From Polyangiaceae bacterium (GTDB taxonomy: Bacteria > Myxococcota_A > Polyangia > Polyangiales > Polyangiaceae), in assembly GCA_025937835.1 (NCBI GenBank), contig JAICQO010000011.1, forward strand, positions 1 to 64,000: 64,000 nucleotides of DNA. The letters are read 5' to 3'. A program made the translations under genes and the position numbers. Positions 1 to 64,000 of the stretch are shown one piece after another. The notes under the pieces are model-generated. The model saw nothing but the letters and a program-made list of their open reading frames with translations, was not told the origin of the DNA and did not search any database. Numbering within the stretch: position 1 is the first letter of the stretch; the number at the start of each line of letters is the position of its first letter.

Positions 1-447
1 GATCTGGAGGCTCGCCTGGTTCTGCGGCAGCGTTTCACCCGGACGGGTGTACTCGGTGCGATCCATGCAGAACGCCATCGGCTCACGCGAGGCGGACTTG
101 CAGCGCGCGGGACGCTCGTACACTCCGCAGCGCGCGAAGGGACTCTCGGGCGGGTCGAGCCAGGTGCGGCAGGTGTGGACGACGTCGGGGCAGTAATCGC
201 CGACGACGGCGGCCATGCCTTCGGGACAGGGTGGCTCGGGCACGGGGGGCTTCGGCTCGGGCGCTGGCGGGGGCGTTGAGGACGCGGGAAGCGCTTGCGG
301 CGCGGGCGCAGAGACGACCGGCGCGGCGCGCGTGGCTCGCGCCAGCGGCGATTCGACACGCGCCCGCGGGCGCGGCACCTCGAGCCGAACCCCGAACAAG
401 GCGTAGCCGAGGAACACGCCGAGCGCCCCTGCCAGCGTGCGCCGCAC
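1..447 (-). CDS. SUMF1/formylglycine-generating-enzyme family protein, N-terminal part only
   Basis: Only about 149 residues are visible because the gene leaves the window at base 1. Read from a GTG at 447, it begins with a hydrophobic anchor or signal (TLAGALGVFLGYALFG), then an Ala/Pro-rich linker, then a Cys-rich segment (CPEGMAAVVGDYC, RTWLDPP, FCMDRTEYTRPGE). That segment is the usual entry into the formylglycine-generating-enzyme fold in exported myxobacterial proteins. The family includes sulfatase-activating oxygenases but also many non-catalytic C-type-lectin-like members. The residues that would tell them apart lie outside the window, so enzymatic activity cannot be judged. It follows the isoaspartate methyltransferase gene by 32 nt on the same strand and is probably co-transcribed. 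The start is uncertain because no strong ribosome-binding site is seen. Confidence 0.7.
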   Translation of the reverse strand, partial: MRRTLAGALGVFLGYALFGVRLEVPRPRARVESPLARATRAAPVVSAPAPQALPASSTPPPAPEPKPPVPEPPCPEGMAAVVGDYCPDVVHTCRTWLDPPESPFARCGVYERPARCKSASREPMAFCMDRTEYTRPGETLPQNQASLQI

Positions 448-479
448 GACGAGCCCGCGCCGCGCCGCGCCGCGCCGAC

Positions 480-1238
480 TCAGGGCGCCCCCGCGTCCCC
501 CAGAAACGGCACGAAGCGGACCTCGGCCAGCGAGCTGCGTTCGAAGCTCGCTGGGTCGCGACCGGGTCGCCGCCGAACGTATAAAGCCAGCTCCTGCACG
601 CCGCCTTCCGGACCTACAGGGATAACCAGCCGGCCACCGAGGGCCAACTGATCGAGCAACGGCTCGGGGACGCGCTCGGGCGCAGCGGTGACGACGATCA
701 CGTCGAATGGCTGAGCTTCGGGCCAGCCGGCGTAGCCGTCCCCTGTGCGGAGCTCGACGCGGTAGCCGAGGGCTCTCAGGTTCTTGGCCGCAAACTCGGC
801 GAGCTCGGGCAGGTATTCGATGCTGTAGACGCGGCCACACAGCTCCGCGAGCACGGCCGCCTGGTAGCCGCTGCCCGTGCCGACTTCGAGGCAACGCGCG
901 CCGGGCTCGGGAGCCGCGGCTTCGGTCATGGCCGCGACGATGTACGGCTGGCTGATGGTCTGACCCCAGCCGATCGGCAGCGGCCGGTCGCTGTACGCCG
1001 AGCCCGCGAGCGAGGGCGGGACGAAGCGGTGCCGGGGAACGCGGCGCAGGGCCTCGAGCACGCGCGGCGCTTTCACGCCGCGGGCGGCTATGGTTTCACG
1101 CACCATGTGCTCGCGAGCCGCTTGCCGCTCACCGAAGGCCGCTGGCAGCGGCTGGACCCCTGCGCTGCGGCGCTCGGGCTCGCGCCGGCAGCCCAAGCTC
1201 GCGGCGAGCAAGCACAGCAGCAGCGCGAGGTGCGGCAT
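480..1238 (-). CDS. pcm: Protein-L-isoaspartate O-methyltransferase-like lipoprotein
   Basis: 252 residues. PCMT enzymes transfer methyl from S-adenosylmethionine to isoaspartyl residues in damaged proteins. The hallmark GQTISQPYIVA (about 92-102) and the SAM loop LEVGTGSGYQ (about 117-126) are present, followed by the usual IEY acidic strand and the VTAAPERVPEPLLDQL region. Unlike the cytosolic enzyme it starts with a hydrophobic export signal (MPHLALLLCLLAASLGC) that could be lipidated at Cys17, so it probably repairs or modifies envelope proteins. The Cys motif is not a textbook lipobox. The ATG at 1238 lies just after the transpeptidase stop (1241), so the two genes are likely translated from one message. 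A much longer upstream reading is possible but would overlap the transpeptidase and lose the signal peptide. Confidence 0.88.
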   Translation of the reverse strand: MPHLALLLCLLAASLGCRREPERRSAGVQPLPAAFGERQAAREHMVRETIAARGVKAPRVLEALRRVPRHRFVPPSLAGSAYSDRPLPIGWGQTISQPYIVAAMTEAAAPEPGARCLEVGTGSGYQAAVLAELCGRVYSIEYLPELAEFAAKNLRALGYRVELRTGDGYAGWPEAQPFDVIVVTAAPERVPEPLLDQLALGGRLVIPVGPEGGVQELALYVRRRPGRDPASFERSSLAEVRFVPFLGDAGAP

Positions 1239-1240
1239 GC

Positions 1241-3076
1241 TCACTCCCGAACCACGATCGTCGTCCCCTGCCCCATGTCGCTGCCGACGTTGATGCCGTG
1301 CCAGCCCTCGGGCACGGGCGGATCGGTCCAGCGGAACACGACGCGCGCGTCGATTGGCGCGAGGTTCACGCAGCCGTGGCTGCGCGGGACGCCGAACACG
1401 TCGTGCCAATACGCGCCGTGCAGCGCGTAACCCGCGGCAAAGTACTGGATCCACGGCACGTCGCGGAGCTCGAAGCCGGATGCGCCGCGGCGCACGGTGA
1501 TCCCGTACTCCGGATCGCGGCCCTTCTCGACGTTGGCGAGACGGCGCTTGTCGTCGTCGTCGAGGCGCTCACCCCGCGACACGGCCTGCTTCAAGCGCGC
1601 GATCGTGGCCTGGGCGTTGGCCGTGGCGCCGGTCGGTCGCGAGCGGCTGCCGCCGGACACCGTCGAGTTTTCCTCCGAGTCCATGGCGGCTGCGATGTGC
1701 TTGCTCTGGAGCCGGAACTCACCGCGGATGGTCGACAGCGTGGTCTTCGGATCGCCGAGGCCGTCGCGTCCGGTGGACACCATGGTCGCGTAAACCGGGC
1801 GCTTGCCCTCGTACAGCACCAGGGTTTGCTGGGTGATAGAGATGTCGATCCATTTCTCGCCCTTGGCAGCGACCTCCGGGTAATCGGGCGGCAGGTCGAC
1901 CACCGACAGATCGCGCGCGCGCAGCCACTCGGTCTTGCTCTTCGAGGTCTGATAGAAGCGCTCGCCGGCTTCGATCCGCGCCTTGCCACTGAGCGGCACG
2001 ATCGCGCGGCGGGGCACGGCCTCCGACTTCCTGGCTTCGTCCTTGCCCTTGATCAGGTGGTAAGTGGTCGCGTTGTCGGGCTTCACCCACGCGAACGGCA
2101 TCGGGAAGCCGCTGCCGAGCTCGACGCCGTGGAACGGCGAGCCCGTGTCGGGTTTGACCTTCGTCGTCGGGATCAGCCGCAGGTCGACGGTGACGGCGAA
2201 GCGGCGCTCGAGGCCCTCCCGCTCCGTCATGAAGGCACCAACGAACGACAGGCCCGTCTTGCGCCGCACGCGATCCGCGAAGTAGCTGCTCTCCGGCACT
2301 TCGAAGCCGGAAACGTTGGGGATCGAGCGGCCGTTGCCCTCCAGCCAGAACGGGATCGGATCGTTCGGCCCTTCTCCGCCGAACAGCTCATTTTCACTGA
2401 GCGCGGTCGACGGGCGGAACCCCGGCGCCGGTTCGAGCCCCGGTCGGGGGAAGCCGCGGCGATCGAGCGGCACGTCGTTGGAACCGAGGATTACGCTTTG
2501 GACCTCGGCCTTGTGCTCCTTGTACCAGACGAGGTGCTCCTCGAGCTTGAACTCGCCCTTGCTCTGCTCGGCGCGGCTCGGGATCCGCAGATACTGCGGG
2601 GAGGTGGCGCGAACGAAGCCGTACTTGTACGGCAACGGCTTGGAAAGGTCCGGACGTTTGCGCGCCGCGCGGGCGAGCGGGCTCTCCACGTCGATCGTGG
2701 CGTCGTCGCCGCACACGTAACCCATCGGGTAGATGCGATAAAAGCCCGCTTTACAGCCTGTGCCTTTGGTGGGCTCGGGGTCACGCTGCACGACGCCGCC
2801 GAGGCGGATGTATCCGAGCCGGCGAGAGCCCGTGTCGGCGAGCTTGTAGACCGTGGTGGCGATCGTGGTGGCGGCGAGCTTCGGGGCGTTCGAGGGGGCC
2901 TCGGTGTCGAGCTCGCCGTGATCGACGTACAGGTTCGAGGCGGGCAGCGGCGTCGACGCCGACGGCGCCGCGCGGAGCTCGCCCTTGGCAGCCGGCGCCT
3001 TGTCACGGCAGCCGGCGGCGACAGTCAAAGCCGCGCCGAGACCCAGGGCGGCAAAGCGGAGCTCGTGAGCCAGCAC
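1241..3076 (-). CDS. L,D-transpeptidase (YkuD domain) lipoprotein
   Basis: 611 residues, exported. The N-terminus has a signal ending LTVAAGC, a plausible lipidation site. The catalytic YkuD domain is at the C-terminal end, with His553 (ALHGAYWH) and the signature SHGCVN carrying nucleophile Cys569. This family makes 3-3 crosslinks in peptidoglycan or attaches proteins to it. The roughly 370 residues before it are not recognised. They contain the segment [17 protein letters not shown] and further beta-rich sequence, possibly a substrate-binding module. It is the first gene of the minus-strand set leading into the methyltransferase and SUMF1 genes, and its upstream region (3077-3147) is shared with the divergent thiS. 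The family call is sure; the substrate is not. Confidence 0.9.
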
Positions 3077-3147
3077 GTCCAGCGTCTTATCGCTTGTGCC
3101 TCGGAGATCAAGCCCCGGCCGAGAAACGCGCTAGGCTCGGCCTGTCC

Positions 3148-3348
3148 ATGCAGCTCACGATCAACGGCCAGCGAAGAGAGGTCCCCGACGGGCTCACCGT
3201 TCGCGGGCTGATCGAACACCTGGGCCTCACCGAAGGCCCCGTGGCGGTGGAGAAGAATCGGGCCGTCGTGCCGCGCGCGGAACACGCGCAAGTGGCGCTC
3301 GCGGCGGACGACGTGCTCGAGATCGTGCACTTCGTCGGGGGCGGCTAG
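3148..3348 (+). CDS. thiS: Thiamine-biosynthesis sulfur carrier ThiS
   Basis: 66 residues, the normal length. ThiS is a ubiquitin-fold protein whose C-terminal Gly-Gly is adenylated by ThiF and converted to a thiocarboxylate that supplies sulfur for the thiazole of thiamine. The start [15 protein letters not shown] is typical and the protein ends FVGGG, so the Gly-Gly is free at the end. The gene stands alone: no thiG, thiF or thiO lies beside it. An E1-like enzyme is encoded 11 kb downstream and might serve it too (inference). Its stop shares the palindrome CTAG with the stop of the convergent carbonic anhydrase gene. A MoaD-like role is possible, but the sequence is closer to ThiS. Confidence 0.85.
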
Positions 3349-3869
3349 CGCTGCTCTTCGCGGTGGCGTGCGGCGAGCCCCACGTAGCGCGCGGCGAGCA
3401 GCCGCCCTTCTTCGCATTCGGCCGGCGTGAGCTCGCGGATCACGCGGGCCGGGCGCCCGAGGGCCAACCGCCGCGGCGGGATCTCGACGCCGGCCGCCAC
3501 CAGCGAGCCCGCGCCGATCCAGGACTGTTCGCCGATCACGGCGTTGTCCAAGAGGATCGAGCCCATGCCGATCAGCGCGCCGGAGCGGATGCGCGCGCCG
3601 TGCACGATCACGCCGTGCCCGACGGTGACGTCTTCTTCGATCTCGGCGTTGGATAGATCCGTCGTCATGTGTACGACGGAGGCGTCCTGGACGTTGGAGC
3701 GGGCGCCGATTCGGATGTAGCCGACGTCTGCTCGAAGCACGGAGCCGAACCAGACGCTCGCGTCGTCGCCGAGCTCGACGTCGCCGACGACCGCGGCGGT
3801 TTCAGCCAAAAACACCCGACTACCGAGCCGCGGCGCCTTGCCGGCGTAGCCGCGCACGATCGCGCTCAC
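3345..3869 (-). CDS. Gamma-class carbonic anhydrase family protein
   Basis: 174 residues forming a left-handed beta-helix of hexapeptide repeats ([38 protein letters not shown]). Three histidines, His67, His85 and His90, have the spacing of the metal ligands of gamma carbonic anhydrases (the last pair five apart). The family includes YrdA and PaaY, which bind Zn or Fe; some hydrate CO2, and PaaY acts as a thioesterase. It starts at GTG 3869, overlapping the miaB stop by 4 nt, so it is translationally coupled to miaB. It converges on thiS. The fold and metal site are clear; activity is not proven by sequence. Confidence 0.9.
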
Positions 3870-5320
3870 GCCACCACCACCGGCAGGGCGCGGCGCTGCG
3901 GCGTCACGGGCAACGCGCGCTCCTTGGGCAGCTCCGACGCATCGACGAGCTTTCCGAACAGCGAGTTGTTGAAGGCCTGCTCGATCCGGATGCGCACGAG
4001 CAGCCCGATCGGATCGAGCCCCGGCGCTTCGAAGTGGACGATCTCGTTGCGCTGGGTGCGGCCGGTGAACGCCCCGCGCTTGTTGCGGCCCTCGACCAGC
4101 ACGGTCTCCTGGCCGCCGACGCGGCTCTCGAGGTGGCGCAGCCGGATCGCGTCGGAGAGCTCGAACAGGCGCAGCAAGCGCTCGGTCTTCTCCTGCTCCG
4201 GCACGTCGTCTTCCAGGTTCCGCGCGGGCGTGAACGGGCGCACCGAATATTTGAAGCCGAACAGCCCGGCGAACTGCACGTCGCGCACGAGCTCGAGCGT
4301 TTTCTGGAAGTCGTCCTCGGTTTCGCCCGGGAAACCCACGATCATGTCCGTCGACAGCGTGACGCCGGGCACCGCCTCCGCGAGCGCCGCGACGCGCTCC
4401 CGGTATTCGGCCACGCTGTAGCGCCGGAGCATGCGCCGCAGCACGCGGTCGCTCCCCGACTGCACCGGCAGGTGCACGTGACCCACGAGCGGGCGGAGCT
4501 CCGCGTGCGCGCGGATCAGCGAGCGCGTGAGGTGGCGCGGGTGCGGGCTCGTGTAGCGGAGGCGCTCGAGCTTCGGCACCTGCCGGACGATGCGCCGGAG
4601 CAGCGCCGCGAACTCGCTCTCGTCCTCCGCCGCGCGGCGCGGCGTCGTGTTCTGCCAGGGCGTGCCGGGAGCCTCGCGCTCGAGCGTCTGCTCGGGATCG
4701 CGGTAGCTGTTGACGGTCTGCCCGAGCAGCGTGACCTCACGCGCGCCGAGCTCGCACAGCTTCGAGATCTCGTCGACGATCTCGGCCGCCGGACGGTAGC
4801 GCTCGGGTCCGCGCGTGTGCGGAACGATGCAAAAAGAGCAGCGCTCGTTGCAGCCTTTCATCACGGTCACGAACGCGCTCGGATCCGCGCCGAGCGATCC
4901 GGGGTTCGCGGACAGAAACCGAGGCTCCTCCATGTCGAACCCGGTGAGCACGCGCTGGGGTGCGCCGAGCTCGATCTCCGCCAGAGCCTGACCGAGCTCG
5001 GCGATCCGGTCCGGCCCGAGGATCAGGTCAATTTGGGGCAGCCGTTTGAGCAGGCGTTCGCCTTCCTGCTGCGCCACGCAACCGGCAACCGCGATCACCA
5101 ACTCGGGCCGTTGGGCCTTGAGCATGCCGAGGCGCCCGACCTCGCTGCGCAATTTTTGCTCGGCTTTTTCGCGGACCGAACAGGTGTTGAGCAACACCAG
5201 ATCGGCCTGCTCCGGGCCGTCGCACGCCACATACCCCGACGCCTCGAGCAGCTCCGACATCCGCTCGGAGTCGTGCTGGTTCATCTGACACCCGAAGGTG
5301 ACGAGGTGGTAGCTCGGCAT
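3866..5320 (-). CDS. miaB: tRNA-2-methylthio-N6-dimethylallyladenosine synthase MiaB
   Basis: 484 residues. MiaB is a radical-SAM enzyme that adds a methylthio group to i6A37 of tRNAs. The N-terminal UPF0004 domain has the three cluster cysteines Cys11 (TFGCQMNQ), Cys47 (LLNTCSVREK) and Cys81. The radical-SAM motif is Cys157-Cys161-Cys164 (KGCNERCSFC), followed by the MiaB-type GQTVNSYRD. A C-terminal TRAM domain (about 420-470) binds tRNA. Between the GQTVNSYRD strand and the next helix there is an extra polar loop of about 25 residues not seen in the E. coli enzyme. The ATG at 5320 gives a normal N-terminus; a longer upstream reading adds only low-quality sequence. The gene overlaps the carbonic anhydrase start by 4 nt. 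Confidence 0.95.
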   Translation of the reverse strand: MPSYHLVTFGCQMNQHDSERMSELLEASGYVACDGPEQADLVLLNTCSVREKAEQKLRSEVGRLGMLKAQRPELVIAVAGCVAQQEGERLLKRLPQIDLILGPDRIAELGQALAEIELGAPQRVLTGFDMEEPRFLSANPGSLGADPSAFVTVMKGCNERCSFCIVPHTRGPERYRPAAEIVDEISKLCELGAREVTLLGQTVNSYRDPEQTLEREAPGTPWQNTTPRRAAEDESEFAALLRRIVRQVPKLERLRYTSPHPRHLTRSLIRAHAELRPLVGHVHLPVQSGSDRVLRRMLRRYSVAEYRERVAALAEAVPGVTLSTDMIVGFPGETEDDFQKTLELVRDVQFAGLFGFKYSVRPFTPARNLEDDVPEQEKTERLLRLFELSDAIRLRHLESRVGGQETVLVEGRNKRGAFTGRTQRNEIVHFEAPGLDPIGLLVRIRIEQAFNNSLFGKLVDASELPKERALPVTPQRRALPVVVA

Positions 5321-5484
5321 AGGCCCGGCGCAGCCTAGCGTCTCGTCGGCCGAACGCATGCGGAATTTCCAGGTTCTGCGAGACTGGCAGTCTGAGCAAA
5401 CCGCGTCTGGCAAAAGTGGCATTCGGCCCGCGGACCCGTCTAGACTGAGCGAATCGGGCCGTTGCCCCGGTCGCCTGGGATGCC

Positions 5485-7698
5485 GTGAACCCGAGCCCCG
5501 CCTCCCCCGCCCGCGAAGAGTCCGAGTCGCCATCGATCTCGGCGGGGCGGCCGTTCGCGCAGACGGCGGCGCGCGACGCCATCCGCAATCAGCGCCTCGA
5601 GAACGCGCGGACGCTGAACGCGATGCGCGTGGTGTTGCTGCTGTTCCCGCTGTTCGCGTTCTGGGTATTCGGGCGCGTCGTGGGCCTCGCCGAGTGGCGG
5701 AACGGCGACCTGGTGCTGCTCGGGCACATCGCGGGAGCCGTGGCGCTGTGGCAGCTCTCGCGCCGCTCGGAGCGGGTCGCGCTCGGGTCGGCCTACGCGC
5801 CTGCCGTGCTGGACGTCCCCGCGTTCGCCGCGCTCGAATTCACGCTGCTCGAAGCGGCGCCGAACCCCGCCGAGCTCGTCTCCTTCGAGACCGCGACGAT
5901 GATGATCGTGGTCGCGGCAGCGGCGCTGTGGATGACCGTGCCGCCGATCGTGCTCGCGTCGCTCACGGCCGCATTGTGTCAGGGCGCGCTGCAGCTCTTG
6001 ACCGGCAGCGACTCGAGCATCTTCGCCAGCACCGCGCTGGTGTTCGGCGCACAAGCCACCGTCTGCGGCTACGGCGCGGTGCGCTTGCGGATGCTGGTCG
6101 AAAAAGCCGCCCTCGGCAGCTTCGAGCTCCGGCGCGTCGAGGAATCGCTGATCAGCGAGCGCGAGCGACTCGAACGGCGCCTGCGCGCCTATCGCTTGAA
6201 CTTCCACCAGTTGATGGAGGACTGGCCCGACGCGAGCTTCGTTCACCGCGATAGCCGGATGGCCCGAGCCAGCCGGCAATTCGCGGAGTGGCTCGGATAC
6301 ACGCAGGCCGAGCTCGCGGGGCGCTCGCTGTCCGAGCTGGTCCACGCCGATGATCTCGCAGCGCTCGCCGAACACCGCAGGACCTCCGCGCCCTGCGAGG
6401 TGCGGTTCTTGACCAAGAGCGGCGAGCCGCGACCCGCCGAGCTCAGCTCGCGCTCGGTCACGCTCGACGGCGCGCCGCAAATGCTGACGGTGGCGCGCGA
6501 TCTGACCGAGCGCCGCGCGCTGCAAGGCCAGCTGATGGCGGCCGACCGCATGGCGTCCATGGGCTTGCTCGCCGCCGGCGTCGCTCACGAGATCAACACG
6601 CCCCTGGCCGTGATAGCCGCGAACCTGTCGCACCTCGAGAGCGCACGACACAAGGCGGGCCCGGAGGCCACGCGCGAGTTCGAGGAAGCACTCGCCGACG
6701 CGGTCGAGGCCACCCGGCGCGTGCGTGAGATCGTCACCGACCTGCGGCTGTTCTCGCGCGGCAACGAGGACCGGGGCAAGGCCGTGTCCGTGCGGGACGC
6801 CCTCGAGTCGGCGCTGCGACTCGCCTGGAACGAGATCCGTCACCGCGCGCGGCTCGAGTGCGACTTCGCGCCCATGCCGGACGTGCTCGCCAGCGAATCG
6901 CGGCTCGGCCAGGTGTTCTTGAACCTGCTCACCAACGCCGCCCACGCGATCCCGGAGGGGCAGCTCGACGCCCACCGGATCACCGTCCGCGCCGGAACCG
7001 ACGCTTCGGGCTGGGCCTTCGTGGAGGTCGAAGACTCGGGCTCGGGCATTCCCGACGAGCTGCGCGAGCGGGTCTTCGACCCCTTCTTCACGACCAAACC
7101 CGTCGGGGTGGGAACCGGGCTCGGTCTGGCGATCTGCCGGCGGATCGTGGCCGACATCGGCGGCCGCATCGAGGTCACGAGCGAGCCCGGGCGCGGTAGC
7201 CGTTTCCGGGTGCTGATGCCGCCGACGGACGTGCCGCGGCAAGCGGTCGCACAGGTCCCCGAACAGGCCGGAGTCGCGCGCGGCAAGGTGCTGGTCGTGG
7301 ACGACGACCCGGCGATCTGTCGCACCGTGAAGCGCGTGCTCGGGGTCGATCACGACGTGTGCGCCTACACCCATGCATCGGAGGCCCTGACCGAGGTTGC
7401 GAAGGGGTCGTACGACCTCGTGCTCTGCGATTTGATGATGCCCGTGATGACCGGTCTCGAGTTCTATGCACGGCTGCAGCAGCTCTCGCCGGAGCGGGCT
7501 GAGCGGATCGTGTTCCTGAGCGGTGGCGCGCTCAGCATCGAGGCCCGGGCGCTCGCGGAACGGATGCCCGGCCGCTTCGTGGAGAAGCCGTTCGACGTGA
7601 ACGCGCTGCGAGCCCTCGTCAACCACCGCATCGCCGCGTCGCGCCGCCCAAACTCGGTTTATCCGTGGAGCTCGCGCTCGGTCAAGAGCGCGAGTTAG
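5485..7698 (+). CDS. Hybrid sensor histidine kinase with PAS and receiver domains
   Basis: 737 residues from GTG 5485. The order is membrane-embedded sensor (about 45-205, several hydrophobic helices such as VVLLLFPLFAFWVFG), PAS domain (about 235-335), HisKA dimerisation helix with phospho-acceptor His368 in AAGVAHEINTPLAV, HATPase domain (N-box NLLTNAAHAI near 478, G1 DSGSGIPDE near 518, G2 GVGTGLGLAI near 542), and a C-terminal receiver (about 600-715) with acceptor Asp649 in LVLCDLMMP. The missing periplasmic loop suggests it senses a membrane or cytoplasmic signal. No separate response regulator or DNA-binding output gene is adjacent, so phosphate probably passes to a distant partner or the receiver gates the kinase. 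It diverges from miaB across a 164-nt gap. Confidence 0.92.
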   Translation: MNPSPASPAREESESPSISAGRPFAQTAARDAIRNQRLENARTLNAMRVVLLLFPLFAFWVFGRVVGLAEWRNGDLVLLGHIAGAVALWQLSRRSERVALGSAYAPAVLDVPAFAALEFTLLEAAPNPAELVSFETATMMIVVAAAALWMTVPPIVLASLTAALCQGALQLLTGSDSSIFASTALVFGAQATVCGYGAVRLRMLVEKAALGSFELRRVEESLISERERLERRLRAYRLNFHQLMEDWPDASFVHRDSRMARASRQFAEWLGYTQAELAGRSLSELVHADDLAALAEHRRTSAPCEVRFLTKSGEPRPAELSSRSVTLDGAPQMLTVARDLTERRALQGQLMAADRMASMGLLAAGVAHEINTPLAVIAANLSHLESARHKAGPEATREFEEALADAVEATRRVREIVTDLRLFSRGNEDRGKAVSVRDALESALRLAWNEIRHRARLECDFAPMPDVLASESRLGQVFLNLLTNAAHAIPEGQLDAHRITVRAGTDASGWAFVEVEDSGSGIPDELRERVFDPFFTTKPVGVGTGLGLAICRRIVADIGGRIEVTSEPGRGSRFRVLMPPTDVPRQAVAQVPEQAGVARGKVLVVDDDPAICRTVKRVLGVDHDVCAYTHASEALTEVAKGSYDLVLCDLMMPVMTGLEFYARLQQLSPERAERIVFLSGGALSIEARALAERMPGRFVEKPFDVNALRALVNHRIAASRRPNSVYPWSSRSVKSAS

Positions 7699-7744
7699 GC
7701 GCACTACTAGCTCCGGGCCACCAAATCGCAGTAGAGAGGGGGAC

Positions 7745-8878
7745 ATGATGGAGACCCGTGTCCGCTCACGTTCGTTTTCGAAGCTGCCGGCATTCGCGCT
7801 CGGCGCACTGATTCTGGCTCTGGGCACGGAGGCTCTGGCCAAGCCGGGAACGCACCCGGTCGTGGTATCGACCTGGGATACGCGCGCTTCGAACGTGCTG
7901 CTCCAGTACCGCAAGGGGTTCCTCGACGACGGTAGCTTCAACTCCTTCACGTACAACGCGAACTTCAGCGCCACGAGCGGCAAGCTCGGCGCGCAATTCG
8001 GTATTCACTACGTGAACTACGACGAACCGGGGGATGCGCCGAAGCAACACGGGCTCTCCGGTTCGGCGACGGCCGTCTTCAACTTCCCGGTCGGCGAGCG
8101 CTACGACAACGGGCTATCCCGACTGGGGATTGGCCTCTACTTCGGCAGCGCGCCCACGGCGCTGATCAGCGGCGAGCGCAATTACCTGTCGATCCCGTTC
8201 TTGTTCGGCTTCGGCGTGCCCGTCACTCCGCACAAGCGCTTCACCATCACTCCGTGGCTCGAGCTCTCGCCAGGCGTGAACCTCGACACGGTGATCCACG
8301 ATTACTCCTTCGAGAACGAGAACTACGAGGACTACCTGAACGAGAACGGCGAGATCGAGCTCACGCGGGACGACGTCGAGCGCGTGCTGTCGGACTCCGT
8401 GGATCTCGACGTCTCGGTCTCGGCAGGCGCGCGAGCGGGCCTCGATTTCGCGCTGCACGCGTCGGATCTGGTCGATTTTACCGCCAACTTGACGCTGTCT
8501 TCGGTCGGCACGGCCTTCAAGGGCGAGCGCGTCATCTACGTGGGTGGTGGCCTGGTTTGGCGCTGGGACGACATCGTGCCGGCCGTGCTGCCGCCGGAAA
8601 AGCGACTCCAGAGCGAGAGCTGCGACGACATCGAGACGCGCTTCCGCTCGTGCCCGAACCGTAGCCGCTGGAAGGCACCGGAAGAGCTCGAGAACACGCC
8701 GCCCTTACCGGTGCCGCCGGTGCAGCCGGTTCCGCCGGCACCCGCGCCGACGGCCACGCCGCCCGTCTCTGCTCCGCCGCCCCCGCCGGCAACGGACGCT
8801 CCGCCGCCTCCCGCACCTTTAGGACCTCTAGGGACAGAGCCGCCTCCCGCCGGAGCGCCTGCGCCGGCCACACCGTAA
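7745..8878 (+). CDS. Outer-membrane beta-barrel-like protein with proline-rich tail
   Basis: 377 residues. The start ATGATG follows a purine-rich ribosome-binding stretch (gagaggggg). A signal peptide (about 1-33, ALGALILALGTEALA) precedes roughly 250 residues of alternating aromatic and small residues (NVLLQYRKGFLDDGSF, LGIGLYFG, SIPFLFGFGVP, VIYVGGGLVWRW) typical of an outer-membrane barrel of 8-12 strands. A pair of cysteines (SESCDDIETRFRSCPN) follows, then a Pro/Ala tail (about 312-377) that may span peptidoglycan. No enzyme motif is seen. It lies 46 nt after the histidine kinase gene and may be its co-transcribed partner or target (inference). No specific family is recognised. Confidence 0.75.
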   Translation: MMETRVRSRSFSKLPAFALGALILALGTEALAKPGTHPVVVSTWDTRASNVLLQYRKGFLDDGSFNSFTYNANFSATSGKLGAQFGIHYVNYDEPGDAPKQHGLSGSATAVFNFPVGERYDNGLSRLGIGLYFGSAPTALISGERNYLSIPFLFGFGVPVTPHKRFTITPWLELSPGVNLDTVIHDYSFENENYEDYLNENGEIELTRDDVERVLSDSVDLDVSVSAGARAGLDFALHASDLVDFTANLTLSSVGTAFKGERVIYVGGGLVWRWDDIVPAVLPPEKRLQSESCDDIETRFRSCPNRSRWKAPEELENTPPLPVPPVQPVPPAPAPTATPPVSAPPPPPATDAPPPPAPLGPLGTEPPPAGAPAPATP

Positions 8879-8893
8879 TCGTCCGTGGTGCAC

Positions 8894-8922
8894 TTGCCGG
8901 ATCGAGGCGAGTGCCCTATTCT
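8894..8922 (+). promoter_or_regulatory. Candidate sigma-70-type promoter for the 27-codon ORF
   Basis: TTGCCG (8894-8899) and TATTCT (8917-8922) are separated by exactly 17 nt. They lie 30 nt upstream of a small ORF with a strong Shine-Dalgarno sequence (GGGAGGT). In this GC-rich context such AT-rich hexamers are uncommon. Read from sequence only. Confidence 0.5.
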
Positions 8923-8952
8923 TTCTTTCTCCCGTTGACCGGGAGGTCCTTC

Positions 8953-9036
8953 ATGGCAGTCACTCGAGCATTCCAGCGCCCCATGCCCCTCGTCGGCAAG
9001 GTCGCGGCGTCGCCGGTGGCAGTCATGGACTGCTGA
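8953..9036 (+). CDS. 27-residue peptide of unknown function
   Basis: The ATG is 6 nt after GGGAGGT, one of the best ribosome-binding sites in the window. The peptide MAVTRAFQRPMPLVGKVAAS continues PVAVMDC and ends with a C-terminal Cys. It is flanked by its own promoter-like site upstream, a 7-bp hairpin starting at its stop codon, and a rho-independent-like terminator, so it looks like a complete short transcription unit. It could be a secreted or modified peptide exported by the MATE transporter encoded 150 nt downstream, a leader peptide controlling read-through into that gene, or an ORF on a small RNA. No known peptide family is recognised. Confidence 0.45.
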   Translation: MAVTRAFQRPMPLVGKVAASPVAVMDC

Positions 9037-9054
9037 CGAAGCACTCAGCTTCGT
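9036..9054 (+). promoter_or_regulatory. 7-bp stem-loop at the stop codon of the small ORF
   Basis: ACGAAGC (9036-9042) pairs perfectly with GCTTCGT (9048-9054) around an ACTCA loop. It begins on the last base of the TGA stop, so a ribosome terminating there would cover its left arm. That placement is what an attenuator would need, but no alternative pairing was worked out. Confidence 0.4.
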
Positions 9055-9062
9055 AGCTAGAG

Positions 9063-9101
9063 CCGCCGCGGCGCCGAAGGGTTCCGCGGCGGTTTTCGTT
9101 T
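9063..9101 (+). terminator. Rho-independent terminator-like hairpin
   Basis: A 9-bp GC stem, CCGCCGCGG (9063-9071) with CCGCGGCGG (9084-9092), is followed by TTTTCGTTT. It ends the small unit and lies before the MATE gene, so it would either isolate the two or act as an attenuator. Confidence 0.65.
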
Positions 9102-9118
9102 GTCCCCCTGTCCGGGCC

Positions 9119-9146
9119 GACAGCTGACAGCTGACAGCTGACAGCC
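9119..9146. repeat. Four tandem 7-bp repeats (GACAGCT)
   Basis: GACAGCT occurs three times back to back followed by GACAGCC, 42 nt before the MATE start. Each junction contains the palindrome CAGCTG. It may be a binding site for a regulator or simple slippage; length variation could affect expression of the exporter. Confidence 0.6.
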
Positions 9147-9188
9147 AGTGATTTCTCCCTTTCTTCTGCCTTTCTCAGGTCATTTCTC

Positions 9189-10565
9189 ATGCCTTCTTCA
9201 ACGACCGCTCCCGAGCCTCGGGTGCTCGACGAGCGGCGCATCTTCAGCGAGCTCGTCAGGCTGTCCTGGCCGATCGCGATCAGCGTTCTGTCTTACAGCT
9301 TGATGACGTTCGTCGACACCTACTTCGTCGCGCGTCTCGGCGCGGCGTCGGTGGGCGGCGTCGGCATCGGCGGTGTCGCTGCGTTCACCACGCTGTGTTT
9401 TGCGCTCGGTGTCTTGCGCGCCGTCAAGGTGTTGGTATCGCAGGAAGCGGGCGCCGGACGCAAACACAGCGTGCAAGCCTACCTCGGCGCGGGGCTCTGG
9501 CTCGCGTTCGGGTTTGGCGTGGCTTCCACGCTGCTCGCGTGGCCGGTCGCGAAGTTCCTACCGAGCCTGTCGAGCGGCGCTTCGGGTGCGATCGCGGCCA
9601 GCTATCTCTCGATCCGCGCGCTCGGCACGTTGCCCGTGATCTTGCAGTCGGCGCTGCGCGAAGCGCGCTACGGCGTCGGGGACTCGCGCACGCCGATGTA
9701 TGGCGCGCTATTCGCGAATCTGATCCACATCCCGCTCAACTACCTGTTCATCTTCAGCTTCGGCTGGGGGGTGGAGGGCGCGGCCTGGTCCACGGTGTCG
9801 ATTCAGGTGCTCGAGCTCGCGTGGCTTGCACGCGTGCAGTACCCGACCGGCTTCGGGCTCGGTCTCGCGCGGCTCTCGCACGCGTTGCACCTGCTCCGCG
9901 TCGGCGTGTCGACGGGGCTCGAGTTCTTTCTCGGCGTATCTGCGTTCAGCGTGCTCGTGGCGCTGATAGCGCGCATGAGCGAGGCGGATCTCGCGGCGCA
10001 CCAGATCGGCATTCAGCTGATTCACTTCGCGTTTCTGCCCGTGGTGGCCGTTGGCGAGGCGGGGAGCGTGCTGGCAGGGCAAGCCGTGGGCTCGGATCGC
10101 GATCGGCTGGTCCCGATCGTCGCTCGACGCGCGCTGTGGCTTGCAGGTGGCTACGCCGCGCTGTGCACGCTGTTGTTCGCGCTCGGGCCGGAGCTCTTGC
10201 TCTCGGGATTCTCGGCGGAGGTGCGAGTGCGCGAGATCGGCGTCCACTTGCTGTGGATTGCCGCCGGCTTTCAGTTATTCGACGCAGTGAACCTGGTGCT
10301 TCGCGCCGTGCTGCGCGGCACCGGCGACGTGCGGATCCCGACGCTGCAAGCCGTGCTCTCGGGCTGGGCGCTGACGCCCACGCTCACCTGGTGGCTGGGC
10401 ATTCACCACGGCCTGGGAGCGGCGGGCGGCTGGCTAGCGCTCTCGGCCGACATCGTCTTCGGCGCCGCCTTTCTCTCGATTCGCACCTGGCTCGGCGCCT
10501 GGCGACGTTCGGCCCACGCATCCCGCGCGCGCATCGCACTCAGCAACGCCTCAGCGGGCGCTTAG
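9189..10565 (+). CDS. MATE-family multidrug/toxin efflux transporter
   Basis: 458 residues, the usual length, with about 12 hydrophobic segments in two homologous halves. The opening LVRLSWPIAISVLSYSLMTF and TYFVARLGAASVGGVGIGG are characteristic of MATE (NorM/DinF-type) inner-membrane antiporters, which expel cationic or peptide-like compounds in exchange for Na+ or H+. ALREARYGVGDSRTP between helices 4 and 5 also matches. Upstream lie a small peptide gene, a terminator and a tandem repeat, so its expression may be regulated or linked to that peptide. Substrate cannot be read from the sequence. Confidence 0.9.
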   Translation: MPSSTTAPEPRVLDERRIFSELVRLSWPIAISVLSYSLMTFVDTYFVARLGAASVGGVGIGGVAAFTTLCFALGVLRAVKVLVSQEAGAGRKHSVQAYLGAGLWLAFGFGVASTLLAWPVAKFLPSLSSGASGAIAASYLSIRALGTLPVILQSALREARYGVGDSRTPMYGALFANLIHIPLNYLFIFSFGWGVEGAAWSTVSIQVLELAWLARVQYPTGFGLGLARLSHALHLLRVGVSTGLEFFLGVSAFSVLVALIARMSEADLAAHQIGIQLIHFAFLPVVAVGEAGSVLAGQAVGSDRDRLVPIVARRALWLAGGYAALCTLLFALGPELLLSGFSAEVRVREIGVHLLWIAAGFQLFDAVNLVLRAVLRGTGDVRIPTLQAVLSGWALTPTLTWWLGIHHGLGAAGGWLALSADIVFGAAFLSIRTWLGAWRRSAHASRARIALSNASAGA

Positions 10566-10694
10566 GACTTGGGTGCAACAGGAAGGCGGTAAGACAGGAA
10601 GTCTGGATGCAGAAGTTTTTGGGGGCGCACTGCGCGGCGATTCGCGTCGGAGTAACGCCGCATCTCGATCCGTCGGAAGGCGCGGTGCCTGCCT

Positions 10695-10922
10695 CTATTT
10701 CTTAGCGCCACCGCACTTGCCGGGGGCGCAGCCGCCGGGGGCGCAGGAGCCGTCTTTGCCGGCGGACGCGCTCGGGGATGCGCTCGGCGCGGCGGAAGCG
10801 ACCTCGGTGGCGCCGACTGCGGCACTGGCTGGCTCGGCGCGGGCTTCCGCGGACTTCTTGTCGCACGCGGCGATCGACAAACCCGCGAGCACCGCCAGGG
10901 CTGCTTCGACACCGATCTTCAT
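10695..10922 (-). CDS. Small lipoprotein with evenly spaced C-terminal cysteines
   Basis: 75 residues. The signal peptide MKIGVEAALAVLAGLSIAAC ends in a lipobox with Cys20. A Ser/Ala/Pro-rich linker follows, then a short tail GSCAPGGCAPGKCGGAKK with cysteines 60, 65 and 70 exactly five residues apart. Such a tail could bind metal (for example Cu or Zn) or carry a modification. Its PGKCGG end is reminiscent of the EGKCG repeats of HvfA-type copper-binding RiPP precursors, but no HvfB/HvfC-like genes are nearby, so that link is weak. It is downstream of the SnoaL lipoprotein gene, with a hairpin between them. Confidence 0.65.
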   Translation of the reverse strand: MKIGVEAALAVLAGLSIAACDKKSAEARAEPASAAVGATEVASAAPSASPSASAGKDGSCAPGGCAPGKCGGAKK

Positions 10923-10935
10923 GCGCGGGGTCTGA

Positions 10936-10994
10936 CACAAAACGAGTCCGGCGTCCCGAGGGCCGACCTCGAAGGGCCGACCCGGGGACGCCGG
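10936..10994 (-). terminator. Terminator after the double-SnoaL gene
   Basis: CCGGCGTCCC (10948-10957) pairs with GGGACGCCGG (10985-10994) over ten bases, and on the minus strand it is followed by ACTCGTTTTG. It lies between the SnoaL lipoprotein stop and the small lipoprotein start. Confidence 0.55.
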
Positions 10995-11012
10995 TGTCTC
11001 GTCACCGACCGC

Positions 11013-12413
11013 TCACTGCGCGGGCGGTGCTGCCGGGGCCGCGGGTGCGGGCTTGGCCGGCGCTGCGGGTGCGGCGGGCGACGCGGGCGCCGCGGGTTTG
11101 CCGGCGGGCGACGGGGTTGCCGGAGCCGCCGCCTTCGGTGCTGCTGGGGCGGCGGGCGGCGGAGCCGCGGGTGCGGAAGCCGCGGGCGCCGCAGGCTTTG
11201 CCGCGGGGTTCGCCGCGGAAGCCCCGGGCTTGCCGGCTTGGGGCTTGGCGGCGGCGGCGGCAGGCGCGGGCTTGGCTGCCTCGGGCTTGGCCGCGACGGG
11301 TGCTGCCGCTGGCTTCGCCTTCTTCTCCGGCGGCAAGAGGCCCATCTGTGCCGCGAAGGCCATGCCGTTCGAGAACAGCCAGTGCTTCTTGAGCTTGCCG
11401 TTCTCGAGCTTCGCGACCTCGAGGCTCTGCAGGCTGAGCGGCTTGCCGGTCTTGGTCCAGATCTTCATCGAGTTGAACCGGCCGTCGTTCGTGCCCGAGA
11501 AGGTGCCGGTCGCGACCACGTAATCGCCGGCGGCCCAGATGCTGCTGTGGCTGATCTTGCCGTCGCTGAAGGCCTTCCAGTTCTCCTTCCAGCCCTTCAT
11601 CACCTCTTTTTTGCCGACGCGATCGGCAGGCGCGTAGATCTCCGAGAGCACGATGTCGTCGGCGAGCAGCGCCTCGAAGGCCGCGGCGTCGTGCTTGTTG
11701 AACGCCTCGGAGGCTTTCTTGAAGGTCTCGACGTTGGCCTTCTCCGCGTCACTGCCGGTGGCGACCACCACCGGTTTGTCCGCGGGGGCCGCGTCCAGCG
11801 CTTTGCGCACGGGGCCCGGCGTCAGACCGAGCTGGCCCAGCATGGTGCGCTGGTCGGTGTACTCCCACTGCTTGATGGCCTTGCCGTTCTGCAGCTCCAC
11901 GATGTGAGCGGTGAGCATGCCGAACTTCTTGTTGGTCGCCGGAATCTCACCCTTCGGGCTCATCATCGGGGCCTTGTGGGTGCCCTTCAGCAGCGCCACG
12001 CTGAACACGACGTTGCCGTTCTGAAGCGTGAGCACCGGCTCTCCCGTCGCGTCCGGAAACGCGGTGATGAACGGCTTGATCCGCTGCTCGAGGATCGCCG
12101 CCTTGCTCGTCGCCATCGGCACGCCGCTGTCGACCATGTCGGCGATCGCGTTGTCCGCGTAGCAATCGCCGAACTTTGCCATGTCCTTGGCGTTGAACGC
12201 CGCCCAGCAGTCTTGATAAACCTTCACCTTCTGCTCTGCCGTGAGCTCGGGCGGCTTCGGCGGCTCGGGCGCCGGCTCCGCCGCGGACGGCGGCGCCGAA
12301 GCGACGGGCTCGACGACCGGCGGCGGCGCGAGCGGCTCGGCTGCGGGCTGCTGAGGCGCGCAGCTCGCGAGGAGAATGATGGATAGGCTAAACGAGCCCA
12401 GAGTTGTCCTCAT
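11013..12413 (-). CDS. Lipoprotein with two SnoaL-like domains and Ala/Pro/Lys tail
   Basis: 466 residues. A good lipobox (IILLASC, Cys18) follows the signal. After a Pro/Ala linker come two copies of a SnoaL/NTF2-type cone (about 55-200 and 225-355). Each begins with a helix of the pattern VKVYQDCWAAFNAKDMAKFGDC or ETFKKASEAFNKHDAAAFE and ends with ENGKLKKHWLFSNG-like strands. SnoaL domains bind small hydrophobic ligands or act as cyclases or isomerases; no catalytic set is certain here. The last 110 residues are a low-complexity Ala/Pro/Lys tail, probably extending through the periplasm. It is transcribed away from the Rrf2 regulator, sharing a 219-nt intergenic region. Function unknown. 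Confidence 0.78.
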   Translation of the reverse strand: MRTTLGSFSLSIILLASCAPQQPAAEPLAPPPVVEPVASAPPSAAEPAPEPPKPPELTAEQKVKVYQDCWAAFNAKDMAKFGDCYADNAIADMVDSGVPMATSKAAILEQRIKPFITAFPDATGEPVLTLQNGNVVFSVALLKGTHKAPMMSPKGEIPATNKKFGMLTAHIVELQNGKAIKQWEYTDQRTMLGQLGLTPGPVRKALDAAPADKPVVVATGSDAEKANVETFKKASEAFNKHDAAAFEALLADDIVLSEIYAPADRVGKKEVMKGWKENWKAFSDGKISHSSIWAAGDYVVATGTFSGTNDGRFNSMKIWTKTGKPLSLQSLEVAKLENGKLKKHWLFSNGMAFAAQMGLLPPEKKAKPAAAPVAAKPEAAKPAPAAAAAKPQAGKPGASAANPAAKPAAPAASAPAAPPPAAPAAPKAAAPATPSPAGKPAAPASPAAPAAPAKPAPAAPAAPPAQ

Positions 12414-12596
12414 AGGTAGATCCTTTCCCTTGAAGCCGCCCTTCTACCCCGAGCCACCGCGTCGAAACCAGCCTGATCGCCAGTTGTGTTTCATGGATTG
12501 TGGGGTAATCGAGGCCCTGCACCCACCTCCACGAAGCTCTCTGCGGGGCGTATGCCGCAGCCAGACCGGCGCACTCGCTGGCTTTTCTGGCGGTTC

Positions 12597-12626
12597 TTGA
12601 CAAATCCGATGCGTAAATGCATATGA
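12597..12626 (+). promoter_or_regulatory. Promoter of the Rrf2/cysteine operon, probably leaderless
   Basis: A perfect TTGACA (12597-12602) is followed by TGCATATGA, an extended -10 (ATATGA at 12621-12626, spacer 18). The ATG of the regulator begins at 12633, about where transcription should start, and no Shine-Dalgarno sequence is present. The message is therefore likely leaderless. ATGCAT palindromic bases across the -10 could be a regulator site. Confidence 0.6.
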
Positions 12627-12632
12627 CCGCTC

Positions 12633-13094
12633 ATGAAGCTGTCGAACAAGGGGCGCTACGCCGTCCGAGCCCTGTTCGATATCGCCTTTTTCAACGACGG
12701 GCGTCCGACTCAAGTCAAGGACATCGCCGAGCGGCAGAGCATCCCGCCCCGCTTTCTCGAGCAGATCTTCCAGGACCTGAAGCGCGCCGGGATCGTTGGC
12801 TCGAAGCGCGGGCCACAGGGCGGCTACAGCCTCACGCGGCGCTCGGTCGAGATCCGACTCGGGGACGTGATCCGGGCGCTCGAAGGCCCGATCGTGCTCG
12901 GGGATCGGGACGGCAGCGCGCGCCGCACCGGGCCCGCCAATGACACACGGCGCGTCGCCGAATCCGTGTTCCGCGAGCTGTCCGCTCGCGTGGAAGCCTG
13001 TTTCGACGGCATGACGATCGCAGATATGTGTACGCGTGCCGAAGAGATCGGCCTCCGGCGTCCAGGAACCCAACGCAATGTCTACGTCATCTGA
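12633..13094 (+). CDS. Rrf2-family transcriptional regulator (CymR/IscR-like)
   Basis: 153 residues. The start MKLSNKGRYAVRALFDIA and the recognition region KDIAERQSIPPRFLEQIFQDLKRAG with the wing GPQGGYSL define the Rrf2 winged-helix family. IscR-type members hold an Fe-S cluster with three clustered cysteines; here that segment (about 90-110) has none. Only Cys123 and Cys133 remain, so Fe-S binding is doubtful. CymR, which controls cysteine metabolism with cysteine synthase as its partner, is a closer model. That fits the next gene, a cysteine synthase whose start overlaps this ORF by 17 nt. It probably autoregulates the operon (inference). Confidence 0.88.
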   Translation: MKLSNKGRYAVRALFDIAFFNDGRPTQVKDIAERQSIPPRFLEQIFQDLKRAGIVGSKRGPQGGYSLTRRSVEIRLGDVIRALEGPIVLGDRDGSARRTGPANDTRRVAESVFRELSARVEACFDGMTIADMCTRAEEIGLRRPGTQRNVYVI

Positions 13095-14052
13095 GCAGGC
13101 TCTGCCTCCACTGCCGTCACACCCGCTGGTCTTCAGCCGGGCGCTGGATCTGATCAGCGACACGCCGCTCGTCGAGATCCGGAGGCTCGGTCGCGATGCG
13201 CCTCGCGCGCGGATCTACGGCAAGCTCGAGTCGCTGAACCCCGGCGGCTCGGTCAAGGATCGGATTTGTCTGGCGATGATCGAGCGCGCCGAGCGCGAGG
13301 GCAAGCTCGCCCCGGGTGGCGTCGTGATCGAGCCGACCAGCGGCAACACCGGCATCGGACTCGCGCTCGTGTGTGCGAGCCGCGGCTACCGCTGTATCCT
13401 GACCATGCCCGAGAGCATGAGCCTCGAGCGACGGCAGCTGTTGCAGTCGTTCGGCGCCGAGCTGGTGCTCACGCCGGAAGCCGAGCAGATGGACGGCGCG
13501 ATCAACCGTGCCCGCGAGCTCGTCGCGTCGACGCCCGGCGCGTTCATGCCGCAGCAGTTCGAGAACCCCGCGAACCCGGAAGTACACGCGGCGCGCACGG
13601 TTCAGGAAATCCTCCACGCCATGGGCTCGGACCCCGTGGACGCCTTCGTCTCCGCGGTGGGCACGGGCGGCACGGTCAGCGGCGTGGGCCGAGTGCTGCG
13701 CGATCGCTACCCCTCCTGCCGCGTGATCGCGGTCGAGCCCGAGTCGTGCGCGACGATCTCGCGCGGCGAGCGCGGTCCGACCAAGATCCAGGGCATCGCC
13801 GCCGGCTTCGTGCCGAAGAACTTCGACGCGCGCGTCCCCACCGAGGTGCGCACCGTCACCGACGAGCGAGCCTACCAGGTGAAGCGCGAGCTCGCCCGCA
13901 TGGAAGGGCTGCTCGTCGGCATTAGCTCGGGCGCAAACCTGGCGATGGCGCTCGACGTCGCGCGCGAGCTCGGCGAGGGCAAGAACGTCGTGACGTTCCT
14001 GTGCGACACCGGCGAGCGCTACTTCAGCCTCGACGAGTACTTCGCGAAGTGA
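13078..14052 (+). CDS. cysK: Cysteine synthase (O-acetylserine sulfhydrylase)
   Basis: 324 residues. This PLP enzyme of fold type II makes cysteine from O-acetylserine and sulfide. The PLP lysine is Lys60 in LNPGGSVKDR; the phosphate and substrate loops EPTSGNTGIG and GTGGTVSGVG and the C-terminal ISSGANLAMAL are all present. The ATG at 13078 overlaps the regulator gene by 17 nt and the next gene starts with GTGA over its stop, so translation is coupled on both sides. A second PLP paralogue lies later in the operon; this copy looks more like the classical sulfide-using CysK, but use of a protein thiocarboxylate cannot be excluded. Confidence 0.9.
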   Translation: MSTSSEQALPPLPSHPLVFSRALDLISDTPLVEIRRLGRDAPRARIYGKLESLNPGGSVKDRICLAMIERAEREGKLAPGGVVIEPTSGNTGIGLALVCASRGYRCILTMPESMSLERRQLLQSFGAELVLTPEAEQMDGAINRARELVASTPGAFMPQQFENPANPEVHAARTVQEILHAMGSDPVDAFVSAVGTGGTVSGVGRVLRDRYPSCRVIAVEPESCATISRGERGPTKIQGIAAGFVPKNFDARVPTEVRTVTDERAYQVKRELARMEGLLVGISSGANLAMALDVARELGEGKNVVTFLCDTGERYFSLDEYFAK

Positions 14053-14810
14053 ACCACACACAGCTCCCCCTGCGTTCGAGCCGGAACACGCTCGAAGGTC
14101 GCCGGCTCCTCGTAATTGGAGCGGGCGGGCTCGGGTGTGCGGTTTTGGCGGCTCTGGCCGACAGCGGAGCCGTGCTCGTGCTCGCGGACGACGACCGCGT
14201 GGACCTCTCGAACCTGCACCGCCAGATTCTGTACCGGCAGGACTCGGTGGGCCGAGACAAGCTCGACGAAGCGAAGCGCGCGCTCGTGTCGCTCGGCGTG
14301 GAGGAGCAGCGCATCGAGCTCGTGCGGTCGCGTTTTCTGCCGGACAACGCGCGCTCGCTCGCCGCGTCGGTGGACCTGGTGCTGGAAGGCGCCGACAACT
14401 ACGCGACCAAATTCCTGACGGCCGACGCGTGCTACCTGGAGCGCCGGCCCGTCGTGCACGGCGCGGCCGTTCGCTTCGTGTCCACGGTGCTGTTCAGCGC
14501 GCCCGGTGCCCGCCCCTGCTACCGCTGCCTGTTCGAAGACGTGCCGCCCGGCGCCCAGCAGAACTGCGCCGAGGCCGGCGTGCTCGGGCCGCTGGTCGGG
14601 TTCGCCGGCGCGCTGATGGCCGACTTCGCGCTGCGCGCGCTCGCCTCGGACGAGCCGCTCGCCGGCAAGCTCGTGAGCTACTCGGCCCTCGAGGACGAGC
14701 TCCGCGAGATCACCGTTTCCGAGAACCCCGCTTGCCCGTTGTGCGGGAAAAACCCGCAGATTTCCCGCATCGAAGAGACGCGCTACACGGCCCCGAGCTG
14801 TGCAGCCTGA
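14049..14810 (+). CDS. ThiF/MoeB-family E1-like adenylyltransferase
   Basis: 253 residues from GTG 14049. E1-like enzymes adenylate the C-terminal glycine of a ubiquitin-fold carrier. Seen here are the nucleotide loop LLVIGAGGLGC (20-30), the acceptor region DDDRVDLSNLHRQILY (48-62), the ATP-contact EGADNYATK, and four zinc cysteines, Cys157/Cys160 (CYRC) and Cys229/Cys232 (CPLC). Cys173 in NCAEAGVLGP sits at the thioester or persulfide position of ThiF. It lacks the usual N-terminal arm of about 25 residues (RYSRQ...), which instead appears in the 95-residue ORF two genes later. There is no C-terminal rhodanese domain as in MoeZ. Likely partner: the CysO-like protein encoded 19 nt downstream. 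Confidence 0.9.
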   Translation: MNHTQLPLRSSRNTLEGRRLLVIGAGGLGCAVLAALADSGAVLVLADDDRVDLSNLHRQILYRQDSVGRDKLDEAKRALVSLGVEEQRIELVRSRFLPDNARSLAASVDLVLEGADNYATKFLTADACYLERRPVVHGAAVRFVSTVLFSAPGARPCYRCLFEDVPPGAQQNCAEAGVLGPLVGFAGALMADFALRALASDEPLAGKLVSYSALEDELREITVSENPACPLCGKNPQISRIEETRYTAPSCAA

Positions 14811-14829
14811 GAGCACCCAAGGAGAAACC

Positions 14830-15102
14830 ATGGTCACGATCCGCATCCCCACCCCGCTCCGCACCCTGACTGGCGGCGAAGAACAAGTGAAGGCCCCCGG
14901 TGAAACCGTGCGCGCGGTGATCGACGCGCTCGAGAAGAATCACCCCGGCATCAAAGATCGCCTGCTCGACGAAAAAGGCGTGCGCCGCTTCGTCAACCTC
15001 TACCTCGGCGACGAGGACATTCGCTTCCTCGACGGCCTCGACACCAAAGTGAAGAGCGGCGACGAGATCAGCATCGTGCCCGCCATCGCCGGCGGCGCAT
15101 GA
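14830..15102 (+). CDS. CysO/MoaD-like sulfur carrier protein
   Basis: 90 residues behind an AAGGAG ribosome-binding site. It is a beta-grasp carrier of the MoaD/ThiS superfamily, close in pattern to mycobacterial CysO: IPTPLRTLTGG, VIDALEKNHPGIKDRL, RRFVNLYLGDEDIRFLDGL and the ending SIVPAIAGGA. In CysO the terminal Gly-Gly becomes a thiocarboxylate that donates sulfur to cysteine. Here one extra Ala follows the Gly-Gly, so the carrier would need trimming before adenylation; the JAMM protease in the operon is the natural candidate (inference). Its stop overlaps the next start (ATGA). Confidence 0.88.
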   Translation: MVTIRIPTPLRTLTGGEEQVKAPGETVRAVIDALEKNHPGIKDRLLDEKGVRRFVNLYLGDEDIRFLDGLDTKVKSGDEISIVPAIAGGA

Positions 15103-15386
15103 GCGACGGCGACCCGTACGATCGCCAGCGGCGCTTGTCCGAAATCGGCAGCGTCGGGCAGAGCAAGATCGAGCGCTCGGAGGCCCGCCTGTGCGCGGGG
15201 CCCGGCGCCGCGGTCGCGGTCGCCTTCCTGGTGCGTGCGGGCGTCGAACGCGGCTCGATCACGCGCGCTGCCAGGCCGCCCAGCTTTCCGCACGCACGGA
15301 GCTTCCGCTTCAGCGGGCCGTTCGCCGTGGCGCGCGGCGCGCACCAGGCCCTGTCCCACTTGCTTTCTGTCGTGAGAACCCAATGA
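15099..15386 (+). CDS. 95-residue truncated E1-like protein
   Basis: The ATG overlaps the carrier stop (ATGA), and the end overlaps the next gene in the same way, so it is embedded in the operon and very likely translated. Residues 7-30 (YDRQRRLSEIGSVGQSKIER) match the N-terminal arm of MoeB/ThiF enzymes, and CAGPGAAVAVAFLVRAGVE matches the first nucleotide-binding strand-loop-helix, though the GxGxxG loop is degenerate (GPGAAV). The C-terminal AVARGAHQALSHLLSV resembles the last E1 helix; the catalytic middle is missing. It may be an adaptor that completes the arm-less E1 upstream, or a decaying duplicate. Coupling on both sides argues for function. Confidence 0.7.
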   Translation: MSDGDPYDRQRRLSEIGSVGQSKIERSEARLCAGPGAAVAVAFLVRAGVERGSITRAARPPSFPHARSFRFSGPFAVARGAHQALSHLLSVVRTQ

Positions 15387-16333
15387 ATCGGAACCTGTTC
15401 CGCTCCCGGCGGCTCAGCTCGATCCTGGACGCGGTCGGCAACACGCCGCTCGTGCGGCTCGAGCGTGTCGCGCGCTCCGCCCCGGGGGTCGAAGTCTACG
15501 TCAAGCTCGAGTTCTGCAACCCCGGCGGCTCGGTCAAGGATCGGCCTGCCAAGCGCATGATGCTCGACGCGATCGAGGACGGCCGCCTGACGAAGGACAA
15601 GATCCTGATCGACTCGACCAGCGGCAACACCGGCGTTGCCTATTCACTGGTCGGCGCGGCGCTCGGCTACCGCGTGGCGCTGGTGATGCCGAAGAACGTG
15701 ACCAAAGCTCGCAAGGACATCACCCAGGCCTTCGGCACCGAGCTCATCTTCAGCGATCCGATGGAAGGGTCGGACGGCGCGATCCGCCTCGTGCGCAAGA
15801 TCGTAGACGAGAACCCGGACAAGTACTTTTACCCGGACCAGTACTCGAACCCGTCGAACCCCGCGGCGCACTACCACGGCACGGGACAGGAGATCCTCGA
15901 CGCGCTGGGCGACCGGATCACGCATTTCGTGACCGGCCTCGGCACGAGCGGCACGGCCATGGGCACCACGCGGCGGCTGCACGAGCACTCGCGCAAGATC
16001 TACTGCGTGGCGGCCGAACCGCTCGAAGCCCTGCACGGGCTCGAGGGGTTGAAGCACATGCCGAGCTCGATCGTTCCGCCCATCTACGACAAGGATCTCC
16101 CCGACGAGATCCTGAGCGTCCCCACCGAAGCCGGCTGGGACATGTCCGATCGCCTCGCCGCCGAGGAGGGCCTCCACGTCGGCCACTCGACGGGCGCCAA
16201 CGTGTGGGCGGCCGTGAAGCTCGCCGAGCGCGCGCAGAAGGAGCAAGGCGGCGGCTGCGTCGTCACCATCGCCTGCGACCGCGGGGATCGCTACTTCGCG
16301 CCGATGAAGTGGGAAAAGCGCTATACGTGGTGA
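15383..16333 (+). CDS. CysM-like PLP-dependent cysteine synthase
   Basis: 316 residues, from an ATG overlapping the previous stop. Fold-type II PLP enzyme with Lys52 in CNPGGSVKDRPAKRM, DSTSGNTGVAYSL, the substrate loop GLGTSGTAMGTTRRL and HSTGANVWAAV. The SVKDRPA variant and the FVTGLGTSGTAMG loop resemble mycobacterial CysM, which uses O-phosphoserine and the CysO thiocarboxylate rather than sulfide, and the gene sits directly with the carrier and the JAMM protease. The C-terminal end (MKWEKRYTW) is not that of CysK. Whether it uses phosphoserine or acetylserine cannot be decided by eye; a cystathionine beta-synthase-like activity is the main alternative. Confidence 0.82.
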   Translation: MNRNLFRSRRLSSILDAVGNTPLVRLERVARSAPGVEVYVKLEFCNPGGSVKDRPAKRMMLDAIEDGRLTKDKILIDSTSGNTGVAYSLVGAALGYRVALVMPKNVTKARKDITQAFGTELIFSDPMEGSDGAIRLVRKIVDENPDKYFYPDQYSNPSNPAAHYHGTGQEILDALGDRITHFVTGLGTSGTAMGTTRRLHEHSRKIYCVAAEPLEALHGLEGLKHMPSSIVPPIYDKDLPDEILSVPTEAGWDMSDRLAAEEGLHVGHSTGANVWAAVKLAERAQKEQGGGCVVTIACDRGDRYFAPMKWEKRYTW

Positions 16334-16362
16334 GACCCAGCGAACTCCGAGAAACCAAACTC

Positions 16363-16875
16363 ATGAGCAAAGCTTGGATACAGGGCAACCTGGTGATTTC
16401 GGCCTCGGCGCTGCGCGCCGTCGAGCAAGCCGCGCGCGAGGCCTACACGCGCGACGAAGAAGCGTGCGGCTACCTCTCGGGTCCCGCAGCCGAACCGCTC
16501 TATGCCGATCGGGCGATCGAGCTCGAGAACCTGGCCAACAAGTACCACGAGGTCGATCCCGAAGGGCATCCGCGCACGGGCCGCGAGTACTTCAAGATCA
16601 ACAGCCGCAAGTTCGAGCGCGCGCTTTCGGAGGGCGACGCCGCAGGCAAGCCGGTGAAGGTGTTCTTCCACTCACACCTCGACTGCGGTTCGTACTTCAG
16701 CGCCGAGGACGCCGCGAGCATGACGCTCGGTGGAACGGGCGGGCCGACCTACGAGCTTTCGTACCTCGTCACCGCCGTGGACAAGGGCGAAGTCACCAAG
16801 CACCGGCTGTTCGTCTGGAGCGACGAGAGCAAGAGCTTCGTCGAGTCGCCGTTCACGGAGCGCGCTGATCCGTGA
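16363..16875 (+). CDS. Mec/QbsD-like JAMM-domain metalloprotease
   Basis: 170 residues. The MPN+/JAMM zinc site is complete: Glu33 in DEEACGYL, and His103, His105, Ser113 and Asp116 in HSHLDCGSYFSAED. In actinobacteria the related protein Mec (with CysM and CysO) cleaves the new cysteine from the end of CysO; QbsD-type relatives trim extra residues after the carrier Gly-Gly. Both jobs are plausible here because the carrier ends GGA. The ATG lies 29 nt after cysM, and the stop overlaps the next gene by GTGA. The call is strong from motif plus context. Confidence 0.9.
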   Translation: MSKAWIQGNLVISASALRAVEQAAREAYTRDEEACGYLSGPAAEPLYADRAIELENLANKYHEVDPEGHPRTGREYFKINSRKFERALSEGDAAGKPVKVFFHSHLDCGSYFSAEDAASMTLGGTGGPTYELSYLVTAVDKGEVTKHRLFVWSDESKSFVESPFTERADP

Positions 16876-18158
16876 AGCCGTCGCGCGCAGCCGGTCTGTG
16901 CGCGATCCTCGGTGCGACGACGGCGGCGGCTCCCAGCCGCGCCGACCTCGCGGAGGACGCGAGCAGACTGGCCAGCGCGTGGCAGCGCTCCGGTAAAGTC
17001 ACACGCCAGAAGGTGCGCTTCGTCGAGCGCGGCGATCCGGCGCTGATCTTCTCGACGCTCGACGCGCCTGCGGCCAAGCGCGCGCCGTGCGTCACGGTCG
17101 CGCTCATCGGCCCGAACAGCACGCATTTCGTGGTGCGGGCGCTCGGGATGACGCCGCTCGGGACCCCGGGAGACAGCTCGTTCGCGAGCCTCGCGGGCCT
17201 CGTGCAGATCACGCGCTGCGGCCGGCTGCGCTCGAGTGTTTCGGCGCTGCTCGTCGAGATGCGTTCGCCGCGCGCCGTGGTCGAGACGCTGGTGGTCGAG
17301 TCCGACGAACCGCCGCCCGAGGCCGTGGCCATCCTGCCGCAGCGCGATCCGGGACCGGTCGAGCCGTTTACGGCGCTCGAGATCCGGGCCGAGCCGGCGC
17401 CGCTCGCAGAGCGCGTCGAGCTCGCGCTCCAGCGCTTGCGACGCGACGGAGGCCTGGACGTGACGAGCGAAGACCTCGCGGCGCGGCCCGACGGCGCGAG
17501 CCGCATCGCGCGCACGCTCGGCCCGGGTTGCCATCGCTTCGAGCTCCTGACCGAGCCCTCTTCCAGCGCGGGCGCTCGCACCGAGCTCGCCATGCAGCCG
17601 CAGCTCGAGCCGGCGGCGCGCCTCGTCTCGGTGGAACAGGGCGACGGCTTGCAAGCGGCGCTGACGGTGTGCGCTGCCGCCGAGTCGCAGCTCGGCTTGT
17701 CGTACCGCGGGGCTCCGGCGTCGCCGCTGCGCCTGCTCAGGGCGCGTTTTCCCCTGCCGAACGGTCTACCGGAGGCCTGGGGCAGCGCTTCGCGCGCGCA
17801 GGTAGCGGCGATCCTGTTCCGGCATCGCGCCAAGGTCAGCGGCTTTCCGGTCGATCAAGGCCTCGGCATCCAGGGCCCGACCTTGCTGCCGCTGCGCGTC
17901 GAGCCCGGCGCGTGTTACGTCGCCGTCGTGGCAGGCATCGCGGGGCGCTCCGCCGGATTCTCGCTGGCCGCTTCGGCGCCGGGCGTCTCGGCGCAGAACC
18001 GCTCGGGCGAAGACAACGACGGCACGCTGGTCTCGTTCTGCGTGCGCTCGGGCACCGAGGCGCTGCTCGAGGCCGACTCGCGCGGCTACGGCGTGGCCTG
18101 GATCTACGCGCTATTTCAGACCGGCAAGCTCGCCGTAGGCGCGGAGCTTCCGCGATGA
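16872..18158 (+). CDS. Secreted protein with three two-cysteine repeat modules
   Basis: 428 residues from GTG 16872, overlapping the protease stop by 4 nt. A signal peptide (GLCAILGATTAAAPSRA) is followed by three segments, each opening with a cysteine in a hydrophobic strand and closing with a second cysteine 42-47 residues later: Cys73-Cys116 (PCVTVALIGP...ITRC), Cys220-Cys267 (GCHRFELLTE...LTVC), Cys348-Cys390 (ACYVAVVAGI...VSFC). The pattern suggests beta-sandwich domains each closed by one disulfide, like PPC-type domains. No enzyme motif is visible. The downstream gene overlaps by 4 nt and carries four more copies, so the two form a pair. Link to cysteine metabolism is by position only. 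Confidence 0.72.
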   Translation: MKPSRAAGLCAILGATTAAAPSRADLAEDASRLASAWQRSGKVTRQKVRFVERGDPALIFSTLDAPAAKRAPCVTVALIGPNSTHFVVRALGMTPLGTPGDSSFASLAGLVQITRCGRLRSSVSALLVEMRSPRAVVETLVVESDEPPPEAVAILPQRDPGPVEPFTALEIRAEPAPLAERVELALQRLRRDGGLDVTSEDLAARPDGASRIARTLGPGCHRFELLTEPSSSAGARTELAMQPQLEPAARLVSVEQGDGLQAALTVCAAAESQLGLSYRGAPASPLRLLRARFPLPNGLPEAWGSASRAQVAAILFRHRAKVSGFPVDQGLGIQGPTLLPLRVEPGACYVAVVAGIAGRSAGFSLAASAPGVSAQNRSGEDNDGTLVSFCVRSGTEALLEADSRGYGVAWIYALFQTGKLAVGAELPR

Positions 18159-19828
18159 TCGGGCGTATTGCCGTCGCCGTCGCGGCGCTGCTCCTGCCGT
18201 CGCTCTCTTGCACGCCGAAGTCGCAGCCAGCGGAGGACGCTCGCGGGCGCGCCGGAAACCGCTTCGGCCCGGTTCCGCTGCCCAGCTCCACGCCCTTGTT
18301 CGGCGCCGACGAGTCCGGAACCAGCGTGCTGGCCGTCGAGGCAGGCACGACGGGCGATCGCGTCGAGTCGCTGCTCGAGGTGCCGGACGATCACTGCGCG
18401 CTCGTGATCGCGCGCGGCAGCGCGACCATCGACGACGTCGACCTGATGGCGTTCGCCGAAGACGGCACCTCGCTCGGCGTGGACGAGAGCCCGGACAAGA
18501 CGCCGGCGCTGCTGCTGTGTCCGCCGCACCCGCGGCGGATTTGGCTGTCGGCGCGGATCGCTTCGGGGCACGGCCTGCTCGCGCTCGGCGCCGGTCGTAT
18601 CAGCCCCAAAGACGCCGAGCGCGCCCGCGCCGCGTACCGCATCAAGGCCGGCCCCGACGCCCTCGGCGCTCCAGGCGGCGCTTTCCCGGAGCTCGAAGAG
18701 AAGCTCGCTGGCCACCGCCGCGAAATCGGCGGCACGTGGCAAGACGTGCGCCGCACGCCGGTTCCGCTCGAGTCGCGCTTGCCGACGCGGATCTCGGCGG
18801 CGGTCGAGGCGGGCCGCTGCCTGGACGTGCTGGTGGTACCGGGCAACGACGTCGGACACCTCGAGCTCGTCGCCACCGACTCGAGCGGCGCGATTTTGGG
18901 CCGTAGCCAGAGCTCCGGCCGCGACCGTTACCTCGTGGTGTGCGCGCCCGGCGAGACCACGATCGCGCTCGAGATCCGGCCGCATTCGGGGCGCGGCGCC
19001 GGCCTGCTCTTGCTGTCGAAGACGCGCGACGGCAGCGAGCCGGACCTCGTCGATCCGATCCGGCTCGACGCGTTCCCCGCCGATGAGCTCGAAAAGGCGC
19101 TGCGCTCGGCGAACGAGCGCCTGGAAAAGAGCGGCTATCGCGCAGGCCGCACGGCGCTCAAGGGGGCGCTCGAGGTCGGCCGCCGCACGAGCTTCGAGCT
19201 CACGCTGCCCGCCGGCTGCTCCCGGCTCGATTTCGTGGGCGGCGCACCGTTGCGCGGCGTCGCTTCCTGGGTGTTCGACGCGCAGGATCGACTCGTGGCG
19301 TCGCTCGCCTCGAGCGGGCGCGGAGCGCTGTTCGTTTGCGGCCCAGCCGGGCCGAGACGCTTCGACGCCGAAGCCACGCTCCGCCCCGGCCCGTTCGCGC
19401 TCGTGGTGCGGCCCGAGCCCGGCACCTCCGCCGAGCTCGTGAAGGCGCCGCTCGCCGCGGGGCGATTGCTCGCGCAGAGCATCGAGCGCGGAGCCCTCGA
19501 GCGCGCGAGCGAGATCGGCCTGGTCCGTCGCTTCGAGCTCTCGGAGGCGGCGATCGAAGCGTTCGAGCTGACGGTACCGTTCGGGCGCTGCATCGACGTC
19601 GCGCTCGGCCTCGATCCGGGCGCGGTCGGCGCCGAGATCCGCCTGGTGTCGGCCGCGAGCGGCAAGGAGATCGCCCTCGGCCGCGGACCGCACGCCACGA
19701 GCACGCGCGTTTGCGCGCTCGACGCCGAGAGCGTCAAAGAGAACTTGAAAACCCGGGTCGAGCTGCGGGTCGCGTCGGGAGCAGGGGTCGGCCTGGTCGC
19801 CACCCGCATGTCGAGCCCCAGCCGCTGA
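18155..19828 (+). CDS. Lipoprotein with four C-x40-C repeat modules
   Basis: 557 residues. A lipoprotein signal (MIGRIAVAVAALLLPSLSC) precedes four modules whose cysteine pairs are almost identically spaced: Cys81-122, Cys222-263, Cys355-395 and Cys479-520. Each opens with a strand such as DHCALVIA, GRCLDVLVV, GCSRLDFVG or GRCIDVALG and continues with a G/D-rich turn and an LLLC/YLVVC/LFVC/TRVC strand. They are best read as disulfide-closed beta-sandwiches in the periplasm or on the cell surface. A helical, charged insert lies between modules 2 and 3 (DELEKALRSANERLEKSG). The start overlaps the previous stop (ATGA). It is the last gene of the plus-strand series that begins at 12633. Not assignable to a family by eye. 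Confidence 0.75.
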   Translation: MIGRIAVAVAALLLPSLSCTPKSQPAEDARGRAGNRFGPVPLPSSTPLFGADESGTSVLAVEAGTTGDRVESLLEVPDDHCALVIARGSATIDDVDLMAFAEDGTSLGVDESPDKTPALLLCPPHPRRIWLSARIASGHGLLALGAGRISPKDAERARAAYRIKAGPDALGAPGGAFPELEEKLAGHRREIGGTWQDVRRTPVPLESRLPTRISAAVEAGRCLDVLVVPGNDVGHLELVATDSSGAILGRSQSSGRDRYLVVCAPGETTIALEIRPHSGRGAGLLLLSKTRDGSEPDLVDPIRLDAFPADELEKALRSANERLEKSGYRAGRTALKGALEVGRRTSFELTLPAGCSRLDFVGGAPLRGVASWVFDAQDRLVASLASSGRGALFVCGPAGPRRFDAEATLRPGPFALVVRPEPGTSAELVKAPLAAGRLLAQSIERGALERASEIGLVRRFELSEAAIEAFELTVPFGRCIDVALGLDPGAVGAEIRLVSAASGKEIALGRGPHATSTRVCALDAESVKENLKTRVELRVASGAGVGLVATRMSSPSR

Positions 19829-19836
19829 GGCAGCGC

Positions 19837-20793
19837 CTAACGCGCGCCGAGCGGCAGCAGATCTCGAAACCCCACGCTGCGCTCGTCGCCGTCGCCGTCG
19901 ACGATCCGCGCCTCGGACTCGAGCGTCGCGACGACACGCGCGCGCCACCACGGGTCCGCGGGCGAGCTCGGCCGGACCAGCACGAACGCCCCGCGCGTGG
20001 GCGCCGCGTTCGCCCCCGATTCGGGAACGACGGACACCCTGGGCAGAGTTTGCTCGAGCCCGTCGCCGAGGAAGCGGAGCGTCACCTCCTCGTCCTCGTC
20101 GTCGAGCCCGAGGACCGCAGCGCTCCACCACCGCCCCTGCCGCGGTGCGACCACGCGCGCCTGAATGGACGGGCGGTAGCCTGCCGGCGGCGCGGGCTCG
20201 CCCGCCGCCAGGGCTTCGGCGAGAAATTGCGCGCGCGCCGCGCGCCGTTCGAAGCGCTGCTTGAGGTTGAGCTCCGTCACCTGCGAGGCCGCGAGCACGG
20301 CGCTCGGCGCCAGGGTCAACGTACGGTCGTCGAGAGTCTTGACCTCGAGCTCGCCGTCGGACACGCGCGCGATCCGGCAACCGATCCACTCTTCGCTGGC
20401 CGTGCCGCAGATCGCGAGTCGCCCGACCTCCTTCGGCGCGAGCCGCGCCGGCAGCCGATACAAGTCGCCCGGCGCGGCCGTGAACGCCTCGCGCGTGCGC
20501 AGCCGTTCGATGCGCAGTCGCTCGCCGGTAATCGCCAGCACTCGGCCTTCGAAGAACTCGCCGCCGACCAGCTCCGCCACCACCCGGTCGCCGCGCTCGA
20601 AAGCGGGTCCATGGAGGCGAGACGAGCGGGCTCGGGACGACTCGTCGCCCCCTTTTTTGCAGCCGAAAACCAGTGCGAGAAGCAGCCAGGCCAAGCCGCG
20701 GCCGAGCCGCGTCGACAGGACCGGCCCGCTGAACTGCGACGGCCGCTCACGGACAAGATCGCACGCGGGACGTTCGACGGAGCTTTCGCGCAT
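19837..20793 (-). CDS. Lipoprotein with tandem SH3/Tudor-like barrels
   Basis: 318 residues. From ATG 20793 there is a long basic N-region, then LAWLLLALVFGC with lipidation Cys45. The mature part shows several short repeats of small beta-barrel character: DRVVAELVGGEFFEGRVLAI, CRIARVSDGELEVKTLDD, RWWSAAVLGLDDEDEEVTLR and PWWRARVVATLESEARIVDG. The pattern (hydrophobic-x-A-x-V-x-aromatic, acidic turn, V-x-hydrophobic) resembles Tudor/agenet/SH3 folds, which usually recognise peptides or modified residues; in an envelope protein they may bind peptidoglycan or partner proteins. It converges on the repeat lipoprotein gene with only 8 nt between stops. Function unknown. Confidence 0.68.
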   Translation of the reverse strand: MRESSVERPACDLVRERPSQFSGPVLSTRLGRGLAWLLLALVFGCKKGGDESSRARSSRLHGPAFERGDRVVAELVGGEFFEGRVLAITGERLRIERLRTREAFTAAPGDLYRLPARLAPKEVGRLAICGTASEEWIGCRIARVSDGELEVKTLDDRTLTLAPSAVLAASQVTELNLKQRFERRAARAQFLAEALAAGEPAPPAGYRPSIQARVVAPRQGRWWSAAVLGLDDEDEEVTLRFLGDGLEQTLPRVSVVPESGANAAPTRGAFVLVRPSSPADPWWRARVVATLESEARIVDGDGDERSVGFRDLLPLGAR

Positions 20794-20867
20794 ACGGGTT
20801 TTCGTTCTACGCTGGTTTCTGACGGTAGGGATCAGGCCCGGAGCGGATTCGAGGTGAGCATCATCCC

Positions 20868-21386
20868 ATGAGCGAGCTGCAATCAATCCAGACACAGGGC
20901 GGTGGCTACGGGCCTCCTCCCGGCGGATACGGCCCTCCACCAGGCGGCGCACCGCCGGGTGGCTATCCACCTCAAGGCGGCGGCTACGGCCCGCCTCCCG
21001 GTGGCTACGGCGGACCGCCGCAACACGGTCAACCTCCGGGTGGTTACGGTGGGCCGCCTCCGGGCTGGCAACCGCCGGGCGGCGGCCCTCCGGTTGGCGG
21101 CCCCGGTCAAGATTTGAAGAAGCAGGCCACCACCTGGCTGATCGTCTCTGCGGTCACCTTCTTCTTCTGCGGTGGCAACTGCTTGTCGCTCGCCGGCGCG
21201 ATCTTGTGCTTCCTCGCGATGCAAGCGTCCGATCAGGGCAACCTGCAGGACGCGGAGTCCAAGCTCAAGCTCGGCAAGACGCTCACGATCGTGGGCATCG
21301 TCTTGACGATCGTCGCGGCCATCGGCTTCACCATCTACTACTTCGTAGTGATGGCAGCCGTCGCCACCGGCGCAGCGGGCGGCTGA
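20868..21386 (+). CDS. Dispanin (CD225)-like membrane protein with Gly/Pro/Tyr-rich N-terminus
   Basis: 172 residues. Residues 10-80 are a low-complexity GGYGPPP repeat region, cytoplasmic and probably disordered. Two membrane segments follow (about 88-118 and 138-165), with a loop MQASDQGNLQDAESKLKLGKT between them. The loop pattern (G, then A/E, S/K, then a Lys before the second helix) is that of CD225/dispanin proteins, found in many bacteria as DUF-type two-TM proteins with proline-rich heads. Eukaryotic relatives (IFITMs) alter membrane curvature; bacterial roles are unknown. It is divergent from the SH3-like lipoprotein and convergent with the hydrolase gene. Confidence 0.75.
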   Translation: MSELQSIQTQGGGYGPPPGGYGPPPGGAPPGGYPPQGGGYGPPPGGYGGPPQHGQPPGGYGGPPPGWQPPGGGPPVGGPGQDLKKQATTWLIVSAVTFFFCGGNCLSLAGAILCFLAMQASDQGNLQDAESKLKLGKTLTIVGIVLTIVAAIGFTIYYFVVMAAVATGAAGG

Positions 21387-21399
21387 CGCGAGCGAGCAA

Positions 21400-21433
21400 C
21401 GCCCGCCGGTGACTCGAAAGAGGCCGGCGGGCG
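21400..21433. terminator. Bidirectional terminator-like hairpin between convergent genes
   Basis: CGCCCGCCGG (21400-21409) pairs with CCGGCGGGCG (21424-21433), ten GC-rich base pairs with a 14-nt loop. It lies 14 nt after one stop and 3 nt from the other. No T-tract is present. Confidence 0.5.
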
Positions 21434-21436
21434 ACT

Positions 21437-22216
21437 TCAGCCGAGCCGCTCGAGGAATTTCCCGAGCAGGTCGTTGAAAGCCGCTGGCGCGCCCAGGTTC
21501 ACCACGTGGCCGGCGCCCGGGACGACGGACAGCTCGGCGTTCGGAAGCAGCTCCGCAAGACGGCGGCATGGCTCGAGCGCGGGCGTGTCATCGCCGCCGA
21601 CGATCACCAACACCGGAACTTCGAGCGTTCGCAGCTGGGGCGCGAGCGCATCGGGCGCCGAGACCTGCGTCAGCACGTGACGGAGGATCGCGGACAGCGC
21701 GTGCGCGGGGTGCTCGAGCAAACCGCGCCGGATGAAGGCACGCGCCTCCGGGTCGAACCGCGAGTTCTGGCCCCACACGAATTGCTCGCCGGCGCGATCC
21801 AGGCCCTCGCGGTCGATCGCGTCCGCAAAACCGAGCGCCCACTCCGCGCGCGCCGTTCCGGGCTCGGTGCTGGGATAAGAAGCCAGGACCAGGCCGCGGA
21901 TCGAGCCGGGGTTCGCGAGCGCTGCCTTGAGCGCCGTGTACGCGCCCAAGCTGAGGCCGCCCAGCACCACCGGCTGAGTTGCGCTCGCGACCAGCCGTGA
22001 GAGGTCGCCCACCAGCTCGGCTTCCGTGTACTCGGCCGCGTCGGGCGGCGCGGGGCTCCGCGCGTGGCCGCGCGTGTCGTACACGACCACCTCGTGCCGA
22101 TCCGAGAATGCGCGAAATTGCGGGCGGAAGTTGCGCGCGCTGCCGCCGAAGCCGTGCGACAAGACCAGGGCGGGACCGCTGCCGCGGCGCTCGACGTGAA
22201 GCTCCAGAACCGTCAC
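21437..22216 (-). CDS. Alpha/beta-fold hydrolase
   Basis: 259 residues from GTG 22216. The oxyanion region SHGFGGSARNFRPQF, the nucleophile elbow GLSLG (Ser89), an acid in VIVGGDDTPALEP and the late histidine in VPGAGHVVNL form a complete catalytic triad. The overall pattern (VVYDTRGHARS, then the elbow) is like 3-oxoadipate enol-lactonase/esterase-type enzymes, but the substrate cannot be assigned. A longer N-terminal reading exists but its first 60 residues do not look like protein and would run into the divergent helicase gene. Confidence 0.85.
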   Translation of the reverse strand: MTVLELHVERRGSGPALVLSHGFGGSARNFRPQFRAFSDRHEVVVYDTRGHARSPAPPDAAEYTEAELVGDLSRLVASATQPVVLGGLSLGAYTALKAALANPGSIRGLVLASYPSTEPGTARAEWALGFADAIDREGLDRAGEQFVWGQNSRFDPEARAFIRRGLLEHPAHALSAILRHVLTQVSAPDALAPQLRTLEVPVLVIVGGDDTPALEPCRRLAELLPNAELSVVPGAGHVVNLGAPAAFNDLLGKFLERLG

Positions 22217-22259
22217 GCGCGGGGCATAACCCGGATCCGCCGCCGGCGCACCGCCCTCC

Positions 22260-24377
22260 TTGACCCGAGCGGCCGCTCTTTCTAAGCAAGCTCCCTTGGC
22301 CGATCTCAACCCGGCGCAGAAAGCCGCCGTCGAAACCCTCTCGGGTCCGCTCCTGGTGCTCGCGGGCGCAGGCACGGGCAAGACGCGGGTCATCACCTAC
22401 CGCATTGCACAGCTCGTGCGGAGCGGCATCGTCCCGCACCGCATCCTTGCCGTCACCTTCACCAACAAGGCCGCGCGCGAGATGCGCGAGCGCGCGCAGC
22501 AGCTGCTCGGCCGCCGCCAGAAGGGCACGAAACCGCCGGAAATTTCGACCTTCCACTCCTTGTGCGTGCGCGTGCTGCGCCGCCACGCAGAGCGCCTCGG
22601 CTACCCGAAAGAGTTCTCGATCTACGACCGCGGCGATCAGGAGAGCGTGGTGCGCAACGCGCTCCGCAGCATCCGCGTCAGCGCCTCGAGCCTTCGTCCC
22701 GGCGAGCTGCTCGGCATGATCGGCGGCTGGAAGAACCAGGGCATCACCCCCGACCAGGCGCAGGCCACCGCCGAAGGCAACCGCGCCGAGCTCGCCTCAG
22801 TCGCGTTCGGCCACTACCAGGCTCAGCTCAAGGCCGCGGGCGCGATGGACTTCGACGACCTGTTGCTCCAGACCAACCGCCTGTTCAAGGAGCACGCCGA
22901 AGCGCGCTACGCCGAGGCTTCGCGCTTCGACCACCTTTTGATCGACGAGTACCAGGACACGAACCGCCTGCAGTACGAGATCGTGCGGGTGCTGGCCGAG
23001 GGCCACAGGAACCTGTGCGTGGTCGGCGACGACGACCAATCGATCTACGGCTGGCGCGGCGCCGAGGTCGCTCACATCCTGAGCTTCCAGAGCCACTGGC
23101 CCGACGCCAAGGTCGTACGGCTGGAGTCGAACTACCGCTCGCGGGCCCCGATTCTGCAGCTCGCGAACCAGCTGATCTTGCACAACAGCGAGCGGCACAG
23201 GAAGGTGCTGCGCCCCTCGCGGGAGGGCGGCAGCGAGCCGCGCATGCTGCGGATGGAGAACGAGACGCTCGAGGCCGAGCACGTGGTCCGCGAGATCAAG
23301 CAGCTGCTGGTCGGAGACGCCGAGCGCCGCATCAACCCGAGCGACATCGCGATCTTGTTTCGCACCAACGAGCAGCCGCGCGCCTTCGAGCTCGAGCTGC
23401 GCCGTGAGAAGATCCCCTACGTGCTGGTCGGCGGGATGTCGTTCTACGACCGTCGCGAGGTCAAGGACGTGCTCGCCTACCTGCGCGTGCTCGCCAATCC
23501 GCTCGACGAGGTGTCGCTGCTCCGCGTGATCAACACCCCGGCCCGCGGGATCGGCACCACGAGCGTGCAGAACGTGCTCGACTTCGCCGTCTCTCAGGGT
23601 CGGCCGCTGTGGAGCGTGTTGCCCGAAGCCGGCAGTCTGCCGTTGCAGAGCGGCGTGGCAGAACGCATCGCCGGCTTTCAGAAGTTGATCGAGCGCTTCC
23701 GCGCCAAGCTCGGCCAGGCCCCGATCGCCGACCTCTTGCGCGAGCTCTTGACGACGATCGACTACAAGGCCGAAATCGAGCGCAACTACACGGGCGCGGG
23801 CGAGGCCGAGGCGCGCTACAGCGCGATCGAAGAGCTCGTCAACTCCGCGGCGCTCTACGAACAGCGCACCGAAGAGCCTTCACTGATCGGCTTCCTGGAA
23901 GAGGCGACGCTGTCCGATCGCGACGACAAGGACGACGACGACAAACGCGAGCGCCACGCCGTCACGCTGATGACGCTGCACAGCGCCAAGGGGCTCGAGT
24001 TTCCCCACGTGTACATGGTGGGCGTCGAGGAAGGCATACTGCCGCACCAACGTTCAGTGCTCGAAGGCAACTCGCCCGACGAGGAGCGGCGGCTCTGTTA
24101 CGTCGGGGTCACGCGCGCTCAGGAAACGCTGACCATGACGTTCGCCAAAGCGCGCATGAAATGGGGCAAGCCGAAGCCCTGCATCCCCAGCCGCTTTCTC
24201 ATGGAAATGAAGGGCGACACGGAGCGCGCCAAACGCGCGGCCGAAGCCGCCAAGGCGCTGTTCGGCGCGGCGGGATCGACCGCTGCCGCGGACGACGACG
24301 CCCCGAAAAAGAAGTCCAAGTCGCCCGCAGCCAAGGCCGGGACGAAGCGCGGAGCCGGCGCGCGCCGCGCTCGCTGA
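22260..24377 (+). CDS. UvrD/PcrA/Rep-type superfamily 1 DNA helicase
   Basis: 705 residues from TTG 22260. The 3'-5' helicase motifs are in order: Q-motif LNPAQKAAV, Walker A AGAGTGKT (about 35-42), Ia TFTNKAAREM, II LLIDEYQDTN, III VVGDDDQSIYGWRGA, IV RLESNYRS, V VTLMTLHSAKGLEFP and VI RRLCYVGVTRAQ. This family unwinds DNA in repair and replication restart and strips recombinase filaments. The C-terminal tail (about 670-705) is Lys/Ala-rich (APKKKSKSPAAKAGTKRGAG) and may contact DNA, RNA polymerase or partners. No strong ribosome-binding site is seen, so the exact start is uncertain; a TTG at 22296 is an alternative. Confidence 0.93.
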   Translation: MTRAAALSKQAPLADLNPAQKAAVETLSGPLLVLAGAGTGKTRVITYRIAQLVRSGIVPHRILAVTFTNKAAREMRERAQQLLGRRQKGTKPPEISTFHSLCVRVLRRHAERLGYPKEFSIYDRGDQESVVRNALRSIRVSASSLRPGELLGMIGGWKNQGITPDQAQATAEGNRAELASVAFGHYQAQLKAAGAMDFDDLLLQTNRLFKEHAEARYAEASRFDHLLIDEYQDTNRLQYEIVRVLAEGHRNLCVVGDDDQSIYGWRGAEVAHILSFQSHWPDAKVVRLESNYRSRAPILQLANQLILHNSERHRKVLRPSREGGSEPRMLRMENETLEAEHVVREIKQLLVGDAERRINPSDIAILFRTNEQPRAFELELRREKIPYVLVGGMSFYDRREVKDVLAYLRVLANPLDEVSLLRVINTPARGIGTTSVQNVLDFAVSQGRPLWSVLPEAGSLPLQSGVAERIAGFQKLIERFRAKLGQAPIADLLRELLTTIDYKAEIERNYTGAGEAEARYSAIEELVNSAALYEQRTEEPSLIGFLEEATLSDRDDKDDDDKRERHAVTLMTLHSAKGLEFPHVYMVGVEEGILPHQRSVLEGNSPDEERRLCYVGVTRAQETLTMTFAKARMKWGKPKPCIPSRFLMEMKGDTERAKRAAEAAKALFGAAGSTAAADDDAPKKKSKSPAAKAGTKRGAGARRAR

Positions 24378-24432
24378 TCGCAAGGCGACGCACTACATAC
24401 AAACGCCGCGAAAAGCCGTAAAACATCGGGCC

Positions 24433-25032
24433 ATGAGTTCGATCTTCGCCGTCGCGCTCTTGTCGATCCTGGGCCTCGCTGTCTTGCTCGCCGTGGGCTA
24501 CGGGCTGTTGCAGACGCTCGAGGCGCAAACCTGGATCCGTCACGTCTCGAGCAACGCGCGCGCCGTGCTCGTCGGTTTCGCCAAGCTCACGGGCGGCGAG
24601 CTCGACGAGGGCAGCAACGGCTTTTGGGTCTCGCGCTTCCCGAGCGTTCGCTTCTACAGCTCCGGCGTGCTCGCCGAGCTCACGTTCGCGACCGTGCAGG
24701 GCGCGAGCAAGATGCAGAACCTGGTCGTGCCGTTCCTCCACCTCACCCTACCGGACGGCGAGCGCTGGGTAGACTCTCCCGGCGGTCTGGTGCGCGCCGC
24801 CCTCGCCTCGCGCGGCCACACCGCGCGCAAGGTCACGACCTTCCGCAACGGCTACGCCGTGTACATCCAACCCAACACCGCGCGCACCTACAAGAATCGA
24901 CTCGCCGAGCTCGTCGTGGGCGCGTTCGATGCGGACACCCTGCTCGAGCTCACCAGCAACGTCACGAGAGCGGCGCGCGGCGTCGTGACCGCGGCGCCAC
25001 CGCGCGTGCGGCTCACCTATCAGAGCCTTTAG
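24433..25032 (+). CDS. Single-pass membrane protein of unknown function
   Basis: 199 residues. One N-terminal hydrophobic helix (about 4-27, IFAVALLSILGLAVLLAVGYGLL) without a cleavage site, then a soluble domain of mixed alpha/beta character containing FPSVRFYSSGVLAELTFATVQG, VPFLHLTLPDGERWVDSPGG and YAVYIQPNTARTYKNRLAELV. No catalytic motif is visible. It lies 55 nt after the helicase gene. Its stop overlaps the stop of the convergent C45 gene by four bases. I do not recognise the family. Confidence 0.7.
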   Translation: MSSIFAVALLSILGLAVLLAVGYGLLQTLEAQTWIRHVSSNARAVLVGFAKLTGGELDEGSNGFWVSRFPSVRFYSSGVLAELTFATVQGASKMQNLVVPFLHLTLPDGERWVDSPGGLVRAALASRGHTARKVTTFRNGYAVYIQPNTARTYKNRLAELVVGAFDADTLLELTSNVTRAARGVVTAAPPRVRLTYQSL

Positions 25033-26108
25033 CCCGCGAACGAAAGCTGCCGCCACTCGCCGCGATCCGCGGGCCCGCGGCAAGCCCAGAGCTCGCGGGA
25101 CTCGGGGATGCAAATCACGCACGCGTTCGTGGTCGTGCCCTGTGCGTCTTCCGGGCGGCGGTTGATGCTGTCGACGCCGTCGGTGCGATCTTCGAACAGC
25201 CGCCGGACGGCGTCGCGATCGATGCCGGTGTCCGAGAGCACTTGCCGCGCCCGCGCGAGGCGGCGTTGACTCGACGACGACGCTGCCTCGCCCTCCCGGC
25301 TCTTGAGCTCGGGCGCCTGGCAGTGGTTCGTCTGCACGATCGCCTCCGTGGCCAGCGTGCGCTCGACGATCAGCGAGGGATCGGTCTCGAGCTCGTGCGC
25401 GCCGGTCGCGTCGGCCACCCAGTACGTGTGCGCCGCCGCCCTCGGCGCAGAGCGCAAGGCCTCGAGCGCCTCGGCTCGGGTCACCGAGCGGATCGCGCGG
25501 TGCAGGATCGACAGGTAGCCGACGCCGGGGCGCGAAGCGCGGGTCTTGATGTTGGTGGTCCCGACCGCGACGCCCTCGGCGTTCATGCCCACGAGCGAGA
25601 GCGCTCCCGCGCAGGTGACCGACCAGGTCTCGGGGCCCTGTGCGGGCCGGCGGTGGATCGCGATCACGTAGTCGAGGTCGTCGGGGTTCAGATCCCAGGT
25701 CTGAGCGGCGATCAAACGCTGAGAGTCGGCACGGTTCCGCGGCACGAGCAGGCTCGTGCAACCCTCGCGATCGGGCGCGCTCGGCAAGAGCAAGACGTCG
25801 CGGACGTCCGTCATGTTGGCGAACGCGTACAGCAGCCAGGGCTCGAGGTTCGCGCCCTCGGCGATGCCGTCGTGCTCCGCGGTCCCCTCGGAATCCCAGC
25901 TGCGCGCGGCCTCGAGGCAGGCCCTTCCTGCGGCCTCGAACTCGCCGACGCGGCTCGCCTCACCGCGCTCGGCGAAGTACTGGGACAAGGCACGCTGCCG
26001 CTGGTCGACGAACGGCTGGATGCGGCTGCGCAACGCCTCGCCGTGGGCCCGGCCGAGCTCCCGCGGCGTCCCGCGGCACTCGACGCTCTCGAGTTCGAGC
26101 AAAGTCAC
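25029..26108 (-). CDS. C45-family autoproteolytic acyltransferase/hydrolase
   Basis: 359 residues from GTG 26108. The Ntn-hydrolase nucleophile is Cys117 in DREGCTSLLV, where the chain would cleave itself between Gly116 and Cys117. The following strand AAQTWDLNPD and the core VTCAGALSLVGMNAEGVAVG match the peptidase C45 / acyl-CoA:6-aminopenicillanate acyltransferase-like family. The helical N-terminal region (GTPRELGRAHGEALRSRI) also fits. Members hydrolyse or transfer acyl groups on amides; some act on N-acyl signals or lipids. No signal peptide is seen, so it probably acts in the cytoplasm. It starts 12 nt after the Rel/SpoT gene and is probably its operon partner. Confidence 0.87.
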   Translation of the reverse strand: MTLLELESVECRGTPRELGRAHGEALRSRIQPFVDQRQRALSQYFAERGEASRVGEFEAAGRACLEAARSWDSEGTAEHDGIAEGANLEPWLLYAFANMTDVRDVLLLPSAPDREGCTSLLVPRNRADSQRLIAAQTWDLNPDDLDYVIAIHRRPAQGPETWSVTCAGALSLVGMNAEGVAVGTTNIKTRASRPGVGYLSILHRAIRSVTRAEALEALRSAPRAAAHTYWVADATGAHELETDPSLIVERTLATEAIVQTNHCQAPELKSREGEAASSSSQRRLARARQVLSDTGIDRDAVRRLFEDRTDGVDSINRRPEDAQGTTTNACVICIPESRELWACRGPADRGEWRQLSFAG

Positions 26109-26120
26109 GAGGACGTCGTA

Positions 26121-28298
26121 TCAGACGCGGGACACCTCGACCACGCCGTTCACCTTCGACAGCGCCTTCATCACGCTCTTCAGCTGGCTCAGGTCGTTAC
26201 AGTGGAAGGTGAAGACGTTGCGAGCGCGGCCGTCGTCGCCGGCGCGACAGTTCGCTTCGCTGATGTTGATGCTCTGAGCGCTGAAGGTCTGGCTGACCAC
26301 CGCCAGAATGCCCGGCTTGTTGGCGGTCGTGACGCACAGCTGCACCGGGCGGTTGATCTTGGCGCGCGCGTCCCACTGCACGTCGATCCGGCGCTCGGGC
26401 TCGGTGTCGAACGCCTTCTGGCATTCGCGGCGGTGTACGGTCACGCCGCGGCCGCGCGTGATGAAGCCGATGATGGCGTCGCCCGGGAGCGGGTTGCAGC
26501 ATTTGGCGTAACGCACCAGCACGTCGTCGATGCCGCTGACCTTGATGCCGCTCGCGTCGCGGCCTGTCACCTTGCGAACCAGCTTCTCGATCCGACTCGA
26601 GCGGAAGCGCTCGGAGACGGGCGGCGCCTCGGTGTGCTCGTCGGCCTTGAGCACCGACACGATCTGCTCGCTGCTGATCTTGCCGTACCCGACCTCGAGC
26701 AGCACCTCGTCCCAGTGCGGGTGGTTCAGCTCCTTCAAGACGCGGCGCACCTCCGTCTCGCTCTTCGAGAACTTGGAATAGCTCATGCCCGCCTCGCGGA
26801 AGCCCGATTCGAGCAGCTCGCGGCCCAGGTTGATGCTCTTCTGGCGCTGCTCCGCGCGCAGCATGGTGCGGATCCGCGAGCGGGCGCGGGTCGTGACGCA
26901 GAAATCGAGCCAGTCCTTGGACGGCTCCTGCGTCGGCGAGGTCAGGATCTCGATCACGTCGCCGCTCTTGAGCTTGTAGCGGATCGGCACGATCTGTCCG
27001 TTCGCGCGCGCGCCCACGCAGTGCGAGCCGACCTCGGAGTGGATCGCGTAGGCGAAGTCCACGGGCGTCGCGCCGCGCGGCAAGACGTGCACGTGACCCT
27101 TGGGGGTGAAGACGTAGACCTCGTCCGGGAACAGGTCGATCTTCACGCTCTCCACGAACTCGACCGGGTCCTTCAGGTTGCCCTGGAACTCGGCCAGCTC
27201 GCGCAGCCACTCGAACTTCTCGGCGTCCTTCGGATCGAGGCCGCTCGAGCCGCGCTCCTTGTATTTCCAGTGCGCCGCGATGCCGTGCTCGGCGACGCGG
27301 TGCATCTCGTGCGTGCGGATCTGGACCTCGATCCGCTGCCGCCCGGGGCCGATCAGCGCGGTGTGCAGCGACTGATACATGTTCGGCTTCGGCAGCGCGA
27401 TGTAATCCTTGAAGCGGCCCGGGATCGGCGTCCAGCGGGAGTGCATGGCGCCGAGCGCCGAATAGCACTCGGCCGAGGTCTCTACGCAGATGCGGAACGC
27501 GAGGATGTCGAGCACCTGCTCGAACTCCGAGCCCTGCTCCTTCATCTTGCGGAAGATCGAATAGAGGTGCTTGGCGCGACCCGTGACCTCGGCCGCGTAA
27601 CCTTGCTCGGCGAGGCGCGCCATGATCGTGCGGCACACGCTCTCGATGTAGCGCTCGCGATCCTTCTTGGTCTTGTGCAGCTTCTGCGACAGCTCCTGGA
27701 ACGCCTCGGGCTCCAGGTAGCGGAAGCTCAGATCTTCGAGCTCGCCGCGGATCCGCTGCATGCCGAGCCGCCCGGCGAGCGGCGCGTAGATCTCGATCGT
27801 CTCGCGCGCGATCCGCTCCTGCGCCTCCGGGCTCATGTGATCGAGCGTGCGCATGTTGTCGAGCCGGTCGCAGAGCTTGACCAGGAGGACGCGCACGTCC
27901 TGGGCCATCGCCACGACCATCTTGCGGAAGCTCTCGGCCTGGCGATCTTCGCGGCTCGTGAAGTTGAACTTGCCGAGCTTGGTGACGCCGTCGACGATGC
28001 CGGCGATCTCGCTGCCGAACTCGTGCTCGATCGAGTCACGGCTGACGCCGCTGTCTTCGAGCACGTCGTGCAAGAGGCCCGCGCACACGCTCGCGGTGTC
28101 GAGCCTCAAATCGGCGATGATCCCGGCGACGCTGGCCGGATGGACGAAGTAGGGATCTCCGCTCTTGCGGGTCTGGGTGCGGTGGGCGTACTCCGAGTAG
28201 AGGTAGGCCTTCTTGATCAGCGCCCCGTCTGCCGACGGGTGGTACGCCTGCACGATATCGACGAGCGATTCGGCGTTGAGCACGGGTGTACCCAGCAA
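26121..28298 (-). CDS. rel: Bifunctional (p)ppGpp synthetase/hydrolase (Rel/SpoT)
   Basis: 725 residues from TTG 28298. It makes and degrades the stringent alarmone. The HD hydrolase domain has the His-Asp pair in LLHDVLEDSG and KLCDRLDNMRTL; the synthetase domain has GREKHLYS-like GRAKHLYSIF and the RFKD motif of bifunctional enzymes in GRFKDYIALPKPNMYQSLH. A TGS domain (VYVFTPKGHVHVLPRGATP), helical/zinc-finger-like region and a C-terminal ACT domain follow. An ATG nine codons upstream (28325) has no ribosome-binding site, whereas AGGAG sits 7 nt before the TTG, so the TTG is preferred. It follows trmFO and precedes the C45 gene. Confidence 0.94.
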   Translation of the reverse strand: MLGTPVLNAESLVDIVQAYHPSADGALIKKAYLYSEYAHRTQTRKSGDPYFVHPASVAGIIADLRLDTASVCAGLLHDVLEDSGVSRDSIEHEFGSEIAGIVDGVTKLGKFNFTSREDRQAESFRKMVVAMAQDVRVLLVKLCDRLDNMRTLDHMSPEAQERIARETIEIYAPLAGRLGMQRIRGELEDLSFRYLEPEAFQELSQKLHKTKKDRERYIESVCRTIMARLAEQGYAAEVTGRAKHLYSIFRKMKEQGSEFEQVLDILAFRICVETSAECYSALGAMHSRWTPIPGRFKDYIALPKPNMYQSLHTALIGPGRQRIEVQIRTHEMHRVAEHGIAAHWKYKERGSSGLDPKDAEKFEWLRELAEFQGNLKDPVEFVESVKIDLFPDEVYVFTPKGHVHVLPRGATPVDFAYAIHSEVGSHCVGARANGQIVPIRYKLKSGDVIEILTSPTQEPSKDWLDFCVTTRARSRIRTMLRAEQRQKSINLGRELLESGFREAGMSYSKFSKSETEVRRVLKELNHPHWDEVLLEVGYGKISSEQIVSVLKADEHTEAPPVSERFRSSRIEKLVRKVTGRDASGIKVSGIDDVLVRYAKCCNPLPGDAIIGFITRGRGVTVHRRECQKAFDTEPERRIDVQWDARAKINRPVQLCVTTANKPGILAVVSQTFSAQSINISEANCRAGDDGRARNVFTFHCNDLSQLKSVMKALSKVNGVVEVSRV

Positions 28299-28357
28299 AG
28301 TAACACTCCTAATGTCCTCCGCCATGGGGGTGGAGTGCACGCCGCGCCAACGGCTGC

Positions 28358-29734
28358 TTATGAAAGCGAGGTTCGGGCCGGAATTTCCGGAGCTTCGAGG
28401 TCGCGCGGGCTCGCCGGCCTGCCCGTTCGGGTAAGCCAGCCGTCGAGGTCGGCGAGCGCCCGCTTGGCCAACGCCTCGTAGCGCGGCTGTTTCCTCAGCC
28501 GCGGCGCATTTTCCAGCGGCGGCAGGTGCGAGAACGTGATGTTCGACGGCTGGTAGTCGTCGGGATTCCGCCGCAGCTGGGTGAGGATGCCGCCGAGCGC
28601 CGTGGTGACGGGCGGCAGGCACGGCTCTCGGCCGTTCAGCCGATCCTCGAGGATCTGCGCGATCAGGAGGCCGCCCGCTGCGCTCTCGACGTAACCCTCG
28701 GTACCGGTGATCTGCCCGGCGAAGTACAGACCGGGCTCGCCGCGCAAGCACAGGGTCTCGTCGAGCAGCTTGGGCGCGTTCAGGAACGTGTTCCGGTGCA
28801 CGGCGCCAAACCGCAAAAACTCCGCGTTTTCCAGGCCCGGAATGCTGCGGAAGATCCGCTCCTGCTCGGGCCAGGTCATGCGCGACTGGAAGCCGACCAG
28901 GTTGTAAGCCGTGCCCGCTTCGTCTTCCTTCCGGAGCTGCACGACGGCGAACGGCCAGCGCCCGGTGCGCGGATCGGTGAGGCCGACCGGCTTCATCGGG
29001 CCGAAGGCGAGCGTCATCTCCCCGCGCTCGGCCATCACCTCGACGGGTAGACAGCCCTCGAAATAGCGGACCTCTTCGAAGGCCTTCGGCTCGACCTTCT
29101 TCGCGGAGCGGACGGCTTCGACGAAGGCCTTGTAGCCCGGCTCGTCGAAGGGGCAGTTCACGTAAGCGGTGCGATCGGCTTCGTCCTCACCCTTGTCCCA
29201 GCGCGAAGCCGTGAACACTTTGTCCCAGTCGATCGAGTCGGCGCTGACGATCGGCGCGATCGCGTCGTAGTATGCGAGCGCCTCGGTGCCGACGCGCGCG
29301 GCGATGTCGCGAGCGAGCGCGTCGCCCGTGAGCGGCCCGGTCGCGATCACCAGCGGGCGGCAGTCCGGGATGCGATCGACGCGCTCGGCGCGCACGCGGA
29401 TCCGCGGATTTTCGCGGACCAGCGCGGTGATCGCAGCCGAGAACAGCTCGCGATCGACGGCCAGCGCACCACCCGCGGGCACCCGCACCTTGTCTGCCAC
29501 GGCGATCACGAACGAGCCCGCGCGGCGCATCTCTTCCTTGAGCAGGCCGACGGCGTTGGTCAGCGCCGCGCCGCGGAAGGAGTTCGAGCACACGAGCTCG
29601 CACAGGTTGTCGCTCGTCTGCGCCGGCGTCCGCTCGCGCGGCTTCTGCTCGATGAGCTCGACCTCGATCCCGCGCGATGCGAGTGTGAGCGCTGCCTCGC
29701 AACCGGCCAGCCCGGCGCCGATGATCGTGACCAC
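28358..29734 (-). CDS. trmFO: Methylenetetrahydrofolate-tRNA-(uracil-5-)-methyltransferase TrmFO
   Basis: 458 residues from GTG 29734. TrmFO is a folate- and FAD-dependent enzyme forming T54 of the tRNA T-loop. The FAD loop [14 protein letters not shown] is at the N-terminus, followed by the family signature [16 protein letters not shown] with Cys45 and Cys49, [13 protein letters not shown], and the C-terminal [18 protein letters not shown]. It lies 12 nt after the topA stop; the dprA-topA-trmFO order is the same as in Bacillus subtilis and many other bacteria. Length and motifs are normal. Confidence 0.95.
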
Positions 29735-29746
29735 GCTGGGCTCCGC

Positions 29747-32194
29747 CTAGAACGGGGGTTGCGCTTCGAGCGCGTCGTCGTTGCGCTCGGCGCGGGCTCG
29801 CGCTTGCGTCGCGTCGGCGCCGTTCGGAGCCGCGGCGTCCAGATCGCCGCCTTCGGTGTCGAGCGGGCGCGAGTAGCCGCACTCCTTGCCCTTCGGACAC
29901 ATGAGCTTCGGGTTCTTGCCGCCGCCGATGACGAGATAGGGGTTGCCGCAATCCGGGCAGGGCTCGTTGACGGGCTTCTGCCAGCTCTTGAAGTCGCACT
30001 GCGGGTACGTGACGCAGCCGTAGAACGAGCGGCCGCCGCGCTTCTTCGAGCGCACCTCGACCAGATCCCCACCGCACTTCGGGCACGGCACGCCGAGCGG
30101 CACGGGCCGGGCGTTCTTGCACTCGGGGTAGCCGCTGCAGGACAGGAACTCGCCGTAGCGACCGGTCTTGATCACCATCGGGCGCGTGCACTTGTCGCAC
30201 TTGATGTCGGTCTCGCGCACCACGGCCGGCGTCGCGCCGTCCTTGCCGAGATCCTTCGTGTACTTGCACTTCGGGTACGCCGAGCAGCCGAGGAACCAGC
30301 CGTTCTTGCTCCAGCGCTTGTTGAGCTGCGAGCCGCACTCCTCGCAGTTGAACTCGGTGGGCTCGGGCTCCGGCGTCCAGCGTTGCTGCTTCTTCGCCGT
30401 CTCGAGCACCTCGCGGAAGCGCTTGTAGAAGCGGCCGAGCAAGGCGGTGCGATCCAGCTTGCCGTGTTCGACCTCGTCGAGCTCCTCCTCCATCTTGGCG
30501 GTGAAGCTCGGGTCCATGAAGTCGAGCTGCGTGCCGACCAGGCCGTCGACGATGCGCTTGCCGAGCTCGGTCGCCTTCATCTGACCGCCGGGCAGACGCT
30601 CGACGTAGTCGCGCGCTTGCACCTTGCTGATGATCTCGGCGTAGGTGCTGGGGCGGCCGATGCCGCGCTTCTCGAGCTCGCGCACCAGCGAGCCTTCGTT
30701 GTAGCGCGGGGGCGGCTGGGTGAACTTCTGCTCGGCGAGCACGCCGGGCGGGTTCACGAGCGTGAGCGCCTCGCCTTGCTTGAGCTCGGGGAGCAGCCCT
30801 TCTTCGTCCTCCGCCGGGACCTTGCCCTGAGCCTCCGCCTTCGGCGCGTCGGTGCCCGCTGTCTCGTCTTCACCCGCGAACTCGCGCTGCGTCTCGCTCG
30901 AACCGCGATGGTACTGCTCGAGCCAGCCGGCGAACTTCAGCACCTTGCCGCTGGCACGGAGCTGGATCACCTGGTGCGCCTTGTTCTTGCGGGTCGGCGT
31001 CGCGTCGATGTCCACGCCCGTCTGGTCGTAGACCGCCTGGGTCATCTGCGAAGCGATGAAGCGATCCCAGACCAGCTTGTAGAGCTTGAACTGCTCGTCG
31101 GTGAGGTACTTGGCGACGAGCTCGGGGGTGAGCTCGAGCGAGGTCGGGCGGATCGCCTCGTGCGCCTCTTGCGCGTCTTTCCGGGACTTGAAGACGTTCG
31201 GCTTGGCGGGCACGAAGTTCTCGCCGAACTTGGCCGCGATGTGGGCGCGGGCCTCGGTGACCGCGTCCTGGCTCACGCGCACCGAGTCGGTACGCATGTA
31301 GGTGATGAGACCGACCAGACCGCCGTCCTTCTTGAGGTCGATGCCCTCGTACAGTCGCTGGGCCACGCTCATCGTGCGCTTGGCGGAGAAGCGCAGGTGG
31401 CTGGTCGCGTCTTGCTGGAGCTTGCTCGTGGTGTACGGAGCGGGCGCCTGACGGCGCTGCTCGCGCTGCGTCACGTTCGCCACGCGGAAGGTGGCCGTGG
31501 CCAGGTCTTCCTTGATCGCGGCGGCCTGCTCGCCGTTCTTCACCTCGGCCTTTTGACCGTCGAGCTTGTTCAGCCGCGCGAGCACGCGCTCGGGTGCCTT
31601 GCCCTTCAGCGTGGCCCCGATGTTCCAGTACTCCTCGGGGATGAACGCCTCGATTTCGCGCTCGCGGTTGACGATCAGCCGCAGCGCAACCGACTGCACA
31701 CGGCCGGCGGAGAGGCCGAAGGCCAGCTTCTGCCAGACCAGCGCCGAGACGTCGTAGCCGACGATGCGATCCAGCACGCGCCGGGCGCGCTGGGCGTCAT
31801 ACAGGTGAGTGTCGAGCGCACGCGGGTTGTCGAGGCCGCGTTCCACACCTTTCTTGGTGATTTCCTCGAACTCGACGCGCTTCATCTCGAGCTTCGGTCG
31901 CTCGAGCTCTTCGGCGATGTGCCAGGCGATCGCCTCTCCTTCTCGATCGGGGTCGGTTGCCAGAAGGACGACGTCGGCTTTCTTCGCCTCCGCCTTCAGG
32001 TCCTGCAGCACCTTGGCCTTGGCCTCGATGACCTCGTACGACTCCAAAAAGCCGTTCTCGACATCGATCCCCATGCGCTTGGGCAGGTCCTTGATGTGGC
32101 CCTTACTCGCGAGTACCTCGTAGCCCGAGCCCAGGTACTTCTTGATGGTCTTTGCCTTGGCAGGCGACTCGACGACGACGAGGGTCTTGGACAT
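29747..32194 (-). CDS. topA: DNA topoisomerase I
   Basis: 815 residues. Type IA topoisomerase that relaxes negative supercoils. The Toprim domain (MSKTLVVVESPAKAKTIKKY, then ATDPDREGEAIAWH) and the active-site Tyr299 in GLITYMRTDSVRVS are present. The C-terminal part carries four zinc-ribbon repeats with paired CxxC-type cysteines (CEECGSQL, CDKCTRPM, CPKCGGDL, CPDCGNPY), one more than in E. coli. A variable acidic stretch (EDETAGTDAPKAEAQGKVPAEDEEG) lies in the catalytic part. The ATG at 32194 gives the canonical N-terminus. Confidence 0.96.
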   Translation of the reverse strand: MSKTLVVVESPAKAKTIKKYLGSGYEVLASKGHIKDLPKRMGIDVENGFLESYEVIEAKAKVLQDLKAEAKKADVVLLATDPDREGEAIAWHIAEELERPKLEMKRVEFEEITKKGVERGLDNPRALDTHLYDAQRARRVLDRIVGYDVSALVWQKLAFGLSAGRVQSVALRLIVNREREIEAFIPEEYWNIGATLKGKAPERVLARLNKLDGQKAEVKNGEQAAAIKEDLATATFRVANVTQREQRRQAPAPYTTSKLQQDATSHLRFSAKRTMSVAQRLYEGIDLKKDGGLVGLITYMRTDSVRVSQDAVTEARAHIAAKFGENFVPAKPNVFKSRKDAQEAHEAIRPTSLELTPELVAKYLTDEQFKLYKLVWDRFIASQMTQAVYDQTGVDIDATPTRKNKAHQVIQLRASGKVLKFAGWLEQYHRGSSETQREFAGEDETAGTDAPKAEAQGKVPAEDEEGLLPELKQGEALTLVNPPGVLAEQKFTQPPPRYNEGSLVRELEKRGIGRPSTYAEIISKVQARDYVERLPGGQMKATELGKRIVDGLVGTQLDFMDPSFTAKMEEELDEVEHGKLDRTALLGRFYKRFREVLETAKKQQRWTPEPEPTEFNCEECGSQLNKRWSKNGWFLGCSAYPKCKYTKDLGKDGATPAVVRETDIKCDKCTRPMVIKTGRYGEFLSCSGYPECKNARPVPLGVPCPKCGGDLVEVRSKKRGGRSFYGCVTYPQCDFKSWQKPVNEPCPDCGNPYLVIGGGKNPKLMCPKGKECGYSRPLDTEGGDLDAAAPNGADATQARARAERNDDALEAQPPF

Positions 32195-32282
32195 TGCACC
32201 GTTGTGAGAAGGCAGTGTGAATGGGCCTGAACGGACGGAAGCGCAAGGGGCTTGGGCCGGCCCGCGGGGCAAACTCTAAGTA

Positions 32283-33227
32283 TTACATCGAGTTAGAAAG
32301 AACGAAGCCCCCGCCGGGGCTCGGAACTAAGACGCCGCGCTGCTGGAGTGTCAAGAGTGCCCTCTGAATCCGGGCGGCCGGAAGCTCGAGGCAGAGGCTG
32401 AGCAAATCCGGGTCAGCTTCCCCTCCCGCGATCGCCTCGACCACACGCAGCAGATCGAGCTCGAGCAGCGGGTCCGGCTCGATCTGACGCGCAGAAACTG
32501 TCTCGAAATCGAACGATTCCTGAACCGCGGCGTCGAGCTCGACGGACGCTGGCGGCGCGAGCGTGAGCGGCACCGCGCCGAGCCCGTCGAGCGCGCGCAA
32601 CACGTCGCGTGCGCCCTCGCACACGGCAGCGCCGCGCTTGATCTCGATGATGCAGCCTCTGCCCTCGGGTATCCACGGCGCGGACGGCACCACGAACAGC
32701 GGGCGCCCCAGGCGGCGCGCGTGTTTCGCGGCGTTCCTCGCCCCGCTCCGAAACGGCGCCTGCACCACGACGACCAGCTGCGAGAGGCCGACCAAGCAGC
32801 GATTTCGCACGAAAAAAGCGCCCTGCGTCGCGGCCCGGTTCGGGGGCACGAGCGACACGTAAGCGCCGCCGGAAGCGAGCACGCGCGCGAACAGCGCTGC
32901 ATGCTTCTCCGGAAACGGTTTCAGGTAGCCGGCCGGAGCCACGACGACGGTCACCCCTCCCGCTTGGAGCGCACCCAGGTGGGCCTCGCAATCGATCCCC
33001 TCAGCTCCTCCAGAGAGGATGGCGACGCCAGCCGCGGCGAGCTCCGCTGCCAGCTCGCGCGCAAACTTCGCCCCCTCGAGCGAGGGCTCGCGCGTGCCGA
33101 CGATCGCCACCGCGGGACCGCGTGGCAATTCACCCAGGACGTACAGCCGCCGCGGCGGATCGGGCAGCGACGCCAGCCGCGGTGGGAGCCGATGTCCAGT
33201 GAGAATCGAAGGTTCGGGGTCGCTCAT
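32283..33227 (-). CDS. dprA: DNA-processing protein DprA
   Basis: 314 residues. DprA binds incoming single-stranded DNA during natural transformation and loads RecA. The Rossmann-type core is seen in VAIVGTREPSLEGAKFARELAAELA, the nucleotide-binding loop ILSGGAEGIDCEAHLGAL and FFVRNRCLVGLSQLVVVVQA, ending with GRPLFVVPSAPW. A C-terminal winged-helix-like segment (LLSLCLELPAARIQRALLTLQQRGVLV) follows. It lies 88 nt before topA, the usual arrangement. The SAM domain found at the start of some DprAs is absent. Confidence 0.93.
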   Translation of the reverse strand: MSDPEPSILTGHRLPPRLASLPDPPRRLYVLGELPRGPAVAIVGTREPSLEGAKFARELAAELAAAGVAILSGGAEGIDCEAHLGALQAGGVTVVVAPAGYLKPFPEKHAALFARVLASGGAYVSLVPPNRAATQGAFFVRNRCLVGLSQLVVVVQAPFRSGARNAAKHARRLGRPLFVVPSAPWIPEGRGCIIEIKRGAAVCEGARDVLRALDGLGAVPLTLAPPASVELDAAVQESFDFETVSARQIEPDPLLELDLLRVVEAIAGGEADPDLLSLCLELPAARIQRALLTLQQRGVLVPSPGGGFVLSNSM

Positions 33228-33364
33228 GCGGCGCTTTCGGAGCCTTCGGCACGATCGCGGGCCCGGTTGCGCCGTTCGGACCGGCTCGGGGTACGTGGGG
33301 CGAGCTCACGAAAGCCGTAAAGGGTGCTTTCGTTCCGCCGCGATCTCTGTGGTAAGAGGCCCCC

Positions 33365-34321
33365 ATGCGTTTCGTGGTCGCGACACACGGCCACTGTTTC
33401 GACGGGTTGGCTAGCGCAGCGGTCTTCGCAAAGCTGGTCGGCGCGCTCGATTCCAGATCTTACAAGTTCGAGTTCCGAGCCTGCGGCTACGGCCAGGGAC
33501 AGGCACGCGCCGACGCGCGCCTGCTCGACGGCGACGACAACGCGATCCTCGACTATCGCTTTGCGAACGCGCCGAAGCTCGGTTGGTTCTTCGACCACCA
33601 CCGCACGGCGTTCCAGCACGACGAGGATCGCGGGGTGTTCGAGGAGCGTAGCCGGGGCGGCCGCTACTTCTACGATCCGGCCTACACCTCGTGCACCAAG
33701 CTCGTGGCGGACGTGGCGCGCGAGCGCTTCGCCGTCGACCTCGGGCTCGAAGAGCTGGTGCGCTGGGCCGACCGCATCGATTCGGCCAACTTCGACACCG
33801 CCGAGCAGGCCGTGAGCCGAGCTGACCCGATGATGCAGCTGGTGAGCGTCGTCGAACACTACGGCGACGACGCCTTTCTGACGCGGATGGTGCCCGAGCT
33901 CTTGAGCAAGCCGCTGACCGAGATCGCCAATTCGAACGAGACGCGCGATCGCTACCGGCCGCTCGGGCGCAAGCACGAGCGCTTCGTCGAGCGGGTGCGG
34001 AACAAGGGCGAGCGCCGCGGCCGCGTCGTGTTCGTGGATCTGACGGAGACGGTGCTCGACACGGTCGGCAAGTTCGTCACCTACGCGCTGTTCCCGGACT
34101 CGGTGTATTCGGTGATCGTCGGCTTGCTGAAGAGCGGGCCCAAGATCTCGGTCGGGTATAACCCCTGGTCGGGTCGCCCGCTCGACACCGACATCAGCGC
34201 GATCTGCGCGCGTTACGGTGGCGGAGGCCACCCGGTGGTCGGCGGCATCGCCTTCGCGCAGAACGAGGTCGAGCGCGCGCGCAGCGTCGCCTTGCAGATC
34301 GCCGACGAGCTCGAGGGCTAG
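33365..34321 (+). CDS. DHH-family phosphoesterase
   Basis: 318 residues. The metal-binding motifs are all present: His8/Asp13 region THGHCFDG, Asp63 in ILDY, and the DHH motif Asp77-His78-His79 (FFDHHRTAF). The C-terminal DHHA1 substrate motif is GGGGH at 285-289. The family includes cyclic-di-AMP/nano-RNA phosphodiesterases, RecJ and inorganic pyrophosphatases. Its stand-alone DHH-DHHA1 build is like NrnA/GdpP-C-terminal-type enzymes, but the sequence does not decide the substrate. A hairpin (33309-33332) lies just upstream. It probably shares a transcript with the glycerophosphodiesterase gene 29 nt downstream. Confidence 0.87.
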   Translation: MRFVVATHGHCFDGLASAAVFAKLVGALDSRSYKFEFRACGYGQGQARADARLLDGDDNAILDYRFANAPKLGWFFDHHRTAFQHDEDRGVFEERSRGGRYFYDPAYTSCTKLVADVARERFAVDLGLEELVRWADRIDSANFDTAEQAVSRADPMMQLVSVVEHYGDDAFLTRMVPELLSKPLTEIANSNETRDRYRPLGRKHERFVERVRNKGERRGRVVFVDLTETVLDTVGKFVTYALFPDSVYSVIVGLLKSGPKISVGYNPWSGRPLDTDISAICARYGGGGHPVVGGIAFAQNEVERARSVALQIADELEG

Positions 34322-34350
34322 CGGCGCCCGGGCTGGCCACACCGGACCGA

Positions 34351-35115
34351 ATGACGCCTTTGCTCGGCGGTCGCTTTCGCAGGGTGCGCGGGGCCAGGCC
34401 GCTCGTGCTCGGACACCGCGGGTCGCCGGAACGCGCGCCGGAGAACACGCTGTCCTCTTTCCAGCTCGCGCAGCAAGAAGGCGCGGACGGCGTCGAGTTC
34501 GACGTGCGGCTCGACGGCAGCGGCGAGGTCGTCGTGTTCCACGACCGCACGCTGACCCGGATGACCGGCGAGCGCTCGAGAGCCCGCATCGATCGACTGG
34601 CGACCGCCGCGTTGAAAAAGGTCGAGCTCGGCTCCGGCGAGCGCATCCCGTTACTCCGCGAGGTGCTCGAGCTCGGGCGTGCTCACGACCTGTGCCTGAA
34701 CGTCGAGCTCAAGGCAAGCCCGGGCAGCCGTCGCAAGTTGGTGGCTCGCGTCGCCGAGCAGCTGCGTGACGAGCCGCGCGGCCCGGAGCGGCTGTTGTTG
34801 TCGTGCTTCGATCCGTGGGTGGTTTGGTGGCTCGCGCACACGCTGCCCGATTTCGCCGTCGCCTGGCTCGTCCACGATCGGCAGCGCCTCTTCAAGTACG
34901 GGGTCGGGCGCAGCTTGCTCGGGGCCGCCGGGATCAACCCGCAGCACACCCTGCTCGAGCCGGCGCGGATCGAGCGCTGGAAGCGCGGGGGCGGCCTGGT
35001 GAACACGTGGACGGTGAACGATCCCGTGCGAGCCCGCGAATACGCGGAGCTCGGCGTGGATTCGATCATCTCCGACGTGCCCGGGAAGATCCTGGCTGCG
35101 CTGGCTGGAGATTAG
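34351..35115 (+). CDS. Glycerophosphodiester phosphodiesterase
   Basis: 254 residues. The GDPD signature is clear: His22 in LVLGHRGSPERAPENTLSSF, the acidic pair Glu49/Asp51 in VEFDVRLD, and His64 in VFHDRTLTRMTG. Later strands NVELKAS and NTWTVNDP complete the TIM barrel. It would hydrolyse deacylated phospholipids to glycerol-3-phosphate and an alcohol. There is no signal peptide, suggesting a cytoplasmic enzyme (UgpQ-like). It follows the DHH gene by 29 nt. Confidence 0.92.
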   Translation: MTPLLGGRFRRVRGARPLVLGHRGSPERAPENTLSSFQLAQQEGADGVEFDVRLDGSGEVVVFHDRTLTRMTGERSRARIDRLATAALKKVELGSGERIPLLREVLELGRAHDLCLNVELKASPGSRRKLVARVAEQLRDEPRGPERLLLSCFDPWVVWWLAHTLPDFAVAWLVHDRQRLFKYGVGRSLLGAAGINPQHTLLEPARIERWKRGGGLVNTWTVNDPVRAREYAELGVDSIISDVPGKILAALAGD

Positions 35116-35124
35116 GGCGTGGTC

Positions 35125-36018
35125 TCAGCGCGCGTCGCCGCACGGTGAGCTCACGACTCGCACCCCCGGAGCTTTCGTCTGCTGAAAGACGTGCGCCACG
35201 AGCGGCGGGTTGTGATGCGCTTCCGACGTGGAGAGCGCGAGGTCGTGCCCGGCGGTCTCGACCACGAAGCGGAACGTGCGCGGGAGCTCGGCGTCACACG
35301 CGGGCCCGCTCGGCAGGAGCGGCTCTTCGAAGCCTTCCGGATCGACCCGCGGAGGTGCGGTCTCGATCCGGGAGTGCCCGCCGAGCTCCACCCGGTAAAG
35401 CTCGACGCCGGCCTGGCGCACGCTGGTGCTGAGCACGCGTAGCCGCTGCTGGGACCAGGGCAGAGCGAAGTCCTGATCGCGCGGGATCAGCCGGATTTCC
35501 TGCTGCGCCTGGTGACGGCTCTGGATCCGGATCCGGTAGCTGCCGCCCGACCAGTCGATGCTGGCGCCCGCGGGCTCGTGCACCAGCACGGGCGACTCGC
35601 CGCGGAGCAGCTGAACGAAGCCGTGCGGGGGCAACGGCACGCGCGTGAAGCGCTCGAGGTTGCAGGTGCTCGCAGCCCCCACCAAAAGGCTCTTCTTCGA
35701 CAGATCGTAGAGCGCGAAGCGCGAACCGTCCGAGGTCAAGGTTGACAGCGTGGCCCCGAACGGGCTGAACACGTCGAGCCGCACGTTCTCCGGCTGGCTC
35801 ACCAGGTAGAGGACGTTGCCTCGCACGCGGCCGTCCGGGCCGTAGTAGTCGATCTTGCCTTCGGCGCTCACGCCGCGGCTGCACGCCTGAACTTCGCGCA
35901 GCCGTCCGAGCGCGGCCTCCGCAGACGGAAACCGCGACGCCGGCGCTGCGCGGGAGCACGCAACGCCGGACACGGCCGCGACCAGTAACAGCGCCCGGAC
36001 GCGGAGCGACGGGCTCAT
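35125..36018 (-). CDS. LolA/LolB-like outer-membrane lipoprotein of unknown function
   Basis: 297 residues. Signal peptide with lipidation Cys21 (VAAVSGVACSRA). The mature protein begins with a helix (EAALGRLREVQACSRGVSAEG) followed by beta strands GKIDYYGPDGRVRGNVLYLVSQPENVRLDVFSPFGATLSTLTSDG and SRFALYDLSKKSLLVG. That helix-plus-antiparallel-sheet pattern is seen in LolA/LolB/DUF4292-type lipoprotein carriers that hold acyl chains. A later stretch has several charged strands. Role unproven; it might take part in lipoprotein or lipid transport. Convergent with the glycerophosphodiesterase gene (10 nt between stops). Confidence 0.7.
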   Translation of the reverse strand: MSPSLRVRALLLVAAVSGVACSRAAPASRFPSAEAALGRLREVQACSRGVSAEGKIDYYGPDGRVRGNVLYLVSQPENVRLDVFSPFGATLSTLTSDGSRFALYDLSKKSLLVGAASTCNLERFTRVPLPPHGFVQLLRGESPVLVHEPAGASIDWSGGSYRIRIQSRHQAQQEIRLIPRDQDFALPWSQQRLRVLSTSVRQAGVELYRVELGGHSRIETAPPRVDPEGFEEPLLPSGPACDAELPRTFRFVVETAGHDLALSTSEAHHNPPLVAHVFQQTKAPGVRVVSSPCGDAR

Positions 36019-36051
36019 CCCCTTCTCGTTCCTAAGGCTCCGGGCATGGGC

Positions 36052-37815
36052 TCATCCCGCGCTCGCGCGCAGCCCGTCGAGCAGATCCCAATCCGGGAGC
36101 GGCACGCGCACCTGGCGGCCCTGGACCGCGACGCCGTACTCTTCGCACAGCTTCGACAGCCCGATCCCGTCGATCACCGAAATCGGGGTCGCGCCGGCCG
36201 CCGCCGCTTCTTCACGCGCGCCGGACAGGACCTGGCCGGTGGTGATGATGAGACCCGCGGAGGCCGAGCCGTAGTGGTGCAAGGCGCCACGCAGCTCGGT
36301 CACGCGCTCGCGGCCGATTTCGCGGCCGTCGCGCCGCACCACGACGGCGGTGCGCAGATCGCCGGCGGCGCTCTTGGCGCGGCCGCTCAAGTGCACCTCA
36401 GCGCCGTGCGAGCCGGGGCGGCGCACCGGCGCGAGCTCGACGTAGCCCATCTGCTCGAGCAAGAGGACGACGGTCTCGCCGATCGCGCGCTGCGGCAGCT
36501 CTTGCAGCGTGCGCAGCAAGCTGCGGCGCGACGCCTCGCGCAGGCGATCGAGGGCCGTGTAAAAGTCGCGCTCGGCACGGCCGAGATCCGGATCCACGAG
36601 CCAGTCGCTGAGAGCCAGCTTGTTGCCCAGCAGCCGGAAGCGAGGCCTTCGGCCTTCGTTGGCGCGGCGTGCATTGTCGGCGCGCACCGCCGACAGGACG
36701 ATCTGCTGCGAGGCAGCGAGCTCCCCGCCGAGCCGGCCACGGCGATCGGCCGAGTCCAGCAGGGTTTGCATCGAGACCGGGCCACGGCCGCGGTCGAAGC
36801 CGGACAGCAGCGACTCGACAGCGTCTGCCAAGGGCTTTCCGGAGAGCTCGTCGAGCGGCGTGCGATCGCGCTCGCCGCGGTCACCGCGTTCGCGTTCGCC
36901 GCGGTCGCCGCGTTCGCCGCGGTCGCGATCACGGCGGTCACGCTCGCCGCGGTCGCGTACATCGAAGCCGCGGGCCTCGCCGTTGCGCTCGCGGGCCTCG
37001 CCGTTGCGCTCGCGGGCCTCGCCGCCCTCGCGCGCTTCCGCGCGCGGCTCGCGGCTCTCGCGCGCCTCGCGCGGTTCTCGGGGCTCCCGCGGTTCTCTGG
37101 GCTCTCGCGGCTCTCGCGCTTCGCGGGGCTCGCGCGCCTCACGGCTCTCGCGCGCCTCGCGGGCCAGGCGCTCGACCTCTTCCGGATCGAGCGCTGCGTC
37201 GGTCACGGTGTACGAGGGCAAATCGTCGCCACCGCTGCGTTCCTCCGTCCGGCCGCCGCGGCCGCGTCCACGACGCCGACGGCGCCGGCGCCCGTTCTCT
37301 TGCCGATCGCCGTCGGCCGCGTCGGCCGAAGCCTCGGCAGCGGGTTCGGCCCCGAAAATCGGGCGATCGTCGTCTTCTTCCGTCTCGAAAAGCTCGGTCG
37401 CGTGGGCTGCGAGCTCGGCGCGCTCGCGCTCTTCGGCGTTCGGTTGTACCGGCGCGCCTTCCTCCGCGAAAGCGTCGAGGCTCACGTGCGCGGCGCCCGC
37501 GTCCGACTCACCCTCGATATCGAGCTCCTGACCCGAGAGTCGCTCGAGCGCGGGAGTGCGATCCTTCAAGCCCTTCTCGATCGTCGCGTCGTCCCACTCG
37601 CGGAGCGCGAACACCCCGGGTTTCACGCGCACCAGCGGATTTTCCTTGTCGCCCTTCTTCACGAGGGCCGCGAGGCGCGCCCCCATGGTCACCTCCGGGC
37701 TCTTGCCCACGTGGCTCAGCAGATTCTTCTCGATCGCGACGTCTGTGATTTCTTTGTAATGTAAAGGCTTACCCACCAGGCGCAGAACCTGCGCCGCCGC
37801 TTCCGTGAACGTCAT
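36052..37815 (-). CDS. HARE-HTH protein with Arg/Glu-rich linker and Mrr-like nuclease domain
   Basis: 587 residues. The first 75 (MTFTEAAAQVLRLVGKPLHY, KPGVFALREWD) form a HARE-HTH winged helix, as in the RNA polymerase delta subunit and proteins thought to read DNA modifications. Residues about 160-335 are a charged low-complexity linker made of REPREP-, RERNGEA- and RGERDR-type repeats plus an Arg-rich patch (RRRRRRRGRGRGGR). A second helical segment follows, then a C-terminal domain (about 465-570) with VTELRGALHHYGSASAGLIITTG and SVIDGIGLSKLCEEYGV, the pattern of Mrr/type IV restriction endonucleases. The core where Mrr has D...E-x-K reads AVVVRRDG, so the catalytic lysine seems replaced by Arg. 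It may bind modified DNA or RNA rather than cut. Confidence 0.75.
   Translation of the reverse strand: MTFTEAAAQVLRLVGKPLHYKEITDVAIEKNLLSHVGKSPEVTMGARLAALVKKGDKENPLVRVKPGVFALREWDDATIEKGLKDRTPALERLSGQELDIEGESDAGAAHVSLDAFAEEGAPVQPNAEERERAELAAHATELFETEEDDDRPIFGAEPAAEASADAADGDRQENGRRRRRRRGRGRGGRTEERSGGDDLPSYTVTDAALDPEEVERLAREARESREAREPREAREPREPREPREPREPREARESREPRAEAREGGEARERNGEARERNGEARGFDVRDRGERDRRDRDRGERGDRGERERGDRGERDRTPLDELSGKPLADAVESLLSGFDRGRGPVSMQTLLDSADRRGRLGGELAASQQIVLSAVRADNARRANEGRRPRFRLLGNKLALSDWLVDPDLGRAERDFYTALDRLREASRRSLLRTLQELPQRAIGETVVLLLEQMGYVELAPVRRPGSHGAEVHLSGRAKSAAGDLRTAVVVRRDGREIGRERVTELRGALHHYGSASAGLIITTGQVLSGAREEAAAAGATPISVIDGIGLSKLCEEYGVAVQGRQVRVPLPDWDLLDGLRASAG
36870..37165. 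repeat. Degenerate short repeats encoding the Arg/Glu linker
   Basis: Imperfect tandem units such as CGCGGTCGC and CGCGGCTCT repeat through this stretch and encode REA/REP and RGERD peptides. They could change length by slippage or recombination. Confidence 0.7.
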
Positions 37816-38074
37816 CAGAAATTGTCTTCCAGTTGGTGGAGAACCAGCTCATCCCCGATGAGTTGTGGGCATAAAGCATGGTTCTCGCGTCCTCAGGTGA
37901 CCTCCGGGGAAGCGCGCATCGCTCCCGCCTCCGGGTCAATCACCACTCTCAGTGCCCCCCATAGCATGACCTCTCAGCAGGAAAAAGAAGCGAGCAGCGC
38001 CCGGAAAGCCTCGGGAAAGGGGCCGCACACCCCCGGGCCAGCCCGTCGGCGGGCAGTTCGGGTAGGATACGGCG
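37816..38074. other. 259-nt intergenic region between divergent genes
   Basis: Upstream regions of the HARE-HTH gene (minus) and the small conserved gene (plus) meet here. The only structure noted is a GCCCGTCGGCGGGC inverted repeat near 38041-38054. No convincing promoter pair or RNA was seen. Confidence 0.4.
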
Positions 38075-38428
38075 GTGCCGCCGGAGCGCCTTCTCGAGGA
38101 GCTTTTGGCCGTTGCCCGGGCTGTCGGGCTCGAGGTGCGGAGCCTCGCTCTGCGCGGCGGGAGCTCCAGCGCAGGCGGTCTGTGTACGATCAAGGGCCAG
38201 GCGGTGGTGATCTTGAATTCGCACCGCAGCGCCATCGATCGGACCACCGCCCTGGCCGACGCGCTCGCGGGCCGGAAGCTCGACACGGTGAGCATGCCGC
38301 CGCACGTGCGCGGCTTCATCGAGGCGCGCGTGCGCACGCGTTCACGCCTGCTGCTGCCGCAAAAGCGCCCCGGGCCGGGGCTCGCCGCTTGTGGCACGCG
38401 GCGCAAGCCGGAAGAGGGCTCGGGTTGA
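38075..38428 (+). CDS. Small conserved-looking protein encoded upstream of murB
   Basis: 117 residues from GTG 38075. The central core is compact and protein-like: LCTIKGQAVVILNSHRSAID, then RTTALADALAGRKLDTVSMP and HVRGFIEARV, preceded by a helix (LLEELLAVARAVGLEVRSL). It ends with a basic Pro-rich tail. No motif identifies a function. It overlaps or abuts murB and is probably co-transcribed, so a link to cell-wall synthesis is possible but only by position. Confidence 0.65.
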   Translation: MPPERLLEELLAVARAVGLEVRSLALRGGSSSAGGLCTIKGQAVVILNSHRSAIDRTTALADALAGRKLDTVSMPPHVRGFIEARVRTRSRLLLPQKRPGPGLAACGTRRKPEEGSG

Positions 38429-38438
38429 GCTCGGCGCC

Positions 38439-39464
38439 GTGCAGCTGATCCACGACAGCGAGCTCGCCGGCTCGACGACGCTCGGCGTCGGCGGTCGCGC
38501 CCGTTATCTGGCGATCGTCGAGTCCGAGGCGGCTCTGGTCGAGGCTCTCGAGTTTGCCGCCGCGCGCGGCGTGCGCGTGTGGGTGCTCGGCGGCGGCAGC
38601 AACGTGGTCATCCCCGACAGCGGGCTCGACGGCCTGGTGGCGGTGATGCGCCTGCGCGGGATCGAGGCGCACGGCGACGGAACCAGCGAGGTGCTCACGG
38701 CAGCTGCGGGCGAGCCCTGGGACGGCTTCGTCGCCGAGGCAGTCGCGCGCGGGCTCTCGGGGATCGAGGGCCTGAGCGGGATCCCCGGTCTCGTCGGGGC
38801 CACGCCGATCCAGAACGTCGGCGCTTACGGGCAGGAGGTCAGCGAGACGATCGTCGAGGTGCGCGCCTACGACCGCAGCGAGCGCCGCTTCGTCGAGCTC
38901 GAACGCGACGCATGCCGCTTCTCCTACCGCGACAGCCTCTTCAAATCGGGGCTGCCGGACCGCTTCGTGGTGACTCGCGTCCGCTTCGCGCTGTCACGCC
39001 GCGCGCCCGAGCTCCGCTACGCCGAGCTGCGCCGGCACTTCGAGGATCGCGAGCCGACGCTGCCCGCGGTGCGCGAGGCCGTGCTCGCGATCCGGCGCTC
39101 GAAGTCGATGGTCGTCGAGGCCGGCGACGAAAACCGCCGGAGCTGTGGCTCGTTCTTCCTGAACCCGAGCGTGGACGCAGCGCGCGCGGATGCGCTCGCC
39201 GAACGGCTCCACGCCGCGAGCATGCCGCGCTTCCCGCAGCCGGACGGGCGCGTGAAGCTGTCGGCAGCGTGGCTGATCGAGCGCTCGGGCCTGAAGAAGG
39301 GCACGCGCTCGGGCAACGTCGGTATCTCGTCGCGCCACGCGCTCGCGCTCGTCTGTCACGATGGCGCAACCGCGACCGAGCTCCTCGCGTTCGCCGAGCA
39401 GGTGCGCGACGTCGTCCTCCGCGAGACCGGCGTCGAGCTTTCGCCCGAGCCGGTCTGCTGGTGA
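38439..39464 (+). CDS. murB: UDP-N-acetylenolpyruvoylglucosamine reductase MurB
   Basis: 341 residues from GTG 38439. MurB reduces UDP-GlcNAc-enolpyruvate to UDP-MurNAc with NADPH and FAD. Seen are the FAD-binding TTLGVGGRA and LGGGSNVVI (about 49-57), IPGLVGATPIQNVGAYGQE, YRDSLFK, and CGSFFLNP carrying the proton-donor serine, plus SAAWLIERSGLKKG near the end. The tyrosine-containing segment and length are those of type I (E. coli-like) MurB. A GTG at 38391 would add 16 residues overlapping the upstream gene; the chosen start aligns better with the family. Confidence 0.93.
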   Translation: MQLIHDSELAGSTTLGVGGRARYLAIVESEAALVEALEFAAARGVRVWVLGGGSNVVIPDSGLDGLVAVMRLRGIEAHGDGTSEVLTAAAGEPWDGFVAEAVARGLSGIEGLSGIPGLVGATPIQNVGAYGQEVSETIVEVRAYDRSERRFVELERDACRFSYRDSLFKSGLPDRFVVTRVRFALSRRAPELRYAELRRHFEDREPTLPAVREAVLAIRRSKSMVVEAGDENRRSCGSFFLNPSVDAARADALAERLHAASMPRFPQPDGRVKLSAAWLIERSGLKKGTRSGNVGISSRHALALVCHDGATATELLAFAEQVRDVVLRETGVELSPEPVCW

Positions 39465-39494
39465 ACGCCGAGACTGGCGGAAAACTCGGGCGTG

Positions 39495-42197
39495 CTAGCC
39501 CACCGCGCCGCTCGCCTGCGCGACCGTGTCGTAAAGCGCGGCCAGCGCTTGATCGAGCTTGTCGGCGTCGGTGCCGCCGGCCTGGGCCATGTCGGGCCGG
39601 CCTCCGCCGGAGCCGCCCACGATCTGCGCCAGCGGGCGGATCAGCTCGCCTGCCTTGTAGCGCCCGACCAGGGCCTTGCTGACGGTGAGCACGAGCTGCG
39701 CCTTGCCGTCGGCCACGGCGCCGACGAGCACGATGCTGCTGTCTCCGAGCCGATCCCGCAGGGTCTCGCTGAACTCGCGGAGCTGAGCGCGATCGGAGAC
39801 CTCGCTCTTCGCACCCAGCACCTTCACGCCCGAGATCTCCCGGGCCTGCGCGAGCTGAGCGTCGATGCCGGAGGTGCCGCCCGTCATCAGCTTGCGCTCG
39901 AGCTCCGAGATCTGCTTCTCGAGCGCGCGCTCGCGCTGGAGCATCTTCTCGATGCGCTCGGACAGGGTTTGCGGCGACGTCTTCAGCGCTTCTGCCGCGC
40001 GCGACAGGGTGCCCTCGAGCTCCTGCACGTAGCCGAGCGCGCCCTCGCCCGTCACCGCCAGGATGCGGCGCAAGCCGGCGCCCACGCCCTGTTCGCTCAC
40101 GATCTTGAACAGGCCGATGTCGCCGGTGCTGCGCGCGTGCGTTCCGCCGCAGAGCTCCACCGAGTCGCCCATGCTGAGCATCCGGACGACGTCGCCGTAC
40201 TTTTCCTCGAAGATCATCGTGGCGCCGCGGGTGCGTGCCTCCTGCATCGACAGCACCTCGGTGCGGATCGGGTGATTTTCGAGGGTCCGCGCGTTCACGA
40301 GCCGCTCGATCTCCGCGAGCTGCTCGGGGCTGAGCGGCTTGGTGTGGGCGAAGTCGAAGCGCAGCCGATCCGGACCCACGAGCGAGCCCTTCTGTTGAGC
40401 GTGTTGCCCGAGCACCTGGCGCAGCGCCCAGTGCAAGAGGTGAGTCGCGGAGTGGTTCCTGCGCGTGCTCTCGCGGCGCGCGCCGTCGACCTCGAGCCTG
40501 GCGAGCTGGCCGCGCTCGATGCTGCCCTCTTCGACCCGGCCGACGTGCACGACCAGCCCCGTGATGGGCTTCTCCGTGTCCGCGATCCGGACCTTTCCGG
40601 TGTCGGTCACGATCAGGCCCTGATCGCCGATCTGACCGCCCGCCGCGCCGTAGAACGGCGTGCGCTCGGTGACGATCGAAACCTCGGCGCCGGCCTCCGC
40701 GCGGTCGACCAGCGCACCGCCCACGATCAGCGCGCTGATCTTGCCCTCGTCCGCGTCGCGATCGTAACCGGTGAAGCGCACCGAGCCTTCGCGCACGGTC
40801 GCGAGCGCGCTGCGGTAGACGCCTTCGACGGCCTGCTCGACACCCTTGAACTCCGAGCGCTTCCGCGCTTCTTCGAGCGCGGCGTCGTAGCCCGCGTGAT
40901 CCACGCTGAAGCCGCGCTCCGCGCAGATCACGTCCGTCAGATCGAGCGGGAAGCCGTAGGTGTCGTAGAGCTGAAACGCGTCCGCGCCGCCCAGCACCTT
41001 TCGATCGGCTTCTCGGAGCTCGTCGAAGCGCTCGTCGAGCAGCAACAGGCCACGCTCGATGGTTTGCCGGAAGCGCACCTCTTCGGCCTCGACCGTGCTA
41101 GCCATCAGCTCGCGCCGCTCGCGGAGCTCGGGGTAGGCATCGCCCATGAGCTCGCTCACGCGCTCGACCACGCGGTGCAAGAACGGCTTGTCGATACCGA
41201 GCCGGTGGCCATGGCGGATCGCGCGGCGCATCACGCGGCGCAGCACGTACTCGCGCCCGGTCCGGTCGGGCATCACGCCTTCGGCGATCAAGAACGCCGT
41301 GGTGCGCGCATGATCCGCGATCACGCGCATGCTCACGTCGTCCGCTGCGTTCGAGGCGCCGTATTGCTTGTTGGCGAAGCGCGCGCCCGCCTCGACCAGC
41401 TCGCGCAACACGTCGGTGTCGTAGTTGCTGTAGCGCCCCTGCACGGCGCACGACATGCGCTCGAGACCGGCGCCGGTGTCGATGCTCGGCGCGGGCAGCG
41501 GAGACATCGTGAAGCCGCCGTTGCCGTCGGCCGCGCGCTCGAACTGCATGAACACCAGGTTCCAGATCTCCATCCAGCCGATGCCCTCGACCGTCTGCTC
41601 CTGGCCGAAACGCCCGGGGTCCACCTCGTCGCCGACGCAGTAGTAGATCTCGCTGCACGGGCCGCACGGGCCGGTGTCGCCCATCGCCCAGAAGTTGTCG
41701 GACATGCCGAGGCCGATCAGCCGATCGTCCCCGAAGCCCGTGACCTTGCGCCAGATCTCGCGGGCCTGACCGTCCGCTTCGATGCCCTGCTCGCCCTTGA
41801 AGAAGGTGCAGACCAGCCGCTCCTTCGGGATATCGAGGGTCTTGGTCAGGAGCTCCCAAGCGAAGACGATGGCCTGCTCCTTGAAGTAGTCACCGAAGCT
41901 GAAATTGCCGAGCATCTCGAAGAACGTGTGGTGGCGCGGCGACGGACCCACGGCCTCGAGGTCGTTGTGCTTGCCGCTGATGCGGATACACTTCTGACTG
42001 CTCGTCGCCCGCACGTACGGGCGCCTCTCTCGACCCGTGAACACGTCCTTGAACTGGACCATGCCGGCATTGGCAAACATCAACGTCGGATCGTTGGCGG
42101 GAACGAGCGAGCCGCTCGGCACCACTTCGTGGCCGTGCTCACGAAAGAAACCGAGGAATGCTTGCCGCAAGGCGGCCGAGGTCTTGTCGATGCTCAT
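39495..42197 (-). CDS. alaS: Alanyl-tRNA synthetase
   Basis: 900 residues. The class II catalytic core is intact: FREHGHEVVPSGSLVP, NDPTLMFANAGM, PRHHTFFEMLGNFSFGDYF and the GTGLERM-like TGAGLERMSC. The editing domain has the zinc site HSATH (NHSATHLLHW) and CGGTH (VELCGGTHARSTG) that clears Ser/Gly-tRNA(Ala). A coiled segment (SERIEKMLQRERALEKQISELERKL) leads to the C-Ala domain with GGSGGGRPDMAQAG. Start ATG 42197 matches the family; two ATGs eight codons upstream are alternatives. It converges on murB. Confidence 0.96.
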   Translation of the reverse strand: MSIDKTSAALRQAFLGFFREHGHEVVPSGSLVPANDPTLMFANAGMVQFKDVFTGRERRPYVRATSSQKCIRISGKHNDLEAVGPSPRHHTFFEMLGNFSFGDYFKEQAIVFAWELLTKTLDIPKERLVCTFFKGEQGIEADGQAREIWRKVTGFGDDRLIGLGMSDNFWAMGDTGPCGPCSEIYYCVGDEVDPGRFGQEQTVEGIGWMEIWNLVFMQFERAADGNGGFTMSPLPAPSIDTGAGLERMSCAVQGRYSNYDTDVLRELVEAGARFANKQYGASNAADDVSMRVIADHARTTAFLIAEGVMPDRTGREYVLRRVMRRAIRHGHRLGIDKPFLHRVVERVSELMGDAYPELRERRELMASTVEAEEVRFRQTIERGLLLLDERFDELREADRKVLGGADAFQLYDTYGFPLDLTDVICAERGFSVDHAGYDAALEEARKRSEFKGVEQAVEGVYRSALATVREGSVRFTGYDRDADEGKISALIVGGALVDRAEAGAEVSIVTERTPFYGAAGGQIGDQGLIVTDTGKVRIADTEKPITGLVVHVGRVEEGSIERGQLARLEVDGARRESTRRNHSATHLLHWALRQVLGQHAQQKGSLVGPDRLRFDFAHTKPLSPEQLAEIERLVNARTLENHPIRTEVLSMQEARTRGATMIFEEKYGDVVRMLSMGDSVELCGGTHARSTGDIGLFKIVSEQGVGAGLRRILAVTGEGALGYVQELEGTLSRAAEALKTSPQTLSERIEKMLQRERALEKQISELERKLMTGGTSGIDAQLAQAREISGVKVLGAKSEVSDRAQLREFSETLRDRLGDSSIVLVGAVADGKAQLVLTVSKALVGRYKAGELIRPLAQIVGGSGGGRPDMAQAGGTDADKLDQALAALYDTVAQASGAVG

Positions 42198-42323
42198 GGC
42201 GAGCGGGAGCCATAGCATCACTCATGCAAGCCGGGGGGCAGCCGTTCGAGGCTGAACGCCCCCCTGGACTCGCGCGCCGCGGATTTCATCGCCGAGCGCG
42301 GGCTCGGCCCCGTCGAGCGCTCG

Positions 42324-44684
42324 GTGCGCCTCGGTGGCTTCCTGAGCGCGCCAGGGCACCCGAAGCTGCCGGCGGAGCTGTGCCTGGTTCCGGGCGGGGT
42401 GTTGATCGTGGGAGCCGAGGATCGCTTCGCGGGCGTGATCGTCGACGCCAGCTCCGGCGAGTCCGTGCGCTACGAGCCGGGCACCCTGCGCGACCGGCTC
42501 TCGGTGTCGGGCGTCTCGCTCACCGTTCCGCCCGCCAAGGCCGGCGAAGCCCGGCGCTGTCTCGCGCTCGGCCGGCTGCGCAAGCAGGGCCGCTCGTCGC
42601 GTTCCTTCAGCGCCAGCGAAGATCGCTACGTGAGCCGCCTCAGCGAGCCCGCGCGGGCTCTCGCCGGTTCGCTCGTGGGCGCGGGCGACGTGGCGATCGC
42701 CGTGCGCGAGATCGGCGAAGCGAGCGAGCTCACCTCCGAGCTCGGGCCGAGCGTCGAGCAACGCCGCTACCTGGTGCTGACGGCGGAGAGCGCCCAGCTG
42801 TTCGCGCTCTCCGAGCTCGGCGACGCAAGCGTTCACGCCCTCGACGTGAAGCGCCTGCGCGTCGAGACGAGAGGCGGCAAGGCGGCGCTCGTCACCGACA
42901 CGGGAGAGCACCCGCTCGCCACTCGCCAGGTGAGCGCCGTCACCGAGCTCGTCGAGCTCGCGCAGCTCGAGCCGTCGCTGCGGCTGTTCGAGGCCGCGCG
43001 GCGGCTCTACCTCTTGCCCGAAGGCGACGGCCGCGCGCGCGCGCGCCGCTTGGTCGACGCCGCCGCGGGCCGCGGTCAGCCCCTGGCCCGCCTGGTCTCG
43101 CTGCTGCTCGCCTTCGCGGAGAGCTCGCCCGAGCGCGTGGCCGACACCACCGTCGAGCGCGCTGCCGAGGCCTTGCAAGCGGTGTCCGAAGCCAGCGTGG
43201 CGGAGCTCCCGACCCGCTGGAACCTCGCGCTCGCGGCCTGCCTCCGCGCCGTGCGCGAGCTACGCGCGCTCGGCGCTCGCGGCGAGCCGGCGGCGCTCTA
43301 TCTGCACCGCGCGCTCGCGGTGGAGCTCGCCGACGACGCCCAGGGCGAAGCCGAGCTCGCCGAGCACGAGCTCGCCGCCGGTGACGTCGACCGCGCGCGC
43401 CGCCTCGCCGAGTCTCGCCTCAGAAAGCTCCCGCCCGACGAGGACGCGGTGCTGAACCCCAGGGACGCAAGCCCGGCCCACCTGCTCAGGATCCGGCTCC
43501 ACGATCTGATCGCGCGCGGGGCCGCCGAGCGCGGCCGCGGGGCGACGCCCTCGCTGTCGGCGCTGGCGCGGCTCGAGCCCATGAACGAGGCGCGCCTCCA
43601 GGCGCTGGCCGGCGCGACCGCCGACACGGATCTGGACGCGCGCCTCGCCCAGCGCGCCCAGGAGGTGCTCGACTGCCTGGCGCCGGGCGGCCTCACGCAC
43701 CTCACCCCGCCGGGTGACGCGGATCCACCCCTGCCCCTGCCGCGTCAGGTCCTCGTGGACCGCGTCTCGCACCCGCTCTCGCGCGGCAGCGGGCGGCTGG
43801 CGGCGCGGCTGTCGGAGCTCGTCGCCTCCGTTCCCGAGCCCGCGCTCGGCTTTTTGCGCGACTTCTGCGAAGAGCTCAGCGAGTCGCGGCAACCGGACGC
43901 CGTCCGCGCTCTGGCCCGCGCCACTTCGTTGTTCGGGCTGCCGCGCGTCCGCGCTTACGTCTCACACGGTGCCCGCAGCCTCGGCCTGCGCGCGTTCGGC
44001 TCCGAGGGAGCCGAGCCGTTCGTGCTCGTCGGCGCGAACCATCTCGACGAATCCTCGTCCCACTCCCTCTCCGGCATGGAGCTCGACTTTGCGTTCGGCT
44101 CCGAGCTCGCGCACCTCGCCTTCGGCCACCAGCGCGTGACCGTGAGCGAGGTCTGGATCGGGGCCGCGGGCAAGACGCGCGACGCGCTGCTCGCGCTCGG
44201 CCTGGCCTTGCCCGTGATCGCCGAGCTCAGCGGCGGCCGCGCCCTGAAGCTGCTCAAGCGCCTGAGCCCCGAGACCGTCGTCAAGAGCGTCGAAGCCGCC
44301 GATCTCCTGGAAAAGTTGGTCGGCGGCCGCAAGTCCTCGCTCAGCCGCGCGCTCGGCCAACACAATGAAGAGCTGATCGGCGCACACCGCCTGGTCCAGC
44401 TCAGCGCCGACCGCGCCGGCCTCGTGCTCGCGCCGCACCTGCCTTCGGCCCTCCGCGCCATCCTGCTGATGCGCGCCGACTACCGCGACCTGTTCACGCT
44501 CGCGCGGGAGGTGGGCCTTGCCACCGCGCTCCAGCGCCGGCCCCTGGCCGAGCCCGCGATGGCCGATCTGATCGTGCGAATTCGGTCGCTCGCCGCCTTT
44601 TATCTATCGCCGGATTTCGACGCCGTGCTCGGGCTCAGCGCCTTTCAGGCTCCGCCGTTGCGGCCGTTCTCGCTGTTTCCGTAA
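42324..44684 (+). CDS. Large protein with a degenerate M48-like protease motif
   Basis: 786 residues from GTG 42324 (the reading frame is open back to 42252, so the start is uncertain). The first half is rich in Ala/Leu/Arg helices that look like helical repeats (VERAAEALQAVSEASVAELP, YLHRALAVELADDAQGEAELAEHEL). Near residues 590-606 it reads MELDFAFGSELAHLAFGHQR, the shape of the M48 site (GHELAH...GH) with the first zinc His replaced by Ser. Segments before it (EPFVLVGANHLDESSSHSLS) also fit that fold. It is therefore probably a pseudo-protease or scaffold. No signal peptide. Divergent from alaS. Confidence 0.65.
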   Translation: MRLGGFLSAPGHPKLPAELCLVPGGVLIVGAEDRFAGVIVDASSGESVRYEPGTLRDRLSVSGVSLTVPPAKAGEARRCLALGRLRKQGRSSRSFSASEDRYVSRLSEPARALAGSLVGAGDVAIAVREIGEASELTSELGPSVEQRRYLVLTAESAQLFALSELGDASVHALDVKRLRVETRGGKAALVTDTGEHPLATRQVSAVTELVELAQLEPSLRLFEAARRLYLLPEGDGRARARRLVDAAAGRGQPLARLVSLLLAFAESSPERVADTTVERAAEALQAVSEASVAELPTRWNLALAACLRAVRELRALGARGEPAALYLHRALAVELADDAQGEAELAEHELAAGDVDRARRLAESRLRKLPPDEDAVLNPRDASPAHLLRIRLHDLIARGAAERGRGATPSLSALARLEPMNEARLQALAGATADTDLDARLAQRAQEVLDCLAPGGLTHLTPPGDADPPLPLPRQVLVDRVSHPLSRGSGRLAARLSELVASVPEPALGFLRDFCEELSESRQPDAVRALARATSLFGLPRVRAYVSHGARSLGLRAFGSEGAEPFVLVGANHLDESSSHSLSGMELDFAFGSELAHLAFGHQRVTVSEVWIGAAGKTRDALLALGLALPVIAELSGGRALKLLKRLSPETVVKSVEAADLLEKLVGGRKSSLSRALGQHNEELIGAHRLVQLSADRAGLVLAPHLPSALRAILLMRADYRDLFTLAREVGLATALQRRPLAEPAMADLIVRIRSLAAFYLSPDFDAVLGLSAFQAPPLRPFSLFP

Positions 44685-44696
44685 ACGGCGGATGGC

Positions 44697-44710
44697 GCCC
44701 GTGTGCGGGC
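44697..44710. terminator. Short hairpin between convergent genes
   Basis: GCCCG (44697-44701) pairs with CGGGC (44706-44710) around TGTG, between the stops of the large helical protein gene and the RNase H gene. The stem is short and there is no T-tract, so this is a weak call. Confidence 0.3.
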
Positions 44711-45163
44711 TCAGCGTTCGCGCCGATCGATGCCGGCGTTGGCGAGCTGATCGGCCTCGGTGTTCAGCTCGCGGCGAACGTGGGACAGCTTGAACGCTTC
44801 GAAGCGTCCGAGCAGCGCGCTGGCTTCGGCGTGCAGCGGTTTCAGCCCCTCGTTCTTGACTCGATACTCACCGAGCAGTTGCTTGATCAAGAGCTCGGAG
44901 TCGGCGCGCACCTCGATGCGCTTCACGCCGAGCTCGAGCGCGCGCTCGAGGCCCATCAAGAGCGCCTTGTATTCGGCGACGTTGTTGGTGGTGTGGCCGA
45001 GGTAACGGCCCTCCGCCGCGAGCACGCGCCCGTCCGGAGCCTTCAGAATCGCGCCGGTGCCCGCAGGGCCCGGGTTGCCGCGCGCGGCGCCGTCACTCCA
45101 CAAGATAGCCTCGTCCGGCGGCGTCTCGCTGACGCCGCCCCCCGCGTCGTTCCGTGCTGGCAT
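44711..45163 (-). CDS. Ribonuclease H-family protein (RNase HI-like)
   Basis: 150 residues. The RNase H fold has its four acidic catalytic residues: Asp24 in LWSDGAARGNPGPAG, Glu64 in NNVAEYKALL, Asp88 in VRADSELLIKQL and Asp138 in NTEADQLAN. The NPGPAG and NNVAEY motifs match the RNase HI branch common in Actinobacteria and Archaea (Sto-RNase HI-like, lacking the basic protrusion). It would cleave RNA in RNA-DNA hybrids. The ATG at 45163 precedes an 18-residue polar leader before the first strand. Confidence 0.93.
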   Translation of the reverse strand: MPARNDAGGGVSETPPDEAILWSDGAARGNPGPAGTGAILKAPDGRVLAAEGRYLGHTTNNVAEYKALLMGLERALELGVKRIEVRADSELLIKQLLGEYRVKNEGLKPLHAEASALLGRFEAFKLSHVRRELNTEADQLANAGIDRRER

Positions 45164-45237
45164 GCGCCCTTGACCTGGGGCCGCGACGCCCTGGCGTCAA
45201 CACGATAGCGGGACACGGATCGGCGCCCGGCTGCGTC

Positions 45238-46377
45238 TCATTTCGCGACGCGTGCGCGCGTCGTGGACGCGAGGCTCAGGTACAGCTCTTCGTACGACGC
45301 TGCCACGCGCCGCGCGGAGTAGCGCTCCTCCACTGCGCGCTGTTGGCGTTCGATGCAGGCGCGCCGTACGCCCGGCTCACGCGCGAGCCGCGCCGAGAGC
45401 GCGAGCCACGCGCCGGCGTCCAGCGAAGGCACCTGCTCGGCCGCGTCCAGATCGAGCAGCGGGCCGGCCGCATAGACGGCGACCGGGACGCCGAGGGCCA
45501 TCGCCTCGAGCAACACGATCGGTAGATCGACCTTACCGGTGAGCTCGTCTACGGGAAACAGCACCGCGGTTGCTCCAGCGATCAGGCCGAGGATGTCCGG
45601 CAGCTCCGAAACCAGACGAGTCGATTGCGGATCGAGCCGCGCACGCAAGCTGCGAGCCACCTCCTCGGCGCGCGCGGTCTTGTTTCGGTAAGCGAGCACG
45701 AGCACCGCGCCCGGCACGATTTCGCGCAATTTTGCGGCGATCTTGGCGACCACCTCGGCGCCGCGGCTGGTCTCCAGATCGCCCGGGTAGACGAACACTT
45801 CGGCGTCCTTCGGGATTTCGAGGGCACTCCGGATTTTGGCCTGCTCGTCCGTCGAGCGTTCGAGGACGGGAGCGACGGGCGGAGGGATCACCGAGATCGG
45901 GAACGGACACGCGCGGCCCTTCGCCGCGTAGGCCGCGAGCACGCGGTCGCGCGTCCAATGGCTCTGTGCGACGACGACGTCGCCGAACAGCGTCTCGTCG
46001 ATGGCGTCGAACGACTTCGGCGGCGACGCGATCGTTTGCACGACGGGGATGCGGCGCAGCCGCTTGAGCCAACGGCCGACCTGACTCGAGCGCCGATTCG
46101 GCGCGAACACGAAGTGCCAGACATCCGCACGCGAGCGCGTCAGCACCCACGCCGCAGCGCGCAGGTTCTGACGGAACGCGGGGCTGAAGCTGCCGCTGTC
46201 GGCATAGACCGGGATCTGTTCGACGCGACCCGGATCGAGCGCCGCCTCGCTGCCCCGGCTCGTCATCACGATCGGGGTCACGCGTTCGAGGTTCGAGGAG
46301 ACGTCGCGCACCAGGCATTTCGTTCCGTCATGAAAGGGCGGCGCGATGGGCTTCGAGACGAACAGGACGCGAGTCAC
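45238..46377 (-). CDS. Group 1 (GT4-type) glycosyltransferase
   Basis: 379 residues from GTG 46377. The N-terminal Rossmann domain starts VLFVSKPIAPPFHDGTKCLV with the sugar-acceptor loop, and the C-terminal nucleotide-sugar domain has VFVYPGDLETSRGAEVVAKI, AVLFPVDELTGKVDLPIVLLEAMALGVPVAVY, where the E-x7-E-like KVDLPIVLLEAMALG stretch contacts the donor. Retaining GT-B enzymes of this type build surface polysaccharides or lipooligosaccharides. No other polysaccharide genes are adjacent, so the product is unknown. It is divergent from the MutS-like ATPase gene across 281 nt. Confidence 0.85.
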   Translation of the reverse strand: MTRVLFVSKPIAPPFHDGTKCLVRDVSSNLERVTPIVMTSRGSEAALDPGRVEQIPVYADSGSFSPAFRQNLRAAAWVLTRSRADVWHFVFAPNRRSSQVGRWLKRLRRIPVVQTIASPPKSFDAIDETLFGDVVVAQSHWTRDRVLAAYAAKGRACPFPISVIPPPVAPVLERSTDEQAKIRSALEIPKDAEVFVYPGDLETSRGAEVVAKIAAKLREIVPGAVLVLAYRNKTARAEEVARSLRARLDPQSTRLVSELPDILGLIAGATAVLFPVDELTGKVDLPIVLLEAMALGVPVAVYAAGPLLDLDAAEQVPSLDAGAWLALSARLAREPGVRRACIERQQRAVEERYSARRVAASYEELYLSLASTTRARVAK

Positions 46378-46658
46378 CGAGCCGCGCAGTGTCGCAGGTT
46401 TTTTCCGGGCTGCCGGGCAAACCGGTTCTCAGAGGCGGCACGTGCCGCCCCTCCCCACGCGCTCACGCTTTTCGTTCGAATTTTCCGCCGATCTCGGCAA
46501 GTTCCTAACGGTTTGTCGCTCTGGGGTTTGCGGCTCGGCCAGAAGGCCGACGCTATCCGTCAGGATAGGATGCTGAACTCTCGCGTATCGAAGGTGTCAG
46601 ACTGCGGGTGCCACCCGACGCAGGCCAGGAGCGACAACGCCCTGGATCGACTCGCCCG
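46378..46658. other. 281-nt divergent intergenic region with inverted repeats
   Basis: It holds the perfect 16-bp palindrome GGCGGCACGTGCCGCC (46434-46449) and a 6-bp inverted repeat CTATCC/GGATAG (46553-46568), together with AT-rich tracts near 46395-46405 and 46470-46485. These could be operator and promoter sites for the two divergent genes; none is proven. Confidence 0.45.
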
Positions 46659-48338
46659 ATGACGCTCGCCGCGCTCGCACCGAATCTGCTCCAGCCGGAG
46701 CCAGGTCTCGGCCTCGACGCGAAGGCCCTCTCTCAAGCGCTCACGTTCGCCTTCGCCACCGGCGGCAGCGGCGAGGCGTTCACCCGCATCTTGTGCCAGG
46801 GCAAGCTCGCGCCCTCGCGCTTCCACCCCGAGGCGTTTGCCAAGGATCTGTTCGTCGCGGACTTCGTGGCGCGCTGCCTGGTGGTGAAGAGCGACGAGCG
46901 CCCGCCGTCCCTGCACCGCTTGGCGCTGGTGCGCGAGCTCTCGCATCCGCCGAGCGATCTGGAGGTGACGCGGCTCCGGCAGCGCGTGCTCGCCGAGCTC
47001 GCAGCGTCGGCCGAGCTCGAGACCGGCGCGATCCGCGTGTTCTCCAAGATCCGCGAGCTGTCGCTGCTCCTCGAAGCCGCCGACCGGGGCAAGCGCTACG
47101 ATGCGATCGGACGCCGGCTCGAGATCCTGCGCGCCGTCAAGGACGCGCTCGAGCTCACCGGCACTGCCTTCGTTTCGGCGAAATCCGAGCTCTCGCGCGC
47201 GCACGAGTTCGCGAGGGCCGCGCTCTCGAACCCGGCGTTCGCAGAGCTCACCGATCTGCTCGAATACGAAGGCAAGCTGGCGACGCTCGATCTGCGGGTA
47301 GAGGTCAGCTACGACGGCCAGCTGCGGAGCTTCGCGATCGTCCGGACCGAGGAGAACCGCAGCAATCCCTTTTACGTGTCGCCGCTGCGACGCTTCTGGT
47401 CGCGACTCCAGATGTTCTTCCGCGGCTACCGCTTCCGCGAGGCGGAGCTCCTGGGGCAGCTCGCGAACCGGGTCTTCGACGGCATCCAGGATGCCGTGAT
47501 GGGCTTGTTCCAGCTCGGCCTGCACCTCGAGTTCTACCTCGCCGGGCTCGGGCTCCGCGCGCGCGCCGCCGAGCTCGGGCTCTCGATGTGCTTGCCCGAG
47601 CTCGTCTCCGAAGACGCCGCGGGTGACACCGGCAGCGAGCTCAGCGAGCTCTTCAATCCGCTCTTGCTGCTCGAGAACCGAGCGCCGCGGCCCGCGTCGT
47701 TGAGCGCCCCCGCGCGCGGCTTCACGATCATCACCGGCCCGAACTCGGGCGGGAAAACCCGGCTGATTCAGGCGCTCGGCTTGACCCAGCTGCTCGCCCA
47801 AGCCGGCTTGTTCGTGCCCGCTGCCAAGGCCCGGCTCGTGGCGCGGGACGGCCTGTTCGTGTCGCTGATCCAGGAGACGACGGCAGACCAACCCGAAGGG
47901 CACCTCGGCATGGAGCTGCTCAGGATCCGCCGCTTGTTCGAGGAGCTCGAGCCGAACAGCCTCGTGATCCTGGACGAGCTCTGCTCCGGCACGAACCCGT
48001 CCGAGGGCGAGGAGATCTTCCGGCTCGTGGTGGATCTGTTGTCCGAGCTCGCTCCGCAGGCCTTCATCACCACGCACTTCCTGAAGTTCGCGGGCGAGCT
48101 CGAGCGCGAGCGCCCGCTCCCGGGGCTCGCGTTTCTAGAGGTCGAGCTCGACGCGCAGAACGAGCCCACCTACGGCTTCGTCCGCGGCGTGGCCAAGACG
48201 TCGCTCGCCGGCAAGACCGCAGAGCGCCTGGGCGTGACCCGCGAAGCGCTCGAGGCGCTGGTGCGCGAGAAGCGCCGCGACAGCGGCAGCGACGCCCCCG
48301 CCCCCGTCGCGGAACCGAACCTCCGGACCAGCCGCTGA
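46659..48338 (+). CDS. MutS-like ATPase (MutS domain III/V protein)
   Basis: 559 residues from ATG 46659. The C-terminal ABC-type ATPase of MutS is complete: Walker A ITGPNSGGKTRL (about 358-369), the Q-loop region LFVSLIQETTADQPEG, signature-like EGHLGMELLRIRRLFEEL, Walker B SLVILDELCSGTNPSEG (about 430-446) and the H-loop FITTHF. The middle is a helical clamp/core (MutS III-like). The mismatch-recognition domain I and its Phe-x-Glu motif are absent, so it is not a mismatch sensor. Similar stand-alone proteins act in recombination control or have unknown roles. A GTG at 46608 is an alternative start. Confidence 0.85.
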   Translation: MTLAALAPNLLQPEPGLGLDAKALSQALTFAFATGGSGEAFTRILCQGKLAPSRFHPEAFAKDLFVADFVARCLVVKSDERPPSLHRLALVRELSHPPSDLEVTRLRQRVLAELAASAELETGAIRVFSKIRELSLLLEAADRGKRYDAIGRRLEILRAVKDALELTGTAFVSAKSELSRAHEFARAALSNPAFAELTDLLEYEGKLATLDLRVEVSYDGQLRSFAIVRTEENRSNPFYVSPLRRFWSRLQMFFRGYRFREAELLGQLANRVFDGIQDAVMGLFQLGLHLEFYLAGLGLRARAAELGLSMCLPELVSEDAAGDTGSELSELFNPLLLLENRAPRPASLSAPARGFTIITGPNSGGKTRLIQALGLTQLLAQAGLFVPAAKARLVARDGLFVSLIQETTADQPEGHLGMELLRIRRLFEELEPNSLVILDELCSGTNPSEGEEIFRLVVDLLSELAPQAFITTHFLKFAGELERERPLPGLAFLEVELDAQNEPTYGFVRGVAKTSLAGKTAERLGVTREALEALVREKRRDSGSDAPAPVAEPNLRTSR

Positions 48339-48359
48339 GCAGCTTGGCCGAGGCCCGCC

Positions 48360-49928
48360 TCAGAATTGAGCGCCGACCGCGGTGCCGGCGCGCAGTGCTT
48401 CCGCCAGAGTCGGCTCACTCGGCAGCGTGGCGCGCTTCTGCATTTCCAGGAGGTGTGACTCGCCGCGCAGCTCCAACGCCGCGAACCAGCGCCTGCCCAG
48501 CGCATAGCTCGCCCGCGCCGAGAGAAACGCGAGCGGCGACGCGGATACCCGAGCCGGTGCGTTTCCTCGGGTATCGAAGCTCTGGTGGTGGATCGCCATA
48601 CCGCCGCCGATGCCCAGGGACACGGCCCAACGAGAAATGTCCCAGGTGTGCTCCACTCCCAGGCTGAACGCGTATTCATCTGTCCGCGCGCTGAGCGCCC
48701 GATTCTCGAAGCCGCTCCGGCAGAAGCTCCCGTCGAACGCCAGAGAGAGGCTCTGAAACTCGAGGCGATAGCCGAGCGCCGCACCAAAACACGGGTCCTC
48801 CGAGTTCGAAAGCCGCGTGCGCCCGAGCAGCCCCGCCTCGAGGCCTTGCGAAACCTGCCGGTTGCCGCCCCCCTTGCGCACCAGCCGAGCGTACTCGACG
48901 CGATCGAGCTCGCTTGGATCCACCCGCGTCGTGCTGAAAGCTTCGGCGCGCACGACCCCCTCGAACAGCGCGTCCGCGCCGCGCCCGCGCACGAAGTACG
49001 TTCCAGGACGCAAGCTCAGGTCACGTGCGCCGTCAGCCAGGACCTCGGCCACGACCGGCCCGTCGGAGCCATCCCGCAATACCAGAAAGCCCGTCCCCGG
49101 CGGAAAGGACAGGACCGCGCGGCTCGCGCTCGTAGCCTGCACGTGGCTGAGCACGATAGAGCCCTGCCCGCGCGTCTCGAAGCGGAAGCTCGGATGTTGG
49201 ATGCCCGCGAAGGTGCGGCTCGTCGAGCGCAGCGTCGCGTCGTAGGCGTAGCGGTAGGTCTCTTCGAGCGTCACGCTCCCGTCTCGATCGGCGTCTGCAG
49301 CACCGAGCAGACCCGAAACCAGAGCGTGGGTGAAAAATGAGCCACGGAGCTCGTCCGACTCCTGAGCATCCTCGTTGGCCGAGCTCGCCGTGACGAACGC
49401 AAGGCCCTCGCCCCGGAGCCCTCCGCCTCGCGTCAGGTCGAAGGCGGGCACCGAGCGGCCGCCCTTCACGCGCGTGAGCGCGCCCGAACGACAAGCGTCG
49501 AGTATCAACATCCGGAACGTCGCTGCCGAGCCTCGCACCAGCTGCGCGAGCTCGCTCAGATCCAGCCGCGAGCGCCCGAGTCTGAGGCTGCGAGCGTCCG
49601 CGTGCCCGGAGAAATAGACCAGTAGCAGCGTTTCCGTATCGGGTAGAGACGCCGCAGCTCGGATCCGATCGTTCACGCTGATCAAGGTGCGACGAACGCT
49701 GTCGGCGTTTTCTCCGAGTAAAACCACGATCTCCGCTGGCTCGAAGCCGCCCACGTCGCGCAGCACCTCGGCGACTTTGCGCGCGTCGGTTTCGGCGTAG
49801 CGGAGCGGTGTGTCGTCGCCCTGTCCGATGTTGTTGCCGACGAGCACCGCGAAGCGCTGCACGCGGGCGCTGCACGGAGAGGCAACGCACCAAAGCGCAA
49901 GCGCGAGCAGCCACACGGCGAGCCTCAT
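48360..49928 (-). CDS. Exported caspase-like protein with C-terminal beta-barrel
   Basis: 522 residues. A signal peptide (RLAVWLLALALWCVASPCSA) precedes a C14 caspase-fold domain with catalytic His109 in VYFSGHADARSL and Cys146 in LILDACRSGAL. A textbook EF-hand loop follows (DADRDGSVTLEE, ligands 212-223), suggesting calcium control, as in metacaspases and orthocaspases. Residues about 350-522 are strand-rich with alternating small/aromatic residues (GLEAGLLGRTRL, FSLGVEHTWDISRWAVSLGIGG, RASYALGRRWFAAL), like an outer-membrane barrel ending in AQF. The ATG overlaps the anti-sigma gene stop by 4 nt. Its targets are unknown; a stress-triggered envelope protease is the best guess. Confidence 0.87.
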   Translation of the reverse strand: MRLAVWLLALALWCVASPCSARVQRFAVLVGNNIGQGDDTPLRYAETDARKVAEVLRDVGGFEPAEIVVLLGENADSVRRTLISVNDRIRAAASLPDTETLLLVYFSGHADARSLRLGRSRLDLSELAQLVRGSAATFRMLILDACRSGALTRVKGGRSVPAFDLTRGGGLRGEGLAFVTASSANEDAQESDELRGSFFTHALVSGLLGAADADRDGSVTLEETYRYAYDATLRSTSRTFAGIQHPSFRFETRGQGSIVLSHVQATSASRAVLSFPPGTGFLVLRDGSDGPVVAEVLADGARDLSLRPGTYFVRGRGADALFEGVVRAEAFSTTRVDPSELDRVEYARLVRKGGGNRQVSQGLEAGLLGRTRLSNSEDPCFGAALGYRLEFQSLSLAFDGSFCRSGFENRALSARTDEYAFSLGVEHTWDISRWAVSLGIGGGMAIHHQSFDTRGNAPARVSASPLAFLSARASYALGRRWFAALELRGESHLLEMQKRATLPSEPTLAEALRAGTAVGAQF

Positions 49929-50668
49929 TGCGCCTTCACCTTGTGGAGCTCGAGCTCGTCGACCGCGCAACCCGCCGGCGCGACCAGCGTGCGCTCCGCT
50001 TCGAGCTTGCGACGCAACGGCTCGAGCTCGAACGCGCCGCCGCAGAACACCCCGAAGATCCGCTCCGGGCCGAGGACGGCGTCGAGCTCGATCGCATCCT
50101 CGAGCGGATGGGCGACCTGCGCTTCCAAGCGCCGGCTGGCCTCGAGCCCTGACGGATAGTAGATCGATGCCTTGCCTGCGCCGTCGAGGCTCAGGATCGC
50201 GACGTGGCTCGGCCGGGCCGCGCTGACCACGAACCGCAGTTGGTCACCGGGCTCCACCTGCTGCCCGGAGCTACCTTCCGTCACCTTCTCCCCGCGCTTC
50301 ACGAAGAAGGAGAGCCGCCTCGGGCCTTTGGCGCGCGTTCCGGGCGTGTCCTGGTCCGCGCCTGGGCCTCCGGGGCCCCGCCATGTCGAAACCAACAAGC
50401 TCATGCCTGCTGCTGCGGCGACCGCTGCACCGAGCCACGCCGTGCGATGGCGCCGCGGCCGTCGAACTGGCAGAGCTGGCGAGCGCTCGAGAAACCGCGC
50501 GCGCTCGCGCTCGAGCTCGGCCCGGCGATCGCGGCACGGCCCGCATTCGCCGAGGTGCGCTTCGGCGACCCGGACGCGCTCGGGGTCGAGCTCCCCCGCG
50601 AACCACTCGTCGAACGTGAGGTCGGAGAGGCACCGCTCGCTGCGCGGCCGAGCGATCTCGGCGGTCAT
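49925..50668 (-). CDS. Anti-sigma factor-like zinc-finger membrane protein
   Basis: 247 residues. The N-terminus has an anti-sigma ZAS-type motif His38-x3-Cys42-x2-Cys45 (AHLGECGPCRDR), then a single membrane helix (about 76-96, TAWLGAAVAAAAGMSLLVS). The periplasmic part has VKRGEKVTEGSSGQQVEPGDQLRFVV and SHVAILSLDGAGKASIYYP, resembling DUF4384-type domains often found beside caspase-like proteins in Myxococcota. It overlaps the ECF sigma gene (4 nt) upstream and the caspase gene (4 nt) downstream, so it most likely holds the sigma factor inactive until an envelope signal. Confidence 0.85.
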   Translation of the reverse strand: MTAEIARPRSERCLSDLTFDEWFAGELDPERVRVAEAHLGECGPCRDRRAELERERARFLERSPALPVRRPRRHRTAWLGAAVAAAAGMSLLVSTWRGPGGPGADQDTPGTRAKGPRRLSFFVKRGEKVTEGSSGQQVEPGDQLRFVVSAARPSHVAILSLDGAGKASIYYPSGLEASRRLEAQVAHPLEDAIELDAVLGPERIFGVFCGGAFELEPLRRKLEAERTLVAPAGCAVDELELHKVKAQ

Positions 50669-51147
50669 GCCTCCGCCTTTCGAGCAAACTGCGCCGCACG
50701 CAGCAACAGATCACCGACGTGGCGGCGAGAGCAGTCGAGCACCCGTGCGATCTCCTCGTGGCTCATCCCGTCCAGCGCGTAGTACACGAGCGCGCTCGCC
50801 ACGTCCTCGGGCAGCTCGCTCAAGGCGCGCCGCGCCAGCAGGGTGAGCTCCGGGGACGGCCCGCCTGCCTCCGTCTGCGTCTCGGCTTCGCTCCGCTCGT
50901 CCATCAGTCGCCGTCGATTCTTCTGATTGCGCAGTCTGGTGAAGCAGGCGTGCGTGGTGACCGCATAGAGGAAGGTGGTCACCGAGCTCTTTCCGGAAAA
51001 TTGCTGCGGTCTCTCGTGCAAGGACAAGAACACGTCCTGCACGATTTCCTGAGCCTCGACGTCGCTCCCGAGCATGCGCCGCGCCCGGCGAAAGACGGCC
51101 GGCGCGTGTAGCTTGTACCAGCTCTCGAGGCTTTCAGCGCGCGGCAT
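50665..51147 (-). CDS. ECF-type RNA polymerase sigma factor
   Basis: 160 residues. Region 2 is seen at about 10-80 (LHAPAVFRRARRMLGSDVEAQEIVQDVFLSL, then VTTFLYAVTTHACFTRLRNQKNRRR), where the -10 element is recognised, and region 4 at about 105-155 (RALSELPEDVASALVYYALDGMSHEEIARVLDCSRRHVGDLLLRA) with its helix-turn-helix for the -35 element. It is the first gene of the sigma/anti-sigma/caspase operon and probably drives its own promoter. The start ATG 51147 is close behind the frameshifted lipoprotein gene. Confidence 0.92.
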   Translation of the reverse strand: MPRAESLESWYKLHAPAVFRRARRMLGSDVEAQEIVQDVFLSLHERPQQFSGKSSVTTFLYAVTTHACFTRLRNQKNRRRLMDERSEAETQTEAGGPSPELTLLARRALSELPEDVASALVYYALDGMSHEEIARVLDCSRRHVGDLLLRAAQFARKAEA

Positions 51148-51168
51148 GGGTGCACGCCAGGCGCCCGC

Positions 51169-52307
51169 TCAGCGCTCGGACCCGAAGTCCCGACCGAGCG
51201 TGAACGTGAACGACTCCGCCAGCGGATCGGCGATGACCTCTGCCTCCAGCCACGGTGGGCATTGGGCTTCGAGCTCCTCGGCCGCGGCGTCGATCGCGGC
51301 TTGTGCATCGGAATCGGCGAAGCCGCCCAGGATCAACGCGGTACCGTGCTCTCGGTTGTAGTCGCGGACGGCACTGATCCGCGCCTCCACGGAGCATTGC
51401 AATTGCGCGATCAATGCGTCGGCGCCGAGCCCCACCGTTTTCACCAGGTGATAGCCGCGTCCGAGCCAGCCAAGCTCCCCGAACTCGGTCGGTCGACTGA
51501 AATACAACACGAGGTAACCGAGGGCTGCCTCCTCCACCCGTTCGTAGCGCTCCAGAGCAAGCTCGCCCTCTTCGGAGATCACCTCGCAACGGCTGATCTC
51601 CCCGGCCGAGCTCGCGCTGTCGTAGCGACCGAGCCCCTCGGTGTTGCAGGACCTGTACTCGCTCTCGCACGCCTCGTCGCTCGTGCAGTAGGTATTCTGG
51701 GTTGCGCAGTAGCCGACGTGACAGCCGATCGCCGAAGTCGACCGCGAGCTTGCCTCCATGGCGACGTCCTCGGAAAACCCCGGAGTTTTCGCGCGCAGCT
51801 CGCAAGCTTCACGCTGGCAGCGGAGCCTCCGCGACAGGCACTCTCCGTCGGGCGTGCATTTCCGCAGGGTCTGCGTGTAGCGAGTGCCGTCGTCGTTTCC
51901 TTCGTAGTCGACGAGCTCTTCGGTCAACCGTGGAACTCGGAGCGGGTGGCCGCGCTCGACCACGACCAGCTTACCGGCGGCGAATCGTACGGACGGGTCC
52001 GCATCCGGGAGTGAAGACAAGGCGTCGGCAGGCGGCGGCTCGGTGACGTCGAGTCGAAACTTGGCGGGGAATTCCCCGCGCAGCTCGACGTCCAACAGGA
52101 CCTGGCCTTTCTCATTCGTAAAAAGGAGCGCCGGACCGCGTCCCGCGGCCTACCCGTGGGTTCCAGCACGACCGTGCCTTCCAGGCTGAGCAGCGGCTCG
52201 CCCGTATAGTCGTCTCCCACCTGCGCGTCGCAAGCCGAAGCTGCGAGAGCAAACCAGACCGGCAGCGGCCACCACCCGCGCCTCCGCTCACCAGTAAAGA
52301 GATTCAC
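51169..52307 (-). pseudogene. Frameshifted Cys-rich lipoprotein gene
   Basis: Two overlapping reading frames together resemble one exported protein. The 5' frame, from ATG 52307, gives a lipoprotein signal ending LAASACDAQ and GDDYTGEPLLSLEGTVVLEP. The 3' frame resumes near 52140 and gives FTNEKGQVLLDVELRGEFPA, then a Cys-rich domain (CTPDGECLSRRLRCQREAC, CHVGYCATQNTYCTSDEAC). The join needs a one-base shift between about 52118 and 52160, near a run of five A. The 3' frame has a stop just upstream, so it cannot start there. It may be a pseudogene, a sequencing error or, less likely, programmed frameshifting. The hybrid resembles myxobacterial lipoproteins of unknown function. It lies 21 nt upstream of the ECF sigma gene on the same strand. 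Confidence 0.65.
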
Positions 52308-52414
52308 GTTCCACTACCTTTCCCCGGCCACCGCCGGTCCTGGAGGTTCGGAACGTGAGCAAGCGTTTTGGGCACGGTGCGAGTATTTTTCTTACTCGGG
52401 CCGCGCGGCTCAGG

Positions 52415-52948
52415 TCAGAACAACCCGCTGACTTCGGCGCGGATCTGCGCTTCGTCTCCGCCCGTGAAGCCCGCGTGGACGAAGCGCACGACACCGTTCT
52501 TGTCGACGACGAAGCTCGTCGGCATCGTCGGCGGCTGGTAGCTCTTGGCCACGCCCTGGCCTTCGTCCCAGGCGATCGGGAACTTCACGCCCGTCGTGGA
52601 CTTGAAGGCGGCGATACCCGACGGCTCTTCGTCGACGCTGATGCCGATCACCTCGAGCTTGCCGCCGAAGTCGTCGAGCAGCTCCTGGTAGGCGGGAAAC
52701 GACGCGCGACACGGCTCACACCACGTCGCCCAGAAGTCCACGATCGTGACTTTGCCGGAGCTCGCGGCGAGCGCGACCTCGCTCTTTCCGTCGAAGCTCT
52801 GGAGCTCGAAATCCGGCGCGGGCGCGCCGATCAGCGGGTGATCGCTGACGGCGTGCGACGCGCCGGAACCGCCACCCCCTCCGCCGGAACCCGGCGCGCA
52901 GGCCGCGCTGAGCAGCCCAAGCGCTAAAGCCCCGACGAGCCGGCTCAT
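52415..52948 (-). CDS. TlpA/ResA-like thioredoxin lipoprotein
   Basis: 177 residues. Signal MSRLVGALALGLLSAAC with lipidation Cys17, then a Gly/Ser linker. The thioredoxin fold carries the active pair Cys77-x2-Cys80 in FWATWCEPCR, and the cis-proline region PTMPTSFVVDKNG. TlpA/ResA proteins keep periplasmic cysteines reduced, for example in cytochrome c or outer-membrane protein maturation. The ATG overlaps the TSP3 gene stop (ATGA), so it is coupled to that barrel protein. It is one of four redoxin genes in the last 12 kb. Confidence 0.9.
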   Translation of the reverse strand: MSRLVGALALGLLSAACAPGSGGGGGGSGASHAVSDHPLIGAPAPDFELQSFDGKSEVALAASSGKVTIVDFWATWCEPCRASFPAYQELLDDFGGKLEVIGISVDEEPSGIAAFKSTTGVKFPIAWDEGQGVAKSYQPPTMPTSFVVDKNGVVRFVHAGFTGGDEAQIRAEVSGLF

Positions 52949-54474
52949 GGCTTGGGCTTCTTCGGCGGGCGGAAGCCGGGCGGCGGCGTGTCGGGGCAGC
53001 CGTCCTCGTCCTGGAAGCCGTTCATGTTTTCCTGCTCTTCGGCGCACTCGTCGCTGCCGTCGGGCACGCCGTCGGCGTCGTTGTCCGGATCGGGGCAGCC
53101 GTCGGTGTCTTCGAAGCCGTCGGTGTCTTCCGGTTCGCTCGGGCACTTGTCGCGAGAGTCCGGAACGCCGTCGTTGTCGTTGTCGGCTTCGTCGGGGCAG
53201 CCGTCCTCGTCCTTGTAGTCGTTCTTGGACTCGGGCTGACTCGGGCACTGGTCGGCCGTGTCGGCGAGGCCGTCCTTGTCGTTGTCGGGATCCGGGCAGC
53301 CGTCTTGGTCTTCGAAGCCGTCCTGATCCTCGGCTTGCGACGGGCACTTGTCCGCGCTGTCGGGGATCGTGTCGAGGTCGTTGTCGCCGTCGGGGCAACC
53401 GTCGCTGTCTTCGTAGCCGTCCTTGTCTTCCGCGACCGACGGACACTGGTCCTTGTCGTCTTCGATCCCGTCGCGATCCTCGTCCTTGAACTCGTTGACG
53501 AAGGTCACCCCGGCCAGCGCGCGCACGGTGGGCACGCCCAGGCCGTCGATCAGGGCCGTACCGGCGCCGGCGGTGAACTGCAACGGCATGCCCAGAGGCT
53601 GTATCTGCGCGGCGATCAAGCCTTCGAGCGGGTTCTCACCGGACTCGCTGCTGAAGCGGCTGCTGCCGAAGACGTCGGCGATGCCGCGGAACACGGGGCT
53701 CACCTGAAAGCCGATGCCGGCGCTGTAGCGGAACTCGGAACCGACGGTGGTCGCGCCAATCCCACCCTCGCCGCGCAACAGGCCGCCGACGTTCACCGCG
53801 TAGGACAGCGGCCCAGCCGAGCCGTCCACGATCAGACGGCCGCTGCCGGTCGGCGTCTTGTCGCCGAGGTATTCGTCCTTGGCCATCTGGTAGCCGATGG
53901 GAGCGGTGCCGCTCACGGCCACGCCGATCACCAGCGGGTCTTTCGGCTTGCCGACGGCGCGCAGCTTGGCCTCGACCTCGACGTCGCCGATGCCGATCGC
54001 CTCGACGCCGTCCGGATCGTTGAACCCGCTGCTCGCGAGACCCTGGCCCTTGATCCACGCCACCGGGATGCGCAGGCCGAGCTGGACCATCGGAACGGGC
54101 GTGTAGGAGCCCATCAGGTCGGCGGTGAGCAGGTTCTCGACCACCTTCACTTCGCGGATGTTGCGCGCGCTCGAGTCCGAACAGTCGGCGGCGTCGTCGC
54201 TGACGCAGCTCTCGACCGTGAGCGGCTCGAAGCCGTAGTGAACGAGGCCCCCGACGCTCCACGCATTCTGCCCGTCGACGCGGGCACCGCGGGTCATCAG
54301 GTAGTTTCGCGGGCCCGGCGCAGGCTGAAAGCGCTGCACCGAAAACACGGGATCGACGGTCGACTGGGCGCGGGCGGGTGCAGAAAGACCGGCTATTGAG
54401 CCGGCACACGCCACCGCGGGCAACAGCGATCGGATGTCAAGACGGCGGCCAGCAACGGATCGACGCAACGGCAT
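52945..54474 (-). CDS. Outer-membrane protein with thrombospondin type-3 repeats
   Basis: 509 residues from ATG 54474 behind a GGAGG site. After a signal peptide ending APARAQ there is a barrel-like domain (LTADLMGSYTPVPMVQLGLRIP, FRYSAGIGFQVSPVFRG). Six or so acidic calcium-binding TSP3 repeats follow (DRDGIEDDKDQCPSVAEDKDG, DNDLDTIPDSADKCP, DNDKDGLADTADQCP). The protein ends just after the repeats in a Pro/Lys tail (PPPGFRPPKKPKP). OmpA-family peptidoglycan-binding domains normally follow such repeats but none is present here. It probably forms an outer-membrane barrel with a rigid Ca2+-loaded spacer. It overlaps the TlpA-like gene start. Confidence 0.85.
   Translation of the reverse strand: MPLRRSVAGRRLDIRSLLPAVACAGSIAGLSAPARAQSTVDPVFSVQRFQPAPGPRNYLMTRGARVDGQNAWSVGGLVHYGFEPLTVESCVSDDAADCSDSSARNIREVKVVENLLTADLMGSYTPVPMVQLGLRIPVAWIKGQGLASSGFNDPDGVEAIGIGDVEVEAKLRAVGKPKDPLVIGVAVSGTAPIGYQMAKDEYLGDKTPTGSGRLIVDGSAGPLSYAVNVGGLLRGEGGIGATTVGSEFRYSAGIGFQVSPVFRGIADVFGSSRFSSESGENPLEGLIAAQIQPLGMPLQFTAGAGTALIDGLGVPTVRALAGVTFVNEFKDEDRDGIEDDKDQCPSVAEDKDGYEDSDGCPDGDNDLDTIPDSADKCPSQAEDQDGFEDQDGCPDPDNDKDGLADTADQCPSQPESKNDYKDEDGCPDEADNDNDGVPDSRDKCPSEPEDTDGFEDTDGCPDPDNDADGVPDGSDECAEEQENMNGFQDEDGCPDTPPPGFRPPKKPKP
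52990..53480. repeat. DNA repeats encoding the TSP3 modules
   Basis: Roughly 80-nt units recur in this stretch, with GTCGTTGTC and GGGCAGCCGTC motifs at the same place in each. They encode the DNDxDGxxDxxDxCP modules. Unit number could vary between strains by recombination. Confidence 0.6.
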
Positions 54475-54627
54475 ATCCTCCGGCCGGCCCCATTTCGCCG
54501 GGCTATCCAAGCGGCGAGGGCCAGGCAGAATCAAAGGCTGAGCTAGAGTTAGCCCAGTCACGAAACTTTCCGCAAGTAAGGATCGCGGTTCCGGTATGGG
54601 GGAGCGCGGACTTTACCGAGGGCGGGT

Positions 54628-55776
54628 ATGCTCAGACCGAACGACTTGCACTGCCCGAGCTGTCATACCGCGGTCAACGAATCAGCGCGCTTTTGCCCGC
54701 AGTGCGGTACCCCGCTGGTGCGCCCTGCTGCGCCGACACGCATTGCTCGCGGAAGTGTGCTCGGAATCGAGGATTGGGGGGACGTGCGCGTCGATGAGCC
54801 GCTCGGTGAAGGCGGCATGGGTGTGGTCCATCGTGGTTGGCTCAGCTACCGCGACGCCGGCCGGCTGGCGGGCACCCCGGGTCATCCCGTCGCTATCAAG
54901 GTGCTGCGTCCGGAGCTCAGCGGACGCGAGCGAGCGCGTTACATGTTCTTGCGCGAAGCGACGGCGCTCGAGCGCCTCGCGCATCCGAACATCGTGCGCT
55001 TCGTCGCGCTCGTGCAGAACGGTGCCGAGCTCGCGATCGTGATGGAGTACGTCGACGGCCATCCGCTGTCGCGCCTAATCCGTCGCGGACCCAAGAACCC
55101 GCTCAACCCCTCGCGCGGCCACCTCGAGGTCGAGCTCGCCTGGCGCTATTTCTCGCAGCTGCTCGGTGCGCTCGCGGCCGTGCACGCGCTCGGGATCCTG
55201 CACCGCGACGTCAAGCCTGCGAACGTCTTGATCCGACCGGACGGCGTGGTGAAGCTCACCGACTTCGGGATCGCGCGGCTGCCCGAATCCGGCGGGCGTA
55301 ACACCGGCGGGATGATCCCGGGGACGGGCGCGTACATGGCGCCCGAGCAAGTGCGCGGCGATGCGCTCGACGCGCGCGCGGATCTGTACGCGGCGGCGAT
55401 GGTCTTCTACGAGATGCTGTGCGGCGCGACGCCGTTCGACACGCCCGATCGGGACGAGATGGCCGTGCGCACCGCGCAGATCGAAGACGCGCCGCCGCCC
55501 GTGTCGACCACCCTCCCCGGCTTGCCTCCGGCGCTCGACGTGGTCCTGGCGCGGGCGCTGGCCAAGGACCCCCGGCACCGCTTCCCGACGGCGGTCGAGC
55601 TCGGGGACGCCCTGTGCGAGGCGCTCGGCGTCGCGCCCGGGCCGATCTGGCCGCTGGCTCGTGAATTCGCGAATATGGCGCGGACGCTGTCGACGCCGGT
55701 CCCCATCGTGGACCCGTCGATGATTCAAAAGGCCGAGCGGCTGCGCACCGCGATGATGACACCCATCGACCGCTGA
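54628..55776 (+). CDS. Zinc-ribbon Ser/Thr protein kinase
   Basis: 382 residues. It starts with a zinc ribbon, Cys9/Cys12 and Cys23/Cys26 (CPSC, CPQC), followed by a Hanks-type kinase: Gly loop GEGGMGVV (60-67), Lys91 in VAIKVLR, Glu in REATALERLAHPNIV, HRDVKPAN with Asp194, DFG at 212-214 (LTDFGIAR) and APEQVRGD. The activation loop is complete, so it should be active. It has no membrane helix or C-terminal sensor, so it is a cytoplasmic kinase possibly recruited by the ribbon. Myxococcota encode many such kinases. It is followed on the same strand by a porin-like gene. Confidence 0.93.
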   Translation: MLRPNDLHCPSCHTAVNESARFCPQCGTPLVRPAAPTRIARGSVLGIEDWGDVRVDEPLGEGGMGVVHRGWLSYRDAGRLAGTPGHPVAIKVLRPELSGRERARYMFLREATALERLAHPNIVRFVALVQNGAELAIVMEYVDGHPLSRLIRRGPKNPLNPSRGHLEVELAWRYFSQLLGALAAVHALGILHRDVKPANVLIRPDGVVKLTDFGIARLPESGGRNTGGMIPGTGAYMAPEQVRGDALDARADLYAAAMVFYEMLCGATPFDTPDRDEMAVRTAQIEDAPPPVSTTLPGLPPALDVVLARALAKDPRHRFPTAVELGDALCEALGVAPGPIWPLAREFANMARTLSTPVPIVDPSMIQKAERLRTAMMTPIDR

Positions 55777-55891
55777 GCCGGATTTCCGCCGATCTGGGAG
55801 CGCGATGCCCCTTGCCCTCGCTTCCGGCGCGTGCGAAACGTCCGTCGGCCTCGCTACCGGCCCGCTCAGAAAGGCCTCGGGAACCCCGACG

Positions 55892-58000
55892 ATGCTCACC
55901 CGCTTCTGCTCGCTTCCGCTTGCTTCGTGCGTTCTGCTCGTCGCAGCTCCCGCATTCGCGCAAAACGCCGCGCCGCCCGGCGCCGCCGCCAAGCCCCCGG
56001 CTGCGCCGGCTCCGGCAAATCCGCCGGCCCCTCCCGCACCCGCACCGGTTGCCCCCGCCGCCCCCGCAGCGCCCGAGGCCGAAGTCGAGGCCGAAGAAGA
56101 AGCGCTGCCCGAGCCGGAGCCGCCACGCGAGCCGGCCACGCCGTTGCCGCCGTCGCTGAGCGGCCTGGGTGGCGCAACCACCGACGCCGCGCTGCTCGCC
56201 GAGCGCGAGAAGGCCGCGCCTCCGCCGCCCAGGGCGAACACGGAGACCGACATCTACGCGAGCGACTGGTGGACGCACGCCCGCCCGATCATCGAGATCC
56301 ACGGCTACTTCCGGATGCGTGCGGAGCTGTTTCACCACTTCTCGCTCGGCCGCGTCGACGCGCCGAACGACGCGCTCTGGCCCCGTCCCGCGGACAATCA
56401 GTACACCTGGGCCGGCGGCACCGGCAGCAGCACCCAGGACACCAGCATCGTTCAGTGCACGGAAGACGAGGCGGGGAGCGGTAGCGGCACCGGCACCAAC
56501 CCGAACGAGCTGGTCGGCTGCAAGAACGGCACCCAGTCGAGCGCCAACATCCGGCTGCGGCTGAACCCGGAGATCCACATCTCCGACAATCTGCGGGTGA
56601 TGACGCAGATCGACCTGCTGGACAACCTGGTGCTCGGCTCGACGCCGCGCGGCTACGCCAACGGCCCGGGCGCGAACGGCTTCGTCACCGCGCCGCGCGA
56701 CGCCTACTCGCCGATCGGCTTCGAGGACGACACCACGAGCCCGCCCCGCTCGGGGATCAACTCGCTGAACGACAGCGTCTCCGTCAAGCGCGCCTGGGGC
56801 GAGTACGCCACCCCCGTGGGTGAAGTGCGCTTCGGCCGCATGCCGTGGCACTGGGGCCTCGGCATGGTCTACCACTCGGGCGACGGCCACGACGACGACT
56901 ACCAGTCGACCGTCGACCGCCTGCAGTTCGTGACCAGCATCAAGCCGCTCGAGCTGTACATCAGCGGCGCCTGGGACTTCCCGAACGAGGGCGCGACCAG
57001 CGCGAACCTGGGCATCCCCCGTGACCAGGCGTACGACGTGGCGCAGCTCGACGACGTCGATCAATACGTGGTCAGCATCGCGCGCCAGAAGAGCCGTGAG
57101 CTCACGAAGCTCGCCTTGAGCCGCGGCGACGTGGTGATCAACGGCGGCGTTCAGCTCACTTACAGGAAGCAGCTGCTCGCGAACGACGCAGCCGATCGGG
57201 ATTGCGCGCAAGGCGGAGCAACGCTCGGCTGCGCTCCGGGGCAATTGACTGGTGGCTTCGTGCGACGCAACGCCAACTACTGGCTGCCCAATCTGTGGCT
57301 GCAGCTCCTCTACAAGCAGTTCCGCTTCGAGCTCGAAGTGGCCAGCGTGCAGGGCTCGATCGAGAACACCACGAACGATCGCGGTGTCACCGACGACTTC
57401 GACATCCGCGAGTGGGGCTACGCCGCCGAGATCGAGCAGCGCGTTGCCGAGGATCGCCTGCGCCTGAACTTCAGCACCGGCTGGGCCTCGGGTGACGCCG
57501 ACGTCGACGGCCTGACACCGGGAAACCCCGATCAGCACGGCGACGACACGATCTCGACCTTCCGCTTCAACCCGAGCTACCGGGTCGATCTGATCTTGCA
57601 CCGCAACCTGCTGTCGCGCGTCCAGGGCACCTACTACTTCCGCCCGAACCTGAGCTACGACTTCCTGCGCGAGCCGACCGGGCAGCGCCTCGGCGGCGGC
57701 GTGGCGGCGATCTGGTCGCGCGCCAGCCAGTTCATCCAGTCCCCGGGCCACGAGCGCGACCTCGGCATCGAGTTCGACGCGCAGCTCTACTTCCAGTCGA
57801 AGGACGGCGCGCTCAACGACGACCCGCTGAACATGGGCGGCTTCTTCGCCAAGCTCGAGTACGGCGTGCTGTTTCCGATGGGCGGCCTCGGCTACCCCGA
57901 CGTCAAGGCCAACACGATCCAGAACACCATCGGCCGCGCCAGCGCCACCGAGATCCAGACCGCGCAGATCGTGCGGCTGTACCTCGGCGCCATGTTCTGA
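55892..58000 (+). CDS. Large outer-membrane porin-like protein
   Basis: 702 residues from ATG 55892. A signal peptide (FCSLPLASCVLLVAAPAFAQ) and a Pro/Ala-rich periplasmic linker (about 28-95) precede about 550 residues of amphipathic strands with many aromatic girdle residues: PIIEIHGYFRMRAELFHHFS, DNLRVMTQIDLLDN, VGEVRFGRMPWHWGLGMVYH, YWLPNLWLQLLYKQFRFELE, FFAKLEYGVLFPMGGLGYP. It ends in LYLGAMF with the typical terminal Phe. This resembles myxobacterial large barrels, possibly the family annotators call TIGR04551, but I cannot confirm that. Substrate unknown. It lies 115 nt after the kinase gene. Confidence 0.78.
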   Translation: MLTRFCSLPLASCVLLVAAPAFAQNAAPPGAAAKPPAAPAPANPPAPPAPAPVAPAAPAAPEAEVEAEEEALPEPEPPREPATPLPPSLSGLGGATTDAALLAEREKAAPPPPRANTETDIYASDWWTHARPIIEIHGYFRMRAELFHHFSLGRVDAPNDALWPRPADNQYTWAGGTGSSTQDTSIVQCTEDEAGSGSGTGTNPNELVGCKNGTQSSANIRLRLNPEIHISDNLRVMTQIDLLDNLVLGSTPRGYANGPGANGFVTAPRDAYSPIGFEDDTTSPPRSGINSLNDSVSVKRAWGEYATPVGEVRFGRMPWHWGLGMVYHSGDGHDDDYQSTVDRLQFVTSIKPLELYISGAWDFPNEGATSANLGIPRDQAYDVAQLDDVDQYVVSIARQKSRELTKLALSRGDVVINGGVQLTYRKQLLANDAADRDCAQGGATLGCAPGQLTGGFVRRNANYWLPNLWLQLLYKQFRFELEVASVQGSIENTTNDRGVTDDFDIREWGYAAEIEQRVAEDRLRLNFSTGWASGDADVDGLTPGNPDQHGDDTISTFRFNPSYRVDLILHRNLLSRVQGTYYFRPNLSYDFLREPTGQRLGGGVAAIWSRASQFIQSPGHERDLGIEFDAQLYFQSKDGALNDDPLNMGGFFAKLEYGVLFPMGGLGYPDVKANTIQNTIGRASATEIQTAQIVRLYLGAMF

Positions 58001-58071
58001 TCGGAATTTTCCGGTAAATTCCCTCAATTCCAGCGCTCACGCGCGGGGCCGCCGCGGGCTATGCTTCGCCC

Positions 58072-58920
58072 ATGCGGTGCTGGCTCACGTTCCTCTTCGG
58101 ATTGCTCCCGGCGTGCGGGGATGATTCGGGAAGTGATCCCGGGCCCGTGCTGCCGACTCCTTCGAGTTGCGATCCGGGCCCCGGCTATCGCGAGGCCGGC
58201 GCTCCGCAACAGGTAGACAGCGTCGAGGCGCGGCTCGTCGATCTCGACGGCGAGCCCGTCGAGTCCGAGCTCGTGCAGGTGTGCGGGCTCGACCTCTGCA
58301 CCAACGGCAAGAGCGGCATCGACGGCCGTGTGAGCATGACGCTCGGACAAAAATTCCTCGAGCCCGCGTTCAAGTTCGGCGAGGGACGCGTCAGCGCGCG
58401 CTTCGCCCAGCTCTTGCCCGGCGAGACCGAGCTCGACCTCGGCGAGGTGCGCACCGTGCGCTTGCCGGACCTCGGCACGGCCGTGCCGCTGGTCGCGGGC
58501 GGCAGCGTCGCCTACGACGACTTCGAGCTCACGCTCGCCGGCGAGACCGAGATCGGTATCGATGGCCTGTCGTTCCGCACCGCGGAAGAGCGCGGGCTAC
58601 GCGCGGTGGCGGTGCCGATCGCCGAGGCGCCCGACGTGGTCGCCGAGGGGCCGGGGCTCGAAATGGTCTGGGCGGCGACCCCCGTCGAGACACGCTTTTG
58701 CCCGCCCGCCGCGCTGTCCGTTCCGAACAGCGAAGGCTGGGCGCCCGGTACGGCCGTCGAGGTGTACCTGCACGGCGTCGATATCACCGAGGAGTGGGCG
58801 CCGTACGGCGGCTGGGCGAAGATCTCGGATGCGGTCGTGTCCGACGACGGCGAGCGCATCGAAACCACCGAGCCCGGTCTGCCCGTGCTCGGCGTGCTCG
58901 GTCTGCGCCGAGCGGACTGA
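58072..58920 (+). CDS. Lipoprotein of unknown function
   Basis: 282 residues. Signal MRCWLTFLFGLLPAC with lipidation Cys15. The mature part is beta-rich: VDSVEARLVDLDGEPVESELVQV, GRVSMTLGQKFLEPAFKFGEG and a C-terminal domain TAVEVYLHGVDITEEWAPYGG resembling an Ig-like or carboxypeptidase-regulatory-like fold. Two cysteine pairs are present. It is followed 9 nt later by a redoxin and then a barrel gene, all on the same strand, so the three probably form one unit. No catalytic motif. Confidence 0.7.
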   Translation: MRCWLTFLFGLLPACGDDSGSDPGPVLPTPSSCDPGPGYREAGAPQQVDSVEARLVDLDGEPVESELVQVCGLDLCTNGKSGIDGRVSMTLGQKFLEPAFKFGEGRVSARFAQLLPGETELDLGEVRTVRLPDLGTAVPLVAGGSVAYDDFELTLAGETEIGIDGLSFRTAEERGLRAVAVPIAEAPDVVAEGPGLEMVWAATPVETRFCPPAALSVPNSEGWAPGTAVEVYLHGVDITEEWAPYGGWAKISDAVVSDDGERIETTEPGLPVLGVLGLRRAD

Positions 58921-58929
58921 AACACGGGA

Positions 58930-59550
58930 ATGCGAGGCGCGCTGCTCTTCGGGTTCGCCGCGCTGGCTTGCGGCAGCAACAAGCCCGAGCTCCCGAGCGG
59001 GCTCAGCGCTCCCGTGAGCTGCGTCGCGCCCGGCTACCCCGATGGGCCCTACGGCACCGAACCGGGCAGCTTGGTTCGGAACGCGTGTTTTCGCGGCTTC
59101 GTCTCGCCGCACACGAGCCGGCTCGAAGAGTCCGAGCTCGAGCCCGTGACGCTCGCCGATTTCCACGATCCAGCGCGCGAAGCGCCGGTCAAAGTGCTGC
59201 TCTTCAACACCGCAGCGCTGTGGTGCGTCGCCTGCCAGATCGAGCACCAGACGTTGCCGGGACACTACGCCGAGCTCGCGCCGCGCGGCTTGGAGATCGT
59301 GACCGCGGTCTTTCAGGACGAGCGCTACGAGCCGGCGGATTTCTCGGATCTCGAGGTCTGGATCGAGACCTTCCACACCAACTTCCCGATCGTGCTCGAT
59401 CCGGGTTACAGCTTCGGGCTGTACGCCTCGGCCGAGTCGGCGCCGCTGAACCTGGTCGTGGACCCGAAGACGATGACGATCCTCGACAAGTTCGTGGGCG
59501 ACCAGCCGGCGGTGATGTGGCCGTACATCGAGTCGCTGCTCGACGATTGA
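58930..59550 (+). CDS. Redoxin/thioredoxin-like lipoprotein
   Basis: 206 residues. Signal with lipidation Cys14 (FAALACGSN). The thioredoxin-type site is Cys99-x2-Cys102 in FNTAALWCVACQIEHQ, a variant (AALWCVAC) of the TlpA site, followed by FPIVLDPGYSFGLYASAESAPLNLVVDPKTM, where the usual cis-Pro position reads SAPLNLV. A second short Cys pair is near the N-terminus. It sits 9 nt after the lipoprotein gene and 3 nt before the barrel gene, so it may service disulfides of that barrel or its partner. A close paralogue is truncated at the right edge of the window. Confidence 0.82.
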   Translation: MRGALLFGFAALACGSNKPELPSGLSAPVSCVAPGYPDGPYGTEPGSLVRNACFRGFVSPHTSRLEESELEPVTLADFHDPAREAPVKVLLFNTAALWCVACQIEHQTLPGHYAELAPRGLEIVTAVFQDERYEPADFSDLEVWIETFHTNFPIVLDPGYSFGLYASAESAPLNLVVDPKTMTILDKFVGDQPAVMWPYIESLLDD

Positions 59551-59553
59551 GAC

Positions 59554-61440
59554 ATGGCGCGGCGGCTACCTCCGAGCGCGCTCGCGCTGAGCCTGTCCCT
59601 TTCCCTTTCCGCGCAGCCGAGCCCCGCGCTCGAGCCGCTCGGCAGCAGCGAGCGCCCGGTGCTGGTCGAGGTCACGGAAGCCAGCAGCGTCATCTACAAC
59701 GCCGACAACCGCGACACGCGCTCGGGTGACGTCCCGAGCGTCGCCAACGACAACGCCGGCTTCGTCTACAACCGGCTCAATTTGTCCGCGAGCTCCGACC
59801 CGTTCCGCGTGTCGCTCCGGCTCGACGGAGCCTGGTTCTTCGCGTCGCCGAGCCCCGACTCGATCGCCGACGAGCTCGTCTCGCGCTCGGGCCTCGACGG
59901 CGACGCGCGCGCCGAATTCTACGGAAACAAGGCCACCGAAGCCGGGATCGAGCTCTCGAACCGCTACCTCGACTGGCTGTATCCGGCGAAATACACGCTG
60001 AGCTACGCCACGCGCGAGTTCGAGCTCTCGCTCGGCGACACGACCGTGCAGCTCGGCCGCGGGCTCGTCCTCAGCGTGCGCAAGGTGGACGAGCTCTCGA
60101 GTGATACGACCGTGCGCGGGGCACGCCTCAACGCGCGGTTCGCGTCCGGCGCCACACGCTTGCGCCTGACTGCCGTCGGCGGCTCCCTGAACCCGTTACG
60201 GCTCGACGAGGCCAGCGGCCGCTACCTCGGCACGCATTCCTCGGTGACGCCGGGGTTCGTCACCGTCACCGAGGCCGGCATGCCGCGCGCCGTCGCTACC
60301 GATTTCGTGCCCGAAGCCGACGAGTGCGCACGCTACGGCACCTGCAGCTACTCACCCGATCGCGTGCTCGCAGGCGGCGCCGAGGTCGGGCTCCCGGGTC
60401 TGAAGCTCGGCACGCAAGCCTCGTGGCTGCTCCGCCAACAAGCCCTTTCGCGCGACGTGGTTCGCTCCGCGGAGCGCATCCTCACGGCCAGTCAGTCGCT
60501 CGAGCTCGTGCAGCTCGGCGAGGCCGGTAACGTGTACGTCGAAGCGGCGCTGCAAAAGCTCTCGCATGGCGAGGCCGCGAGCCGCGAGCCCGAGCTCGGC
60601 CACGCCGTCTACCTCGCGGCGAGCTGGGTGGACGACGCGTTCTCCGTACTGGTCGAGGGCAAGCATTATCGGCGCTTCTTTCCGCTGCTCGCCAACGTCA
60701 GCACCTCGCGCGCCCGCGAGTTCTCATTGCTCCAGTACAACGCGCCGCCCACCACCGAAGACCTCGTCAACGACACCCAATTCGAGAACTTCAACACCTG
60801 CGTGAGCGGCGGTCGGATCCGTGGCGAGGCGCACCTCACCCGCAGCGACTCCGTGCGCGCCTGGCTCGGCCGCTACTCGACCTGGGCCGAGTCCGTCAGC
60901 AACACCGACTGCGAGATCCGCAGAGAATACGAGAACCGGATCTGGGACGCCGCGGTGGGCTTCGAGCATCGCATTCCGGGAGGCAAGCTGGACGTCTCGG
61001 CCGGCACTCGCTTCGACGACGCGGGCCGCGAGCTCGACACGCCTTCCGGCGCGACGCACGTCTTTTACCGCGAAGAGAACCTGCGCTACACGGCTGCCTT
61101 CCCGCTCGGCGGCCCGTTCGCGCTCGAGCTCGACGGCGTCCACCGCCGCCGGCGTCAAACGCTCGGCGGCGATAGCAGCGGCGGCGCGTGGTTCGAGGGC
61201 CAGCACACCGCGAGCGTCGAATGGGGCGACCGCCTGGCTGCCGGCATCGGTTTCGAATACGACGACCACGCCACGGCCGAGACCTACCTCAACACCCAGT
61301 GGAGTTATCGAGCCACGGACGCTGTGATTTTCGGGCTATTTGTCGGCCAGCGCCGCGGCGCGCTGCGCTGTATCGGCGGCGTGTGTCGTGTGTACCCGCC
61401 GTTCGAAGGCGCGCGGCTCGACGCGACGCTGCGCTTCTGA
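59554..61440 (+). CDS. Outer-membrane barrel-like protein, possible DUF6029-type
   Basis: 628 residues. A signal peptide (LSLSLSLSAQPSPAL) precedes many amphipathic strands: GFVYNRLNLSASSDPFRVSLRLDG, YTLSYATREFELSLGDTTVQLGRG, SLRLAWLGRYSTWAESV-like patterns and FALELDGVHRRRRQ. It ends with LDATLRF, a terminal Phe signature for the barrel-assembly machinery. Four cysteines (CARYGTC, CIGGVC) could be targets of the neighbouring redoxin. No specific substrate can be read. The overall look is like DUF6029 barrels, but this is only a resemblance. Confidence 0.72.
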   Translation: MARRLPPSALALSLSLSLSAQPSPALEPLGSSERPVLVEVTEASSVIYNADNRDTRSGDVPSVANDNAGFVYNRLNLSASSDPFRVSLRLDGAWFFASPSPDSIADELVSRSGLDGDARAEFYGNKATEAGIELSNRYLDWLYPAKYTLSYATREFELSLGDTTVQLGRGLVLSVRKVDELSSDTTVRGARLNARFASGATRLRLTAVGGSLNPLRLDEASGRYLGTHSSVTPGFVTVTEAGMPRAVATDFVPEADECARYGTCSYSPDRVLAGGAEVGLPGLKLGTQASWLLRQQALSRDVVRSAERILTASQSLELVQLGEAGNVYVEAALQKLSHGEAASREPELGHAVYLAASWVDDAFSVLVEGKHYRRFFPLLANVSTSRAREFSLLQYNAPPTTEDLVNDTQFENFNTCVSGGRIRGEAHLTRSDSVRAWLGRYSTWAESVSNTDCEIRREYENRIWDAAVGFEHRIPGGKLDVSAGTRFDDAGRELDTPSGATHVFYREENLRYTAAFPLGGPFALELDGVHRRRRQTLGGDSSGGAWFEGQHTASVEWGDRLAAGIGFEYDDHATAETYLNTQWSYRATDAVIFGLFVGQRRGALRCIGGVCRVYPPFEGARLDATLRF

Positions 61441-61612
61441 CATTTCGCGATTGGCGCCCCTTGGGGTCGCCTTAACTCTTGGCGTCCGCGACGTAGAGCG
61501 CCACGGGGTGAACGCCCCCACGCGGCGCAAAGCCTTACCGCGGAGGGGCAGCGTATTGACCCGGTATCGATTCACAATTAGCGTCCGTGCAGGGCAAAAC
61601 GTTGGAGCGCAA
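61441..61612. other. 172-nt intergenic region upstream of the beta-propeller gene
   Basis: It contains TTGACC at 61556-61561 with only a poor -10 match behind it, and GGAG 7 nt before the next start. The first 70 nt show a short inverted repeat but no T-tract. No RNA gene was recognised. Confidence 0.35.
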
Positions 61613-63202
61613 ATGCTTTCATTGAGATCTTCACTCCTCTGGTTGTTGGTCGGTGGTGGGTTGGCGTCGGTCGCTTGCGGCGATGACGACGGCGGTAGTG
61701 ACCCCGTGTCGACGGGCGGTAAGGGTGGTGGCGGGGGCATCGCCGGCAGCGGCGGAGTCAGGACCGGCGGCGCGGGCAGCGGCGCCCAGGGCGGAGCCAA
61801 GACCGGCGGTACGGGCGGCGTTGCGCCAACCGGCGGCTCTGCGCCAACCGGCGGCACCAACGGCGGCGGTGGCACGACGACCGGCGGCGGCGACAGCGGC
61901 GGCACCACGGGTGGAACCGTTCCCACGGCCGGAGCCGCGGGCTCGGGCGCAGGCGAAGCGGGCAGCGGCGGTGAAGCCGGCGGCGGCGCTGGTGAAGCGG
62001 GTGGCGGCGGCGCGGCTGGCAGCGGAGGCGCCGGCGGCAGCGGCGGTCTGGATGAAGAAGGCGGCAGTGGCGGTGAAGCGGGCGAGGCCGCGCTGAGCCC
62101 GCAGCATCTCTATGTCGGGTGCGCGGACGCTTCGGGCTCGCTCCAGGCTTACCTGTTCAACGGCACCTCGCTGAGCCCCCTCGGCACCACGCTCACCACC
62201 GGCGCGATCTCGAACGCGACCTTCAACGACGATCAGGACCTGATGTACGTCGCTCACACGGTCACGAACGGCGAGACCAAGATCACGACCTACACCCGCA
62301 ACACCGCGAGCGGCGCGCTGACCCCCCTCGGTACCCCGGCAGACGTGCCGAGCGTCGCGCCCTCGGAGGAAGGCGGCGCGGGCGGCGCACCCGCTGGCGG
62401 GACGCAGCCGGGCCCGCAGACGCTGACGCTCGACAACGGCGAAGATTTCCTGGCCGTCCCCAACTACTCCTCGAACAACGTCTACGTCTACGAGGTGCTC
62501 GGCAACGGCTCCGTCGGCGAGATCGTGTCGGACGACTCCGACGGCGAGAAGGCGCACCACGCCATCTTCAGCAGCAACAACAACTTCATGCTGGTTCCGT
62601 ATCTCGGATCGGACCAGATCACCGTTTACGCTTTCGACGAGGAGACGGGCGAGATCGCCTTCCAGACGGACGAGCAGATGGCGGAAGACGACAGCGGACC
62701 GAGGCACCTCGCGCTGCACCCGAACGGGACCTGGCTCTACGCCATCCACGAAACGGCGGGCGGCGCCTCCTCCGAGGCCGGACTGCTCGACGCCTTCACC
62801 TTCAACCAGAGCACCGGCGCCATCACGTTCCAGGACTCGTACGAGGTCCCGCTGCCCGATGGCTACAGCGGCCTGAAGAACGGCTCGGAGATCGCGTTCT
62901 CGCCCTCCGGCGACTTCCTGTACGTCTCGATGCGGCTCGACAACGCGGCCGAGGGCTCGATCGTCGTGTTCGAGGTCAACACGGGCGGCACGCTCAGCTT
63001 CGTGCAGGAAGTGAGCTCGCGGGGTGTCACCCCGCGGCACTTCAGCCTGTCGCGCGACGGGCAGCTGCTGGTCGTCGGCAACCAGAACTCCGACACGGTC
63101 GCGTTGTTCCGCGTCGACACCTCGAGCGGCGAGCTCACCTTCCTCGACGACCGCGACGTCTGCGACAGCCCGCGTTTCGCGCTGTTTGCCGACATCGACT
63201 AA
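61613..63202 (+). CDS. Lactonase-like beta-propeller lipoprotein with Gly-rich linker
   Basis: 529 residues from ATG 61613 behind GGAG. A lipoprotein signal (LLVGGGLASVACGDDD) is followed by an extreme Gly/Ser/Thr/Ala-rich linker (about 30-160). The rest is a seven-bladed-type propeller with repeats such as NGEDFLAVPNYSSNNVYVYEV, NFMLVPYLGSDQITVYAFDEETG, GTWLYAIHETAGG and DGQLLVVGNQNSDTVALFRVDTSSGEL, the pattern of 6-phosphogluconolactonase (PF10282-like) and YncE proteins. In an exported lipoprotein it is more likely a binding or surface protein than the metabolic enzyme. The downstream gene is convergent. Confidence 0.85.
   Translation: MLSLRSSLLWLLVGGGLASVACGDDDGGSDPVSTGGKGGGGGIAGSGGVRTGGAGSGAQGGAKTGGTGGVAPTGGSAPTGGTNGGGGTTTGGGDSGGTTGGTVPTAGAAGSGAGEAGSGGEAGGGAGEAGGGGAAGSGGAGGSGGLDEEGGSGGEAGEAALSPQHLYVGCADASGSLQAYLFNGTSLSPLGTTLTTGAISNATFNDDQDLMYVAHTVTNGETKITTYTRNTASGALTPLGTPADVPSVAPSEEGGAGGAPAGGTQPGPQTLTLDNGEDFLAVPNYSSNNVYVYEVLGNGSVGEIVSDDSDGEKAHHAIFSSNNNFMLVPYLGSDQITVYAFDEETGEIAFQTDEQMAEDDSGPRHLALHPNGTWLYAIHETAGGASSEAGLLDAFTFNQSTGAITFQDSYEVPLPDGYSGLKNGSEIAFSPSGDFLYVSMRLDNAAEGSIVVFEVNTGGTLSFVQEVSSRGVTPRHFSLSRDGQLLVVGNQNSDTVALFRVDTSSGELTFLDDRDVCDSPRFALFADID
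61690..62095. repeat. GGC-rich repeats encoding the Gly/Ala linker
   Basis: GGCGGC, GGTGAAGCGGG and GGAGCC units repeat irregularly here and encode the flexible linker after the lipid anchor. Such tracts are prone to length change. Confidence 0.65.
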
Positions 63203-63228
63203 TAACGACGACGCTGGGCCTCGTCACA

Positions 63229-63263
63229 CCCGCTGACGGCTGATACTGACAGCCCTCAGCGGG
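63229..63263. terminator. Nested hairpin between convergent genes
   Basis: CCCGCTGA (63229-63236) pairs with TCAGCGGG (63256-63263), and an inner GGCTG/CAGCC (63238-63242 with 63250-63254) extends the stem. It lies after the propeller gene and overlaps the stop codon of the convergent redoxin gene, so it can serve both. Confidence 0.6.
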
Positions 63264-63789
63264 CCAGCGCCGCTTCCACGTCGCGCTCGAGGGCGCCGTC
63301 GCTGGTGGTGCTGTAGCCTTCGCGCTTGGCGAGGATCGAGCCGTCGCGGCCGATCAGGACGCTGAAGGGGGCGCTCGTCTTGGGGTTGTAGAGAGCGACG
63401 ACGCGCGTCTCCTGATCGAGCAAGATCGGGAAGCCGACGCCGAGCTTCTTCACTTCCGCGCGGACTTCGGGCAGCGCGTCTGCGCCGTCGATCGAGACGC
63501 CGAGCACGATGAAGCCGCGGGCTCGGTGGCGGCGATACAGCGCGTCGAGCTCGGGCATGGCGCGCAGGCAGGGCTGGCAGAAGGTCGCCCAAAAATCGAT
63601 CAGCACCACCTCGCGCCCGAGGTGATCCGACAGGCGCTCGCTCCTGCCGTCGAGCGTGGGCAGCTCGAAATCGGGCGGCCCGCCTTGCGCGCGCTGCGCC
63701 GAACCGGCGGGTGAAGCGCCGCCGGCGCAAGCGACCGACAGCGCGCACAACCCGAGCGCCGCGAGCCTGTGCGTCAGCGCGACAGCCAC
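63256..63789 (-). CDS. TlpA-like redoxin lipoprotein
   Basis: 177 residues from GTG 63789. Signal MAVALTHRLAALGLCALSVAC with lipidation Cys21. The thioredoxin-like fold has DFELPTLDGRSERLSDHLG, active Cys71-x2-Cys74 in FWATFCQPCLR, and SAPFSVLIGRDG. It is probably a periplasmic thiol-disulfide or peroxide-handling protein. Its start overlaps the end of the upstream redoxin gene by 16 nt, so they are translated together. It differs from the 52415 TlpA mainly at the active-site residues (FCQPC against WCEPC). Confidence 0.85.
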   Translation of the reverse strand: MAVALTHRLAALGLCALSVACAGGASPAGSAQRAQGGPPDFELPTLDGRSERLSDHLGREVVLIDFWATFCQPCLRAMPELDALYRRHRARGFIVLGVSIDGADALPEVRAEVKKLGVGFPILLDQETRVVALYNPKTSAPFSVLIGRDGSILAKREGYSTTSDGALERDVEAALAR

Positions 63790-64000
63790 TTCTCGATGCT
63801 CGCCCAGTACTGCGCTGGCGTGGTCGCGTCGAAGCCCATCGTCACGTCTAGGATCTTCATGTTCGACGTGTCGATGATCATGTTCATGGGCGTGGCGTCG
63901 GAGTCGAAGTAAACACCGGATTTGAAGCCCGGATCGAGCGCCATCGGGAACGGCACCTTGAACGCGTCCGACCAGGCCGTGAGATCCTGGGGACGCGCGG
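63774..64000 (-). CDS. Redoxin-like protein, C-terminal part only
   Basis: The gene enters from the right edge. The visible 75 residues (DLTAWSDAFKVPFPMALDPG, then FKSGVYFDSDATPMNMIIDTSNMKILDV, ending IEKWLSR) align with the C-terminal half of the redoxin encoded at 58930 (NFPIVLDPGYSFGLYASAESAPLNLVVDPKTMTILD). It is therefore a paralogue of that protein. The active-site half lies outside the window. Confidence 0.75.
   Translation of the reverse strand, partial: ARPQDLTAWSDAFKVPFPMALDPGFKSGVYFDSDATPMNMIIDTSNMKILDVTMGFDATTPAQYWASIEKWLSR

Follow-up and report, generated by a model that had tools for sequence, protein, structure and literature searches.

PPC domains belong to exported proteins, in which they mostly follow a peptidase at its C-terminal side, and the PPC/collagen-binding domains of ColG and ColH are jelly rolls that occur in tandem in secreted proteins. 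Jelly rolls with the strand pairing A-H-C-F and B-G-D-E form the two lobes of the N-terminal domains of DeCLIC, a bacterial membrane ion channel with Ca2+ sites (PMC12664993), and the GOLD domain of the p24/TMED proteins, which are eukaryotic cargo receptors, is a beta-sandwich whose disulfide is conserved (in TMED9, C49-C121; PMC11414720). In Mycobacterium, the CysO pathway comprises a sulfur carrier ending in GG, an E1 enzyme, the cysteine synthase CysM and the JAMM peptidase Mec(+) (PMC3227635).

The stretch of DNA analyzed here (the window; 64,000 nucleotides of a Polyangiaceae bacterium, positions 1 to 64,000 of contig JAICQO010000011.1) encodes two neighbouring exported proteins, P1 and P2, behind an operon with CysO-type genes. 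The modules of P1 and P2 have in common with the PPC/collagen-binding domains the jelly roll, the secretion and the tandem arrangement, and differ in being below Pfam detection, in having a helix in front of the sandwich and a conserved pair of cysteines in strands C and F, and in lacking an attached peptidase. The DeCLIC N-terminal domains were the top structural match; unlike DeCLIC, neither P1 nor P2 contains a channel domain. The GOLD domain is of the same beta-sandwich type and has a conserved disulfide, as is predicted for the modules, although its cysteine spacing differs; the likeness is one of structure. A literature search found nothing on the P1/P2 pair, and no relevant paper on CysO and myxobacteria or on Sorangium lipoproteins.

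The P1 and P2 genes and the upstream operon

The features of the two genes are as follows.

16872–18158, forward strand: P1, 428 amino acids, GTG start, Sec-type signal peptide without lipobox, three helix plus PPC-like modules
16992–17306, forward strand: P1 module a, residues 41–145, Cys73/Cys116 (AF2 strands, whole-protein profile alignment with P2 module b)
17403–17753, forward strand: P1 module b, residues 178–294, Cys220/Cys267 (AF2 and profile comparison)
17772–18128, forward strand: P1 module c, residues 301–419, Cys348/Cys390 (AF2 and profile comparison)
18155–19828, forward strand: P2, 557 amino acids, ATG start, lipoprotein (predicted), proline-rich linker, four helix plus PPC-like modules
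18209–18211, forward strand: codon of the P2 lipobox Cys19
18290–18601, forward strand: P2 module a, residues 46–149, Cys81/Cys122
18692–19030, forward strand: P2 module b, residues 180–292, Cys222/Cys263
19088–19420, forward strand: P2 module c, residues 312–422, Cys355/Cys395
19448–19813, forward strand: P2 module d, residues 432–553, Cys479/Cys520

The coordinates, reading frames, cysteine positions and 4-nt overlaps of the preliminary description were all reproduced exactly, the overlaps being those of the JAMM gene with P1 (16872–16875) and of P1 with P2 (18155–18158). It had called both proteins secreted, which holds for P1, exported by its signal peptide, but is incomplete for P2: a signal peptide followed by the lipobox LPSLSC, whose Cys19 is invariant in an alignment of 28 orthologous sequences, identifies P2 as a predicted bacterial lipoprotein. 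A Pfam scan detected no peptidase or any other Pfam domain in P1 or P2. No sigma-70-type promoter site was found in a promoter scan, a result that is not informative for this bacterial group.

The genes upstream of P1 were annotated as follows.

12633–13094, forward strand: Rrf2-family regulator, first gene of the operon (PF02082, E 3e-35; NCBIfam rrf2_super)
13078–14052, forward strand: CysK, cysteine synthase A (TIGR01139, over cut-off)
14049–14810, forward strand: ThiF/MoeB-type E1 without the usual N-terminal helix (PF00899, match from model position 15–16)
14800–15102, forward strand: ThiS/CysO-like sulfur carrier ending in ...AIAGGA (PF02597, E 4e-17)
15099–15386, forward strand: small protein of 95 amino acids with the MoeB N-terminal motif
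15383–16333, forward strand: CysM-like cysteine synthase (best NCBIfam match cysM, 324.6 bits against a cut-off of 394.2; cysKM, 320.2 against 344.2)
16363–16875, forward strand: JAMM peptidase, Prok-JAB, Mec-like (PF14464, 39.3 bits, cut-off 25; motif HSHLDCGSYFSAED, corresponding to HxHx7Sx2D)

Judged by its gene content this is a CysO-type operon, in which the carrier, the E1 enzyme, CysM (below the NCBIfam cut-off) and a JAMM/Mec peptidase are encoded together. In operons of this type CysM is expected to depend on O-phosphoserine and to use the thiocarboxylate of the carrier. Unlike the genes of the Mycobacterium pathway, it is led by the Rrf2 gene and CysK and has P1-P2 at its end, the carrier terminates in GGA rather than GG, and the E1 lacks the rhodanese part. 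The E1 enzyme seems to be split into the truncated ThiF and the 95-residue protein bearing the MoeB N-terminal motif.

Modules, cysteine pairs and predicted fold

Profile comparison of single modules linked six of the seven, the best pairs at 97%, P1 module a being the weak one. When P1 was aligned whole, it matched P2 modules b–d at 97.6% (E 4e-12) with six cysteines in register, and P1 module a was thereby included among the homologous modules. By their sequence profiles the two proteins are tandem paralogues whose seven modules are all copies of one unit, in agreement with the earlier proposal of a single module repeated seven times.

The cysteine pairs are 43, 47 and 42 residues apart in P1, and 41, 41, 40 and 41 in P2; eight cysteines placed randomly in P2 would give four spacings within one residue about 5 times per million. 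Since the only further cysteines are Cys10 of P1, within the signal peptide, and the lipobox Cys19 of P2, the mature proteins hold only the paired cysteines and the one predicted to be lipidated. No extra cysteine was present in the mature part of 53 of 54 P1 and 49 of 54 P2 orthologues, and both module cysteines were retained in 372 of 374 module copies (about 99%) from Polyangiaceae.

The AF2 models of P1 and P2 (pLDDT 83.9 and 87.4) showed the same architecture in all seven modules, a leading helix and then a jelly roll of eight strands. The mutual arrangement of the modules is uncertain because the pTM values were only 0.61–0.62. In every module one cysteine is located at the start of strand C and the other at the end of strand F, positions that are neighbours in the A-H-C-F pairing of DeCLIC; a cross-strand C-F disulfide is thus predicted for each module, and the disulfide placement proposed earlier is supported by the conservation of both cysteines and by their positions in the models.

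The best VIA structural match was the DeCLIC N-terminal domain (Z 10.6, 2.4 Å over 96 residues, 17% identity), followed by the ColH collagen-binding domain (3jqw; Z 10.5, 2.3 Å over 95 residues), ColG s3 (5iku; Z 9.8), the p24 GOLD domain with P2 module c (Z 9.7) and Tk-SP with P1 module c (Z 9.5). Together with the AF2 jelly rolls, the collagen-binding matches support the PPC-like beta-sandwich that had been suspected. Cry and Vip proteins and neuropilin, in the top rows of a Foldseek search, are beta-sandwich chains with TM-scores of 0.1–0.2 and were not taken as relatives.

Sequence searches with Pfam, NCBIfam and PHROGs gave no meaningful match for P1 and P2 of the window, nor did Pfam for the orthologues of both or NCBIfam for those of P2; a PDB sequence search with both profiles returned nothing, and the Pfam PPC model (PF04151) did not match the window proteins or 53 further orthologues at E values up to 1. 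The model was matched by two homologues at other loci: the L071 protein (P2 profile, 1.6e-31) reached 37.6 bits within a module, and the L075 protein 35.0 bits over the same stretch as a module, against a cut-off of 25.9. Module counts at such loci refer to stop-to-stop frames, whose upstream parts are not protein. Since these homologues from the same order and class exceed the PPC cut-off, the window modules are divergent relatives of the PPC/collagen-binding domain, not Pfam-recognized members. The family that could not be named at first can thus be given a name, for a protein pair missed by Pfam, NCBIfam, PHROGs and the PDB sequence search. No paralogues were found elsewhere in the genome with the P2 profile or Pfam PPC; the P2 profile also missed P1, and distant copies could escape it.

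Neighbourhood of the pair in Polyangiales

The pair with its 3 + 4 modules was found throughout the order. In Polyangiaceae it usually terminates the Rrf2-CysK-ThiF-ThiS-CysM-JAMM operon: 75 of 85 family genomes, counting the window by virtue of its 4-nt overlap, have P1 and P2 side by side in the same direction, and the exact 4-nt overlap was found in 28 of the 43 pairs checked. In 63 of 89 genomes a JAMM gene preceded the pair on the same strand by no more than 10 kb, and in 47 by no more than 1 kb. The recurrence of such gene pairs next to this operon in further Polyangia, which the preliminary description had proposed to look for, is thereby supported. Among 16 loci from the order's other families, 11 had operon genes within the retrieved stretch. 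The pair, its 3 + 4 plan and the paired cysteines are thus kept through a myxobacterial order beside one metabolic operon.

Possible role of P1 and P2

The most likely role of P1 and P2 is that of a co-made envelope pair, P2 as a lipoprotein and P1 soluble, acting as a putative binding scaffold. The lipid of P2 would hold this protein in the envelope, and P1 would be exported with no anchor of its own; the disulfides would form outside the cytoplasm, in the oxidising periplasm or on the cell surface, and both proteins would be made in step through translational coupling and would associate. PPC domains have, to our knowledge, no catalytic activity, which suggests that the pair is a rigid scaffold for binding in the cell envelope. 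Since the Rrf2-led CysO-type operon closes with P1 and P2, the level of both may follow the sulfur or redox state of the cell. This combined reading, a disulfide-paired scaffold of divergent PPC domains whose amount is set through the operon, is the one we consider probable. We doubt the stronger proposal of an order-wide envelope system, in which the co-translated, disulfide-locked PPC repeat proteins with their 3 + 4 modules would serve a CysO-type sulfur/redox regulon of Polyangia under Rrf2 control as its extracytoplasmic arm, induced by cysteine shortage or oxidants.

The preliminary description had suggested that the operon provides the cysteine for surface proteins rich in this residue. 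Only gene order speaks for this, and the cysteine contents of P1 and P2 (1.5% and 1.7%) lie within the interquartile range of the window genes (0.65–1.75%, median 1.1%), and in 25 of 108 family genomes only one of the two partners, pair or JAMM gene, is present (Fisher p 0.018): 18 have the pair but no clear JAMM gene, and 7 have a JAMM gene but no pair. Because the proteins are not cysteine-rich and the two partners are separated in about a quarter of the genomes, the idea fails and has hardly any probability left. Reversible disulfides, by which the pair would be a thiol/redox sensor or a periplasmic cystine-handling system reporting the sulfur state, would suit the location of its genes downstream of an Rrf2 regulator and cysteine genes, as well as the finding that oxidative stress induces the CysO pathway of Mycobacterium tuberculosis (PMC11361707, PMC3227635). 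This is nevertheless very improbable: the cysteines sit at fixed strand ends and are almost fully conserved, as in structural disulfides, and P1 and P2 have neither a CxxC motif nor a signalling domain.

A distinctly possible alternative, although not the one we favour, accepts the structural reading and regards the operon link as an inherited neighbourhood with no shared function. The persistence of each partner alone, which makes the functional tie of the pair to cysteine synthesis loose at best, fits this explanation, as does the finding that where the pair has been lost the complete operon simply ends at JAMM (loci L154 and L156). Outside Polyangiaceae the pair is near the operon but divergently transcribed, often accompanied instead by a Ser/Thr kinase and a D-Ala-D-Ala ligase, and at two f14 loci (L074 and L075) it is present with no operon nearby. 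Against mere inheritance, the closeness outlasts the switch from a divergent to a co-directional arrangement. The persistence of the pair beside the cysteine operon, seen in most of the order, hints at a link between the two which, if functional, would connect cytoplasmic cysteine synthesis with envelope structure. The neighbouring UvrD, hydrolase and Tudor-like genes are retained among close relatives only, whereas the block from Rrf2 to P2 remains together even at 30–40% protein identity.

Exported modular jelly rolls with conserved cysteine pairs

P1 and P2 are exported, modular, disulfide-ready jelly rolls encoded by two coupled genes, and comprise modules P1a–P1c and P2a–P2d, respectively:

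16872-18158, + strand: P1, secreted three-module protein, overlapping the preceding gene by 4 nt
18155-19828, + strand: P2, four-module lipoprotein, overlapping the preceding gene by 4 nt

The coordinates, reading frames and cysteine positions given for the seven modules in the preliminary description were correct, as were both overlaps. The cysteine pairs are spaced by 43, 47 and 42 residues in P1 and by 41, 41, 40 and 41 in P2; equally similar spacings arise in about 5 per million cases when eight cysteines are placed at random. The P1 signal peptide ends ARA/DL in most orthologues, and the cysteine of the P2 lipobox is invariant. The module cysteines are a conserved system: among 54 P1 and 54 P2 sequences from Polyangiaceae (a family assignment made from the named loci Sorangium, Polyangium and Minicystis) both were kept in 372 of 374 module copies, and the mature part contained no additional cysteine in 53/54 P1 and 49/54 P2.

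AlphaFold2 models, obtained from alignments of loci from genome contigs, had a mean pLDDT of 83.9 with a pTM of 0.61 for P2, and 87.4 with 0.62 for P1. In these models every module was a sandwich of about eight strands (G and H merge in some strand assignments), most being preceded by a helix. In 7/7 modules the first cysteine stood where the third strand (C) begins, and the second where the sixth (F) ends or immediately past that point. The nearest solved structure was that of the DeCLIC N-terminal lobes (Z 10.6), followed by the ColH collagen-binding domain (Z 10.5, 2.3 Å over 95 residues), the Tk-SP C-terminal domain (Z 10.0; 9.5 with P1), ColG s3 (Z 9.8) and p24 GOLD domains (Z 9.7). Since the sheets of the DeCLIC lobe are A-H-C-F and B-G-D-E (PMC12664993), strands C and F would be neighbours, and the geometry readily accommodates the predicted disulfide, which would connect the beginning of C with the end of F. 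A conserved disulfide, as predicted here, is also present in the GOLD domain of TMED9 (PMC11414720).

Module homology and family assignment

In comparisons of module profiles, P2a-P2b, P2b-P2d and P2c-P1b were linked at about 97% and P2d-P1c at 90%, and P1a, compared singly, was set apart from the other modules. The whole of P1 aligned with modules b, c and d of P2 over 327 columns (97.6%, E 4e-12), with six of six P1 cysteines landing on P2 cysteines. Judged from these alignments, all the modules are homologous and P1 and P2 are paralogues; the pair therefore arose by tandem duplication, P2 having one extra module.

No Pfam family was matched by P1 or P2 of the window. Homologous four-module proteins from the same order (L071; P2 profile E 1.6e-31) and from another family of the class (L075; E 6e-39) matched PPC (PF04151) with 37.6 bits, at residues 277-340 inside module 272-350, and 35.0 bits, respectively, against a cut-off of 25.9 bits. 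Divergent PPC domain is thus the most fitting name for the modules.

Neighbourhood of the pair and its possible link to cysteine synthesis

The gene order in the window is Rrf2, CysK, ThiF, ThiS, small protein, CysM, JAMM and P1-P2, and the gaps between genes, none longer than about 30 nt, make a single transcript likely. P1 and P2 were side by side and co-directional in 75 of the 85 family genomes with both, a count that takes in the window, whose P1 and P2 matches touch. In 63/89 family genomes a JAMM gene preceded the pair on its own strand at a distance of no more than 10 kb, and in 47 of no more than 1 kb; contig breaks depress these counts and that of adjacency. Genes flanking on both sides were common to near relatives only.

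The three- plus four-module pair recurs in other families of the order (L062, L064, L067, L069, L070, L073 and L077), with cysteine spacings of 35-43, mostly 40-42, and four such frames in succession were found in L061, L065 and L066. In 11/16 fetched loci of the order, a fraction that is no unbiased estimate because these were the best-scoring matches, the cysteine genes were found within the same 10-16 kb stretch and were divergently transcribed. Outside the family a Ser/Thr kinase, or DUF368 plus a glycosidase-like gene, often stood between the pair and the cysteine genes, and the far side was often occupied by a D-Ala-D-Ala ligase, these names being read from sequence rather than Pfam.

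Among the family genomes, seven carried JAMM but lacked the pair, and in 18 the pair was present with no clear JAMM (Fisher p 0.018); in L154 and L156 the operon was complete with JAMM as its last gene; thus the pair is dispensable for cysteine synthesis and able to persist without it. This separability, together with an ordinary cysteine content (1.5 and 1.7% in the two proteins), removes the earlier idea that the operon supplies cysteine to cysteine-rich proteins, and leaves shared regulation or plain neighbourhood. Shared regulation is plausible by analogy with the M. tuberculosis CysO pathway, which is induced by oxidative stress (PMC11361707, PMC3227635), an induction that is not evidence for this operon. 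In a single envelope assembly, stabilised by intramodule disulfides, P2 would serve as the anchored component and P1 as the soluble one; the assembly may bind a polymer or a protein as collagen-binding PPC domains do. This account of structure and anatomy, which includes a role as an envelope scaffold connected with the operon, is in our view moderately probable; the main rival, a neighbourhood without functional link, seems to us a tenable but rather doubtful explanation.

In Sorangium and relatives (L112, L117, L136, L138 and L140) P1 and P2 face each other about 5 kb apart, uncoupled yet still close, with a kinase between them in L112. In some genera a gene starting MSGFVVWFTGLSGxGKSTLA lies between JAMM and P1; it was recognised by eye as APS kinase/CysC-like, and would bring sulfate assimilation into the operon:

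L112:14700-16445, L113:998-3016 and L097:2342-3970: APS kinase/CysC-like gene between JAMM and P1

The Ser/Thr kinase between the PPC gene cluster and the cysteine operon (L061, L064, L065, L070, L073 and L076) has an N-terminal cysteine-rich stretch. The far-side D-Ala-D-Ala ligase gene was seen in L061, L065, L067, L076 and L078, and a further window gene resembles L067:10382-12427 and L076:226-2232, which in other families adjoin this ligase by the PPC cluster:

36052-37815, - strand: gene starting MTFTEAAAQVLRLVGKPLHYKEIT

ThiF, small protein and carrier of the operon

14049-14810: operon ThiF, lacking the MoeB/ThiF N-terminal part
14800-15102, + strand: ThiS/CysO-like carrier, ending GGA
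15099-15386, + strand: small conserved gene (95 residues) between ThiS and CysM, with the motif YDRQRRLSEIGSVGQSKI (RQxxLxEvGxxGQxxL)

The family of the small protein matched the N-terminus of the other, full-length MoeB-type protein of the genome (97%, E 1e-10). The Pfam match of the operon ThiF begins at position 15-16, and that of the other copy at position 1. The N-terminal motif was present between ThiS and CysM in 29/42 loci, and several loci with a near-zero ThiS-CysM gap also had no ThiF match. This N-terminal helix bears an arginine that extends into the ATP site of the other subunit, and a split E1 enzyme formed by the small protein and ThiF is thus a reasonable guess. The carrier ends GGA rather than GG (GGR in L064) and would thus need trimming before activation, a step that the operon's JAMM peptidase might perform.
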